Below are positions 1 through 64,000 of a stretch of DNA of 64,000 nt, one piece after another (position 1 is the stretch's first letter; the number at the start of each line of letters is the position of its first letter). Source of the stretch: Deltaproteobacteria bacterium (GTDB lineage: Bacteria; Myxococcota_A; UBA9160; PR03); NCBI GenBank assembly GCA_035063765.1, contig JAPSFT010000002.1:1-64000 (forward strand). Reading direction: 5' to 3'. The position numbers and the translations under genes are program-made. Below the pieces are notes generated by a model. The model saw nothing but the letters and a program-made list of their open reading frames with translations. It did no database searches and had not been told where the DNA came from.

Positions 1-1
1 C

Positions 2-121
2 AACATCGAGATGGTGGTGAATCTCATCACGCCGATCGCGATGGACAAGGAGCTGCGCTTCGCGATCCGCGAGGGCGGCCGCACGGTGGGTGCGGGCGTC
101 GTCGCCGAGATCGTCGAGTAG
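2..121 (+). CDS. tuf: Elongation factor Tu, C-terminal end (partial)
   Basis: The window opens inside this gene; only the last 39 codons and a TAG stop are present. The residues ([20 protein letters not shown], then [14 protein letters not shown]) are the hallmark C-terminal barrel (domain III) of EF-Tu, the GTPase that delivers aminoacyl-tRNA to the ribosome. It lies 33 bases ahead of rpsJ, the usual str-to-S10 junction (tuf-rpsJ), so the ribosomal protein genes are probably cotranscribed with it. The start and GTPase domain lie outside the window. Confidence 0.95.
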
Positions 122-154
122 CGAGCTGGTCAGGCACGGAGAAAGGACCCCCAG

Positions 155-472
<318 letters not shown>

Positions 473-474
473 CC

Positions 475-1134
475 ATGGCGACCCAGGAACTGCTCACGAC
501 GGCAGGCACGGGCGGGAAGGCCAGCGTGGAGCTGGATCCGGCGGTCTTCGAGGCGCCGGTCCGGCCGCACCTGTTCCATGCCGAGGTGCGCCGGCAGCTT
601 GCGAAGCGCCAGCGCGGTACCCACGCGACCCGCAACCGCGCGGGCGTTTCGGGCGGCGGCATCAAGCCGTGGCGCCAGAAGGGCACCGGGCGCGCGCGGC
701 AGGGCTCGATCCGGGCGCCGCAGTGGTCCGGCGGCGGGGTGGTCTTCGGACCGGTGCCGCGCTCGCACGAGCACGCGCTGCCGAAGAAGGTCCGGCGGGC
801 GGCGCTGCGCGGGGCGCTCTCGCTGCGGCACCAGGAGGGTGCGCTGGTCGCGGTCGACGCGCTGGCGCTCGACGCGCCGAAGACGAAGCAGGTGGTGGAG
901 CTGCTCGGCCGGCTCGGCTTCGACGGCAGCGCCTCGGTGCTGATCGTCACGGCCGGCGCCGATGCCGCCCTCGAGCGCGCGGCCCGCAACCTGCGCTGGG
1001 TCGGCGTGCTGCGCGCCGAAGGGCTCAACACCTACGACGTGCTGCGCCACCAGCGGCTCCTGGTGACGCGAGACGCGCTCGACGCGATCCACGCGCGGCT
1101 CGGCGAGGCCCCCGCGCAGGAGGCCCGCTCGTGA
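475..1134 (+). CDS. rplD: 50S ribosomal protein L4
   Basis: 219 residues, slightly longer than the usual 200-210. The signature loop [11 protein letters not shown], then [21 protein letters not shown], is the extended tentacle that lines the peptide exit tunnel. In many bacteria L4 also represses its own operon. The gene begins 2 bases after the rpsJ stop with no strong Shine-Dalgarno, suggesting translational coupling. rplC (L3) would normally sit between rpsJ and this gene and is absent here. The stop overlaps the rplW start (GTGA). Confidence 0.97.
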
Positions 1135-1417
1135 AGTCCCACGAGGTGATCCAGCGGCCGCTGGTCACGGAGAAGAGCACGCTCGCGCGCGAGGAGCGCA
1201 ACGAGGTGACCTTCGCCGTCGACCCGAAGGCCAGCAAGCACGACGTGCGGGCTGCGGTCGAGGAGCTCTTCTCGGTCCGCGTCGAGGACGTCCGGACGAT
1301 GCGCATGCCGCGCAAGATGCGGCGGGTCGGACGCCACGTCGGCGCCCGTCCGCAGTGGAAGAAGGCGGTGGTGCGGCTCGCCGAGGGCCAGTCCATCGAG
1401 TTCTTCGAGGGAGTGTG

Positions 1418-1418
<1 letters not shown>
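1131..1418 (+). CDS. rplW: 50S ribosomal protein L23
   Basis: 95 residues starting with GTG at 1131, overlapping the rplD stop by 4 bases. [12 protein letters not shown] at the N-terminus, [20 protein letters not shown], then [18 protein letters not shown] are typical of L23. This protein sits at the exit of the peptide tunnel and docks trigger factor and the signal recognition particle. The stop overlaps the rplB ATG. Longer in-frame extensions upstream fall inside rplD and lack family similarity, so the GTG is preferred. Confidence 0.97.
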
Positions 1419-2251
<833 letters not shown>

Positions 2252-2530
2252 ATGGCGCGCTCTCTCAAGAAGGGACCGTTCGTCGATCCGGGCCTCCAGC
2301 GCAAGATCGACAAGGCCGCGAGCAGCGGCGCCAAGCAGGCGATCCGCACCTGGTCGCGGCGCTCGATGATCACGCCGGAGATGGTCGGAGTCACGTTCCA
2401 GGTCCACAACGGCAAGCTCTTCGTACCGGTGTACGTGACGGAGAACATGGTCGGGCATCGGCTCGGGGAGTTCGCGCCGACCCGGAAGTTCACCGGCCAC
2501 TCGTCGGACCGGAAGGTCAAGAAGGTCTGA
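2252..2530 (+). CDS. rpsS: 30S ribosomal protein S19
   Basis: 92 residues, the expected size. [12 protein letters not shown] at the N-terminus and [14 protein letters not shown], then [19 protein letters not shown] are classic S19. The protein pairs with S13 in the head of the 30S subunit. The ATG follows the rplB stop directly with no spacer, so translation is probably coupled. The C-terminus is the usual basic Lys-rich tail. Confidence 0.98.
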
Positions 2531-2533
2531 ACC

Positions 2534-2878
2534 ATGGTGACGGCGAAGCTCAGGGGCGTGCGCGGGAGCGCCCGCAAGGCGCGGCTGGTGGCGGACCTGA
2601 TCCGCGGCAAGGGCGTCGAGGAGGCTCTGCACATCCTCGCCCAGACCCCGCGCCGCGCGTCGGCGCCGATGGCGAAGCTGCTGCGCTCGGCGCTGGCGAA
2701 CGCGGAGCAGGCCAACGAGCGCGAGAAGCGCGGCATCGACGTGGACAGCCTGGTGGTCCGCGAGGTGCGCGTGGACGAGGGCCCCAGCTCGTGGCGCATC
2801 CGCCCGCGCGCACAGGGACGCGCCTATTGGATCCAGAAGCGGTCGAGCCACTACACGCTCGTCCTCGGGGAGCGCTGA
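2534..2878 (+). CDS. rplV: 50S ribosomal protein L22
   Basis: 114 residues, usual length. KLRGVRGSARKARLVADLIRG and ALHILAQTPRRASAPMAKLL are the conserved N-terminal helical region. The C-terminal part (IRPRAQGRAYWIQKRSSHYT) is the beta-hairpin that reaches into the exit tunnel and is the site of macrolide-related mutations in other bacteria. It starts 3 bases after rpsS and ends 3 bases before rpsC. Confidence 0.98.
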   Translation: MVTAKLRGVRGSARKARLVADLIRGKGVEEALHILAQTPRRASAPMAKLLRSALANAEQANEREKRGIDVDSLVVREVRVDEGPSSWRIRPRAQGRAYWIQKRSSHYTLVLGER

Positions 2879-2881
2879 GCG

Positions 2882-3559
<678 letters not shown>

Positions 3560-3562
3560 GCG

Positions 3563-3975
<413 letters not shown>

Positions 3976-3979
<4 letters not shown>

Positions 3980-4173
3980 AGGCGTCGGAGCTGCGCGAGC
4001 TGACGCTGGAGGAGCTGCGCGCCAAGGAGGAGCAGCTGCGCCGCGAGCACTTCACCGCCAAGGTGAAGCACGCCACCGGCCAGCTCGAGAACACGGCCAG
4101 ACTGCGACTGCTGCGCCGCGACATCGCGCGGGTCGAGACCGTCCTGCGCGCGAGGGCTGGAGCGAGCCGATGA
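3976..4173 (+). CDS. rpmC: 50S ribosomal protein L29
   Basis: 65 residues, the normal size for this small helical hairpin near the tunnel exit. [20 protein letters not shown] and a basic C-terminal helix ([16 protein letters not shown]) match the family. The ATG at 3976 overlaps the rplP stop, and its own stop overlaps the rpsQ start. Confidence 0.96.
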
Positions 4174-4433
4174 CCGAAAGAGGACAGCGAAGGACGCTGG
4201 ACGGCACCGTCGTCAGCGACAAGATGGACAAGACCGTGGTGGTGAGGGTCGAGCGGCTGGTGCGCGACCTCCACTACGAGAAGTACGTGCGGCGCTACTC
4301 GCGCTTCATGGCGCACGACCCGGAGAACGCCTGCCGGGTCGGGGACCGGGTGCGGATCATCGAGCACCGGCCGCTGTCGAAGCGCAAGCGCTGGAAGGTC
4401 CAGGCGACCCTGCAGAAGGCCACCGGAGTCTGA
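4170..4433 (+). CDS. rpsQ: 30S ribosomal protein S17
   Basis: 87 residues. The OB-fold signature [20 protein letters not shown] is followed by [18 protein letters not shown] and [19 protein letters not shown], all diagnostic of S17, which binds 16S rRNA early in assembly. It overlaps rpmC by 4 bases and is 4 bases ahead of rplN. Confidence 0.97.
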
Positions 4434-4437
4434 CGCC

Positions 4438-4806
4438 ATGGTGCAACAGGAATCGCTGCTCGAGGTCGCCGACAACTCCGGCGCGCGCAAGGTGGCCTGC
4501 ATCCGGGTGCTGGGGGGGTCCCGGCGCCGCTACGCCTCGATCGGTGACATCATCGTCGTGTCGGTGAAGGACGCGATCCCGAACGGGCGGGTGAAGAAGG
4601 GCGAGGTACGCAAGGCCGTGGTGGTGCGCACGGCCAAGGGCGTGGCCCGGCCGGACGGGTCGTACATCAAGTTCGACGACAACGCCGCGGTGCTGATCGA
4701 CAACCAGCGCGAGCCGGTGGGCACGCGCATCTTCGGCCCCGTGGCGCGCGAGCTGCGGGCCCGGCGCTTCATGAAGATCATCTCGCTGGCGCCGGAGGTG
4801 CTGTGA
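4438..4806 (+). CDS. rplN: 50S ribosomal protein L14
   Basis: 122 residues, exactly the family length. [21 protein letters not shown] at the N-terminus and the [21 protein letters not shown]-terminus are nearly invariant in L14, which contacts L19 and the subunit interface. Its last codons contain GGAGG, placed to serve as the ribosome-binding site of rplE. rplX (L24) normally lies between rplN and rplE; here the two genes overlap by one base. Confidence 0.98.
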
Positions 4807-5348
4807 TGGCTCCGCGACTGCAGGAGCGCTACCGGCAGGAAGTGGTGGGCAAGCTCTCCCAGGAGTTCGGGTACAAGAACGTCCACCAGGTGCCGAAGGT
4901 CGAGAAGGTGGTGGTGAACATGGGTGTCGGTGCGGCGACCCAGAACGCCAAGCTGCTCGAGAAGGCGGTCGAGGAGCTGACGGCGATCACCGGCCAGAAG
5001 CCGCTGGTGCGCCGGGCGCGCAAGTCGATCGCCAACTTCAAGCTGCGCCAGGGCCAGGCGATCGGTGCCATGGTCACCCTGCGCGGCGACCGGATGTGGG
5101 AGTTCCTCGACCGCCTGCTGACGGTCGCGCTCCCGCGTGTTCGTGACTTCAAGGGTGTGTCGGCGAAGGCCTTCGACGGCCGCGGCAACTACACGCTCGG
5201 GATCCGGGAGCAGATCATCTTCCCGGAGGTGAACTACGACGCGGTGGAGAAGATCTCGGGGCTCAACGTCACGGTCTGCACCACCGCCCGCAACGACGCC
5301 GAGGGCAAGGCGCTCCTGGGGCACCTGGGCATGCCCTTCCGGCAGTAG
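4806..5348 (+). CDS. rplE: 50S ribosomal protein L5
   Basis: 180 residues from the ATG at 4806, which overlaps the last base of the rplN stop; a GTG one codon upstream is the alternative. [36 protein letters not shown] and the [16 protein letters not shown] block identify L5, the 5S rRNA-binding protein of the central protuberance. GGAGG inside rplN lies at good spacing. rpsN (S14), expected immediately downstream, is missing: rpsH follows after 13 bases. Confidence 0.98.
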
Positions 5349-5361
5349 CGAGGAACGTTCC

Positions 5362-5757
5362 ATGATGACCGACCCGATCGGCGACATGCTCGCCCGCATC
5401 CGCAACGGCGCGCAGGCACGCCACAAGGAGGTGGCGCTGCCGCACTCGAAGGTGAAGCTCGCGATCGCCCGGGTGCTGGCGGAGGCCGGCTTCGTCGGCG
5501 AGGTGCGCGCGGAGACGCGCGAGGGGCTGCCGGTGCTGGTGGTGGGCCTGCGCTACGGCGACGACGGGCGCGGCGTGATCGACGGCCTGCGCCGGGTGAG
5601 CCGCCCGAGCCGCCGCGTGTACGTGGCCCGGGACGAGATTCCGCGGGTCCGCAACGGACTCGGCATCGCCGTGCTCTCGACCTCGAAGGGCGTGCTCTCC
5701 GACAGCCGGGCCCGCGAGGCCGCGGTGGGCGGCGAGCTGCTCTGCGAGGTGTGGTGA
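5362..5757 (+). CDS. rpsH: 30S ribosomal protein S8
   Basis: 131 residues. TDPIGDMLARIRNG at the N-terminus and the C-terminal GLGIAVLSTSKGVLSDSRAR, then GGELLCEVW are diagnostic. S8 binds the central domain of 16S rRNA and represses the spc operon in E. coli. GAGGAA precedes the ATG at 5362; an ATG one codon later is also possible. The stop overlaps the rplF ATG. Confidence 0.98.
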   Translation: MMTDPIGDMLARIRNGAQARHKEVALPHSKVKLAIARVLAEAGFVGEVRAETREGLPVLVVGLRYGDDGRGVIDGLRRVSRPSRRVYVARDEIPRVRNGLGIAVLSTSKGVLSDSRAREAAVGGELLCEVW

Positions 5758-6299
5758 TGTCGCGCATCGGCCGCAGGCCCGTCGCGATCCCGTCCGGGGT
5801 GAGCGTGGACCAGGTGGCGGGCGAGCTGCACGTGAAGGGCCCGAAGGGGACCCTGCGCGCTCCGGTGCCGCCCTCGGTGACGGTGTCGGTCGACGGCGGC
5901 CAGGCGCGCTTCGCCCGGGACGACGACCGCAAGCCTTCGCGCGCCTTTCACGGCCTGGCCCGCGCGACCCTCGCGAACATGGTCCGCGGGGTGACCGAGG
6001 GCTTCCACCGCGAGCTCCAGATCGAGGGCGTCGGCTACCGCGCCGAGGCGTCGGGCAAGAAGCTCACGCTCTCGCTCGGCTTCTCGCACCCGGTGGTGCT
6101 GGAGGTGCCGGAGGGGCTCGCGGTCGCGGTCGAGGGCCAGAACAAGATCCGCGTCAGCGGGATCGACCGCGAGCAGGTGGGGCAGTTCGCGTCGGAGATC
6201 CGCGGGCTGCGGCCGCCCGAGCCGTACAAGGGCAAGGGTGTCCGCTACGCCGACGAGCGGATCCGGCGCAAGGTCGGCAAGGCCGGCGCGGCGACGTGA
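5757..6299 (+). CDS. rplF: 50S ribosomal protein L6
   Basis: 180 residues from the ATG at 5757; in-frame GTG codons at 5751 and 5754 lie inside rpsH. MSRIGRRPVAIPSGV, FHGLARATLANMVRGVTEGF and the C-terminal RGLRPPEPYKGKGVRYADE are typical of L6, which has two repeated domains near the sarcin-ricin loop and factor-binding site. It overlaps rpsH by one base. Confidence 0.98.
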   Translation: MSRIGRRPVAIPSGVSVDQVAGELHVKGPKGTLRAPVPPSVTVSVDGGQARFARDDDRKPSRAFHGLARATLANMVRGVTEGFHRELQIEGVGYRAEASGKKLTLSLGFSHPVVLEVPEGLAVAVEGQNKIRVSGIDREQVGQFASEIRGLRPPEPYKGKGVRYADERIRRKVGKAGAAT

Positions 6300-6307
6300 G
6301 GGGAGTG

Positions 6308-6679
6308 ATGAGGGCCAGGATCGGCAACCCGAGGATGGAGAAGTGGGCGGCGCGCAAGGCGCGCGTGGCGCGCAAGGTCGCGGGCGGCGATCGCGTGCAG
6401 CTCGTCGTCTACCGCAGCGCCCGGCACATCTACGCCCAGCTCGTCGACCCCGAGAGCGGCCGCACGCTGGGTGGCGTCTCGACGCGCACGGCGGGCGTCG
6501 CCCAGGGCCTGTCGGCCACCGGCAACGTCGAGGCCGCCAAGCGCGTGGGCAAGGCGATCGCCGAGATGGCCCGGGCGCGCAACGTCGAGCGGGTGGTGTT
6601 CAACCGCAACGGCTTCCTCTACCACGGCCGCGTGAAGGCACTTGCCGACGCGGCCCGAGAAGCGGGGCTCCAGTTCTGA
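6308..6679 (+). CDS. rplR: 50S ribosomal protein L18
   Basis: 123 residues from the ATG at 6308, chosen because GAGGGG precedes it at good spacing. A GTG at 6296 overlapping the rplF stop would add four residues. [19 protein letters not shown] and the C-terminal [20 protein letters not shown] fit L18, which binds 5S rRNA with L5. The N-terminal segment is rich in Arg/Lys, as usual. Confidence 0.96.
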
Positions 6680-6680
6680 C

Positions 6681-7211
6681 ATGGCCAGGATCCGACGCGA
6701 CAGGCTCAATGCCAACGAGTACGAGCTCAGCGACCGCGTGGTACACATCAACCGCGTCGCCAAGGTGGTGAAGGGCGGACGGCGCTTCAGCTTCAGCGCG
6801 CTGGTCGTCGTGGGCGACGGCAACGGCGTGGTGGGGGTCGGCCTCGGCAAGGCCGGCGAGGTGCCCGAGGCGATCCGCAAGGGCGTCGACCGTGCACGCA
6901 AGCACCTGCTGCGGGTGCCGCTCCAGGGCGGGACGCTGCCGCACGAGGTGCTCGGCCACTTCGGCGCCGGGCTCGTGCTGCTCAAGCCCGCCTCGCCGGG
7001 CACCGGCGTGATCGCGGGTGGGGGTGTGCGCGCGGTGCTCGAGGCGGCGGGCGTCCAGGACGTGCTCACCAAGAGCATCGGCACCAGCAACCCCCACAAC
7101 GTCGTACACGCGACGATGACGGCGCTCGGCTCGCTGCGCGATCCCGAGGAGCGCCTGCGCGAGCTCGGCCACGAGCCGGCGGGCGAGGCCGAGGAGGTGG
7201 CCCCGGCATGA
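6681..7211 (+). CDS. rpsE: 30S ribosomal protein S5
   Basis: 176 residues. The N-terminal dsRBD-like part contains [20 protein letters not shown] and [20 protein letters not shown]. The C-terminal part has [20 protein letters not shown] and [13 protein letters not shown]5 lies in the mRNA entry tunnel and influences fidelity. The ATG at 6681 is one base after the rplR stop; upstream in-frame starts fall inside rplR. The last codons overlap rpmD. Confidence 0.98.
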
Positions 7212-7399
7212 GCGCGTCGAAGGGTGGCAAGCTCCGCGTGACGTGGGTGAAGAGCCAGATCGGCTCCGATCCGCGCCAGCGCTCGACGCTCAAGGGCCTC
7301 GGGCTCCGGCGCCTGCAGCAGACCGTCGAGGTGCCCGACGAGCCGGCCGTGCGGGGCATGATCGCCAAGGTCTCGCACCTGGTGCGGGTGGAGGACTGA
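7208..7399 (+). CDS. rpmD: 50S ribosomal protein L30
   Basis: 63 residues, normal for bacterial L30. [20 protein letters not shown], the [15 protein letters not shown] block and a final [11 protein letters not shown] match the family. The ATG at 7208 overlaps the rpsE stop. L30 is dispensable and absent in several phyla, so its retention is mildly informative. rplO follows after 2 bases. Confidence 0.96.
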
Positions 7400-7401
7400 C
7401 C

Positions 7402-7838
7402 ATGCTCGATCGGCTAGCGCCCCGGCCGGGAGCGCGCACCCGCCACCGGCGGCCCCGCGGGCCCGGCTGCGGCTTCGGCAAGACCTCCGGCCGCGGCACC
7501 AAGGGCCAGGGCCACCGCTCGGCGGGCGCCGAGACCGGGCGCCACTTCGAGGGCGGCCAGATGCCGCTCGTGCGCCGGATCCGGAAGTACGGCTTCCGCC
7601 GCCCGGACCGGGTCGCGTGCGAGATCGTGAACGTGGGCGCGCTCGCCGGCTTCGGGGACGGCGCCACCGTGGACGCGGAGGCGCTCCTCGCGCGCGGGCT
7701 GGTACGCACCGGCTCGGCGCCGATCAAGCTGCTCGCCGAGGGCGAGGCGCCGCGAAACCTGACGGTGCGGGTGCAGCGCGCCAGCGCGTCGGCACGCGCG
7801 AAGATCGAGGCGGCCGGCGGAAAGGTGGAGATCGTCGA

Positions 7839-7842
<4 letters not shown>
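7402..7842 (+). CDS. rplO: 50S ribosomal protein L15
   Basis: 146 residues. The Gly/Arg-rich N-terminal extension (RGPGCGFGKTSGRGTKGQGH, then RHFEGGQMPLVRRIRKYGF) that threads through 23S rRNA is intact. The C-terminal globular part ends ASARAKIEAAGGKVEIVE, typical for L15. The stop overlaps the secY GTG start, so the two are probably translationally coupled. Confidence 0.97.
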
Positions 7843-9145
<1,303 letters not shown>

Positions 9146-9149
<4 letters not shown>

Positions 9150-9718
9150 CGGCCACCCGCCTGCTGCTGCTGGGCCCGCCGGGCGCCGGCAAGGGCACCC
9201 AGGCCGAGCGCCTGGTCCGGGCCCTCGGGATCCCCCAGGTCTCGACCGGCGACATGCTGCGCGCCGCGGTCCAGGCGGGCAGCGAGGTGGGGCGCCGCGC
9301 GAAGGCCTTCATGGACCGTGGCGACCTCGTGCCCGACGAGGTGGTGATCGGCGTCGCCGAGGAGCGCCTGGGCCAGCCGGACGCGGCCAAGGGCTTCATC
9401 CTCGACGGCTTCCCGCGTACGGCGGCGCAGGCGGCGGCGCTCGACGAGATGCTCGCGCGTCTCGGCGTTGCGCTCGAGCGCTGTGTGGCGCTCCAGGTCG
9501 ACGAGGACGAGCTGGTCGAGCGCCTGCTGCGCCGCGCCGAGCTCGAGGGCCGCAGCGACGACAACGAGGCGACGATCCGCACCCGGATGCGCGTCTACCG
9601 CGAGAAGACCCAGCCGCTGATCGACTACTACGCGGCCCGCGGGGTGCTCGCCAAGCTCGACGGCGAGGGCAGCGTCGACGAGGTGGCCGCGCGGATCGAG
9701 GAGGCGCTGCGCTCGTGA
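9146..9718 (+). CDS. adk: Adenylate kinase
   Basis: 190 residues. It converts AMP + ATP to two ADP in the cytosol. The P-loop [14 protein letters not shown] lies at residues ~9-22, followed by STGDMLR and the LDGFPRT motif of the AMP-binding site. The LID ([18 protein letters not shown]) is the short form without the four-Cys zinc knuckle, which explains a length shorter than ~215. It overlaps secY and map by a few bases, the usual secY-adk-map arrangement. Confidence 0.97.
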
Positions 9719-10506
9719 TGGCCTTCGGCGAGGCGATCCGCATCAAGACGCGGCACGAACTCGAGGCGATGCGCGTGGCCGGCCGCCACGTGGCCGAGAT
9801 CCTGCTCGAGCTGCGCGAGCTCGCGAAGCCCGGTGTGACCACCGGCGAGCTCGACGAGCACGCCCGGCGCGCGATCCGCAGGCGCGGCGTCGAGTCCTCG
9901 TTCCTCGGCTACGGCCCGCACGGGCTGCCGCCCTATCCGGCAGTGCTCTGCGTCTCGGTCAACGAGGAGGTCGTGCACGGCATTCCGGGCCGCCGCGAGC
10001 TGAAGGAGGGCGACGTCCTCTCGCTCGACTTCGGCGTCTCCTTCGAGGGCTACCACGGCGACTCGGCGGTGACCGTGCCGGTCGGGCGCCTGGGCGCGGA
10101 GGCGCAGCGTCTGGTCGACGCCACCCGCCGCGCGCTCGACGAGGGGATCGGCCAGATGCGGGCCGGCCACCGGCTCTCCGACATCGGCCACGCCGTGCAG
10201 GCGCACGCGGAGGGGGAGGGCTTCTCGGTGGTGCGGCAATTCGTCGGACACGGCATCGGGCGCGAGATGCACGAGCCGCCGCAGATCCCGAACTACGGGC
10301 CGGCCGGCCGCGGGCCGCGGCTCAAGCCCGGCATGGTCTTCGCGATCGAGCCGATGGTCACGGCCGGTGGTCCCGACGTCCGCATGCTGGACGACGAATG
10401 GACCGCGGTGACCGCCGACGGCTCGCTCGCGGCCCACTTCGAGCACACGATCCTGGTCACCGAGGCGGGCCCCGAGGTCCTGACCCGGGTGCCCGGATCG
10501 CACTGA
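9718..10506 (+). CDS. map: Methionine aminopeptidase, type I
   Basis: 262 residues. It removes the initiator Met from nascent proteins using two metal ions. Metal ligands are visible: Asp in [16 protein letters not shown] (two Asp), His in [14 protein letters not shown], Glu in MVFAIEPM and Glu in FEHTILVTE. The substrate His is in EEVVHGIPG. The ATG at 9718 shares its A with the adk stop; a GTG one codon upstream is possible. infA normally follows map in this operon but is absent; rpmJ comes next after 17 bases. Confidence 0.97.
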
Positions 10507-10523
10507 ACGAACGCGAGGGCGAG

Positions 10524-10637
10524 ATGAAGGTTCGCGCATCGGTCAAGAAGATCTGCGACAAGTGCCGGGTGATCCGGCGCAACGGGGTCGTGCGCATCAT
10601 CTGCGACAATCCCAAGCACAAGCAGCGACAGGGCTAG
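10524..10637 (+). CDS. rpmJ: 50S ribosomal protein L36
   Basis: 37 residues, the full family length. [20 protein letters not shown], then [13 protein letters not shown], carries the zinc-binding set (Cys-x2-Cys, a later Cys and a His), so this is the zinc-dependent C+ form. Longer in-frame extensions upstream overlap map and are rejected. GAGGGCGAG precedes the ATG. It starts the alpha-operon block rpmJ-rpsM-rpsK-rpsD-rpoA-rplQ. Confidence 0.97.
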
Positions 10638-10646
10638 GAGAACGCC

Positions 10647-11030
10647 ATGGCACGCATCGCCGGCATCGATCTGCCGCGCAACAAGCGCCTCGAGATCGCG
10701 CTGACCTACATCCACGGCATCGGCCGCACCTCCGCCAAGCGGATCTGCGCGAAGGCCGACGTGAGCCTCGCGCTGAAGACGGACCAGCTCAGCGACGGTG
10801 ACGTGGTGCGGCTGCGCGAGATCATCGAGAACGACTTCGAGGTCGAGGGCGACCTGCGCCGCGACGTCCAACAGAACATCAAGGAGCTGATGGACATCGG
10901 ATGCTACCGCGGCCTGCGGCACCGGCGGGGGCTGCCCGTTCGTGGCCAGCGGACCCACACCAACGCGCGCACCCGCAAGGGTCCCGCCAAGACCGTCGCC
11001 GGCAAGAAGAAGGCGCCGGCGAAGAAGTAA
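10647..11030 (+). CDS. rpsM: 30S ribosomal protein S13
   Basis: 127 residues. [33 protein letters not shown] and the C-terminal [20 protein letters not shown], then RTRKGPAKT, are diagnostic. S13 sits in the head of the 30S and bridges to L5. The tail is Lys/Ala-rich ([10 protein letters not shown]) and slightly longer than typical. AGGAG precedes the ATG. Confidence 0.98.
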
Positions 11031-11045
11031 GGAAGCGAGGGACGA

Positions 11046-11426
11046 GTGGCCAAGGGAGCCAAGAAGAAGGTCAAGAAGAACGTCGCGGCGGGCGTCGCCC
11101 ACATCCAGTCGACGTTCAACAACACCGTGATCACGATCACCGACACGGCCGGCAACGCGCTGTCGTGGTCGAGCTGTGGCCAGCAGGGCTTCAAGGGCTC
11201 GCGCAAGAGCACGCCCTTCGCCGCCCAGACGGCCGCCGAGGACTGCGCCAAGAAGGCGATGGAGCACGGCGTCCGTTCGGTGTCGGTCTTCGTGAAGGGC
11301 CCCGGGGCCGGCCGCGAGTCGGCGCTGCGCGCGCTCGGCACCGCCGGCTTGCGCATCAACATGATCCGCGACGTCACCCCGATCCCGCACAACGGCTGCC
11401 GCCCGCCGAAGCGGCGCCGCGTCTAG
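11046..11426 (+). CDS. rpsK: 30S ribosomal protein S11
   Basis: 126 residues from a GTG start. The Lys-rich N-terminus is followed by [39 protein letters not shown] and the C-terminal [18 protein letters not shown], all classic S11. This protein forms part of the mRNA exit channel on the platform. It lies between rpsM and rpsD as expected. Confidence 0.98.
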
Positions 11427-11435
11427 GAGCCAGCC

Positions 11436-12062
11436 ATGTCCCGCTACACCGGGCCCGTCTGCCGGCAGTGCCGCCGCGAGGGCACCAAGCTCTTCCTGAA
11501 GGGCGACCGCTGCTACACGGAGAAGTGCGGGGTCGAGCGGCGCGCGTATCCGCCGGGCCAGCACGGCCAGGGCCGAGCTCGCGTGTCCGACTACGGCCTC
11601 CAGCTGCGCGAGAAGCAGAAGGTGAAGCGCATGTACGGCGTGCAGGAGGCGCAGTTCCGGCTCACGATGGGCGCCGCCACGCGCATGCGCGGCCGCACCG
11701 GCGAGAACCTGCTCTCGCTGCTCGAGCGCCGGCTCGACAACGTGGTGTTCCGGCTCGGCTTCGCGACCTCGCGCGCCGAGGCGCGCCAGCTCGTGCGCCA
11801 TGGCCACTTCGAGGTCGGCGGCCGCAAGGTCGACGTGCCGTCGTTCCGCGTGAAGGCCGGCACCCGGGTGCGGCTGCGCGAGAGCTCGCGGCAGATCGCG
11901 CGGATCACCGAGGCCCTGGCCGCGCTCGAGCGGCGCAGCCTGCCGGCCTGGCTCGAGCTCGACGCCGAGAACTTCGAAGGCACGGTGAAGGTGCTTCCGA
12001 CCCGGGAGGACATCACCATGCCGATCCAGGAACAGCTCATCGTCGAGCTCTACTCGCGCTGA
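11436..12062 (+). CDS. rpsD: 30S ribosomal protein S4
   Basis: 208 residues. Four N-terminal Cys (CRQC ... CYTEKC) form a zinc finger, so this is the C+ type. [25 protein letters not shown], the S4 RNA-binding domain [15 protein letters not shown] and a C-terminal [15 protein letters not shown] complete the match. S4 initiates 16S assembly and represses the alpha operon in E. coli. A 54-base spacer separates it from rpoA. Confidence 0.98.
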
Positions 12063-12116
12063 GGCGCGGTCGGGCCGGCGGAACCGGGCAACAGCCTCGA
12101 AAGGGGGGCACGAGAC

Positions 12117-13145
<1,029 letters not shown>

Positions 13146-13146
13146 G

Positions 13147-13692
13147 ATGAGACACCGCTGGGGCGGACGCAAGCTGGGGCGCACCACGTCCCACCGGCTC
13201 GCGATGCTGCGCAACATGGTCACCTCGCTGCTCGAGCACGAGCAGATCGAGACCACCGACGCCAAGGCCAAGGAGGTGCGCCGCGTGGCCGAGCGGATGA
13301 TCACGCTCGGCAAGCGCGGCGACCTGCACGCGAGGCGGCTCGCCATGCGTGTCGTGCGCACACGGGAGGTGGCGACCAAGCTCTTCGACGAGCTGGCGCC
13401 CCGCTACCAGGAGCGCGCCGGGGGCTACACGCGCGTGCTCAAGGTCCGCCGCCGGGTGGGCGACGCCGCACCGCTGTCGCTCGTCGAGCTGGTCGACCGC
13501 ACGACCTCGAGCAGTGAGGCGAAGGTGCCGGCGCGCCGGGCGAAGGCGGAGGGCGAGACGAAGGCGAAGGGGCGGGCGAAGCCCAAGGCCGAGGACGACG
13601 CCCGGCCGCGCGGCCGCGCCCGGGCGGGCGGCAAGGCCCACGGCGCCGCGGGCGGCGCCGGCAAGTCCACGAAGCAGCGCCCGAAGGTCTGA
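13147..13692 (+). CDS. rplQ: 50S ribosomal protein L17 with long basic tail
   Basis: 181 residues against about 120 for typical L17. The first ~120 residues match the family: [40 protein letters not shown] and [20 protein letters not shown]. The last ~60 residues are a low-complexity extension rich in Lys, Arg, Ala and Gly (e.g. [20 protein letters not shown]), probably disordered and RNA-binding. It starts one base after the rpoA stop and closes the alpha operon; a TlpA-like gene follows after 3 bases. Confidence 0.96.
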
Positions 13693-13695
13693 GCG

Positions 13696-14247
13696 TTGGG
13701 CTCACGGGGCGGCGCGATCGCCGCGGCCGTGCTGGTGGCGGTCGCCGTGTTCGCGGCGCTCTGGGCGACGGGCCCGCCGCCCGAGCCGATCCGGCCTGGC
13801 CAGCCGGCCCCCGGCTTCACGCTGCCAGGCCTCGACGGCGGGAGCGTGAGCCTCGCGGACCTGCGCGGCAAGGTGGTGCTGCTGAACTTCTGGGCCACCT
13901 GGTGCAAGCCCTGCGAGGACGAGATGCCCGCGATGCAGCGCCTGCACGAGGCGCTGGCCGGCACCGACTTCCGGCTCCTGGCCGTCTCGACCGACGCGGA
14001 GCGCGCGCCCGTCGAGGCGTTCCGCGAGCGCCTCGGCCTGGGCTTCCCGATCCTGCTCGACCCGGAGAAGACGGTCGCGGAGGCGTACCAGACCTATCGC
14101 TATCCGGAGAGCTACCTGATCGGCCGCGACGGCCGGATCCTGGCCCGCTACATCGGCCCGCGCGACTGGGACGCGGCCGTGTACCACGAGCGGATCCGGC
14201 AGCTCGCAACCGGCGCGACGCAGGGGCCGGCGGCGGCGCCGGAGTAG
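13696..14247 (+). CDS. TlpA/ResA-family thiol-disulfide oxidoreductase
   Basis: 183 residues starting with TTG. An N-terminal hydrophobic segment (residues ~7-25) anchors or exports it. A thioredoxin fold of the AhpC/TSA-TlpA type follows, with LPGLDGGSVSLADLRGKVVL and the redox motif NFWATWCKPCEDEMP (Cys-Lys-Pro-Cys). ESYLIGRDGRI contains the usual cis-Pro region in degenerate form. Family members reduce periplasmic disulfides, for instance in cytochrome c maturation. The position directly behind rplQ does not reveal a specific partner. Confidence 0.88.
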   Translation: MGSRGGAIAAAVLVAVAVFAALWATGPPPEPIRPGQPAPGFTLPGLDGGSVSLADLRGKVVLLNFWATWCKPCEDEMPAMQRLHEALAGTDFRLLAVSTDAERAPVEAFRERLGLGFPILLDPEKTVAEAYQTYRYPESYLIGRDGRILARYIGPRDWDAAVYHERIRQLATGATQGPAAAPE

Positions 14248-14332
14248 CGCCGGGGGGGGCCGAGCCGGCCCGCCACCGGGCGGCCCGGCGGGCTCCCTGC
14301 TAGCGTGGGTCCGCCTCCCGAGGGGGTGGGGA

Positions 14333-14644
14333 GTGCGCCCGCTACTCGTTGCGATCCTGCTGGTCGCCGCCGCGGCCGTCTGGGCGTGGTTCGACGCGGA
14401 GAACGGCGTCGACACGTGGCGGCGGCTGCATCACGAAGTCGAGGAGGTCCGTGCGCGCGGGCGCTCGCTCGCGGAGCGCAACGAGGCGCTCCGCAGCGAG
14501 ATCGATGCGCTGGCCGGCGACCGCTTCGCCCAGGAGCGGGCCGTGCGCGAGGAGCTGCGCTGGGTGCGGCCCGGCGAGATCCTGGTCCGGGTGCCCCGCA
14601 GCGACGCGCCCGGCGGCGGGAGCACGAGCCCCCCGCTTCCTTGA
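14333..14644 (+). CDS. ftsB: FtsB/DivIC-like septum formation initiator
   Basis: 103 residues from a GTG start with GGGGTGGGGAG upstream. One membrane helix (residues ~3-19) is followed by a coiled coil (VEEVRARGRSLAERNEALRS) and a short family block with DRFAQERAVREELRWVRPGE. FtsB bridges FtsL and FtsQ in the divisome. Weakly conserved sequence but typical layout; the gene symbol is inferred. A TAGCGT -10-like hexamer sits at 14,301. argS follows after 33 bases. Confidence 0.8.
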   Translation: MRPLLVAILLVAAAAVWAWFDAENGVDTWRRLHHEVEEVRARGRSLAERNEALRSEIDALAGDRFAQERAVREELRWVRPGEILVRVPRSDAPGGGSTSPPLP

Positions 14645-14677
14645 CTCGCCCCGCCGCGGGGGGGATGTTCAGCCGCC

Positions 14678-16411
14678 ATGCGCGAACGCCTGCGCCGAGC
14701 GCTCGAGACCGCGATCGGGGCCATCCTCCGGGAGGCCGGCGACGCGGGCCCGCTGCCGCCCTTTGCGCTCGATCCGCCGCGCCAGGCCGAGCACGGCGAC
14801 TTCGCCTGCAACGCGGCGCTGCTGCTCGGCAAGCGCCTGCGCGAGCCGCCGCGTGCGGTGGCCGAGCGGCTGGTGGCGGCGCTCGGCGCGGCGGGCGGGC
14901 TCGTGGCGCGTGCCGAGATCGCCGGCCCCGGCTTCGTGAACCTCTGGATCGCCGACGACGAGTGGCGGCGTGGGCTGCTCGAGATCCTGGCGGCGGGCCC
15001 GGGCTTCGGGCGCGTCGAGCCGGGCGCCGGCGCGAGCGTGCAGGTCGAGTTCGTGTCGGCGAATCCCACCGGTCCCCTGACCCTCGGCCACGGCCGCCAG
15101 GCCGTGCTCGGCGACTGCATCGCCCGCCTGCTCGAGGCGGCCGGCGAGCGCGTGACCCGCGAGTACTACTTCAACGACGGCGGGCGGCAGATGCGCGTGC
15201 TCGGCCAGTCGGTGAAGGCGCGCTACCTGGAGCAGCTCGGCCGCGCTGCGCCGCCGCCGCCCGCGGCGCTGGCCCGGGCCGACGCCCCCTGGCCCGAGAC
15301 GGTCGGGGGGCTGCCGGTGGCCTTCCCGCGCGACGGCTACCAGGGCGAGTACATCGCCGAGATCGCCGCCGCGCTGCGCGCCCGCCACGGGGACGCGCTC
15401 GCCGACGAGCCCGCCGAGGGCGCCTTCCGCGAGGCCGCCCAGGAACGCATCTTCGCGGAGATCGAAGCGACGCTCCGCGCCCTCGGCATCCGCTTCGACG
15501 TCTACACCAACGAGAAGACCTTCTACGAGAGCGGCGCGCTCGACGCCGTGCTCGCCGACCTCCGCGCCAAGGACCTGGTCTACGACGCGGAGGGCGCCAC
15601 CTGGCTGCGCGCCACCGCGCTCGGGCTCGAGCGCGACCGCGTGCTGGTGAAGAGCTCCGGCGAGCCCACCTACCTGCTCCCCGACATCGCCTACCACCGC
15701 GACAAGTTCCGGCGCGGCTTCGAGCGGATCGTCGACGTGCAGGGCGCCGACCACATCGAGCAGTTCCCCTTCGTGCGCGCGGCGCTCGGCGCGCTCGGCT
15801 GCGACGCGGCGCGCGTCGAGCTGGTGATGCACCAGTTCGTGACGCTGACCCGCGGCGGCGAGCAGGTGAAGCAGTCCACGCGCCGCGCCACCTACGTCAC
15901 CGTCGACGAGCTGCTCGAGCAGGTCGGCGCCGACGTGTTCCGTTTCTTCATGGTGCAGCGCAAGGCGGACGGACACCTCGACTTCGACCTGGATCTCGCC
16001 CAGGAGCAGGACTGGAAGAAGAACCCTGCCTACTACGTGCAGTACGCCCACGCGCGCACCTGGGGCATCGAGCGCAAGGCGGCGGAGCAGGGCGTCGCGA
16101 TGCCGCCGGCCGCCGCGGCCGACCCGGCACCGCTCGTCCTGCCCGAGGAGCTCGCGCTGATCCGCAAGCTGCTCGAGCTCCCGGCGGTGGTGGCGCAGGC
16201 GGCAGCCGGGCGCGAGCCGCACCACCTCGCGTACTACCTGCGCGACGTGGCCGGCCTCTGGAATCCCTACGTGCAGGACGGCGTGCGCCACCGGGTGCTG
16301 TCGGAGGATGCGGCGCTCACGGGCGCCCGCCTCGCGCTGGCGCTGGCCGTGCGCACGGTGCTCGCCAACGGGCTCGCCCTGCTCGGCCTGTCGGCACCGG
16401 AGCGGATGTGA
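14678..16411 (+). CDS. argS: Arginyl-tRNA synthetase
   Basis: 577 residues, normal length. It charges tRNA-Arg. An N-terminal Add-1 domain (HGDFACNAALLLGKRL) is followed by the class I core. The HIGH motif reads SANPTGPLTLGHGRQ, with Thr in place of the first His, a variant seen in part of the family. The KMSKS-like loop is EQVKQSTRRATYVTVDEL. The C-terminal anticodon-binding domain ends with HHLAYYLRDVAGLWNPYV. A TTGACT at 14,641 overlapping the ftsB stop could be a -35 element. Confidence 0.96.
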   Translation: MRERLRRALETAIGAILREAGDAGPLPPFALDPPRQAEHGDFACNAALLLGKRLREPPRAVAERLVAALGAAGGLVARAEIAGPGFVNLWIADDEWRRGLLEILAAGPGFGRVEPGAGASVQVEFVSANPTGPLTLGHGRQAVLGDCIARLLEAAGERVTREYYFNDGGRQMRVLGQSVKARYLEQLGRAAPPPPAALARADAPWPETVGGLPVAFPRDGYQGEYIAEIAAALRARHGDALADEPAEGAFREAAQERIFAEIEATLRALGIRFDVYTNEKTFYESGALDAVLADLRAKDLVYDAEGATWLRATALGLERDRVLVKSSGEPTYLLPDIAYHRDKFRRGFERIVDVQGADHIEQFPFVRAALGALGCDAARVELVMHQFVTLTRGGEQVKQSTRRATYVTVDELLEQVGADVFRFFMVQRKADGHLDFDLDLAQEQDWKKNPAYYVQYAHARTWGIERKAAEQGVAMPPAAAADPAPLVLPEELALIRKLLELPAVVAQAAAGREPHHLAYYLRDVAGLWNPYVQDGVRHRVLSEDAALTGARLALALAVRTVLANGLALLGLSAPERM

Positions 16412-17100
16412 GCGAGGAGGAGGCTCCCCGCGCGCGAAGGACCGGATCGGGCCGCGGGGAGCGCCGGCGCGGATCCGGCCTCGCCGCGGCCCTCGCGGGC
16501 GCGGGCCTGCTCGTGGTGCTCGGCTTCGCGCTCGGCGTGGTCGGCGGGCTCGTCATGGAGGAGCCGGACCTGCTGCTCGACTACCTCCTCGGGCGCACCG
16601 AGCAGGTCGCGGTCGGCAGTGAGCCGGTGGCGGCCGCGGCGCCGGACGTTGCGGCGGAGCCGCCCGCTGCGCCCGACGTTGCGGTGCCGGGCGCGGCCGG
16701 GGAGGACGGGCCGGCGGCTGCCGCGGACGCGCCTGCCTCTGCGGCAAGGCCGGAAGCGGCTGCCGCTGCACCGCCGCCCGTCGAGTCCGCTGCAGGCGAA
16801 CCGCTTGCGGGAGCAGCGCCCGAGCCCCCGCTGCCCGAGGTGGCCGCGCCGCCGCCCGCCGGCTCCTTCGCGGTGCAGGTGGGTGCCTTCGCCGAAGCCT
16901 CCGCCGCCGAGCAGCTCGCGCGCCGGCTGCGCGCGCGGGGCCACCCGGTCTACGTCGCCCCCTCCACCGGATCCGACACCGCACGATGGCGGGTACGGGT
17001 CGGGCCGCTGGCGACGCGCAGCGAGGCGGAGGACGTGGCCGAGCGGCTCGAGCGCGAGGAGCGCGTCTCGACCTGGGTGCTGGCGGAAGGGCCGCCGTAG
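16408..17100 (+). CDS. SPOR-domain envelope protein
   Basis: 230 residues from a GTG overlapping the argS stop. A basic cytoplasmic N-terminus (~24 residues) is followed by one membrane helix ([20 protein letters not shown]), a ~100-residue Ala/Pro/Glu-rich linker and a C-terminal SPOR domain ([20 protein letters not shown] ... [20 protein letters not shown]). SPOR domains bind denuded glycan strands at the septum, so a cell-division or envelope role is likely, as with FtsN-type proteins. The argS-SPOR pairing is common in proteobacteria. Confidence 0.88.
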
Positions 17101-17102
17101 CG

Positions 17103-17996
17103 GTGACGGCTCCGGCGGGAACGCGTCGCTGGCTCGTCACGGGTGCCGGGGGCCAGCTCGGCCGGTGCCTGGTCGAGCGGCTGCGCGCGCGCGAGGCCTT
17201 CGTGGCGGCGCCGGCCCGTCACGAGCTCGACGTCACCGACCGCGAGGCGGTGCGGGACGCCGTGCTCGGGGCTCCGGGTGGCCCCCCGGCCGTGGTCGTC
17301 AACGCGGCCGCGATGACGCACGTCGACCGTTGCGAGTCCGAGCCCGAGGCCGCCCACCGCGCGAACGCGCTCGCGCCCGGCTGGCTCGCCGAGGCCAGCC
17401 GCGCGGCCGGGGCCGCGTTCGTGCAGGTCTCGACCGACTACGTCTTCGACGGCACCGCACGGCGGCCCTATCGCGAGGACGACCCGACCGGCCCGCGCTC
17501 GGTGTACGGGCAGACCAAGCTCGAGGGCGAGGCGCGCGCGAGGGCCGCCCATCCCGATGCGCTCGTGGTGCGCACCGCCTGGCTCTTCGGGCCCGGGCGG
17601 AACTTCGTACGCACGATCCTCGAGGCGGCGGAACGCGCCTGGCGAGGAGCGGGGCCGCCCCTGCGGGTGGTGGACGACCAGCGCGGCTCGCCCACCTGGG
17701 CCGGCCACCTGGCGGATGCGCTGCTCCTGCTGGTGGAGCGCGATGCGCGCGGGATCTATCATGCGGCGAACTCCGGCTCGGCCACCTGGTGGGAGCTCGC
17801 CCGGGCCGCCGTGGACGCCTGGGGCCATCCGGAGCTGCCCATCGAGAAGGTCACCACCGCGGCGTTCCCGCGTCCGGCGCCGCGCCCGGCCTGGTCGGTG
17901 CTGGATCTCGCCAAGGCGGAACGCGCGGGCGTGCGCATGCCGAGCTGGGCCGAGGGGCTGCACGCCTACCTCGCCTCCCCAGGAGGATCCGCTTGA
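17103..17996 (+). CDS. rfbD: dTDP-4-dehydrorhamnose reductase-like
   Basis: 297 residues, GTG start. It has an N-terminal Rossmann motif ([17 protein letters not shown]), [35 protein letters not shown] and the catalytic YGQTK (Tyr-x3-Lys). The family performs the last reduction in dTDP-L-rhamnose synthesis; related reductases act on other dTDP-sugars. No rfbA, rfbB or rfbC lies nearby, so the substrate is uncertain. It is followed immediately by a nucleotide-sugar decarboxylase (4-base overlap). Confidence 0.88.
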
Positions 17997-18957
17997 CGTC
18001 GCGAGCCCTGCAGCGCGTGCTGGTGACCGGAGGCGCCGGCTTCCTCGGCTCGCACCTCTGTGAGCGGCTGCTCGCCGAGGGCTGCGAGGTCCTGTGCTTC
18101 GACAACCTGCTCACCGGGCACATGGAGAACGTGACGCCGCTGCTCGGCCACGAGCGCTTCTCGTTCGAGCACTACGACGTCACCAACTACCTCTACGTCG
18201 CCGGCCCGCTCGACGCGGTGCTGCACTTCGCCTCGCCCGCCAGCCCGGCCGACTTCGAGCGGCTGCCGATCCAGATCCTGAAGGTCGGCTCGCTCGGCAC
18301 CCACAAGGCGCTCGGGCTGGCGAAGGCCAAGGGCGCCCGCTTCCTGCTGGCCAGCACCTCCGAGTGCTACGGCGATCCCGAGGTGAACCCGCAGCCCGAG
18401 AGCTACTGGGGCCACGTGAACCCGGTCGGGATCCGCGGCGTCTACGACGAGGCCAAGCGCTTCGCCGAGGCGATGACGATGGCCTACCACCGCCACCACG
18501 GGGTCGACGTCCGCATCGTCCGCATCTTCAACACCTTCGGGCCGCGCATGCAGCTCGCCGACGGCCGCGCGATCCCGAACTTCCTGTGCCAGGCGATCCG
18601 CGGCGAGCCGATCACGGTCTTCGGCGACGGCTCGCAGACGCGATCGTTCTGCTACGTGGACGACCTGATCGAGGGGATCTGGCGGCTGCTCCGCTCCGAT
18701 CACGTGGGACCCATGAACATCGGCAACCCCGAGGAGATGAGCCTCGTCGAGATGGCGCGCACGATCGTGCGCATCGCCGGCTCGTCGAGCGAGATCGTCT
18801 TCCAGGGGCTGCCCCCCGACGATCCGAAGGTGCGCCGCCCCGACATCTCGCTCGCCGAGTCCGTCCTCGGCTGGCGGCCGCGCGTGCCCGTCGAGGCCGG
18901 ATTGCGGCGCACCCACGCCTGGTTCGAGAAGGCCCTCGCGGCGGCCGGACGCGCCCC

Positions 18958-18961
<4 letters not shown>
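17993..18961 (+). CDS. UDP-glucuronate decarboxylase-like (UDP-xylose synthase)
   Basis: 322 residues from a TTG start with a perfect AGGAGG at 17,981-17,986. The NAD-dependent epimerase/dehydratase fold shows [51 protein letters not shown] and the catalytic YDEAK, then [10 protein letters not shown]. The SPASP and [12 protein letters not shown] blocks are characteristic of UXS enzymes, which convert UDP-glucuronate to UDP-xylose for surface polysaccharide. The residue that distinguishes closely related epimerases cannot be tested by eye. Confidence 0.85.
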
Positions 18962-20756
<1,795 letters not shown>

Positions 20757-20760
<4 letters not shown>

Positions 20761-21566
20761 GCGAGGCGCAGCGCCGGGAGCCGGCCGACGCGCAGGCTCC
20801 CGCCCCGCCGGCGACGCTCGCGCGCCGGCTCTGGGACCAGTTCGGCACGCTGCTGGTGGCGGTCGCGATCGCGCTCGGGATCCGCTCCTGCGTGATCGAG
20901 CCCTACCGGATCCCCTCGGAGTCGATGCTGCCGACCCTGCTGGTCGGCGACCACCTGTTCGTCAACAAGTTCGTGTACGGGATCCAGGTGCCCTTCACGG
21001 ACCTGCGTCTGCCCGGCCTGCGCGAGCCCCGGCGCGGCGACGTGGTCGTCTTCGACGTCGCGCGCGACCGCTACGGCGGGATCTTCCCGGCGGACCTGCG
21101 GCCCGAGCTGCCCGAGGACCGCTTCGTGAAGCGCATCGTCGGCCTGCCGGGCGACACGATCGAGGTGAGCGGCGGCCAGCTCCGGATCAACGGCGAGCCC
21201 GTGCCGGTCGAGCGCAGCGACGAGACGGTGCGCGACGAGAACGGGAGCCTGCTCGAGCTCTCGCGGGAGACCCTCGACGGCCGCACCCACGCGATCCTCG
21301 ACGACCCCCGCCTCCCGGGCCCCCAGCGCCGCCCGATCACCCTCGAGCCGGGCCGCTACTTCATGATGGGCGACAACCGGGACCACTCGAACGACAGCCG
21401 GATCTGGGGCACGGTGCGGCTCGCCGAGCTGAAGGGGCCCGCCTTCGTGCTCTACTGGTCCTGGGACTGGAACGGCTCGTGGGCCGAGCTCCTGAACCCG
21501 CTCACCTGGTGGGAGCTCATGACCGAGCACATGCGCTGGGACCGGATCGGGCGCGGGATCCACTGA
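20757..21566 (+). CDS. lepB: Signal peptidase I
   Basis: 269 residues. One N-terminal membrane helix ([16 protein letters not shown]) is followed by the S26 peptidase domain. The catalytic Ser lies in [20 protein letters not shown], the catalytic Lys in [13 protein letters not shown] and the box E motif in [16 protein letters not shown]. It cleaves signal peptides of exported proteins on the periplasmic face. The ATG overlaps the lepA stop (ATGA). The C-terminal ~45 residues are Trp-rich and not obviously conserved. Confidence 0.96.
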
Positions 21567-21631
21567 GCAGGGGCGCGAGCAGGCGCGCGGCGCCGCCGGA
21601 GGCGCTCGCCGGCCGGCGGCCCGCCGGGCCC

Positions 21632-21659
21632 TTGACGGCCCCCGCCGGCCCGATAGCCT
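21632..21659 (+). promoter_or_regulatory. Predicted sigma-70-type promoter of the pyr operon
   Basis: TTGACG (21,632-21,637) and TAGCCT (21,654-21,659) are separated by 16 bases. Transcription would start near 21,666, giving a leader of only about 50 bases before pyrR. The -35 hexamer has five of six consensus bases and the -10 has the T-A-N-N-N-T frame. No experimental support; judged from sequence and position only. Confidence 0.6.
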
Positions 21660-21675
21660 GCGCCCGGATCGTCGG

Positions 21676-21708
21676 CCTTTTAAGTCCGTCCCGCGAGGCG
21701 GACAAAGG
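21676..21708 (+). promoter_or_regulatory. PyrR-binding stem-loop overlapping the pyrR ribosome-binding site
   Basis: CCTTT (from 21,676) pairs with AAAGG (21,704-21,708); an inner GTCC pairs with GGAC; and the loop reads GTCCCGCGAGGC, close to the conserved PyrR anti-antiterminator loop known from Firmicutes and Actinobacteria. The 3' strand AAAGG is also the Shine-Dalgarno for the GTG at 21,715. PyrR bound to UMP would therefore be expected to block translation, as described for mycobacteria. The leader is too short for a terminator/antiterminator switch. Confidence 0.8.
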
Positions 21709-21714
21709 TGAAGC

Positions 21715-22392
21715 GTGAGGGACCCCTCTTCCCCCACGGCGCCGCGCAGCGCCGCCATGTCCACCGTCGAGCCGGGAGGCGCCGGCTCCGGGGGCGGGCT
21801 TTCCCCGGCGGCGTCCGTGGTCCTCGACGACGTCGCGATCCGGCGCGCGCTCGTGCGGATCTCCCACGAGCTCCTCGAGCGCAACGATCGCCTCGCCACG
21901 CTCTACCTGGTGGCGATCCCGAACGGCGGCGTGCCGCTGGCGCGGCAGATCGCGGCGAACCTCGTCGAGATCGCCGGTGTCGAGGTGCCGGTCGGGATCC
22001 TCGACACCACCCTCTATCGGGACGACCTGGTGACGCGTGCCGAGCGCCCGCCGCTGCGGCGCACCGAGATGCCGTCGGCCGTCGACGGGCACGTGGTGGT
22101 GCTGGTCGACGACGTGGTCAGCACCGGGCGCACGATCCGGGCGGCGATGGACGCGCTGATGGACTTCGGGCGGCCGCAGGCCGTGCAGGTGGTCGGGCTC
22201 GTCGACCGCGGGCACCGCGAGCTCCCGATCAAGATCGACTACGTGGGCAAGAACCTTCCCACGCAGCGCAGCGAGCGGGTGGAGCTGCGCGGGCTCGCGG
22301 GCGGCCTCGACGGGCCGCTCGAGGTGGTGGTGCTTCGCGATCCGGCGTCGGAGGGGGACGATTCCATGATCCAGAGGGCGACGCGGTCATGA
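21715..22392 (+). CDS. pyrR: PyrR: pyrimidine operon regulator / uracil phosphoribosyltransferase
   Basis: 225 residues, longer than the usual ~180. PyrR senses UMP and binds a leader hairpin; many members also have uracil phosphoribosyltransferase activity. The PRPP loop [18 protein letters not shown] is at residues ~127-144, with [14 protein letters not shown] earlier and [18 protein letters not shown] near the end, all family hallmarks. About 35 N-terminal residues are a Ser/Pro/Gly-rich extension. The GTG at 21,715 is favoured because the PyrR-type hairpin ends in its ribosome-binding site; an ATG at 21,757 would remove much of the extension. The stop overlaps pyrB. Confidence 0.92.
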
Positions 22393-23330
22393 TGGGGCGC
22401 GACCTGCTCGGCATCGAGGACCTCGACCGGGCCGACCTCGAACGCATCCTCGAGACCTCGCTGCGCATGGAGGAGGTGGGGCGCCGGGACGTGAAGAAGG
22501 TCCCGACCCTGCGCGGGCGCACCATCATCAACCTCTTCTTCGAGCCTTCGACCCGCACCCGCACGAGCTTCGAGATCGCCGGCAAGCGGCTCTCGGCGGA
22601 CGTGGTCAACTTCTCGCCGTCGAGCTCGAGCCTGGTCAAGGCCGAGAGCATCCTCGACACCGCGATGACGCTCGACGCGATGGACCCCGACGTGGTGGTG
22701 GTCCGCCACAAGGTGGCGGGCGTCCCGAAGCGGCTCGCCGACGCGCTCGAGGCGCCGGTGGTGAACGCCGGCGACGGCGCCCACGAGCACCCGACCCAGG
22801 CGCTCCTCGACCTGTTCACGGTCTGGCAGGAGAAGGGCCGCATCGACGGCCTCACGGTCACGATCGTGGGCGACATCCAGCACTCGCGGGTCGCGCGCTC
22901 GAACCTCCATGCCTTCTCGAAGCTCGGTGCCGAGGTGCGGCTCGCGGCGCCGCCCACCATGCTGCCCGCGGCGGTCGAGAGCCTCGGCGCCAAGGCCTAC
23001 ACCTCGCTGCGCGAGGCGCTCGAAGGGGCCGACGTGGTCATGCTCCTGCGCATCCAGCAGGAGCGGCTGGCCGGCTGCTTCTTCCCGAGCATCCGCGAGT
23101 ACGCTGCCACCTTCGGGCTCGACCGCCGCAAGCTGCGCTTCGCAAAGGACGACGCGATCGTGATGCACCCGGGCCCGATCAACCGCGGGGTCGAGATCGC
23201 CCACGATCTCGCCGACCACCGGCCGAGCGTGATCCTCGACCAGGTGCGCAACGGCGTCGCGGTGCGGATGGCGGTGCTCTACCTGTTCGCCGGCCGCTCG
23301 CCCCGCGAGGCGGCACGGCGCGAAGGCTAG
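22389..23330 (+). CDS. pyrB: Aspartate carbamoyltransferase, catalytic subunit
   Basis: 313 residues. It condenses carbamoyl phosphate and aspartate in the second step of UMP synthesis. Carbamoyl-phosphate-binding [18 protein letters not shown] and [19 protein letters not shown] are present, together with the C-terminal [12 protein letters not shown] loop. It starts at ATG 22,389 (a second ATG follows) and overlaps the pyrR stop. No pyrI regulatory gene is nearby, so the enzyme is likely a trimer or associates with PyrC. Confidence 0.97.
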
Positions 23331-23351
23331 GAGAGGGAGGCCGGGACGAGG

Positions 23352-24659
23352 ATGGCGAGGCTCTGGATCCGCGGCGGGCGTGTCCTCGATCCCGCTGGCG
23401 AGCGCGACGAGCAGGCCGACGTGTTCGTCGAGGACGGGCGCATCGCCGCGCTGGGCGCGCCGGGCGCGCTCGGCGTCGAGACCGCCGGCGCCGAGGTGAT
23501 CGACGCGGCCGGCTGCTGGGTGGCGCCCGGCTTCGTCGACCTCCACGTGCACCTGCGCGAGCCGGGCCAGGAGTACAAGGAGGACATTGCCTCGGGCGGG
23601 CGCTGCGGCGTGGCGGGCGGCTTCACGGCCGTGGTGTGCATGGCCAACACCCAGCCCCCGAACGACGACCCCGCGGTGACCGAGTACATCCTCGACCGCG
23701 CGCGCCAGGAGTCGCCGGCGCGCGTCTACCCGGTGGCGGCAGCGACCCGCGGCCTCGCCGGCGAGGTGATGACCGAGATGACGGCGCTGGTCGAGGCCGG
23801 CGTCGTGGCCTTCAGCGACGACGGGCGGACGATCATGGACTCGGGCGTGATGCGCCGGGTTCTCGAGTACTCGGGGCTCGTGCGGGTCCCGATCATCACC
23901 CACGCCGAGGACCGCACCCTGGTGCGCGAGGGGGTCGTGAACGAGGGGCCGGTCTCGACCCGGCTCGGCCTGCCCGGCAACTCCGCCGTCGCCGAGGTGG
24001 TGCACGTGGCGCGCGACCTCATGCTCGCCGAGCTGACCGGCGCGCACCTGCACGTGGCCCACGTCTCGACGGCGGGTGCCGTGGACCTGATCCGCACCGC
24101 CCGCGAGCGGGGCGTCCACGTGACCGCCGAGGTGACGCCGCACCACCTGACCCTCACCGACGAGGCCACGCTCGGCTACGACACCAACACCAAGATGGCG
24201 CCGCCCCTGCGCGGGGCTCGCGACGTCGAGGCCTGCCGGGCGGCGCTCGCCGACGGCACGATCGACGCGATCGCCACCGACCACGCCCCCCACGCCGTCC
24301 ACGAGAAGGACGTCGAGTTCACGGCCGCACCGCCCGGCGTGATCGGGCTCGAGACCGCCGTGCCGGTGACCCTCGAGCTCGTGCGCGCCGGCGAGCTGAC
24401 CCCGCTCGCGTGGGTGCGGCGGCTCTCGACCGGGCCCGCGCGCATCATCGGGCGCCCGGGCGGCTCGCTCGCCGTGGGCGCGGCCGCCGACCTCGTCGTG
24501 ATCGACCCCGAGCGGCGCTGGACCTACGACCCCGCGAAGGGCTTCTCGAAGAGCCGCAACTCCCCCTGGGTCGGCCGCGAGCTGATCGGCCGCGCCATGG
24601 TGACCGTCGTCGGGGGCACGCTCGTCTACGACGCGCACCGCGGGGTGCTGGTGCCGTGA
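23352..24659 (+). CDS. pyrC: Dihydroorotase
   Basis: 435 residues, the long (class I) type. It cyclises carbamoyl aspartate to dihydroorotate. Metal-binding [14 protein letters not shown] lies at residues ~62-75. ITHAEDRTL and HVAHVSTAG supply further His ligands, and AIATDHAPH carries the catalytic Asp. The C-terminal [20 protein letters not shown] is typical. It sits between pyrB and carA; its stop overlaps the carA GTG. Confidence 0.96.
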
Positions 24660-25861
24660 CGCAGAGCCTCCGGGTCCGCCGCCCCGCCGCGCTGGCGCTC
24701 GCCGACGGCACCGTCTACCGCGGGCACGCCTTCGGCGCGCAGGCGGTCGCGAGCGGCGAGGTCTGCTTCAACACGAGCATGACCGGCTACCAGGAGATCG
24801 TGACCGACCCCTCCTACGCCGGGCAGATCGTGACCATGACCTGCACCCAGATCGGGAACGTCGGCGCGAACCCGCAGGACGAGGAGGCGGCGCGGCCCTT
24901 CCTGTCCGGCTTCGTCGTGAAGGAGCTCTGCGAGACGCCGAGCAACTGGCGCGCCGAGGAGCCGCTCGACGCGTTCCTCCGGCGCTGGGGCGTGCCGGGG
25001 CTTGCCGGCATCGACACCCGGGCCCTGGTGCGGCGGATCCGCGACGGCGGGGTCCAGAGCGGCGTGCTCTCGACCGATCCCGCACGCCAGGACGCCGGAG
25101 ACCTGGTGGGCGCCGCCCGCGAGGCGCCGGCCCTCGACGGCCGTGACCTCGTGGCCGCCGTCACCACGCGCGCGCCCTATCGCTGGAGCGAGGGGATCTG
25201 GCCCGGCATCGCGGGCCAGATCCCGCGCGGCGCGCGGCCCGAGCCGGCGCTGCGCCTCGTCGCCTACGACCTCGGCGTGAAGCGCAACATCCTGCGCCTG
25301 CTCGTCGAGCACGGCTTCGACGTGACGGTCGTGCCCGCGGCCACGAGCGCGGCCGAGGCGCTGCGCCACGAGCCCGACGCGGTGTTCCTCTCGAACGGGC
25401 CGGGCGACCCGGCAGCGGTGGCGGGCGTGCGCGAGCCGGTGCGCGAGCTGGCCGGGCGGCTCCCGGTCTTCGGCATCTGCCTCGGGCACCAGATCCTGGG
25501 CCTCGCGCTCGGCGGCACGACGCGCAAGCTCAAGTTCGGGCACCGCGGAGGCAACCAGCCCGGCCAGGACCTCGCCACCGGGAAGGTCGCGATCTGCGCC
25601 GAGAACCACGGCTACGCGGTCGACGCGGAGTCTTTGCGGGCTGCGGGGGAGCCGGTCGAGGTCACGCACCTGAACCTGAACGACGGCACCGTGGAAGGCC
25701 TCGCGCACGCGACCCGGCCGCTCTTCTCGGTCCAGTACCACCCCGAGGCGTCGCCCGGCCCGCACGACGCCGGCTACTTCTTCGGCCGCTTCCGCGACAT
25801 GGTGCTGCGCCACAAGCGCGGCGAGACGGTGACGGGCCTCGACGTCGCCAGGGGACGCTGA
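24656..25861 (+). CDS. carA: Carbamoyl-phosphate synthase small subunit
   Basis: 401 residues, GTG start overlapping the pyrC stop. It supplies ammonia from glutamine to CarB. The N-terminal domain has [20 protein letters not shown] and [18 protein letters not shown]. The class I amidotransferase domain has [15 protein letters not shown] with the nucleophilic Cys, and [11 protein letters not shown] with the His and Glu of the triad. The substrate is shared between pyrimidine and arginine synthesis; location in the pyr operon points to pyrimidine control. Confidence 0.97.
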
Positions 25862-29083
<3,222 letters not shown>

Positions 29084-29094
29084 GGGAGGTCGCC

Positions 29095-31509
29095 GTGGCC
29101 GCGAGCCCCTTCGCCGCCGCCCTCGAGGCCTGCCTGGCCCCGCTGCGCTTCGCGGCCGCCGACGAGGGTGCCCGGGCGGAGCGCGTGCGCGACCTCGAGG
29201 GCTCCGTGCGCGAGGCCGCGGCAGCGGCCAGCGCGCTCGCGGTCCCGCGCGACGCGCGCGCCGTCCTCGCGCGGGTGCAGGCGCTCTTCGCGGAGCCCGT
29301 GGCCGGGGAGGCGCGGCGGCGGGCAGCCGGCGAGGCGCTGCGCGCGCTCGAGGCGCTCGCGGATCCCGCCTGGGCGGAGCAGGCGCTCGCGCGGCCGGCG
29401 AGCGCGCTGCCCGGGATCGGCGCGAAGCGCGCGGAGCTGCTCGCGCGCCGCGGCCTCGCGACGATCACCGACCTGCTCCTCCACCTGCCGAGCCGCTACG
29501 ACGACCGCCGGCGCCTCGTGCCGGTGGGCCAGCTCGAGGTGGGCCGCCGCGCCACCTTTCTGGCGCGGGTCCTGGTCTCGGACTTCACACCCCAGCGCGG
29601 TCGCGGCGGGCGCTTCCGCCGCGTGCTCCACGCCGTCGTCGGCGACGAGACGGGCACCGTGGACCTCAAGTGGTTCCAGGGCGGCGAGGCGCTCCAGCCG
29701 CTCCTCGCGAAGGGCACGCGCCTCCTCGTCACGGGCGACGTGCGCCGCTACCGCTTCACGAAGGAGCTGCTCCACCCCGAGCTCGAGCGGATCGACGAAG
29801 GGCCGGGCGGCGACGGGGCGCTCGGCGAGGCGCTGCGCCAGATCGTGCCCGACTACCCGGCGCCCGAGGGGCTCCCGCCGCGCGCGCTGCGCCGCACCGT
29901 GCAGGCTGCCCTCGCGGAGTACGGCGATCTCGTGGTGGGCCATCTGCCGGAGGCACTCACCGCACGGCGCGGGCTGCCGGGCGCGGCCGGGGCCCTGCGC
30001 GCGCTCCACGCTCCGGATCCCGATGCGGACCCGGAGGCGCTCGCCGCCGGCCGCACGCCCGCCCACGAGCGGCTGATCCTCGAGGAGCTCTACCTGCTCG
30101 AGCTCGGCCTCGCGCTGCGCCGCGAGCGCCGGATCGAGGAGCCGGGGCTCGCGATCCCGCCCGCCGGCCCGCGCGCCGAGGCCGCGCTCGACGCGCTCCC
30201 CTTCCGCCTGACCGGCGCGCAGCGCCGCGCCGTCGCCGAGATCCGCGCCGACCTCGCACGCCCGCACCCGATGAACCGCCTGCTGCAGGGCGACGTCGGG
30301 AGCGGCAAGACCGCCGTCGCCTTCCTGGCGGCGCTCGCGGTCGCGGAGGCGGGACACCAGGCGGCGTTGATGGCCCCGACCGAGCTGCTCGCCGAGCAGC
30401 ACGAGCGCTCGCTGCGCCGGCTCGCCGCCGCGGGCGGCGACGCCACGGCGCTGCGCGTGGCCCTCCTCACCGCGTCGGTGCCCGCCCGCGAGGCGCGCGA
30501 GCGCCGCCGCGCGCTGGCGGCCGGGGAGATCGACCTCGTGGTCGGGACCCACGCCCTGGTCCAGGAGGGCGTGCGCTTCGCGAGCCTCGGGCTCGCCGTG
30601 ATCGACGAGCAGCACCGCTTCGGCGTCCTCCAGCGCGCCGCGCTCGCCGGCGGGCGCAGCGACGGCCTCTCGCCCCACGTGCTGGTCATGACCGCGACCC
30701 CGATCCCGCGCACGCTCGCGCTGACCCTCTACGGCGAGCTCGACGCCACCCAGATCGACGAGCTCCCGCCCGGCCGCACGCCGGTCGCGACCGAGCGGGT
30801 CCGGGAGGGGCAGGGCGCCCGCGTGGTGACGGCGATCCGCGAGGCGCTCGCGCGGGGCGAGCAGGTCTACGTCGTCTACCCGCTCGTCGAGGAGTCCGGG
30901 AAGGTCGACCTGCGCGCCGTCTCGGAGTCCGCGGCCCGCATCGCGCGTGCCTTCCCGGAGGCAACGGTCGATCTCGTGCACGGCCGCCTCGACGCCGCGG
31001 CCCGCGCCGACGCGATGGCGCGCTTCGAGCGGGGCGAGACCCGGATCCTCGTCGCGACGACGGTGATCGAGGTCGGCGTAGACGTGCCGAACGCGACCCT
31101 CATGGTGATCGAGCACGCCGAGCGCTTCGGCCTGGCGCAGCTCCACCAGCTCCGCGGGCGCGTCGGGCGCGGCACGCGCCCCGGCCGCTGCATGCTGGTG
31201 GCGCGCGCCGCCACCGCCGACAGCGAGGCCCGCATCGCCGCGCTGCTGCGCACGACCGACGGCTTCGCGATCGCCGACGCGGACCTGCGCATCCGCGGCC
31301 CGGGCGAGTTCCTGGGCACCCGCCAGAGCGGCCGCCTGCCCGACTTCCGGCTGGCCGACCTGGTGCGCGACGCCCGCCTCGTCCCCGTGGCCCGGCGCGC
31401 GGCGCAGGACGCCGTGGCGCGCGACCCGGGCCTGCGCCGCGACGCGGCGCTGCGGCGCGCCGTGCGCGCGCGCTGGGGCGACCGGCTGGCGCTCGCCGAC
31501 GTCGGCTGA
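29095..31509 (+). CDS. recG: ATP-dependent DNA helicase RecG
   Basis: 804 residues, GTG start with GGGAGG upstream. RecG remodels stalled replication forks and Holliday junctions. An N-terminal wedge/OB domain (LHLPSRYDDRR) is followed by the helicase core: Walker A LLQGDVGSGKTAVAFLAA, DEQHRFG box, VMTATPIPRTLALTLYGELD, and motif VI region QLHQLRGRVGRGTRPGRCML. The TRG-like C-terminus contains LRIRGPGEFLGTRQSG. It sits at the end of the pyr operon, probably by convenience of arrangement. Confidence 0.97.
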   Translation: MAASPFAAALEACLAPLRFAAADEGARAERVRDLEGSVREAAAAASALAVPRDARAVLARVQALFAEPVAGEARRRAAGEALRALEALADPAWAEQALARPASALPGIGAKRAELLARRGLATITDLLLHLPSRYDDRRRLVPVGQLEVGRRATFLARVLVSDFTPQRGRGGRFRRVLHAVVGDETGTVDLKWFQGGEALQPLLAKGTRLLVTGDVRRYRFTKELLHPELERIDEGPGGDGALGEALRQIVPDYPAPEGLPPRALRRTVQAALAEYGDLVVGHLPEALTARRGLPGAAGALRALHAPDPDADPEALAAGRTPAHERLILEELYLLELGLALRRERRIEEPGLAIPPAGPRAEAALDALPFRLTGAQRRAVAEIRADLARPHPMNRLLQGDVGSGKTAVAFLAALAVAEAGHQAALMAPTELLAEQHERSLRRLAAAGGDATALRVALLTASVPAREARERRRALAAGEIDLVVGTHALVQEGVRFASLGLAVIDEQHRFGVLQRAALAGGRSDGLSPHVLVMTATPIPRTLALTLYGELDATQIDELPPGRTPVATERVREGQGARVVTAIREALARGEQVYVVYPLVEESGKVDLRAVSESAARIARAFPEATVDLVHGRLDAAARADAMARFERGETRILVATTVIEVGVDVPNATLMVIEHAERFGLAQLHQLRGRVGRGTRPGRCMLVARAATADSEARIAALLRTTDGFAIADADLRIRGPGEFLGTRQSGRLPDFRLADLVRDARLVPVARRAAQDAVARDPGLRRDAALRRAVRARWGDRLALADVG

Positions 31510-31543
31510 GTCCGCGCCCCGGGTGGGGAGGCGCGCGGTGCCG

Positions 31544-32308
31544 TCACCCCGCGATCAGCATCCCGCCTTCCACCGGCACCACCTGGCCGGTCACCATGTC
31601 GGCGTCGGCGACGAGCGCGAGGATCACCTGCGCGACGTCCTCGGGCGTGCAGACGCGCGCGAGCGGCGAGCGCGCCTCCATCGCCTTCTTGACGGGCTCG
31701 TAGGCGGCGCCGAGCCCCCCCTCGAGCCAGCGGCCGGTGATGAAGCCGGGCGCCACCGCGTTGACGCGGATCCGGGGTGCGAGCGTGCGCGCCAGGATCA
31801 GGGTCAGGACGTTGAGCCCCGCCTTCGAGGCGCAGTAGGGGATCGAGCTGCCGATGCCGGCGAGCCCGGCGACGCTCGACACGTTCACGATCGCGCCGCC
31901 GCCGGCCGCCTCCATCGGTGCGCGCGCGGCGCGGGCGAGCTGGAAGGGGCCGATCAGGTTCACGCCGAGGATCCGGGTCCAGTCGTCGCCCGAGACGCCG
32001 TCGAGGTTCGCGAGCGGGACGAAGACCGTGGCGCCGGCGTTGTTCACGAGCACGTCGAGCCGGCCGAGCGCGCGCACGGCCGTGTCGACGAGGCGCCGGC
32101 AGGCGGCGTCGTCGGCGACGTCGGCCTGGACGGCGAGCGCGCGGACGCCGAGCGCCGAAGCCTCCGCCGCGGTCTCCTCCGCCTCCGCCTGCGAGCGGCT
32201 GTAGTTCACGACGACCCCGCAGCCGCGGCGCGCGAGCGCCAGCGCCGTGGCCCGCCCGACACCCGTGCCGCCTCCGCTCACGATCGCCGCCTTGCCCTGC
32301 AGGTCCAT
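31544..32308 (-). CDS. Short-chain dehydrogenase/reductase (FabG-like)
   Basis: 254 residues from an ATG at 32,308 preceded by GGAGGAGG. Classic SDR: cofactor motif GGGTGVGRATALALARRG (residues ~11-28), NNAG, catalytic Ser in VNVSSVAG, and Tyr-x3-Lys in YCASKAGLNVL, with APGFITGRW later. The absence of an acidic residue after the second strand, replaced by NYSRS, suggests NADP(H). Likely a 3-oxoacyl or alcohol dehydrogenase; the substrate cannot be told. It converges on recG and is divergent from the HTH/Zn-ribbon gene 67 bases away. Confidence 0.9.
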   Translation of the reverse strand: MDLQGKAAIVSGGGTGVGRATALALARRGCGVVVNYSRSQAEAEETAAEASALGVRALAVQADVADDAACRRLVDTAVRALGRLDVLVNNAGATVFVPLANLDGVSGDDWTRILGVNLIGPFQLARAARAPMEAAGGGAIVNVSSVAGLAGIGSSIPYCASKAGLNVLTLILARTLAPRIRVNAVAPGFITGRWLEGGLGAAYEPVKKAMEARSPLARVCTPEDVAQVILALVADADMVTGQVVPVEGGMLIAG

Positions 32309-32375
32309 GCCGCCTCCTCCGCGCGCTCCGGCGCGCGGCGAGTCTATCGCGCGCGCCCCGCCTATCCTCGCGCCC

Positions 32376-32747
32376 GTGAGCGCCCGCACGCGTGACGGCG
32401 GCCCCGGCGGCCGCGACGCTTCCCCGCCCGGCGCCGGCGCGACGCGCACGCCGCGCCAGCGCCTGCGCGCGCTCCTGCGCCGCGAGGCCTTCGCCTTCGG
32501 CGTGCTGCGCGAGGTGCTCGGGCTCTCGCTGCGCCAGCTCGAGGAGGAGCTGCGCCACGTCGCGAGGAGCGCGCGCGGGCAGGGTGAGCGGCTCGTGGCG
32601 GAGCCCGCCCGCTGCCTCGCCTGCGGCTTCCGCTTCCGCGACCGCGAGACCCGCCACCTCCACGCGCCCGGCCGCTGCCCGCGCTGCCGCAGCGAGCGGA
32701 TCGCCGATCCCAGCTACCGCCTCGAACGCCGGGACGAGGCGGGCTAG
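32376..32747 (+). CDS. HTH/Zn-ribbon transcriptional regulator (COG3357-like)
   Basis: 123 residues from the GTG at 32,376; in-frame starts upstream would run into the SDR promoter region. A winged-helix-like segment (residues ~26-70, LGLSLRQLEEELRHVARSAR) is followed by a zinc ribbon with CLACGF (Cys80, Cys83) and CPRCRS (Cys101, Cys104), ending in IADPSYRLE. This fits the family of predicted regulators with an HTH domain fused to a Zn-ribbon, best known from archaea. A TATCCT -10-like hexamer lies just upstream. It is divergent from the SDR, which it may regulate. Confidence 0.78.
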   Translation: MSARTRDGGPGGRDASPPGAGATRTPRQRLRALLRREAFAFGVLREVLGLSLRQLEEELRHVARSARGQGERLVAEPARCLACGFRFRDRETRHLHAPGRCPRCRSERIADPSYRLERRDEAG

Positions 32748-32771
32748 CGTTCCCCGCCCGGCGGAGGTGGC

Positions 32772-34262
32772 ATGGCGCGGATCCTGGTGGTGGGCGGCGG
32801 CGTCGCGGGTCTGGCGTCGGCGCTGGCGCTCTCGCAGGACGGGCATACGGTTCGGATCGTCGAGCGCGACCCGACGCCGCTCCCGGCGAGCCCCGTCGAG
32901 GCCTTCGAGCGCTGGGAGCGGCGCGGCGCCCCCCAGGTGTGGCACTCGCACGCCTTCCTGGCCCGCCTGCGCAACCTGCTCCTCGCCCGCGCGCCCGAGG
33001 TCCTCGAGGCGCTCCACGCCCACGGCGCCTACGACCTGCGCTTCGCCGACTACCTGCCGCCCACCGTCGAGGACCGCAGGCCCGAGCCGGGCGACGAGGA
33101 GCTGACGCTCTTCGCGTGTCGCCGGATCACCTTCGAGTGGGTGCTGCGGCGCGCGGTCCTGGCACGGCCCGGGGTCGAGTGGCGCTGCGGGGCCGAGGTC
33201 GTGGGCCTCGTGGCCGGGCGCGACGCGGCGAGCGGGCTCCCGCGCGTCGCCGGCGCCCGCGTGCGCGGCGAGGCGGGCGACGAGAGCTGGGACGCGGACG
33301 TGGTCGTCGACGCCGGCGGGCGCCGCTCGCGGATCGTCCCGTGGCTCGCGGCGATCGGCGCGGGCCCCGTCGAGGAGGAGTCCGAGGAGTGCGGGATCTT
33401 CTACTCCTCGCGCTTCTACCGGCTGCGCCCGGGCGCCTCGCCGCCGCCCAACCAGGGCGTGGTGGGCGCCGACCTGGGCTACATGAAGTTCGCGATCTTC
33501 CCGGGCGACGGCGGGATCTTCTCGATCACGCTTGCCGCCTCGCTCGAGGACGACCCGATGCGCGCGCTCGTGCACACGGGCCCCTTCGAGGCCGCGGCCC
33601 GCGCGCTGCCCGCCACCCGCGAGTGGATCGACCCCGCGCGCGCCGAGCCCGTCACCGAGGTGCGCACGATGGCAAAGCTCCTGAACCGGCGCCGGCGCTT
33701 CCTGCGCGACGGGCGGCCGCTGGCGCTCGGCCTGCACGTGGTCGGCGACGCCGCGATCTGCAGCAATCCCCTCTACGGCCGCGGCTGCGCCCTGGCCTTC
33801 GTGCACGCCTACGCGCTCGCCGACGCGCTGCGCGCGCACGGCGCCGACCCGCAGGCCGCCGCGCTCGCCTTCGACGCCGCGACCGGGCGCGAGCTCCTGC
33901 CCTGGTACCGGGCCGCCCGCGACCAGGATCGCGAGGCGCGCGAGATCGCGGCCGCCGAGGCGCGCGGCGAGGGCGGCGCCACCCCGGCCGCCGCCGCGCC
34001 CGGCCAGCCCGTCGATCCGAAGGCCTTCGTGCGCTCGGTCCTGCGCGACGGCCTGATCCCGGCGCTGCGCACGGACGCGACGGTCGTGCGCGCCTTCATG
34101 CGCGTCTTCAACCTGCTGGCCGCGCCCGACGCGCTGATGAGCGACCCGGTCCTCGTGGGCCGGGTCCTCACCGCCTGGCGCGAGCGCGACCGCCGGCCCG
34201 CGCTCCCGGCCGCGGGGCCCGAGCGCGAGGCGATGCTCGCGGTCCTCTCCGAGGCCGCGTGA
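32772..34262 (+). CDS. FAD-dependent monooxygenase/oxidoreductase
   Basis: 496 residues. N-terminal dinucleotide fold ILVVGGGVAGLASALALSQD with the Glu of the FAD-ribose site in RIVERDP. A RRGAPQVWHSHAF segment resembles the GxxQxxHxH region of class A flavin hydroxylases, and the second FAD motif is GLHVVGDAAICSNPLYGRGC. The family oxidises aromatic or isoprenoid substrates; the substrate here is unknown. It starts 24 bases after the HTH/Zn-ribbon regulator, so the two may be cotranscribed. Confidence 0.8.
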   Translation: MARILVVGGGVAGLASALALSQDGHTVRIVERDPTPLPASPVEAFERWERRGAPQVWHSHAFLARLRNLLLARAPEVLEALHAHGAYDLRFADYLPPTVEDRRPEPGDEELTLFACRRITFEWVLRRAVLARPGVEWRCGAEVVGLVAGRDAASGLPRVAGARVRGEAGDESWDADVVVDAGGRRSRIVPWLAAIGAGPVEEESEECGIFYSSRFYRLRPGASPPPNQGVVGADLGYMKFAIFPGDGGIFSITLAASLEDDPMRALVHTGPFEAAARALPATREWIDPARAEPVTEVRTMAKLLNRRRRFLRDGRPLALGLHVVGDAAICSNPLYGRGCALAFVHAYALADALRAHGADPQAAALAFDAATGRELLPWYRAARDQDREAREIAAAEARGEGGATPAAAAPGQPVDPKAFVRSVLRDGLIPALRTDATVVRAFMRVFNLLAAPDALMSDPVLVGRVLTAWRERDRRPALPAAGPEREAMLAVLSEAA

Positions 34263-34469
34263 GGGCGCCCGGGAGGCTGGCGGTTTCGGGGGCCGCTCAT
34301 TAGGTTGTGCCGCCAGCCGGGGAGTCCCCGCAGGGAAGCAGGCGCCCAGCCCCGGCCCAGGCCCAGGACCCGTGCTCCGGTCCGGTCCGCAGGTGGGGCG
34401 CGCTGATCCGGACAGAGTCATGCGCGCCGCCCGCCGTCTCCCGCGGGCCGCGTCGGGAGACCGACCGAG

Positions 34470-36521
<2,052 letters not shown>

Positions 36522-36543
36522 ACGCGGGCGCGGCGAGGCCGAG

Positions 36544-37938
36544 ATGAGGGAGCCCGGGGGAAGCCCGCGTCTCCCTCGGGCGCCGGCCGGTCCGGAGCCG
36601 GACGACCGCCACCCGCGCGACCGGCTCCGCCGGCAGCTCTCGCTCGCCGACGCGACGCTGCTCGTCGTCGCCTCCGTCGTCGGCTCGGGGATCTTCCTGA
36701 CCCCGGGCGCGATCGCCGAGCGCCTGCCGCACCCGGAGTGGATCTTCGCGGCCTGGGTCGCGGGCGCCCTGCTCTCGCTGGCGGGCGCGCTCACCAACGC
36801 CGAGCTCGGCGCCATGTTCCCGCACGCCGGCGGCGACTACGTCTACCTGCGCGAGGCCTTCCACCCGGCCGCCGGCTTCCTGACCGGCTGGCTCTCGTTC
36901 TTTGCGATCTTCGCCGGCACGATCGCGACCCTCGCCGCCGGCTTCGCCGACGCGCTCTCGCCCTTCCTGGCGCTCGGCGAGGGGGCGCGGCTCGCCGTGG
37001 CCGTCGCCGCGACGGTCGCGTTCTCGGCGCTCAACTACGTGGGCGTGCGCACGAGCGCGCGCTTCAACAACGTGCTCACGGCCGCGAAGGTGGCGGCGCT
37101 CCTCGCCTTCGTGCTGCTGGCGCCGCTTGCCGGCCAGGGCTCGTGGTCGAACCTGTCGGCGGCGCCCGCGGGCGCCGGCGCCGTCACGGCCTCCGCCTTC
37201 GCGCTGGCCCTCTCGCCCGTCCTCTTCAGCTACCTCGGCTGGAACGCCACCCTCTACGTCGCGAGCGAGATCCACGAGCCGCGCCGCAACCTGCCGCGCT
37301 CGCTCTTCCTCGGGCTCGCCGTGTGCGCCGCCGTCTACCTCGCGGTGAACGCCGCCTACCTCTACGCGATCCCGGCGGCCGGGATGCGCGGCCTCGACAA
37401 CGTGGGCCAGTCCGCCGCGCAGGCGCTCTTCGGGGGCACGGGCGGGCGCGCCGTCGCGCTCTTCGTCGTCGTCTCGATCCTGGGCACGCTCAACGCCACC
37501 GTCCTCGTGGGCCCGCGCATCGCCTACGCGATGGCGCTCGACGGCCGCTTCGTGGGCGGCGTGGACCGCGTCCACGCGGCGCATCACACCCCGCACGTCG
37601 CGATCGTGCTCCAGGGCGCGGTGGCGGTGGCGCTGCTCCTCGCCCTCCGCCGCTTCCCGAGCATCCTCGACTTCACGACCTTCGGGATCGTCCTCGCGAC
37701 GAGCTTCGACACGCTCGCCCTCTTCGCCCTGCGCCGCCGCCAGCCCGGGCGCCCGCGCCCCTACCGCTGCTGGGGCTATCCGTGGGTGCCGCTGCTCTAC
37801 CTCGCCGCGAACCTCGCGATCGCTGCCGCGATGCTGCGCGGCCGCCCCCAGGAGACGCTCGCCTGCGCGCTCGTCCTCGCGGCGGGGCTGCCGTTCTACC
37901 GGCTCTTCGGTCGGCTCGGGAGGGAGGGCGGCCCGTAG
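36544..37938 (+). CDS. APC-superfamily amino acid permease
   Basis: 464 residues with about 12 membrane segments after a ~40-residue basic cytoplasmic N-terminus. The first helix carries the APC substrate motif SVVGSGIFLTPGAIAERLPH, followed by NAELGAMFPHAGGDYVYLRE, typical of the APA/LAT families. SEIHEPRRNLPRSLFLGL is a further family block. It imports or exchanges amino acids; specificity is not readable. It lies 22 bases after hppA. Confidence 0.88.
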   Translation: MREPGGSPRLPRAPAGPEPDDRHPRDRLRRQLSLADATLLVVASVVGSGIFLTPGAIAERLPHPEWIFAAWVAGALLSLAGALTNAELGAMFPHAGGDYVYLREAFHPAAGFLTGWLSFFAIFAGTIATLAAGFADALSPFLALGEGARLAVAVAATVAFSALNYVGVRTSARFNNVLTAAKVAALLAFVLLAPLAGQGSWSNLSAAPAGAGAVTASAFALALSPVLFSYLGWNATLYVASEIHEPRRNLPRSLFLGLAVCAAVYLAVNAAYLYAIPAAGMRGLDNVGQSAAQALFGGTGGRAVALFVVVSILGTLNATVLVGPRIAYAMALDGRFVGGVDRVHAAHHTPHVAIVLQGAVAVALLLALRRFPSILDFTTFGIVLATSFDTLALFALRRRQPGRPRPYRCWGYPWVPLLYLAANLAIAAAMLRGRPQETLACALVLAAGLPFYRLFGRLGREGGP

Positions 37939-37963
37939 CGCCGCCCCGCGCGCCCGGAGCCGC

Positions 37964-38719
37964 TCAGCCGGGGGCCGGCGGCCAGCCCTCCGGCTCGTGG
38001 CCGAAGACGAGCCGCGCCCCGGCGTCGTGGAGCGCGCGCAGGCGCGCGAGCGAGGCGCGCATCGCGCCGGCGTCGTCCACGACGGGCGGGAGCACGCCGT
38101 CGGCGAGCGTGCGGCGGAGGTAGCAGGCGTCGGCGGTGAGGACGACCTCGGCGGCGCCGCGCACGCCGCGCAGGCGCAGGGACTGGTGGCCCGGCGTGTG
38201 GCCGAAGGTCGGCAGGCAGGTGATCGCGCCGTCGCCGAAGAGGTCGTGCTCGCCGTCGGCGAGCACGCGGTCGTGGCCGAGGTCGTAGTCGCGCGGATCG
38301 ACGAAGCTGCGCGCCCGCCATTCGGCGTCGCGGGCGGCCTCCCACTCGCGGCGCTGGAGGAGCCAGCGCGCGTTCGGGAGCTGGGCGTTGCCGCCGACGT
38401 GGTCGAAGTGGAGGTGGGAGCTCACGAGCCAGCGCACCTCGCCGGGGTCCACCCCGAGCGCAGCGAGGCGCGCGGCCAGCTCCTCGCCCGGCGCGAACGC
38501 GATCCGGAACACGCGGGCGATCGCGCCGATGCGCGCCTCGGGGTCCTCCTGGGTCGCGACGTGGAGCCCCGTGTCGAAGACCACGGCACCGCGCGGGTGC
38601 CGGATCAGGAAGCTCGGGACCGGCACCCGGATGCGGCCCTCGGCCCCGGCCACGAACATCCCGAGCCCGGCCTCGAGCCAGCCGCAGGTCAGCGCGTGGA
38701 GCTCGATCCCGTCCGCCAT
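37964..38719 (-). CDS. Metallo-beta-lactamase fold hydrolase, AHL-lactonase-like
   Basis: 251 residues from the ATG at 38,719. The dinuclear zinc motif [20 protein letters not shown] (His-x-His-x-Asp-His at residues 102-107) is followed by [22 protein letters not shown] and a late His in FGHEPEGW. The [10 protein letters not shown]...TPGHQSL pattern and overall length match the AiiA/AttM family of N-acyl-homoserine lactone lactonases, so quorum-signal or other lactone hydrolysis is plausible. It converges on the permease and diverges from alaC. Confidence 0.8.
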
Positions 38720-38807
38720 CCCCCCGGTCCCTCCGTCCCCGGCTCGCTCCGCGCGGGGCGAGCCTACCGCGCGTGGCGCGCCGCGGCCGGACGGCGCCTC
38801 CGGCCGC

Positions 38808-38836
38808 TTGCCCGCGCGGGATTCGTCCAATAGCCT
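38808..38836 (+). promoter_or_regulatory. Predicted promoter of the alaC-hom-thrC operon
   Basis: TTGCCC (38,808-38,813) and TAGCCT (38,831-38,836) are separated by 17 bases and lie 38 bases before the alaC start, in the divergent gap with the lactonase-like gene. The -10 hexamer is identical to that proposed for pyrR. Prediction from sequence only. Confidence 0.5.
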
Positions 38837-38873
38837 CACGCACTTAGCCGACTCCCCGAAGGATCCCCGTCCC

Positions 38874-40073
38874 ATGGCCGTGCGCCACGACTTCCACAAG
38901 CTCAACCGCTTGCCGCCCTACGTGTTCGCGGAGGTCATCGCGCTGATGAGCGCCGCCCGCCGCCGGGGCGAGGACGTGATCGACCTCGGGATGGGGAACC
39001 CGGACCTCGCGACGCCGCGCCACGTGGTCGAGAAGATCTGCGAGGCCGCCCACAACCCGCGCAACCACCGCTACTCGGCCTCGCGCGGCCTGCCCAACCT
39101 GCGCGCCGCGATCACCGAGTGGTACGCGCGCCGCCACGGGGTCTCGCTCGACCCCGAGCGCGAGGCGATCGCCGTGATCGGCTCGAAGGAGGGCCTCGCC
39201 CACTTCACGCTGATGACGATCGGCCCGGGCGACGTCGTGCTCTGCCCGGATCCGGCCTACCCGATCCACCAGTACGCGGTGATCATCGCGGGCGGCGACC
39301 TGCGCACCGTGCCGCTCACCCCGGACTGCGACTTCATCGCGAACCTCGAGGCCGCGATGAAGCGCACCTGGCCGAAGCCGAAGCTGCTCGTGCTCTCCTT
39401 CCCGGCCAACCCGACCACCCAGGTCGTGGACCGCGCCTTCTTCGAGCGCGTGATCGACTTCGCGCGCGAGAACGACCTGATGGTCGTCCACGACTTCGCC
39501 TACGCCGAGATCACCTTCGACGGCTATCGCGCGCCGAGCATCCTCGAGGTGCCCGGGGCCCGCGACGTCGCGATCGAGTTCGGCTCGCTCAGCAAGAGCC
39601 ACTCGATGGCGGGCTGGCGGGTCGGCTTCGCGGCCGGCAACCCGGACATGATCCACGCCCTCGGCCGGATCAAGAGCTACCTCGACTACGGGATGCCGAC
39701 CCCCATCCAGGTGGGCGCGATCGTGGCCCTCCGCGGGCCGCAGGACTGCGTCGGCGAGGCGGTCTCGGTCTACAAGGAGCGGCGCGACGCCCTGATCGAC
39801 GGGCTCGCCGCGCCCGGCGAGGGCCAGTGGAAGATCGAGAAGCCGCTCGCCACGATGTTCGTGTGGGCGCCGATCCCGGAGCCCCTGCGCGCCATGGGAT
39901 CGCTCGAGTTCTCGAAGCGGCTGCTCACCGAGGCCCACGTGGCGGTCTCGCCGGGGATCGGCTTCGGCGAGACGGGGGAGGGCTTCGTGCGCTTCGCGCT
40001 CGTCGAGAACCGCCACCGCATCCGCCAGGCCGTGCGCGGGATCCGCCGCTTCCTGCGGGAGGCCGGGGCTTGA
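38874..40073 (+). CDS. alaC: PLP-dependent aminotransferase, AlaC type
   Basis: 399 residues. It has a fold-type I aminotransferase core with [51 protein letters not shown] and the PLP-lysine motif [18 protein letters not shown]. The sequence resembles AlaC/YfdZ glutamate-pyruvate aminotransferases, which commonly precede hom in this kind of operon. Alanine synthesis is likely, though other substrates are possible. The stop overlaps the hom TTG start. Confidence 0.87.
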
Positions 40074-41425
40074 GCGGAGAGGGAGGCCTCGGCGTCGGCC
40101 TGATCGGCTTCGGCACGATCGGCACCGGCGTCGCGAAGGTGCTCCAGCGCAACGCCGCCGCGATCGCGGCGCGGCTCGGCTTCCCGCTGCGGCTCGTCCG
40201 GATCGCCGACCTCGAGACCTCCCGCGACCGCGGCGTCGACCTCTCCGGCATCCGCTTCGACGCCGACGCCGAGGGCCTGATCGACGACCCGGCCGTGCAG
40301 CTCGTCGTCGAGCTCGTCGGCGGCACCGGCGCGGCGCGCCGCCTCGTCCTGCGCGCGCTCGCGCGCGGCAAGCCCGTGGTGACGGCCAACAAGGCGCTGC
40401 TCGCCGCGCACGGCAAGGAGATCTTCGACGCCGGCCGCGCGCACGCGGCCGACGTCGCCTTCGAGGCGAGCGTCGGCGGCGGGATCCCGATCCTGCGCTC
40501 GCTGCGCGAAGGGCTCGCGGCAAACCGCATCCTCTCGGTCCACGGCATCATCAACGGCACCACCAACTACGTGCTCAGCGAGATGGAGAAGGGCGGCGAG
40601 CCCTTCGAGGTGGTGCTGAAGCGCGCCCAGGAGCTCGGCTACGCGGAGGCCGACCCGGGCTTCGACGTGGACGGGATCGACGCCGCCCACAAGATCACGC
40701 TGCTGGCCGCGATGGCCTTCGGCGCGGACCTGACCTTCAAGGACGTGCCCACCGAGGGCATCCGCGCGATCACCCCGCTCGACGTCGAGAGCGCGGCCGA
40801 GCTCGGCTACCGGATCAAGCTCCTCGGCATCACGAAGCTGCGCGACGACGCGGCCGGCGAGCGGATCGAGGTGCGCGTGCACCCGACGATGATCCCGGCC
40901 GAGAGCCTGCTCGCGAAGGTGGACGGCGCCATGAACGCGATCGCCGTGCACGGCGACGCGGTGGGGCCGACGCTCTTCTACGGCGCCGGCGCCGGCGAGC
41001 TGCCGACCGCGAGCGCGGTGATCGGCGACCTCATGGAGCTCGCGCGCGAGGTGCGGCGCGGCTCGGCGGGGCGCGTCGCGCCGCTCTCCTTCCTGCCCGA
41101 GTCGCTGGTGGCGAAGCCGATCGTGCCGCTCGGCGAGCTCTTCGCCCGCTGCTACCTGCGCTTCACCGCGGTCGACCGCCCGGGGGTCCTCGCGCACGTG
41201 ACCGGTGCGCTCGGCGCGCACGGGATCTCGATCGAGTCGGTGATCCAGAAGGGCCGCGGCTCGGACGGGCCGGAAGGCTCGGGCGGCGCACGCGGCGCCG
41301 TGCCCGTGGTGGTGATGACCCACCCCGCCCGCGAGGCGGCCGTGCGGCGTGCGCTCGACGCGATCGACGCGCTCGACGACGTCACGGCGCCGAGCCGGCT
41401 GATCCGCATCGAGGAGGAGCTGTGA
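40070..41425 (+). CDS. hom: Homoserine dehydrogenase
   Basis: 451 residues from a TTG overlapping the alaC stop. It reduces aspartate semialdehyde to homoserine. The NAD(P) domain starts [18 protein letters not shown], with [12 protein letters not shown]. The catalytic domain has [30 protein letters not shown] and [22 protein letters not shown]-terminal ACT domain (from ~residue 360, [20 protein letters not shown]) suggests feedback inhibition by threonine. thrC follows with a 4-base overlap. Confidence 0.96.
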
Positions 41426-42780
41426 GCGCCCGCGACCCGAAGCCGCGTCACCGCGCCTGGTTCGAGGCGCTCCACGACCCGGCCGAGCGCTACGCGCTCG
41501 ACGAGGTGGTCTACACCGCGCGCGACGGGAGCCTCCTCCAGGTCGTCCACGACCTCGACGAGCTGCGCAAGACCTCCGCGGCGGACTGGAAGCGGCTCTT
41601 CGAGGAGCGCGCCCACCGCAACGAGTGGCCCTACGGCTCGGGCGTCTGGGGCAAGAAGGAGTGGGTGCTCCCCGACCTCGACAACGAACACGTCGTCTCG
41701 ATGTACGAGGGCCACTCGAACCTCTTCTGGGCCGAGCGCCATGGCCGCGAGCTCGGGCTCGAGGATCTCTGGATCAAGCAGTGCGGGAACTCGCACACGG
41801 GGTCGTTCAAGGACCTCGGGATGACCGTGCTGGTCTCGATGGTGAAGGAGATGCGCGCGCGCGGGAAGGCGATCCCGGCGGTGGCCTGCGCCTCGACCGG
41901 CGACACCTCGGCGGCGCTCGCGGCCTACGCGGCGGCGGCCGGCATTCCGGCCGTCGTCTTCCTGCCGCGCGGCAAGATCTCCGTGGCGCAGCTGATCCAG
42001 CCGGTCGCGAACGGTGCCATCGTCTTCGCGCTCGACACCGACTTCGACGGCTGCATGGAGATCGTGAAGCAGGTGGCCGAGCGCGACGGCATCTACCTCG
42101 CCAACTCGATGAACAGCCTGCGCATCGAGGGCCAGAAGACGGTCGGCATCGAGATCGTGCAGCAGTTCGACTGGGAGGTGCCGGACTGGATCGTGATCCC
42201 GGGCGGCAACCTCGGCAACGTGTCGGCGCTGGCGAAGGGGCTCGACATGATGGTCGAGCTGGGCCTCGTGACGCGCCGGCCCCGCATCGTGTGCGCCCAG
42301 GCCGAGGCGGCGAACCCGCTCTACCTGTCCTTCCAGCGCGACTTCCGGGTCTTCGAGCCGATCGCCGCGCGGCCCACGCTCGCGAGCGCGATCCAGATCG
42401 GGAACCCCGTCTCGATCGAGAAGGCGATCGACGCGATCCGCCGCTTCGACGGGGTGGTCGAACAGGCGAGCGAGGCGGAGATCGCCGAGGCCTGCGCGCA
42501 CGCCGACCGCACGGGCCTGTTCAACTGCCCCCACACCGGCGTGGCGCTCGCCGCCACGCGCAAGCTCGTCGAGCGCGGCACGATCCGCCGCGACGACCGC
42601 GTGGTGGTGATCTCCACCGCCCACGGGCTCAAGTTCGTGGATTTCAAGGTCCGCTACCACTCGCAGGTGCTCGAGGGCGTCGTGGCGGAGCTGCCGAACC
42701 CCCCGATCGAGCTGCCGGCGCGCTACGAGACGGTGCGCGACGAGATGCGGCGGCAGATCGAGCGGCGCTTCGGGGCCTGA
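41422..42780 (+). CDS. thrC: Threonine synthase
   Basis: 452 residues, GTG start overlapping hom. It converts O-phosphohomoserine to threonine. The PLP lysine is in [40 protein letters not shown] and the phosphate-binding loop [15 protein letters not shown] are typical of fold-type II PLP enzymes. The N-terminal [13 protein letters not shown] and [15 protein letters not shown] segments match threonine synthases. With alaC and hom it forms an aspartate-family operon; thrB is not present here. Confidence 0.95.
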
Positions 42781-42784
42781 GGCG

Positions 42785-43399
42785 GTGTTCACCGGCATCG
42801 TCGAGGCGGTCGGCCGGGTCGTCGCGATCGAGCCGGCCGGCGGGAAGACGCGCCTGCGCGTCGAGGCGCCCGGGGTGGCCGAGGGCGCGCCGATCGGGGC
42901 GAGCATCGCGGTCAACGGCGCGTGTCTCACCGTGGTGGAGGCGGGTGCGGAGCAGGTGGTGTTCGAGGCGGTTCCCGAGACCCTCGCGCGCAGCGCGCTC
43001 GGCGACCTGCGCGCGGGCGCGCGCGTGAACCTCGAGCGTGCCCTGCGCGCCGACGGCCGCCTCGACGGCCACCTCGTACAGGGCCACGTCGACGGCACCG
43101 GCCGGGTGCGCGCGCTCGAGCGCCGCGGCGGCGACGTGCGGCTCGCGGTCGACTGCGAGCCGGAGCTCGCGAGGCAGCTCGTCCCGAAGGGCTCGGTGGC
43201 CGTCGACGGCGTCTCGCTGACGCTCGCCGGCGTCTCCGAGAGCGGCTTCGAGGTGGCGCTGATCCCGCACACGCTGGCGGTGACGACCCTCGGCGAGCGC
43301 CAGCCCGGCGAGCGCGTGAACCTCGAGGCCGACGTGCTCGGCAAGTACGTCCTGCGCTACCTCGAGCGCGTGCTCGGCGAGGGCGGGATCCGGCGCTAG
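42785..43399 (+). CDS. ribE: Riboflavin synthase, alpha chain
   Basis: 204 residues, GTG start. It dismutates two lumazines into riboflavin. Two homologous lumazine-binding barrels are visible. The first begins MFTGIVEAVGRVVAIE with GASIAVNGACLTVVE. The second has GHLVQGHVDGTGRVRALE with KGSVAVDGVSLTLAGVSE. Other rib genes are not adjacent and the 4-base gap to thrC leaves no room for an FMN riboswitch, so it is probably cotranscribed with thrC. Confidence 0.95.
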   Translation: MFTGIVEAVGRVVAIEPAGGKTRLRVEAPGVAEGAPIGASIAVNGACLTVVEAGAEQVVFEAVPETLARSALGDLRAGARVNLERALRADGRLDGHLVQGHVDGTGRVRALERRGGDVRLAVDCEPELARQLVPKGSVAVDGVSLTLAGVSESGFEVALIPHTLAVTTLGERQPGERVNLEADVLGKYVLRYLERVLGEGGIRR

Positions 43400-43428
43400 G
43401 CTCCGCGCCTCGCCCGGAGACCCTCGCC

Positions 43429-44130
43429 ATGCACCGCGTCCTCGACGTCGCCACCTCGCTGGCCGCCACCCTCGCGCGGCCCCTGAACGGGCTGCGCGTC
43501 GAGGCGCTCGGCCCGCGGCCCGCCCAGCCGCTCGTGCTCTACGAGTTCGAGGCCTGCCCCTACTGCAGGAAGGTGCGCGAGGCGCTGACCGCCCTCGACC
43601 TCGAGGCCGACCTGCGCCCGTGTCCGAAGGGCGGGACGCGCTTCCGCCCGGCCGTGCGCGAGCGCGGCGGCAAGGAGCAGTTCCCGTATCTCGTGGACCC
43701 CAACACCGGCAAGGAGCTCTACGAGTCGGACGAGATCGTCCGCTACCTCTTCGCCCGCTACGGCCAGGGCCGCCCGCCGCGCGCCTACGACCTCGGCCTG
43801 CTCGGGAACCTCGGCTCCGCCCTGGCCGGCGTGCTGCGCCCGGGCCTCGGCCTGCGCGCCGAGCCCTCGCGGGCGCCGCGCGAGCCCCTCGAGCTCTGGA
43901 GCTTCGAGGCGTCGCCCTTCAGCCGGATCGTGCGCGAGAAGCTCTGCAGCCTCGAGCTCCCCTATCGCCTCCACAACGTCGGCAAGCGCAGCCCGGGCCG
44001 GCCCGCCTTCGAGCGCCGCGCCGGGCGCATCCAGGTGCCCTTCCTGGTGGACCCGAACACCAACGTCGAGATGTTCGAGTCCGCGGACATCGTCCGCTAT
44101 CTCGACGCGACCTACGGTGGCGAGGAGTGA
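43429..44130 (+). CDS. Tandem GST N-terminal (thioredoxin-fold) domain protein
   Basis: 233 residues. Two homologous glutaredoxin/GST-N domains are fused. The first (residues ~35-113) has LYEFEACPYCRKVREAL with a CPYC redox motif. The second (~154-230) has LWSFEASPFSRIVREKLCSL, where both Cys are Ser. Each ends with a matching PYLVDPNT or PFLVDPNT plus ESDEIVRYL or ESADIVRYL block, the glutathione-binding cis-Pro and Ser-Asp region. There is no GST C-terminal helical domain. Similar double-domain proteins occur in cyanobacteria and plastids; function is unclear. Confidence 0.82.
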   Translation: MHRVLDVATSLAATLARPLNGLRVEALGPRPAQPLVLYEFEACPYCRKVREALTALDLEADLRPCPKGGTRFRPAVRERGGKEQFPYLVDPNTGKELYESDEIVRYLFARYGQGRPPRAYDLGLLGNLGSALAGVLRPGLGLRAEPSRAPREPLELWSFEASPFSRIVREKLCSLELPYRLHNVGKRSPGRPAFERRAGRIQVPFLVDPNTNVEMFESADIVRYLDATYGGEE

Positions 44131-44133
44131 CCC

Positions 44134-47046
44134 GTGCACCTCGTGCTCGTCCCCCACACGCACTGGGACCGCGAGTGGTACCGGACCCACGAGCAGTTCC
44201 GCGCGCGCCTGGTGACGCTGGTCGACGGGCTCCTCGACCTGCTCGACGCCGACCCCGCCTTCCGCCACTTCCTGCTCGACGGCCAGACGATCGTCCTCGA
44301 CGACTACCTGGAGGTGCGGCCGGGGGCGCGCCCGCGCCTCGAGAAGCTCGCGCGCGAGGGGCGGCTCGCGGTCGGGCCCTGGCACGTGCTGCCCGACGAG
44401 TGGCTGGTCTCGGGGGAGGCGCTGATCCGCAACCTGCGGGTGGGCTTCGAGCGGGCGCGGGCCTTCGGCGGTGCCATGCCGGTCGGCTACGTGCCGGACC
44501 AGTTCGGGCACGTGGGCCAGCTCCCGCAGCTCTTCGCGGGCTTCGGCCTCGAGGCCGCCGTGCTCTGGCGCGGCGTCGGGGCCGACGTCGACCGCCTGCT
44601 CTTCGCCTGGGAGGCGCCGGACGGCACGCGACTCCCGACGGTGTACCTGCTCCACGGCTACGGCAACGCCGTCAACCTCCCGCACGACCCCGACGCGCTG
44701 GCGGCGCGGCTCGGGGCGGAGGCGGCCTCGCTCGCGCGCCACAGCGACGGGCCGGTCCTGCTCTTCATGAACGGCAGCGACCACGAGAGCCCCGACCCGC
44801 GCCTGCCCGGCGCGCTCGAGCCGGCGCTCGCGCGGCTTCCGGGGACGACCGCCGAGATCGGCTCGCTGCCGCGCTACGTGGCGCTCGCGCGCGGCGAGGC
44901 CCGCGAGCCCCTCCCGGTCCATCGCGGCGAGCTGCGCTCGGGCCTGCGCTGCCCGCTCCTCCCGGGCTGCGCGTCGGCGCGCATGCCCCAGAAGCGCGCC
45001 GAGTTCGCCAACGACCGCCTGCTCACGCGCTGGCTCGAGCCGCTCGCCGCCTGGCTCGGCCTGCTCGGCGGCGCGCCCGACCCCGAGCGGATCGCCTTCG
45101 CCTGGCGCGTGGCGCTCGAGAACCATCCCCACGACTCGGTCTGCGGCTGCTCGATCGACGCCGTGCACGAGCAGATGGACACCCGCTACCGGCGCGTCGC
45201 GGAGATCGCGGGCGAACGGCTCGAAGCGGTGACCGCCGCGCTCGCCCGGCGCATCGCCGTCCCCGTGAGCGAGGCCTTCGGGCCGGGGGCCGGCGAGGCG
45301 CTCGCGGTCTGGAACCCGAACGCGGGGGGACCCTCCGCGGTCGAGGCGGAGCTCGAGCTCGACGTCCCGGTCGCGAAGGGCGGGGCGCTGCGCCCCTTCC
45401 ACCTGCGGCGCGCCGGCGGCGCGCGCGTGCCCGTCTCGGCCGAGCTCGTCCAGGAGGGCGGCAAGCCCGTGCGCGGCGTCTTCGCCCGCGCGGGCGTCCT
45501 GGCGCTGCTCCCCGGCCTGCGGCGCGAGTTCAACGGCCTCTACGCGAACGGGATCGGCTGGCGGCGCGCGGGGGAGCGCCTCGAGGTGCGGGTGCGGCTC
45601 GGCGCGACCCCGGAGGCGGGCTTCGACGTGGAGGCGGAGCGCCGGGCCCTCCAGGCCGAGCTCGCCGACGAGTCGCTCCGGGAGGTCGCGATCGAGGCCT
45701 TCCGGGCCCCGCGCCTGCGCCTGCGCTTCGCCGACGAGCTGCCGGGCCACGGGCTGCGGCTCTACCGGCTGGCCCCGGGCCCGGCCCGCTCGCCCGAGCC
45801 GCTGCTCGCGGAGTCGCTGCCGGGCGGCGGCGCCGCGATCGAGAACGCGAGCTGGCGCGTCGAGGCCGACAGCGCGGGCCGCGTGACGCTCTGGTCGCGC
45901 GCCCACGGCGTGCGCATCGAGGACGCGCTCCAGGTCGTCTCCGAGGGCGACCGCGGCGACGAGTACAACTTCGACCCCGTCCCCGGCGGCGAGGTCGTCG
46001 CGGCTCCGGCGCGCGCGCGCGCCCGCGCGCGCCGCGTGTCGGGCGGCGAGGTCGCCCTCGGGCTCGATCTCGTCTATCGCGTCCCGGTGGAGCTGGCGCC
46101 GGGGCGCGCCGCGCGCAGCGCGCGCCGGGTGGCGCTGCCGGTGCGCCTCGAGCTGCGCCTGCTGGCGGGGCTCGACCGGCTCGACCTCGAGGCCACGCTC
46201 GACAACACGGTGCGCGACCATCGCCTGCGCCTCCACCTCCGGGCACCCTTTGCCGCCGCCCGCTTCGAGGTGGAGTCCGCCTTCGAGGTGGCCGAGCGCC
46301 CGATCGCGCCCGCGCCCGATTCGTTCGGCTCGCCGCATCCCTCGGAGCTTCCGATCGGCGCCGTCCCGCAACGCCGCTTCGCGACGCTCCACGGGCCGGG
46401 CGGCCTCTCGCTCACGGTCGCCAACCGGGGCCTCGCGGAGGTCGAGGCGCTGGGGGAGGGTGCGGGGGCGGCGCTCGCCGTCACGTTGCTGCGTGCGGTC
46501 GGCTGGCTCTCGCGCGCCGACCTGCGGCTGCGGCCGGGCCCGGCGGGTCCGGTTCTCCGGACACCGGGCGCGCAGGTGCCGGGCGCCCATCGGGCCGAGC
46601 TGTCGCTGCGGCTCCACCAGGCCGGTGACCCCCGCCGCGCGGCCGAGGCCCACGCCTTCGCGGCGCCGCCGCTCGCCTTCGCGGTCGGGAAGGCGCCCGC
46701 CGACGACGGCGCCGGCCGGGGCCCCCGGCTCGCGGCCGGCTCGCCCCGCGGCGCCCTGCTCGCCGACGGCGATCGCCTCGTCGAGGTCGAGGACCCGCGG
46801 ATCGAGGTCTCGGCGATCGAGCCGCGCGAGGACGCGATCGACCTGCGGCTCGTGAACCTGGGCCCGGAGCCGCTCGAGGCGCCGGTGCGCGTGGCGGGCA
46901 CCCCGGCGCACGCGCTCGTAGCCGTCGATCTGCTCGGCAGGCCGGCCCACGAGCCGGTCCGGCCCGGCCCGGGCGGATCCGTGACGGTCGGGTTCGGGCC
47001 CTGGCGCATCGTGACCTTGCGCACGAGCCGCGCGCCGCTCGCCTGA
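44134..47046 (+). CDS. Glycoside hydrolase family 38 (alpha-mannosidase/MngB-like)
   Basis: 970 residues, GTG start 3 bases after the double-GST gene. The N-terminal GH38 zinc site starts VPHTHWDREWYRTHEQ (His-x-His-x-x-Asp). The catalytic Asp lies in GYVPDQFGHVGQLPQLF (residue ~122). A further block is FAWRVALENHPHDSVCGCSI with a metal-binding His. The ~600-residue C-terminal part is beta-rich, as in family members. Length and lack of a signal peptide suggest a cytosolic mannosidase or mannosylglycerate-type hydrolase. No sugar transporter or kinase is adjacent. Confidence 0.88.
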   Translation: MHLVLVPHTHWDREWYRTHEQFRARLVTLVDGLLDLLDADPAFRHFLLDGQTIVLDDYLEVRPGARPRLEKLAREGRLAVGPWHVLPDEWLVSGEALIRNLRVGFERARAFGGAMPVGYVPDQFGHVGQLPQLFAGFGLEAAVLWRGVGADVDRLLFAWEAPDGTRLPTVYLLHGYGNAVNLPHDPDALAARLGAEAASLARHSDGPVLLFMNGSDHESPDPRLPGALEPALARLPGTTAEIGSLPRYVALARGEAREPLPVHRGELRSGLRCPLLPGCASARMPQKRAEFANDRLLTRWLEPLAAWLGLLGGAPDPERIAFAWRVALENHPHDSVCGCSIDAVHEQMDTRYRRVAEIAGERLEAVTAALARRIAVPVSEAFGPGAGEALAVWNPNAGGPSAVEAELELDVPVAKGGALRPFHLRRAGGARVPVSAELVQEGGKPVRGVFARAGVLALLPGLRREFNGLYANGIGWRRAGERLEVRVRLGATPEAGFDVEAERRALQAELADESLREVAIEAFRAPRLRLRFADELPGHGLRLYRLAPGPARSPEPLLAESLPGGGAAIENASWRVEADSAGRVTLWSRAHGVRIEDALQVVSEGDRGDEYNFDPVPGGEVVAAPARARARARRVSGGEVALGLDLVYRVPVELAPGRAARSARRVALPVRLELRLLAGLDRLDLEATLDNTVRDHRLRLHLRAPFAAARFEVESAFEVAERPIAPAPDSFGSPHPSELPIGAVPQRRFATLHGPGGLSLTVANRGLAEVEALGEGAGAALAVTLLRAVGWLSRADLRLRPGPAGPVLRTPGAQVPGAHRAELSLRLHQAGDPRRAAEAHAFAAPPLAFAVGKAPADDGAGRGPRLAAGSPRGALLADGDRLVEVEDPRIEVSAIEPREDAIDLRLVNLGPEPLEAPVRVAGTPAHALVAVDLLGRPAHEPVRPGPGGSVTVGFGPWRIVTLRTSRAPLA

Positions 47047-47143
47047 ACGGGGAGCGAGGAGGTTTCCCTCCCGGGCCCACACATGAGGCGGTCGACCTGC
47101 ACCGGCCCCGCCGCTGCATCGGCCGGTTCACGAAACTCCTCTG

Positions 47144-47172
47144 TCACGGCTCGCGAGCAGGAATGGTAAGAT
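47144..47172 (+). promoter_or_regulatory. Possible promoter upstream of khpA
   Basis: TAAGAT (47,167-47,172) is a fair -10 element; TCACGG at 47,144-47,149 is a poor -35 with a 17-base spacer. It would give a leader of about 90 bases before the khpA GTG at 47,267. The rest of the 220-base gap between the glycosidase and khpA shows only short GC-rich hairpins. Low certainty. Confidence 0.3.
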
Positions 47173-47266
47173 GCCCGAAACCGTGACCCCCGGGGTGGGG
47201 CAGCCCGTCCCCAGGCAGAGCACTCGAAGGGCTCGACCCGGAGGTGCGTCACGGGGAGGGCTTCCG

Positions 47267-47500
47267 GTGAAGCAGCTCATCCAAGCGATCGTGCAGGCTC
47301 TCGTGGACAAGCCCGAGCAGGTGCAGATCAAGGAAGTGATCGGCGAGCACGCGCACGTCCTCGAGCTGTCGGTGGCGAAGGAGGATCTGGGCAAGGTGAT
47401 CGGCAAGGGGGGAGCCCACGCCTCCGCGATCCGCACCATCATGGCGGCCGCCAGCGGCAAGGAGAAGAAGCGCTACATCCTCGAGATCATCGAGCACTGA
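47267..47500 (+). CDS. khpA: KH-domain RNA-binding protein KhpA
   Basis: 77 residues from the GTG at 47,267, preceded by GGGGAGGG at ideal spacing; an in-frame ATG 96 bases upstream would add a non-conserved stretch. The single KH domain has the GxxG loop in KVIGKGGAHASAIRTIMAAA. The N-terminal VKQLIQAIVQALVDKPEQVQ matches KhpA, which pairs with KhpB/Jag as a global RNA chaperone affecting cell size in Gram-positives. It is usually beside rpsP and rimM; here it stands alone. Confidence 0.92.
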   Translation: MKQLIQAIVQALVDKPEQVQIKEVIGEHAHVLELSVAKEDLGKVIGKGGAHASAIRTIMAAASGKEKKRYILEIIEH

Positions 47501-47566
47501 CAGCGCGGCGGAGCGCGGGCCTGATGGGTATCCTCCCGCGTCCCGCCCGCGCTGGAGGTGCACGCC

Positions 47567-49420
47567 TTGGCTTCCCCGACGCCGCCCTCGACGACCCCGG
47601 CTTCGGCTCCGATCCCGATCGACGCCCCGCCGACGGTCGGCGCCCAGATCGAGGCGCGCGCAAAGCACCGCGAGGTCGGCGAGCGGGTCTTCCTCTGCCA
47701 GCACGAGCGGAGCTGGACCTACCGCCAGTACCGCGACGAATCGGTGCGGCTCGCGCACTTCCTGCTGCGCCGGCTCGGGCCGATCGACGAGCGCCGGCCC
47801 GGCCACGTGGCCATGCTGCTCGAGAACCACCTCGAGCTGCTCGCGCTCTACGGGGGCTGCGCCTACGCCGGCCTGACTCTCTTCGGCGTCAACACGGGGC
47901 TGCGTGGAGACACCCTGGCGGGTGTCCTCGACCAGTCGGGGGCGCGCCTCCTCGTCGTGGACGAGCGGCTGCTGCCGGAGGTCGAGCGCGTAGCCGACCG
48001 CCTGCGCGGCATCCCGCGCGAGCAGATCCTCGTGCTGCGCACCGCCGGCGAGGCCGACCTGCGCGGCCGCGACCTCCTCGCGTGCGTGGCGGCGGAGGTG
48101 GCGCCGGCGGGCGCGAGCCTCGACGCGCCCGCGGTCACCGTCGAGCCGACCCGCAACCTGATGGTCATCTACACCTCGGGCACCACGGGGCTCCCGAAGG
48201 GGATCAACAACAACCACCTGAAGTTCTTCCTGATCGGGAAGGGCGTCTCCGCGAACCTCTCGCTCGGCCCCGACGACCGCGGCTACGCCTGCATGCCGCT
48301 CTTCCACTCGAACGCCATGTTCCTGGGCTTCCACCCGGCGCTCGAGACCTGCGCCAGCCTGGCCCTGCGCGAGCGCTTCAGCGCGAGCCAGTTCGTGCCC
48401 GACCTGCTGCGCCACGGGGTCACCTGGTGGAACTACGTCGGCGAGCCCGTCCACTACGTGCTCGGGGCGCTCGAGCGCCAGTACGGAGGCGACGAGGAGC
48501 GGATCGTCCAGGAGGTGGCGCGCCACCCCGACAACCGCCTGCGCTACGCGCTCGGCAACGGGGCGGCCCCGCCCGACATCGACCGCTTCACGCGCTGGCT
48601 CGGCCTCGACGACATGTTCGAGCTCTACGGCTCGACGGAGGCCGCGATCAGCACCTTCCGCCGCAAGGGCGACCCGCGCGGCAGCGTCGGCGAGATCACC
48701 GACCCGAACGTGCGGATCCTGCGGCCGGACGGCTCCACCTGCCCGCCGGCCGAGCTCGGGCCCGACGGCAGGATCCTGAACTACGAGCAGGCGGTCGGGG
48801 AGATCTGCCGGATCGCGGCCGACACGGGGCTGTTCCAGGGCTACCACGCCAACGCCGACGCCAACGCCTCGAAGTACCGGGAGGGCGTCTACCACTCCGG
48901 CGACCTCGGCCACGTGGTCGAGCGCGACGGCCGGCGCTTCCTCTACTTCGACGGGCGCACCGACGACTGGATCCGCAAGGACGGCGAGAACTTCTCGGCG
49001 GCGCAGGTGGGCCGGCTCCTCCAGGAGCATCCCGACGTGGACCTCGCCGCCGCCTACGGCGTGCCCTGCGTCGTCGCCGACGAGCTCGTGATGGCGGCCC
49101 TCAAGCTCCGTCCCGGCGCGCGCTTCGACCCCCAGCAGTTCCACGCCTTCTGCGACGAGCAGGTGCGGCACGGGGGCATGGACCGCAAGTGGTTCCCGGA
49201 CTTCGTGCGGGTGGTCGCGGACTTCGCCTTCACGCAGACCCAGAAGATCCTGGTCCGCGAGCTGAAGGCCCACCACTTCGACCGCCGCCGCCTCCCCGAC
49301 GACCCGATCTTCTGGCGCGAGCGCGGCGACACCGCCTTCAAGCCCTTCACGCGCGCCGACTACGAGCACCTGCGCGCGCGCTTCGAGGCGGCCGAACGGC
49401 TCCAGCTCCTCGAGCGCTAG
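47567..49420 (+). CDS. ANL-superfamily acyl-CoA synthetase (FadD/FATP-like)
   Basis: 617 residues from the TTG at 47,567, chosen because GGAGG (47,554-47,558) overlaps the alternative GTG at 47,558 but is well spaced for the TTG. The AMP-binding motif is VIYTSGTTGLPKGINNNHLK, followed by LYGSTEAAISTFRRKGD, YHSGDLGHVVERDGRRFLYF, DGRTDDWIRKDGENFSA and a catalytic-Lys region QTQKILVRELK. It activates a carboxylic acid, probably a long-chain or bile-acid/steroid-type acid, as acyl-AMP then acyl-CoA. No pathway genes are adjacent. Confidence 0.88.
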   Translation: MASPTPPSTTPASAPIPIDAPPTVGAQIEARAKHREVGERVFLCQHERSWTYRQYRDESVRLAHFLLRRLGPIDERRPGHVAMLLENHLELLALYGGCAYAGLTLFGVNTGLRGDTLAGVLDQSGARLLVVDERLLPEVERVADRLRGIPREQILVLRTAGEADLRGRDLLACVAAEVAPAGASLDAPAVTVEPTRNLMVIYTSGTTGLPKGINNNHLKFFLIGKGVSANLSLGPDDRGYACMPLFHSNAMFLGFHPALETCASLALRERFSASQFVPDLLRHGVTWWNYVGEPVHYVLGALERQYGGDEERIVQEVARHPDNRLRYALGNGAAPPDIDRFTRWLGLDDMFELYGSTEAAISTFRRKGDPRGSVGEITDPNVRILRPDGSTCPPAELGPDGRILNYEQAVGEICRIAADTGLFQGYHANADANASKYREGVYHSGDLGHVVERDGRRFLYFDGRTDDWIRKDGENFSAAQVGRLLQEHPDVDLAAAYGVPCVVADELVMAALKLRPGARFDPQQFHAFCDEQVRHGGMDRKWFPDFVRVVADFAFTQTQKILVRELKAHHFDRRRLPDDPIFWRERGDTAFKPFTRADYEHLRARFEAAERLQLLER

Positions 49421-49593
49421 CCGGCTGGCTAGCCCGAGGTCCGGGCGCTCGAGTCCTACGCTCCCGCCTGCTCGGAAGGTCGCTTGCGCTTCTCGCGCGT
49501 CCTTACCGATCCTTGATCGTCATCAGCCCCCCTCGTCGGGGCATGGCGCGATGCCTCTTGGGAGGAGGGGCTCGTCCCGGCGGCTCGGGCCGT

Positions 49594-49761
49594 GCGTTCC
49601 GCCCGGAACGATCCGGGGGTGCGGAGCACGGATCCGTACCCCGCGCTGCTGCGCGGCGGCCGGCGGGGTTCGGGCGGGCGAGCGGTTGCGCGGAGAGCTG
49701 CGGCTCATGGTGCGGGCACGTGGGTTGCAATCCCACGGGGCCCGGCGCGGCGGGGCGCCGG
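49594..49761 (+). promoter_or_regulatory. Structured leader upstream of the TPR gene
   Basis: The 357-base gap 49,421-49,777 holds no gene I can support. From 49,594 it contains several hairpins: CGTTCC/GGAACG (49,594-49,609), GATCCG/CGGATC (49,610-49,634), GTGGG/CCCAC with loop TTGCAAT (49,720-49,736) and CCGGCGC/GCGCCGG (49,742-49,761). The last ends against the GAGGGGGAGG ribosome-binding site. It may be a cis-regulatory RNA; I recognise no known riboswitch class. Confidence 0.4.
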
Positions 49762-49777
49762 AGGGGGAGGTGTCGTG

Positions 49778-50269
49778 GTGACGGGTGGGATCCTGAATCC
49801 GGAGGAATCGTTGCGGCGCGCGCAGGAGCTCCTGCGCTCGGGCCTCGAGATGGCGGCCCTCGAGCACTTCGCGAGCGCGCACGAGCGGGCGCCCGAGGAC
49901 CCGCGCTACCGCTCGCACTACGGGTGGGCGGTCGCGATGGTGGAGCATCGCGTGGACCGCGGGGTGTCGCTCTGCCGGTCGGCGCTGCGCGACGCCGCCG
50001 ACCAGCCCGAGCTCTACCACAACCTCGCGCGGATCCTCCTGGCCCACGGCCGCAAGAACGAGGCGATCAAGTACATCCGCCGGGGCCTGATGGTCGACCC
50101 GCGCAACGCGGCGCTCACCCTGGAGTGGCGGCGGCTCGGGATCCGGCGCCCTCCCGTGCTCTCCGCCCTTCCGCGGGGGCACGTCGTGAACCGCCTCCTC
50201 GGGCGGCTGCGCGGGGTCTTCGTCCGCGATCACGTCGCGCCGCGGGAGCTCGCCGAAGCCGCACCCTGA
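49778..50269 (+). CDS. Tetratricopeptide-repeat protein
   Basis: 163 residues from GTG at 49,778 (a GTG one codon upstream is equally possible), after GGGGGAGG. About three TPR-like helical pairs span residues 8-110: SLRRAQELLRSGLEMAALEH, YRSHYGWAVAMVEHRVDRGV and LYHNLARILLAHGRKNEAIK. A basic C-terminal tail of ~45 residues follows. There is no signal peptide, so it is probably a cytosolic scaffold. Similar short TPR proteins occur in PilZ or pilus-linked loci, but nothing here fixes a partner. Confidence 0.7.
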   Translation: MTGGILNPEESLRRAQELLRSGLEMAALEHFASAHERAPEDPRYRSHYGWAVAMVEHRVDRGVSLCRSALRDAADQPELYHNLARILLAHGRKNEAIKYIRRGLMVDPRNAALTLEWRRLGIRRPPVLSALPRGHVVNRLLGRLRGVFVRDHVAPRELAEAAP

Positions 50270-50290
50270 GCGTTCCCCGCCCCCGGGACG

Positions 50291-50319
50291 TTGACTCGGC
50301 GGGGGGGAACGGGTACTCG
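50291..50319 (+). promoter_or_regulatory. Predicted promoter of the bS22-like gene
   Basis: TTGACT (50,291-50,296) with a 17-base spacer before TACTCG (50,314-50,319). The -35 is strong and the -10 weak. The -35 and following three bases (TTGACTCGG) are identical to the promoter proposed at 50,653. Confidence 0.4.
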
Positions 50320-50361
50320 TCCGGCCCGCTTCCACCCCGGAAGCGTCCCGGAGCGATCCTC

Positions 50362-50451
50362 GTGGGTAGCGTGATCAAGTGGCGCCGCAGGAAGATGCGC
50401 AAGCACAAGAAGCGCAAGCTGCTCAAGCGCCAGCGCCACAAGCGCCGGTAG
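50362..50451 (+). CDS. bS22/AURKAIP1-COX24-like small basic ribosomal protein
   Basis: 29 residues, GTG start with GGAG 8 bases upstream. The sequence MGSVIKWRRRKMRKHKKRKL, then LKRQRHKRR, matches the tiny AURKAIP1/COX24-domain proteins. The mycobacterial member (bS22) has been found bound to the small ribosomal subunit and is related to mitochondrial mS38. More than half of its residues are Arg or Lys. Such short genes are easily missed by gene callers. It lies in its own transcription unit between the TPR gene and the structured leader. Confidence 0.85.
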   Translation: MGSVIKWRRRKMRKHKKRKLLKRQRHKRR

Positions 50452-50652
50452 CCGCTCCGGCTCCCCTCCGTCCCGTGCTCCGATCCGCCGCGCTCGCTTC
50501 GCGGCGCGGGGCTTCCGTGCGTCCGGATTTCGCTCGCCTCCGATCCATCCGGGGGCTCTTGCCGCACGCGCATCGCCGCGCGATCGGAGGCGAAAACGAC
50601 CTCGGCCCCGCAGCTTCGATCTTCATCACTTTGATTTTCTGACGTTTCTTAC

Positions 50653-50681
50653 TTGACTCGGCTTTGGGGACGGTGTAAGGG
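50653..50681 (+). promoter_or_regulatory. Predicted strong promoter with A/T-rich UP-like element
   Basis: TTGACT (50,653-50,658), a 17-base spacer and TAAGGG (50,676-50,681). Upstream, 50,614-50,652 is about two-thirds A/T by my count (runs such as TTTGATTTTCTGACGTTTCT), which is exceptional in this genome and resembles an UP element bound by the alpha C-terminal domain. It would drive the hairpin-rich leader at 50,695. 50,452-50,613 upstream holds GC-rich sequence with no gene I can support. Confidence 0.6.
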
Positions 50682-50694
50682 TGACTCGCAAGAA

Positions 50695-50903
50695 CGGCTC
50701 TAGAGCCGCGGATTGTGGCCACAACGAGGGCGGACTTTCACGAAGTTTGCCGTCAAGTCGCCGGAACCGACGCCCGATGAGGGCGCAAAGATTCCCAGGG
50801 GATGCGTTTCCTGGGAACGGGCCCGAGCGACGTGGACTGATGGCTCCCGTCGAATGGCGGGAGCCGGATCGGGAAAGGGGCAGGGGATCGGCCCGACGGG
50901 CCG
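50695..50903 (+). ncRNA. Hairpin-rich leader or small RNA of unknown class
   Basis: Consecutive stem-loops: a 14-bp palindrome CGGCTCTAGAGCCG (50,695-50,708); TTGTGGCCACAA (50,713-50,724); GGCGGACTT/AAGTTTGCC with two G-U pairs (50,729-50,751); CGCCC/GGGCG (50,771-50,785); TTCCCAGG/CCTGGGAA (50,792-50,817); GGCTCCCG/CGGGAGCC (50,842-50,865); CGGCCC/GGGCCG (50,889-50,903). It starts about 8-14 bases after a predicted strong promoter and precedes a histone-like peptide gene by ~60 bases. I recognise no 6S, tmRNA, RNase P or SRP motif. It may be a cis-acting leader or an sRNA with a short ORF. Confidence 0.55.
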
Positions 50904-50966
50904 GGCTCCAACCTCGAAACCGCACGGCCGCGGGGCTGGGCCACGACAAGGGGGGTGACCCAAGCT

Positions 50967-51068
50967 ATGGCAGCTCGACGCAAGAAGGCGGCCTCGAAGA
51001 AGGCCTCTCGCAAGAAGGCCGGAACCAAGAAGGCCGCACGGAAGAAGGCCCGCCGCAAGTCGGCCTAG
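50967..51068 (+). CDS. 33-residue Lys/Arg/Ala-rich histone H1-like peptide
   Basis: MAARRKKAASKKASRKKAGT, then KKAARKKARRKSA: about half Lys+Arg, built from repeated KKA/RKKA units like the C-terminal tails of histone H1, AlgP and Hc1. GGGGGG (50,950-50,955) lies 11 bases before the ATG. It probably binds DNA or RNA in the nucleoid. The strong upstream promoter and strong downstream terminator suggest high expression as a one-gene unit. A short peptide of this composition could arise by chance, but the context argues for a real gene. Confidence 0.75.
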   Translation: MAARRKKAASKKASRKKAGTKKAARKKARRKSA

Positions 51069-51110
51069 CCGACTCCGGCGACTTGGGCCTTTCTTCAGGG
51101 AAGGTCTGGG

Positions 51111-51148
51111 ACCCCGGCCGGCGCTCTGCGCCGGCCGGGGTTTCCTTC
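51111..51148 (+). terminator. Rho-independent terminator of the histone-like gene
   Basis: Perfect 12-bp stem CCCCGGCCGGCG (51,112-51,123) / CGCCGGCCGGGG (51,129-51,140) with loop CTCTG, extended by an A-T pair, then TTTCCTT. It lies 43 bases after the stop codon of the 33-residue gene. Its right half is the unit of the tandem repeat that follows. Confidence 0.85.
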
Positions 51149-51268
51149 ATCAGGCGTGCGCTCTGCGCCGGCCGGGGTTTCCTTCATCAGGCGTGCGCTC
51201 TGCGCCGGCCGGGGCTTCCTTCATCAGACGTGCGCTCTGCGCCGGCCGGGGTTTCCTTCGTCGGGCCA
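51121..51268. repeat. Four tandem 37-bp repeats of the terminator right arm
   Basis: Units begin at 51,121, 51,158, 51,195 and 51,232 with GCGCTCTGCGCCGGCCGGGG, then a T-rich TTTCCTTCATCAGGCGT. The third has one C for T, and the third and fourth differ by a base or two at their ends; the last diverges after CCTTCG. Only the first unit is preceded by the complementary left arm. The array ends just before the rpoZ -10 region. The near-identity of units points to recent slippage or unequal exchange. Confidence 0.9.
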
Positions 51269-51280
51269 CTCCTCTAGCCT
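51252..51280 (+). promoter_or_regulatory. Possible rpoZ promoter at the end of the repeat array
   Basis: TAGCCT (51,275-51,280) matches the -10 hexamer seen before pyrR and alaC. At 17 bases upstream is TTTCCT (51,252-51,257), a poor -35 that lies inside the last 37-bp repeat unit, so the repeat would supply part of the promoter. Confidence 0.4.
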
Positions 51281-51301
51281 GCGCGGGCTCCAGGAGGAAC
51301 C

Positions 51302-51508
51302 GTGGCCCGCATCACCGTCGAAGACTGCATCCAGCGCGTCCCGAACCGCTTCCACCTGGTCCAGATGGCGGCGATCCGCGCCAAGCAGCTCAAGCGCGGC
51401 TCGGGCGCGCTGATCCAGCAGGGCGAGAACAAGGAAGTGGTGACGGCGCTGCGCGAGATCGCGGCCGGCTACATCAAGCCCGACTACGCCGAGGAGCCCG
51501 CCGAGTAG
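51302..51508 (+). CDS. rpoZ: RNA polymerase omega subunit
   Basis: 68 residues, GTG start with AGGAGGA upstream. MARITVEDCIQRVPNRFHLV and the AAIRAKQLKRGSGALIQQGE block, then NKEVVTALREIAAGYI, are diagnostic of omega, which aids RNA polymerase assembly and forms part of a ppGpp site in proteobacteria. It is not beside gmk or spoT as in many genomes. It converges on the minus-strand kinase-like gene 25 bases away. Confidence 0.96.
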   Translation: MARITVEDCIQRVPNRFHLVQMAAIRAKQLKRGSGALIQQGENKEVVTALREIAAGYIKPDYAEEPAE

Positions 51509-51533
51509 CGCCGCGCCCGGCGCCGGCCCCCGC

Positions 51534-52814
51534 TCAGGCCAGGATCTCGACCGGCACCCGGAACGCGAAGCGGCTGCCGGCGCCGACCTCGCTGCCGACC
51601 TCGATCGTGCCGTCGAGCAGCCGGATCAGGTCGCGGACCAGCGCGAGGCCGAGCCCCGAGCCGCGGTACTTCGTCGAGGCGAGCTCGTCCACCTGGAAGA
51701 ACTCGTCGAAGATGAACTGCTGGTCGTCGGGGCAGATCCCGATGCCGGTGTCCCGCACCTCGCAGTGCAGCGCCCCGCCCGCCACCCGGGCCAGGATCTC
51801 GATGCGGCCCTGGCGCGTGAACTTCGCGGCGTTGTCGAGCAGCAGGAACAGGATCTGGTTGATCTTGGCCAGGTCGGTCCGGATCTTCGGCAGCGGCTCC
51901 TCGAAACGCTTCTCGATCGTGACGGGGTTGTTCCCGATCGTGTCCTGGACGCTGAAGATCGCCTCCTCGACCACCTCGCGGAAGTTCACGTCGGCCAGCT
52001 CGACCGGCATCTCGCCCTGCTTGATCCGCCACAGGTCGAGGATGTTCTGGAGCGTGCGCAGGAAGGAGGTGCCGTCGTCGAGGGCCCGCCGCAGGGCCTG
52101 CTGCGCGGTCTCCGAGAGGACGTCGTTCTCGCCCGCCAGGACCGCGATGATCGACTCGATGATGCTGTTGAGCGGCGTGCGCAGCTCGCGCGACATCTTC
52201 TCGATGAAGTCGTTCTTGAGCTTCTCCACCTGGCCCAGGCGCTCGTGGCTGCGCAGCAGCTCGACGTCCTGGGCGAAGAGCGCCTCGGAGAGCTTCAGGA
52301 CCTCGTCGCCCTTCTCCTCGGCGAGGCGCTCGGCCTCGCGGGCCTGCGCGCGCAGGCGCCCGAGCTCCTCGCCGTCGCGCGCGAGCGCGAGCCGGGCGGT
52401 GAGCGCCTCGGCGGCGAGCTCGAGCAGGGGGGCGGCCGGCTCGCTCGGGGTGGCGACCACCAGCACGCCGAGCACGTGGCCGCCGCTCGTGAGGGGCAGG
52501 AGCGCGAGCCCGCCCGCGCCCCGCGTGCCGAGCGCGGGCAGGGCATCGAGGCGGCTCGGCCGGCTCTGGCCCGCCGCCACCCGGGCCGCGGGCAGCACGG
52601 CGTCGGCCGCCGCGCGGGCGATCTCCGGGGTGGCGACGCCGGCCGCGGTGCGCAGGCGCAGCTCGTCCCCCTCGCCCTCGCACGCGAAGAGGAGCACGCT
52701 CCCCCCGCTCGCGCCGGCCAGGTGGCTGGCCGCCGCTCGCAGCGCGGCGGCGGTCTCGCGACCGCGCTCGGGATGGGCGTCGCCCGGCGTCGTGGCCTGC
52801 ACCGCGGAAGCCAC
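51534..52814 (-). CDS. Histidine-kinase-like protein lacking the phosphoacceptor histidine
   Basis: 426 residues from GTG at 52,814 with AGGAGG overlapping the pilT-like stop. A GAF-like N-terminal domain (~20-140) is followed by a coiled coil (~145-200), a HisKA-like dimerisation domain (~196-265) and an HATPase domain (~310-425). The latter has an N-box LLLDNAAKFT, G1 DTGIGI and G2 GSGLGL intact. The H-box reads KMSRELRTPLNSII: Arg209 (codon at 52,188-52,190) replaces the autophosphorylated His. There is no membrane segment. It probably binds ATP but cannot phosphorylate itself at the usual site. Likely cotranscribed with the PilT/PilU gene upstream. Confidence 0.88.
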   Translation of the reverse strand: MASAVQATTPGDAHPERGRETAAALRAAASHLAGASGGSVLLFACEGEGDELRLRTAAGVATPEIARAAADAVLPAARVAAGQSRPSRLDALPALGTRGAGGLALLPLTSGGHVLGVLVVATPSEPAAPLLELAAEALTARLALARDGEELGRLRAQAREAERLAEEKGDEVLKLSEALFAQDVELLRSHERLGQVEKLKNDFIEKMSRELRTPLNSIIESIIAVLAGENDVLSETAQQALRRALDDGTSFLRTLQNILDLWRIKQGEMPVELADVNFREVVEEAIFSVQDTIGNNPVTIEKRFEEPLPKIRTDLAKINQILFLLLDNAAKFTRQGRIEILARVAGGALHCEVRDTGIGICPDDQQFIFDEFFQVDELASTKYRGSGLGLALVRDLIRLLDGTIEVGSEVGAGSRFAFRVPVEILA

Positions 52815-52825
52815 TTCGGCCCCTC

Positions 52826-53974
52826 CTAGAAGCGCTCGTCGGACTCGATCTCGAGCCGCTCGAGGGGGGGCTCCTCGATCGCAGAGCCCCCCACCTCGAC
52901 GGCGCCCTCGAGCGAGAGCTTGGTCTGGAAGTCGGTCGGATTCGAGGCGGCCGCGAGCGCCGTCTCGACCGAGATCTTGTTCGCGCGCACCAGGTCGAAG
53001 AGATGCTGGTCGAAGGTCTGCATGCGCTCGGTGCGCCCGCGCCCGATCAGGTCGAGCATCTCGTGGGTGCGGGCGGGGTCCTTGATGCACTCCTGGATGC
53101 TGCGGGTGCTGCGCATGATCTCGACGGCGGGCACGCGCGCGGTCTGCTTCTTGTTGACGAGCAGGCGCAGGGAGACCACCGCCTTCAGGTTCTCCGCGAG
53201 GCGCGCCCGCACCTGGAGCTGCTCCTCGGTCGGGAAGAACGACACCAGGCGGTTGATGGTGGAGGCGACGTCGTTGGTGTGGATCGTGGAGAACACGAGG
53301 TGGCCGGTCTCGGCGGCCTTCAACGAGGTGTCCACGGTCTGGAGGTCGCGCATCTCGCCCACCATGATCACGTCCGGGTCCTGGCGCAGCGCAGCGCGCA
53401 GCGCCTCGGGGAAGGAGCCGGTGTCGGTGCCCACCTCGCGCTGCGTGATGATGCTCTTCTCGTGGGTGAAGACGAACTCGATCGGATCCTCCACCGTCAC
53501 GATCTTGGCCTTCCGGTTGCGGTTGACCTCCTGGATCATCGTGGCGAGCGTGGTCGACTTGCCCTGCCCGGTGGCGCCGGTGACGAGCACGTAGCCGCGC
53601 TTGATCTGCGCGATGTCGCGCAGCACGTGGGGGAGGTTCAGCTCGTCGAAGCTGCGGATCTGGAGCGGGATCACGCGCAGCACGACGTTGTAGAAGCGGC
53701 GCTGGCGCGAGATGTTGACCCGGAAGCGGCCTTCGCCCGGCAGCTCGAAGGCGAGGTCCACCTCGTTCTGCTCGAGCGCCCCCTGGCGCGGGTCGGTCTC
53801 GAGCAGGAGGCGCGCGATCTCCTCGGTGTCCTTGGGCGTCAGGACCTTGTAGCGGAGCTCCACGAGATCGCCGTTGAAGCGATAGAGCGGGAGGTACCCG
53901 ACCTGGAAGTGGATGTCCGACGCGCCCTTCTCGAGCCCGAGCCGGAGGAGGCGGTAGAGCTTCTCCCGTTCCAT
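52826..53974 (-). CDS. PilT/PilU-family type IV pilus ATPase
   Basis: 382 residues from ATG at 53,974. The N-terminal PAS-like domain (GASDIHFQVGYLPLYRFNGD) is followed by the secretion ATPase core. Walker A is GATGQGKSTTLATMI (residues ~133-147), the Asp box includes VTVEDPIEF, Walker B is RQDPDVIMVGEMRDLQTVDT, and the His box is GHLVFSTIHTNDVAST. The C-terminal MQTFDQHLFDLVRANKI resembles PilU more than PilT. It powers pilus retraction or accessory motor function. No pil assembly genes are nearby; the kinase-like gene follows 11 bases downstream. Confidence 0.9.
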   Translation of the reverse strand: MEREKLYRLLRLGLEKGASDIHFQVGYLPLYRFNGDLVELRYKVLTPKDTEEIARLLLETDPRQGALEQNEVDLAFELPGEGRFRVNISRQRRFYNVVLRVIPLQIRSFDELNLPHVLRDIAQIKRGYVLVTGATGQGKSTTLATMIQEVNRNRKAKIVTVEDPIEFVFTHEKSIITQREVGTDTGSFPEALRAALRQDPDVIMVGEMRDLQTVDTSLKAAETGHLVFSTIHTNDVASTINRLVSFFPTEEQLQVRARLAENLKAVVSLRLLVNKKQTARVPAVEIMRSTRSIQECIKDPARTHEMLDLIGRGRTERMQTFDQHLFDLVRANKISVETALAAASNPTDFQTKLSLEGAVEVGGSAIEEPPLERLEIESDERF

Positions 53975-54142
53975 CGGCGACCTCGCCCCTCCCGGCCTCG
54001 CGCGTGCGGTCCGACCGTCTCTATCGGCGGCTGGCGCACCTGCTTGATCGGCGCGGCGCGCGCCCGGCGCCGGCGAAGCTCCGCTATCCTGCCGGCCGCC
54101 CGCCGCTCCCCGGCCGGGCGCTCCCACCCCAAGGAGCGCGGC

Positions 54143-54670
54143 ATGCTCCCGTCCCCCCGCCCGTGGCCGGCCGTGCTGCTCCTGGCGGCGCTCCTCGTGA
54201 CGCCAGTCGGGGCGCGAGCGCAGGGTGAGGCCCCGGCGCCCCCTGGGAAGGTCGATCTCGACAGGCTCCTGAAGCTCCCCGAGGGCCTCGAGTTCGACGT
54301 CGAGAAGCGGGGCGGGCTCACGCGCAGCGAGTGGCTCGCGCGCTTCGACGAGGCGCGGCAGAGCCTGGCCGTCGCGCGCGCCGGCCTGGCCGACGCGCAA
54401 GAACGGCTCTCGCGTTTCGCGGGTCGCAGCGACAACTGGAACATGGCCCCGCCCGGCCTCCCGGTGGAGGCCGCCGAGAGCGGTGCCGACACCCAGAAGC
54501 TGCGCGACGAGATCCGCCGCTGGCGGGGCGAGATCGAGCGCTCCGAGGCGCGCCTGCGCGAGCTCGACGTCGAGGCGAGCCTTGCCGGGGTACCCGAATC
54601 CTGGCGTGGCGAACGCACGGAACGGATCCTCGGGGACGGATCCGTAACCGGCGGGCCCGCCCCGAAGTGA
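54143..54670 (+). CDS. Secreted coiled-coil protein of unknown function
   Basis: 175 residues, AAGGAG 6 bases before the ATG. A clear signal peptide (PAVLLLAALLVTPVGARAQG, cleavage near residue 26) is followed by two helical, charged segments (FDEARQSLAVARAGLADAQE and TQKLRDEIRRWRGEIERSEA) likely to form coiled coils, and a short Gly/Pro tail. I do not recognise the family. It is divergent from the PilT/PilU gene by 168 bases, with a TATCCT -10-like hexamer near 54,084; a periplasmic role linked to the pilus is possible but unproven. Confidence 0.7.
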   Translation: MLPSPRPWPAVLLLAALLVTPVGARAQGEAPAPPGKVDLDRLLKLPEGLEFDVEKRGGLTRSEWLARFDEARQSLAVARAGLADAQERLSRFAGRSDNWNMAPPGLPVEAAESGADTQKLRDEIRRWRGEIERSEARLRELDVEASLAGVPESWRGERTERILGDGSVTGGPAPK

Positions 54671-55161
54671 GCGCACCAGCTCCGTCCCGGGCGGGCGGGG
54701 AGCGGGCCGAGCCCGGCGCCGGGACCGGTTGGCCCCCGATCCTGCCGGTGCGCGAGCGGGGCGCCGCTCCTTGGCACCCGGCTTGCTCACCCTCCCGGCG
54801 CTCGCCGAGGGACCCGCGAGGCACCGCTCGGCGCACGAGAGGATCCGCAGCGCGCTGGCAGGACGGGATTCCACGGTCTGTCGGCCCCGCCAGGGGGTGG
54901 CGGGGCGACAGGGGGAGCCGTGGGGCGAAGGGGGACCGCGACGGGAGTCGCCCGTCCTGCCAGGGCGCGCGCACCCGGGCCGCGAAGGAGGGGGCGGCTC
55001 GGGTGGCGAGCCCGCCGCCCGCGCGCGGCGCCACCTCGCTCGCGTGCGGCGCCCGCCACCTCGTCCGGCGCCCGGCGCTCGCCGCCCGCGCGGCGCCCGG
55101 CGCTCCGAGTCGACGCCCCGCTGCCCCGCCGCTAAGGTCCGCGCGCCTTCGGAGGGGTGAC
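54671..55161. other. 491-base region without a supported gene
   Basis: Very GC-rich sequence between the secreted coiled-coil gene and a small membrane protein. Open frames in it have skewed composition (almost only Arg/Pro/Gly/Ala) and no ribosome-binding sites, so I call none. It contains GC-rich imperfect direct repeats near its end (55,029-55,105) and a TAAGGT -10-like hexamer at about 55,134. It could be a decayed gene or a leader. Confidence 0.5.
55029..55105. repeat. Imperfect ~25-bp direct repeats
   Basis: CGCCACCTCG recurs at 55,029 and 55,054 (spacing 25), and GGCGCCCGGCGCTC recurs at 55,067-55,080 and 55,092-55,105 (spacing 25), indicating about three diverged copies of a 25-bp unit within the non-coding stretch. 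Confidence 0.6.
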
Positions 55162-55320
55162 ATGGCGCAGCAGACCGGATCGGCTCCCGCCCAGGACCGC
55201 TCGCCCGGCCGGGTGGATCTCGTGTCGGTGCTCTACGTGGTGGGCGGGATCCCGTCGATCATCGCCTTCCTCTTCCTGCTCTTCGCCGTGGGCGTCAGGT
55301 TCTGCGGCCTGCCTGCCTGA
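55162..55320 (+). CDS. Small single-pass membrane protein
   Basis: 52 residues, GGAGGGG just upstream of the ATG. A polar N-terminus of ~20 residues is followed by one long hydrophobic segment (VLYVVGGIPSIIAFLFLLFA), then VGVRFCGLPA. Family unknown. The good ribosome-binding site and clear membrane segment support a real gene; the longer in-frame extension upstream is not supported by composition. Confidence 0.65.
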   Translation: MAQQTGSAPAQDRSPGRVDLVSVLYVVGGIPSIIAFLFLLFAVGVRFCGLPA

Positions 55321-55439
55321 GAACGACCGGCGCCTGAACCCCCGCCGGTCCTGCGCGTTGGTGATCACCGTCACCGACGCGGTTCGCCGCCCCACGGCGA
55401 CCCTCAACTGCGGCATCCGCCGCGCCGATCCCACCGGGC

Positions 55440-56189
55440 ATGCTTCGCTCCGAACGCAGCGCCCGCCGGCGGGGAGCCGCCGCGCTCCTCGCGATCGGGC
55501 TCCTGTTCGGCTGCGCGCGCCTGCCCGGGCTCGCCGAGCCCTACGCCTGGTTCTCGCGGCCCGCCTCCGATGATCCCTGGTCGCCCAAGATCGCCCGCTG
55601 GCAGGAGCGCGAGCGCGCCGCCGAAGTCGCCGAGGTGCTGGGCGCGCCCTCGACCGTGGCCGCCGGCCCCGAGGCGCTGGCGGCCCCCGAAGCGGAGCCG
55701 CTCCGCGCGAAGTTCCTGCGCTTCCGCGCCGAGCACCGGCGCGGGATCGCCCGCGAGCTCGCGGCCTGGCTCCAGGAGCAGGCGAAGCTCCACTACGTGC
55801 CGGACGGCGTGATCGACCGCTGGGCGACGCTCGAGGAGACGCTCGCCCGCAACGGCGACGACTGCGACGGGCTCGAGCTGCTGGCCTTCCACCTGCTGCT
55901 CGACCTCGGCTTCCGCCCGGACGAGGTCTACCGCGCGATCGTCGTCCGGCCGAGCGACGGCCAACATCACATGGTGACGCTCTGGTTCGAGGACGCCGGG
56001 GACCCGTGGGTGATCGACCCGACCGGCGCCATGACCGGCGGCATGCCGCGCATGTCCGAGGTGCCCGGCTGGGTGCCGCTCAAGCTCTTCACCGAGAGCG
56101 CGGAGTACACGGTCCGCTCCTCCGAGCGGGCGCGTGCCGCCGCCATCGCCTCGTCCCCCGCCTCCGGCTCGCTCTTCGGCGCGCGCTGA
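55440..56189 (+). CDS. Transglutaminase-like lipoprotein
   Basis: 249 residues. A lipoprotein signal peptide ends in LLFGC (Cys25), so the protein is probably lipid-anchored. A transglutaminase/cysteine-protease-like core shows RNGDDCDGLELLAFHLL (Cys142), GQHHMVTLWFED (His176 or 177) and WVIDPTGAMTG (Asp193), a plausible Cys-His-Asp triad. Substrates of such bacterial envelope proteins are mostly unknown. It has no clear operon partner; a CrtC-like gene follows after 37 bases. Confidence 0.78.
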   Translation: MLRSERSARRRGAAALLAIGLLFGCARLPGLAEPYAWFSRPASDDPWSPKIARWQERERAAEVAEVLGAPSTVAAGPEALAAPEAEPLRAKFLRFRAEHRRGIARELAAWLQEQAKLHYVPDGVIDRWATLEETLARNGDDCDGLELLAFHLLLDLGFRPDEVYRAIVVRPSDGQHHMVTLWFEDAGDPWVIDPTGAMTGGMPRMSEVPGWVPLKLFTESAEYTVRSSERARAAAIASSPASGSLFGAR

Positions 56190-56226
56190 GCGCCTCGACT
56201 ACCCTGCGCCGCGGGAGGATCCCCCG

Positions 56227-57186
56227 ATGGCGAAGGTCCGTCTCGTGGCCGCCGACGAGCTCATGCACGAGAACAGCGGCGAGCCGAACTTCAACGAGAG
56301 CATGTACTTCAACTTCTTCGACGCCGAGCGCCGCCTCGGCGGCTTCGTGCGCATCGGCAACCGCCCGAACGAGGGCCACGCCGAGACGACGCTCTGCCTG
56401 TACCGGCCCGACGGCAGCGTGCTCTTCCACTTCGAGCGCGCGCCGATCGGGGACAACAGCCGCTTCGAGGCCGGCGGCATGCGCTTCGCGGTCGAGACGC
56501 CCTTCGAGCGGCTGCAGGTCTCGTATGCGGGCAGGGCCTGCCTCCTGCGCGAGCCGCTCGCGATGGCCGAGCCCGGCCGCGCCTTCAAGGACAACCCCTT
56601 CGTGCCGGTCGAGCTCGCGCTCACGATCGAGGGCGTGGGCCCGATGTTCGGCGGCGAGCCCACCGCGCCGCGGCCCGACGAGATGGAGTTCGCGCGCGGC
56701 CACTACGAGCAGCATCACCGCGCCGCCGGCCGGCTCGCGATCGACGGCGAGGAGCTGGCGTTCGACGGCTACGGCCTGCGCGACCACTCCTGGGGCCCGC
56801 GCTCCTGGCAGGCGCCCCGGAGCTATCGCTGGCTCACCGCCAACTTCGGCCCCGACCTCGGCTTCATGGGGAGCTGGATCCTGCGCCCGGACGGGGTGGA
56901 GACGCGCGGCGGCTTCGTGCACCGCGGCCGCGCGCTCACGCTGGTGCGGGACCTGCGCATCGACACCGACTTCGCGGGGCCCGAAGGGCTCCACGACCGG
57001 ATCCGCGCCACGCTCTCGTGCGCCGACGGCGCGGAGCTGGCGGTCGAGGGCCGCGTGCTCTCGCTGATCCCGCTGCGCAACCGGCGCGCGGGGCGCGTGA
57101 CCCGGATCAGCGAGGGCATGACCGAGTGGCGCTGCGAGGGCCGGGTCGGCTACGGCCTCTCCGAGTACCTCGACCAGCTCGCCTGA
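56227..57186 (+). CDS. CrtC/AttH-like double-lipocalin protein (DUF7064-like)
   Basis: 319 residues from the ATG at 56,227; an upstream in-frame extension overlaps the preceding gene. Beta-rich with the characteristic FDGYGLRDHSWGPRSWQAPR, then WLTANFGPDLGFMGSW, which resembles the hydroxyneurosporene-synthase (CrtC)/AttH superfamily and the DUF7064/7065 proteins common in actinobacteria and deltaproteobacteria. There is no signal peptide. A hydratase- or lipid-related role is guessed from the superfamily only. Confidence 0.6.
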   Translation: MAKVRLVAADELMHENSGEPNFNESMYFNFFDAERRLGGFVRIGNRPNEGHAETTLCLYRPDGSVLFHFERAPIGDNSRFEAGGMRFAVETPFERLQVSYAGRACLLREPLAMAEPGRAFKDNPFVPVELALTIEGVGPMFGGEPTAPRPDEMEFARGHYEQHHRAAGRLAIDGEELAFDGYGLRDHSWGPRSWQAPRSYRWLTANFGPDLGFMGSWILRPDGVETRGGFVHRGRALTLVRDLRIDTDFAGPEGLHDRIRATLSCADGAELAVEGRVLSLIPLRNRRAGRVTRISEGMTEWRCEGRVGYGLSEYLDQLA

Positions 57187-57211
57187 CGCGCGCCGCCGCC
57201 CAGCGCCCGCC

Positions 57212-59437
57212 TCAGGGCGCGGGCGCTGGTGCGGGCGCCGGGCCGGGCTTCTCGCCCGGCTTCGGCTCGGCGCCGCCGCGGTCGTCGACGTCGATCTGGA
57301 GCGTCTTGCGTTGCGACTCGGCGCGCTCGAGGGCCTGCGCCCGGTCCCTCTCCATCTCGATCGCGAGCGCCTTGCGGGCCGCCTCGACCTGCTCGCGCTC
57401 GACGTCGAGGCGGGCGCGCTGGAGCTCGACCAGGCGCTCCTCGAGCAGGCGGTTGCGCGCCGTGAGGAGGACGTCGGTGAGCGGCGGGTCGGGCGCGCCG
57501 GGCGCGTGCTGGACCTCGATCCGCTGCGAGACCATGCGCCCATCGGTGGCGCGCGCGGTCGCCTCGATCACGTTCTTGCCGGTCTTCAGCGGGACCAGCG
57601 CGCTGAAGCTCCCGTCGGGGTTCGTGGAGCTCTGGGTCGCGGGAGCGCCGGTCGTGACGTTGCGGACCGTGACGCCTTCGAGGTTCGCGAAGTCCACCTG
57701 GTCGATCACCTGCACGATCGCCGCAGGGTCGCGCACGGGCGTGAACGAGCCGTCCGTGAGGTCGGCCAGGCGCACGATCGCGAGCGGGCCGGCGAGCGCG
57801 TCCTCGCCGATCCCGAAGGTGTAGACGCGTACGTGGGCCTTGCGCGCGCGCTCGGCGGCGCGCAGCACGGCGCGCGTGTTGGCCTGCTCCTGCTCGATTC
57901 CGTAGGGCAGGGTGGGCTGCCCGTCGGTCAGGAACAGGACCACCTTGTCGCTCTCCGGGTCGGGCTCCGAGAAGGCGCCGCGCAGGCCGAGCAGCTCGGT
58001 CGTGGCCTGGTCGACGCCCGCCGCCATGTGGGTCATCCCGAAGGGGCCGCGCTCGAGGATGCGGTCGAGACCGCGTCGGACCTCGCCGTACTCGCCCGTG
58101 AGCGCCACCTCCGTCACGGCCGGCGGCGGGAGGTCGCCGATCACCACGAGGCCCTCCGGCGGGAGCTCCCCTGCGAAGGTGACGATGCCGACCCGCGTGC
58201 TGCGCGGGTCGAGGCGATCGACGAGGCGGCGCGCGGCGGCCACCTCGGCGGCCAGGATCGAGTCCCCCGCGTCGCTGCTGCCGAGCCCGAGGAAGGCGCC
58301 CACGCCGCCGCCCCGATGCTCGCCCACCACCCCGTCGCCGTTCACGTCGGCGCCGCTCGGCGCGCGCGTCGAGTCGGAGACGTCGAGCACGAGGACGGCG
58401 TCGAGGCTGCGGTACTCGCCGAGCGGGGCGAGCGCGCGGCCGGCGACGAACGCCCCGTGCTCGTCGCCGAAGACGGCCCCGTCGCTCGGGTGGTCGATCT
58501 CGAGCCAGAGGTCACGCGTGCTCTTCACGCCCTGCTTGCCGAGCAGGGGACCCTGGCGTGCCGGGGCGGCAGGCGCCGGCGGGCCGCTGCGGGGCTTGCC
58601 CCGGGCCGCCGGGGCGCGGGCGGCTTCGGTCGCGAAGGCGCGGCCGCGGCCGCCGTCGAGCGGCCGGGCGGCCGCAGCGAGCACGGCCGTGATCGGGGAG
58701 GCCGAGAGGCGCAGCCGCTTGCCGCGCGCCGCGGCTCCCTGCAAGACGCCCACCACGCGGCCGTCCTCGGCCGACACGATCGGGGCGCCGCCCCAGCCGC
58801 GCAGGTCGGCGGTCCCGTCGAGCTCGACCTGGAGCTCGCGCTCGTCCTGTGCGCTCACGTGCCCGGCGAGCGCGACCTCGTCGCCCGCGGCCTTGGCCGG
58901 GATCCCGAGCACGAGGAGGCGCTCGCCCTTCCGCGCGGGCGCGCCGGCCCGCAGCGTCCGCACGCCGGAGAGCGGCACGTCGAGGACGAAGAGCGCGAGG
59001 TCGTCGCGGACGGTCCCGCCGGGCGCCGAGAAGGGGAGGCCCGGCGCCGCGAGGAAGCGGCTCGCCCGGCCCACGGCGTGCTGGCTGTGGCCGAGCTCGA
59101 AGTGGACCTCGCCGGCCACGCCGAGCGCCACCAGGTCGAAGCTGTGCGCGGCGCCCACGGCGGCGACGCCCGCCGGAAGCTCGAGGAAGAAGACCGTGCC
59201 GCCCGCGTGCTCGCTGCCGGCCGCGCGGTAGCGCGCGCGGGCCACGGCCGGGGTGGCCGTCTCGCCGGCCGGCGCGGCCTCCGCTTCTTCTGCCGGTGCG
59301 GAGGTTGCCTCCCGGGTGGGCGTGAAGGCGGGCGCGAGGGCCGGGGCGAGCAGGCCGATCAGGACGAGGCCGAGCCGGGCCACGAGGCGGCTCGTCGGGC
59401 GCGGCGCAGCGCTCTCGATGCTCGCGCTCCCGTTCAT
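57212..59437 (-). CDS. Secreted vWA protein with inactivated trypsin-like domain
   Basis: 741 residues from ATG at 59,437. A signal peptide or anchor (residues ~17-38) precedes a trypsin-like fold (~65-255). His is kept in AVGAAHSF (His98) and Asp in VRDDLALF (~146), but the nucleophile loop reads LRGWGGAPIV with Trp where GDSGGP has Ser. A von Willebrand A domain (~345-600) has the MIDAS motif LDVSDST, a Ca2+-loop-like DVNGDGVVGE and FLTDGQPTLPYG. A C-terminal coiled coil (~670-715) and Pro-rich tail follow. Probably a periplasmic or surface binding protein, not a protease. Confidence 0.8.
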   Translation of the reverse strand: MNGSASIESAAPRPTSRLVARLGLVLIGLLAPALAPAFTPTREATSAPAEEAEAAPAGETATPAVARARYRAAGSEHAGGTVFFLELPAGVAAVGAAHSFDLVALGVAGEVHFELGHSQHAVGRASRFLAAPGLPFSAPGGTVRDDLALFVLDVPLSGVRTLRAGAPARKGERLLVLGIPAKAAGDEVALAGHVSAQDERELQVELDGTADLRGWGGAPIVSAEDGRVVGVLQGAAARGKRLRLSASPITAVLAAAARPLDGGRGRAFATEAARAPAARGKPRSGPPAPAAPARQGPLLGKQGVKSTRDLWLEIDHPSDGAVFGDEHGAFVAGRALAPLGEYRSLDAVLVLDVSDSTRAPSGADVNGDGVVGEHRGGGVGAFLGLGSSDAGDSILAAEVAAARRLVDRLDPRSTRVGIVTFAGELPPEGLVVIGDLPPPAVTEVALTGEYGEVRRGLDRILERGPFGMTHMAAGVDQATTELLGLRGAFSEPDPESDKVVLFLTDGQPTLPYGIEQEQANTRAVLRAAERARKAHVRVYTFGIGEDALAGPLAIVRLADLTDGSFTPVRDPAAIVQVIDQVDFANLEGVTVRNVTTGAPATQSSTNPDGSFSALVPLKTGKNVIEATARATDGRMVSQRIEVQHAPGAPDPPLTDVLLTARNRLLEERLVELQRARLDVEREQVEAARKALAIEMERDRAQALERAESQRKTLQIDVDDRGGAEPKPGEKPGPAPAPAPAP

Positions 59438-59496
59438 TGCCGGCCGAGCGTACGAGAGCGGCCCCGGGCTGTCGAAGCCGGCATGCCGGCGGCCGA

Positions 59497-59525
59497 TTGA
59501 CCGGCGCCCGCGCGCTCCGTAGAGT
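59497..59525 (+). promoter_or_regulatory. Predicted promoter of the DEDDh exonuclease gene
   Basis: TTGACC (59,497-59,502), a 17-base spacer and TAGAGT (59,520-59,525), 43 bases before the TTG start, in the divergent gap with the vWA gene. Among the clearest promoter-like sequences in the window. Confidence 0.6.
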
Positions 59526-59568
59526 CGCCTCCGCCCCGCCATCGTCTCCCTCCTCGCCGGACGCCCGC

Positions 59569-60471
59569 TTGAGCCACGTGGTTTCCGCCCCGCGCGCGCC
59601 GCACGCGAGCCCGGGCTCGCTCGCCGAGCCGCTGCGCAGGAGCCTCGACCGGCACGGCGCCCCGGACGGGCCGCTGGCCTTGGACGAGCTCGCCCGCCGG
59701 CTCTTCGCGCTGACCGCGCGCCCGGCTCCGGGCCTCGCGCGGCGGCTCGTGGCCTCGGCGCTGGGCTTCGGCGCGACGGCGCTCCCGGAGCCCCTCGACC
59801 TGCAAGCGCTCCCGCGGCTCGCCGCCGGCGCCCTCGCGGAGGTGGAGCTCGCCGCGGCCGAGTGGATCGTGGTCGACCTCGAGACCACGGGGCTCGCGCC
59901 GGAGGCCTCGACGATCCTCGAGATCGGCGCCGTGCGCGTGGCGGGCCTGCGTCTCGTCGAGCGCTTCCAGACCCTGGTCGACCCGGGCGTTCCGATCCCG
60001 CCGCGGATCACGGCGCTCACCGGCATCGACCGCGCGCTCGTGGAGGGTGCGCCGCCGCTCGGGCCGGCCCTGCGCGCCTTCCGGGCCTGGGCCGGCGCCG
60101 CCCGGCCCTTCGTGGCGCACAATGCCGGCTTCGACGAGCGCTTCGTGCGCCACGCGCTGGCGCGCCACGGGCTCCCGGGCTGGGAGGGGCCGGTCGTCTG
60201 CACCCGCAAGCTCGCGCGCCGGCTCCTGCCGGCGCTGCGCCGCTACGACCTCGACCACCTCTGTGCACAGTTCGGTGTCACGAACACCGCGCGCCATCGC
60301 GCGCTCGGCGACGCCGAGGCCACGGCGCGCGCGCTCCTCGAGCTGCTCGCGATCGGCCGGGGCGAGCACGGCCTCGTGACGCTCGGCGACCTGCTGGCCC
60401 TGCAGGCCGCGCCGCCGGCGCGCCGGCGGCGCGCGCGCTCCGCCCGTGCGGCGGTGCCGGCCGCGCCGTGA
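59569..60471 (+). CDS. DEDDh 3'-5' exonuclease (DnaQ/PolC epsilon-like)
   Basis: 300 residues from TTG at 59,569; a GTG three codons on is possible. A ~95-residue N-terminal region of unknown fold precedes the exonuclease domain. ExoI is IVVDLETTGLAPEASTILEI (Asp103, Glu105), ExoII is FVAHNAGFDERFVRHAL, ExoIII is RHRALGDAEATARALLEL. All catalytic acids and the His are present. Such stand-alone proteins act in proofreading or repair. The C-terminus is Arg/Ala-rich. Confidence 0.87.
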   Translation: MSHVVSAPRAPHASPGSLAEPLRRSLDRHGAPDGPLALDELARRLFALTARPAPGLARRLVASALGFGATALPEPLDLQALPRLAAGALAEVELAAAEWIVVDLETTGLAPEASTILEIGAVRVAGLRLVERFQTLVDPGVPIPPRITALTGIDRALVEGAPPLGPALRAFRAWAGAARPFVAHNAGFDERFVRHALARHGLPGWEGPVVCTRKLARRLLPALRRYDLDHLCAQFGVTNTARHRALGDAEATARALLELLAIGRGEHGLVTLGDLLALQAAPPARRRRARSARAAVPAAP

Positions 60472-60496
60472 CGGCCCGCGGGCCCTGGGTTAGCCT
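60468..60496 (+). promoter_or_regulatory. Predicted promoter of the amidase-rph-rdgB genes
   Basis: GTGACG (60,468-60,473) overlaps the exonuclease stop codon; TAGCCT (60,491-60,496) follows after 17 bases, 25 bases before the amidase ATG. The -10 hexamer is the same as at pyrR, alaC and rpoZ. Confidence 0.45.
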
Positions 60497-60520
60497 CGCC
60501 CGCCGGTGAGGGGGCGATGG

Positions 60521-61468
60521 ATGCGTGTCCTGCGTAGCGCCCGGCCTCGTGCGCGCTCGGGCCAGCGGCTCGCCCTGGCGCTGCTGGCTGCCGCGACCAT
60601 GACCGCCGCGGGCTCGGGAGCCGCGGGTAGCGCTGCGGGCTCGGGAGCCGCGCGTAGCGCTGCGGGCTCGGGAGCAGCGCATAGCGCTGCGGGCTCGGGC
60701 GAGGCGCGCCCCGCCGCGAGCTCGGCCCTCGACCGCTTCGACACCGTCGTGCTCGACGCCGGGCACGGCGGGGACGACGAGGGCGCGCGCGGCGCGCACG
60801 ACGTCGTCGAGAAGGAGCTCGTGCTCGACGTCGCCCGCCGGCTGCGGGCGCGGCTCGGCGCGGCGGGCCTCCAGGTCCTGCTGACCCGCGAGCGCGACGT
60901 CTACGTGCCGCTCGAGGACCGCACCACGATCGCGAACGAGGCGCGCGGCGACCTCTTCGTCTCGATCCACGCCAACGCGGCCTCCGCCCGCGCGGCGCGT
61001 GGCATCGAGACCTTCTTCCTCTCGCTCGAGGCGAGCGACGACGCCGCCCGCCAGGTGGCCGCCCGCGAGAACGCGGCCTTCCGCGACCTCAGCGTGCCGG
61101 CCGTCCCGAGCGACGACCCGCTGGTCACGATCCTCGGCGACCTCGCGGCCTCCGAGCTGATGCAGGAGTCCGACGAGTTCGCGCGGCTCGCCCAGCACGA
61201 GGTCTCGGCGCTCCACGGCACCCCCTCGCGCGGGGTGAAGCAGGCGCCCTTCGTGGTCCTGATGGGCCTCGAGATGCCGGCGGCGCTCGTCGAGATCGGC
61301 TTCGTCACGAATCCGCAGGACGCCCGCGCCCTGGCCGCCGGTGAGGAGCGCGATCGCATCGCGGAGGCGCTCGCGCGCGCCGTGCTCGAGTTCGGCCGGC
61401 GCTACGACGCCCGCCGTGGGATCGAGACCGCGCCAGCCGCGCCGGACCGCTCCGCGGGAGGCACGTAG
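60521..61468 (+). CDS. N-acetylmuramoyl-L-alanine amidase (AmiC type)
   Basis: 315 residues from ATG at 60,521, with GAGGGGG upstream; a GTG at 60,506 would add five. A signal peptide ([14 protein letters not shown]) is followed by an Ala/Gly/Ser linker made of repeated AAGSGAA units, then an Amidase_3 domain. Zinc ligands are in [16 protein letters not shown] (His82), [12 protein letters not shown] and [11 protein letters not shown] (His150), and the catalytic Glu is in [14 protein letters not shown]. It cleaves peptide stems from murein during cell separation. rph follows with a one-base overlap. Confidence 0.92.
60608..60700 (+). repeat. 27-bp tandem repeats inside the amidase gene
   Basis: Three units (60,608-60,634, 60,635-60,661, 60,662-60,688) plus a partial fourth, each GCGGGCTCGGGAGCCGCG followed by a TAGCGCT end with few changes. 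They are in frame and encode the repeated linker AAGSGAA(R/H)S. The number of units probably varies between strains. Confidence 0.9.
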
Positions 61469-62196
61469 TGCGCAGCGACGGCCGCGCACCGGACGCGCTG
61501 CGGCCGGTGCGCCTGCAGGTGGACTTCACCGAGAACCCGCTGGCCTCGGTGCTCTGCGAGATGGGCCGCACCCGGGTCCTCTGCACGATCAGCGAGGAGC
61601 TCACGGTCCCGCGCTTCCTCGCGGGCAGCGGCCGCGGCTGGGTGACGGCCGAGTACTCGCTGCTCCCCGGCTCGACCGACCGGCGCACCGAGCGGGAGGC
61701 GGCGCGCGGCCGGCCGTCGGGGCGCACGCTCGAGATCCAGCGCCTGATCGGCCGCAGCCTGCGCGCCGTCGTGGCCCTCGAGCGCCTCGGCGAACGCACG
61801 CTCTGGGCCGACTGCGATGTCCTCCAGGCCGACGGCGGCACGCGCAGCGCGTCGATCACCGGCGCCTACGCGGCGCTCGCCATCGCGCTCGCCCGGCTTC
61901 GCGCGCGCGGCGCCCTCGAGCGCGACCCGCTCCTCGATTCGGTGGCCGCCGTGTCGGTCGGGATCGTGGACGGGCGCGTGGTGCTCGACCTGCCCTACGA
62001 AGAGGACGCCCGCGCCGAGGTGGACATGAACGTCGTCGCGACCGGCCGCGGGCGCTTCGTCGAGGTGCAGGGGACCGCCGAGCAGGGAAGCTTCTCGCCC
62101 GAGCAGCTCGCCGAGCTCACGCGGCTCGCGCTGGCGGGCATCGCGGAGCTCGGCCGGGCGCAGGCCGAGGCGGTGGCCCGCGCGCGCATCGGCTAG
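61468..62196 (+). CDS. rph: Ribonuclease PH
   Basis: 242 residues, GTG start sharing a base with the amidase stop. A phosphorolytic 3' exonuclease that trims tRNA precursors. It begins [19 protein letters not shown], with [47 protein letters not shown] and the phosphate/metal region [20 protein letters not shown], all family blocks. The rph-rdgB order that follows is widely conserved. Confidence 0.96.
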
Positions 62197-62202
62197 CGCG
62201 CG

Positions 62203-62796
62203 GTGCCGCGCGTCGTGCTCGCGAGCGGCAATCCCGGCAAGCTGCGCGAGGTGCGCGCGCTGCTCGCCGCCCCGGCGCTCGAGATCGTGGGGCTCGATGC
62301 GATCGGCGCGCCCGCGCTGCCCGCGGAGGGTGACGACTACGAAGCCAACGCCGCGGCGAAGGCGCTTGCGGCCGCCCGCGCCTCGGGGCTCGTCGCGCTC
62401 GGCGACGACTCGGGGCTCGAGGTCGAGGCGCTCGGCGGCGCGCCGGGGCCGCGCTCGGCGCGCTTCGGCGGCCCCGGCCTCGACGACGCCGGCCGCATCC
62501 GCGCGCTCCTCGCCGCCCTGGCCGGGGTGCCGCCGGAGCGCCGCGGCGCCCGCTTCGTGTGCGTGGCGGCGCTCGCGGACCCGGACGGCGCGGTCGTCAC
62601 GGCGCGCGGCGAGTGCCCGGGCCGGATCGCGGCGGCCCCGCGCGGGACGGCCGGCTTCGGCTACGACCCGGTCTTCGAGGTGGAGCCCGGGGGGCCGACG
62701 ATGGCCGAGCTCCCGGCCGCCGAGAAGGAGCGGATCTCCCACCGGGGCCACGCCTTCCGCGCGCTCCGGGAGGCCCTGCGGGCCCGAGTGGGTTGA
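62203..62796 (+). CDS. rdgB: XTP/dITP diphosphatase (RdgB/HAM1)
   Basis: 197 residues, GTG start 6 bases after rph. It removes non-canonical purine nucleotides (XTP, ITP) from the pool. VVLASGNPGKLREVRALL, YEANAAAKALAAA, ALGDDSGLEVEALGGAPGPR and the C-terminal GTAGFGYDPVFEVEPGGPTM plus ERISHRGHAFRAL are all diagnostic. Confidence 0.96.
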   Translation: MPRVVLASGNPGKLREVRALLAAPALEIVGLDAIGAPALPAEGDDYEANAAAKALAAARASGLVALGDDSGLEVEALGGAPGPRSARFGGPGLDDAGRIRALLAALAGVPPERRGARFVCVAALADPDGAVVTARGECPGRIAAAPRGTAGFGYDPVFEVEPGGPTMAELPAAEKERISHRGHAFRALREALRARVG

Positions 62797-62828
62797 GCGC
62801 GGCGGGACTCCGTTACGTTTCCGCCCCG

Positions 62829-64000
62829 ATGGACCCCCGAGACCCGATCGACTGGATCGGCCTGCCGCTGCGGCCCTGGAAGCGCATCTGCCCGGTGCCC
62901 GCCGACCTCGAGAGCGTGACCGTGCGCGGCGCCGAGCTGCGGCCGCGCGAGCTCGGCCTCACCCGGGCCGCGATGGAGCGCGTCTGGGCGCGCGTCGAGG
63001 CGCTCTACCGCACGGGGCTCCACCCGGCGATCCAGGTCTGCATCCGCCACCGCGGCGCCGTCGTCCTCGACCGCGCGATCGGCTACGCGGCGGGCAATGC
63101 GCCGGGCGAGGGGCCCGAGACCCCGAAGACCCGCGTCGGGCTCGACACGCCCTTCCGGCTCTACTCCGCCTCGAAGGCCGTCACCGCGATGGTGATCCAC
63201 AAGCTCGACGACCTCGGCGTGCTGCACATCGACGACCGCGTCGCAGACTACCTGCCGGCCTTCGGGCGCGGCGCGCGGCGCCACATCACGATCGCCCACG
63301 TGCTCTGCCATCGCGCCGGGATCCCGGCGCTGCCGCCGGAGGCGATGGACCTCGACCTGCTCGAGCACCCGGACGAGATCGTCGAGCAGCTCGCCAAGGT
63401 GCCGCTGCGCCTGCGGCCCGGGCGGCGGCTCGCCTACCACGCCGTGACGGGCGGCTTCGTGCTCGGCGAGGTGGTGCGCGCCGCCACCGGCCAGGACATC
63501 CGCAGCGTGCTGCGCAAGGAGATCCGCGAGCCGCTCGGGCTGCGCTGGCTCGACTACGGCGTGGCGCCCGAGGACGTCGCCTCCGTGGCGCGCGACGCGC
63601 TCACGGGCCTGCCGCCGCTGCCGCCCGTGACCCAGGTGCTCGAGCGCGCGCTCGGCGCGAACGTCGAGCGCGTCCTCGCGATCGCCCACGACCCGCGCTT
63701 CCTGGCCGGGATCCTGCCCGCCGCGAACGTGGTCTCGAACGCGCGCGACCTCTCCGCCTTCTACGAGTGCCTGCGGGCCGAGGGCGAGCTCGGCGGGGTG
63801 CGCGTCTTCGAGCCGCGCACGGTGCGGCGCGCGACCAGCGAGCAGAGCTTCTGGGAGGTGGACTTCACGCTCGGCGCGCCGGTCCGCTACGGGCTCGGCT
63901 TCATGCTCGGCGGCGAGTGGCTCTCGCTCTTCGGGCCGGGCACGCCCCACGCCTTCGGCCACGTGGGCTTCACGAACGTCTTCGGCTGGGCCGACCCCGA
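62829..64000 (+). CDS. Serine hydrolase, beta-lactamase class C/EstB-like (3' truncated)
   Basis: 390 codons are present before the window ends. The catalytic Ser-x-x-Lys is LYSASKAVTAMVIHKLDDLG (Ser113, Lys116), followed by HITIAHVLCHRAGIPALPPE. The second motif Tyr is in LAYHAVTGGFVLGEVVR, and HVGFTN near the end replaces the KTG-like triad, as in esterases of this family. There is no signal peptide, so a cytosolic esterase is more likely than a beta-lactamase. The 32-base gap from rdgB has a TACGTT -10-like hexamer near 62,814. Confidence 0.85.
   Translation, partial: MDPRDPIDWIGLPLRPWKRICPVPADLESVTVRGAELRPRELGLTRAAMERVWARVEALYRTGLHPAIQVCIRHRGAVVLDRAIGYAAGNAPGEGPETPKTRVGLDTPFRLYSASKAVTAMVIHKLDDLGVLHIDDRVADYLPAFGRGARRHITIAHVLCHRAGIPALPPEAMDLDLLEHPDEIVEQLAKVPLRLRPGRRLAYHAVTGGFVLGEVVRAATGQDIRSVLRKEIREPLGLRWLDYGVAPEDVASVARDALTGLPPLPPVTQVLERALGANVERVLAIAHDPRFLAGILPAANVVSNARDLSAFYECLRAEGELGGVRVFEPRTVRRATSEQSFWEVDFTLGAPVRYGLGFMLGGEWLSLFGPGTPHAFGHVGFTNVFGWADP

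Follow-up and report, generated by a model that had tools for sequence, protein, structure and literature searches.

Genomic context of the leader

The analysed window, a stretch of 64 kb with a GC content of 73.5%, was found to contain a small bS22 30S ribosomal protein gene (GTG start, 29 aa, COX24-like), followed by the presence of an AT-rich tract, a promoter region, a structured leader, a short histone H1-like open reading frame, a tandem terminator-stem array and rpoZ (Table 1). The bS22 gene was a conserved neighbour of the leader, and the order bS22-leader-H1-rpoZ was found often among the 64 loci of the order in which the leader was detected.

Table 1. Features of the leader locus and their supporting evidence (positions in the 64-kb window)
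Feature	Position	Strand	Evidence
bS22 30S ribosomal protein gene, upstream neighbour	50364..50451	+	NF047430 E 4.2e-10; PF08213
AT-rich, UP-element-like tract	50619..50652	+	top-ranked AT-rich stretch in the window
-35 element TTGACT	50653..50658	+	TTGAC in 64/64 relatives
Extended -10 region, TGTAAGGGT in the window; consensus TGTTAGCGT	50674..50682	+	column counts, 64 relatives
Conserved core (covariance model R1)	50679..50803	+	own genome E 2.5e-24; 64/80 genomes of the order
5′ tail GCAAG	50688..50692	+	GCAA in 64/64
P1 5′ strand, CGGCTCTAGAGCCGCGGATTGTGGC	50695..50719	+	register, shuffle and location tests; in minimum-energy fold
P2 stem-loop, conserved internal-loop motif TCAAGT (UCAAGU in RNA)	50728..50760	+	both-sided changes at pairs
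P3 stem-loop, CCGATNNGG apex	50771..50785	+	near-invariant loop, partial covariation
Lineage-specific arms (50792-50817, 50842-50865, 50889-50903)	50787..50918	+	about 56% identity to genus-mate
P1 3′ strand, ACCGCACGGCCGCGGGGCTGGGCCA	50919..50943	+	register, shuffle and location tests; in minimum-energy fold
Ribosome-binding site GGGGGGTGACCC, can form GGG-GUGA-CCC	50950..50961	+	motif counts in 64 leaders
33-aa histone H1-like ORF MAARRKKAASKKASRKKAGTKKAARKKARRKSA	50967..51068	+	same gene behind the element in 64/64
Terminator stem (51112-51140) with its near-identical tandem copies	51112..51266	+	TRF
rpoZ (RNA polymerase omega), downstream neighbour	51302..51508	+	TIGR00690 E 5.2e-19

The UP-like A/T-rich tract and the TTGACT -35 element described in the initial annotation were both found in place. 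Ranked by AT content, the tract was among the top two 40-mers of the window, and a run of at least five T nucleotides occupied its position in 61/64 relatives. A strict sigma-70 scan of the window listed zero sites because the -10 region is weak; despite this, the promoter claim held, with TTGAC conserved upstream of the element in every relative. The -10 region of the 64 relatives was TGnTAnnnT-like, and the distance from TTGAC to the invariant GCAA was near-fixed (35 nt in 51 of the 64). From the extended -10-like consensus, transcription is predicted to start at about 50688, at or adjoining GCAA.

Downstream of the open reading frame, the stem of the perfect 12-bp terminator that had been proposed was present, but a strict terminator scan, in which a T run is required, did not list it. 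The stem was found to be the first copy of the tandem array between the H1-like ORF and rpoZ (37-bp period, about 3.9 copies, 94% match, 51121-51266). The array was poorly conserved in the genus-mate. The same scan listed no terminator in the leader, and no T run, as an intrinsic-terminator attenuator would carry, was found in the sequence behind the leader hairpins.

The H1-like gene and its protein

A frame beginning MA(A)RKK and rich in Lys, Arg and Ala was found directly behind every copy of the element (64/64 loci extracted), with its start codon 112-414 nt from GCAA. The DNA of the 33-codon ORF was 96% identical to that of the genus-mate, followed by 84% for rpoZ and 53-56% for the flanking noncoding DNA; the nucleotide identity, above that of rpoZ and of the noncoding flanks, identifies the ORF as a real conserved short gene, as the initial annotation had held for its histone-like peptide. 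One protein search with an H1-like relative returned this ORF as the only match in its own genome.

The length of the H1-like proteins was found to reach about 150 residues or more, and it was 33-38 residues in the own genus and a sister genus. Among the six genomes of the own family (loci L090, L095, L087, L099, L085 and L102), the protein contained 155 aa in G003 and 33-38 aa in G000, G001, G002, G004 and G005, and the leader was kept in all six, whatever the protein length. Members of this H1-like protein family are usually longer, and the 33-residue ORF represents a shortened form. No Pfam or NCBIfam model reached its cut-off for these proteins; the histone H1-like model NF038053 gave at best 17.9 bits against a cut-off of 80, for a 113-aa relative, and no match for the ORF of the window. 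Composition and repeats were nevertheless H1-like. K/R-rich paralogues elsewhere were found to contain ordinary upstream regions lacking the GGG-CCC motif described below.

Distribution and novelty of the conserved core

The core of the leader was about 113 nt long. The covariance model R1 was built from an alignment of sequences of 23 relatives, which had been found by DNA search, and it matched exactly once per genome in each genome of the order in which it was detected. In the own genome, the next best match after the single copy had an E value of 1.8, which is the level of chance. In a sample of the phylum outside the order (n=379 genomes), just two weak matches were found, in G138 and G295; neither contained an H1-like gene downstream and both were taken as chance. 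Judged by these searches, the feature goes beyond one genome and is conserved, at one copy per genome, in an uncultured order of Myxococcota-like bacteria.

No Rfam family (4227 models; Rfam 15) matched the window or the loci of 16 relatives at the gathering threshold, in agreement with the earlier remark that the RNA fits no known structured class. A permissive Rfam scan gave chance-level matches only, on the terminator and on upstream DNA. The literature searched, which covered leaders of H1-like genes, RNA motifs and UBA9160, gave no earlier description of the leader. ARAGORN called zero tRNAs in the window, including the stretch 49700-49760, where a tRNA T-arm-like sequence (gtgggttgcaatcccac) is present. 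The own assembly (G000) gave no 16S or 23S rRNA match.

Structure of the leader

The fold of the leader was more stable than that of its dinucleotide shuffles (z = -5.95; 0/200 shuffles as good). The initial annotation had described seven consecutive stem-loops. The palindromes were found where it had placed them, and P2 and P3 proved to be conserved local hairpins, but the arms between 50792 and 50903 were lineage-specific, and the first palindrome (50695-50708) is better explained mainly as a strand of a long-range helix, P1, formed with 50919-50943. P2 was found to contain two-sided changes at 5/5 modelled pairs. The loop motifs TCAAGT in P2 and CCGATAGG in P3 were near-invariant, CCGA in P3 being nearly invariant across relatives, and the pair counts of P2 and P3 were overall above slid and shuffled controls. 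The length of the region holding the lineage-specific arms differed widely among genomes.

The register and shuffle tests of P1 were made on the two leader ends aligned independently. In the P1 register, 67.6% of pairs were standard; the 18 slid registers gave 30-45%, and none of 500 row shuffles exceeded 64.2%. Two-sided changes numbered 91, and no shuffle among the 500 gave more than 64. The P1 5′ strand had its best partner beside the ribosome-binding site in 39/55 leaders (8.2 expected); own partners were better than swapped partners in sum and better on average than shuffled partners (mean z -2.0). Relatedness among the genomes is not fully removed by these tests. Paired strands at the aligned ends are exemplified by GGUUUGGU/ACCAAAUC in L091, GGUUCGAUU/AAUCGGAUC in L116 and UCGUCGCGGU/ACCGCGACGA in L130. 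P1 was also present in the unconstrained fold of the window sequence from 50688. A first RNAalifold run on a MAFFT alignment gave few pairs and missed P1, because the P1 3′ strand lay outside that alignment.

Alignment of relatives and a check for covariation had been proposed in the initial annotation; the element was found to be conserved and to contain compensatory changes, and an unsupervised covariation screen, scored against a phylogenetic null, gave no significant pair (best P1 pair E about 8). The case for P1 therefore rests on the register, shuffle and location controls, which support the helix. In single-sequence folds, the minimum-energy structure of about one third of the leaders was without P1, and a few genomes contained leaders shorter than 130 nt, with little room for the P1 3′ strand. 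The 3′ end of P1 lies about 6 nt upstream of the ribosome-binding site, and its 5′ strand is shared with a local hairpin, CGGCUC/GAGCCG.

The ribosome-binding site was G-rich, followed by the presence of a conserved CCC: GGG-N(2-5)-CCC was found in 63/64 leaders, with a GNRA loop in 49/64. The GUGA loop of the window could alternatively be read as extended complementarity to the 16S rRNA end; the GNRA reading is preferred because the variants GAAA and GUAA fit it better. In two genomes the H1 gene was kept but CCC was absent, namely G027, in which the core was lost, and G013, in which it was reduced to a P3-like remnant; these two cases hint that CCC functions together with the core. The G027 locus (L146) kept the TTGAC promoter besides the H1-like gene, and the G013 locus is L145.

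Comparison with known RNA elements and proteins

Ribosomal protein leaders such as the Deltaproteobacteria L20 leader (PMC7247131) are likewise structured, of limited taxonomic range and placed before a gene for a small basic protein, and regulation by product binding is presumed for them (PMC7247131). The gene is different here and the leader has no Rfam match; neither bS22 nor histone genes are mentioned in that paper. Orphan candidate riboswitches and structured RNA motifs likewise combine a conserved fold with near-invariant loops and precede a single gene type, but none of those in Rfam 15 matches the leader. Metabolite riboswitches are not typically tied to one gene for a histone-like protein.

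The 6S RNA (RF00013) likewise contains a closing helix that joins the two RNA ends. It was rejected as an identity, the window and the loci of 16 relatives having no RF00013 match at the gathering score and G002 having a separate 6S match elsewhere. Across the order, the 6S model matched just 2 of 41 whole genomes, so that 6S RNA is divergent or missed there.

AlgP (PMC9239181) and Chlamydia Hc2 (PMC2848022) share the H1-like composition, being Lys/Ala-rich and built of repeats; they are DNA-binding and vary in size by repeat number (PMC9239181, PMC2848022). The proteins described here differ in lying below the cut-off of every Pfam and NCBIfam model. No leader is discussed in the AlgP paper (PMC9239181).

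Proposed function and alternative explanations

The leader has a conserved structure with compensatory change and a 5′ position before one gene type (64/64). On this evidence it is proposed, with a probability of about 60%, to be a new, structured mRNA leader acting in cis to control the translation of an H1-like, presumably nucleic-acid-binding protein, and it probably sets the amount of this DNA-packaging protein that is made. The initial annotation had left the choice between a cis-regulatory leader, a dual-function sRNA and a new ncRNA family; the evidence favours a cis-regulatory leader that is itself the new family, since the H1-like gene immediately follows all 64 copies, and the genomes concerned gave no copy at any other site. 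The simplest account is that the leader acts in cis on how the H1-like mRNA is translated or how stable it is, because of the one-gene linkage, the lack of an attenuator and the position of P1, which abuts the ribosome-binding site.

The strong promoter would direct transcription from near 50688, and the leader would then fold into a multibranched domain closed by the long-range P1, displaying the conserved motifs UCAAGU (P2), CCGAUAGG (P3) and GCAA (5′ tail). The ribosome-binding site could close on itself as a GGG-GNRA-CCC mini-hairpin. Opening and closing of P1, perhaps against the local CGGCUC/GAGCCG hairpin, might then govern ribosome access or mRNA stability. The leading guess for the signal is feedback by the Lys/Arg-rich H1-like product itself. 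A new class of RNA switch, in which the leader senses the H1-like protein (or the nucleoid or growth state) and the local 5′ hairpin is swapped for P1, is a tentative extension of this reading.

The main rival is a constitutive protective fold, which would sense nothing but would keep the ribosome site clear and protect a short, highly abundant mRNA against decay. A stabilising structure would look similar, and the strong promoter anatomy, the freedom of the arms to vary between lineages and the repeated terminators, which suggest an abundant transcript, would all suit it. The near-invariant GCAA, UCAAGU and CCGAUAGG motifs and the CCC behind the ribosome-binding site, however, exceed what generic stability needs, and such a passive role is considered rather unlikely.

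That the leader is released, or is itself an abundant RNA that acts in trans or has a dual function, with the short ORF secondary, could explain how the peptide shrank to 33 residues while the leader stayed; the strong promoter and the conservation of the leader in several relatives with an ORF of only 33-38 aa point the same way. However, all 64 copies accompany the H1 gene, the terminator scan gave no terminator-like site, P1 ends at the ribosome site and the DNA of the 33-aa ORF is itself 96% conserved. There is little positive support for an independent or dual-function sRNA, and such a role is judged improbable.

Binding of the leader by a protein of the ribosome or of transcription, such as the product of bS22 or rpoZ, would couple the nucleoid protein to growth and would suit the conserved bS22-leader-H1-rpoZ neighbourhood; it is rated as a distinctly remote prospect. 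Least probable is DNA-level control around the promoter in place of RNA structure, which the palindrome CGGCTCTAGAGCCG directly behind the predicted start and the strong conservation around the promoter might suggest, but which sits poorly with the long-range P1 covariation across 110-400 nt and with conserved motifs far downstream.

The cis-acting leader offers a defined element for a search for a ligand or a binding protein. The literature searches gave no earlier account of chromatin dosage being controlled through RNA. The histone-like protein has been trimmed to 33 residues while the leader stays conserved, and, if the switch reading were true, a bacterial histone-like protein would be dosed by an RNA feedback device. 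Nucleoid proteins need tight dosing, and the pairing of the leader with a histone-like gene throughout an uncultured order suggests that chromatin dosage may be controlled by way of RNA.
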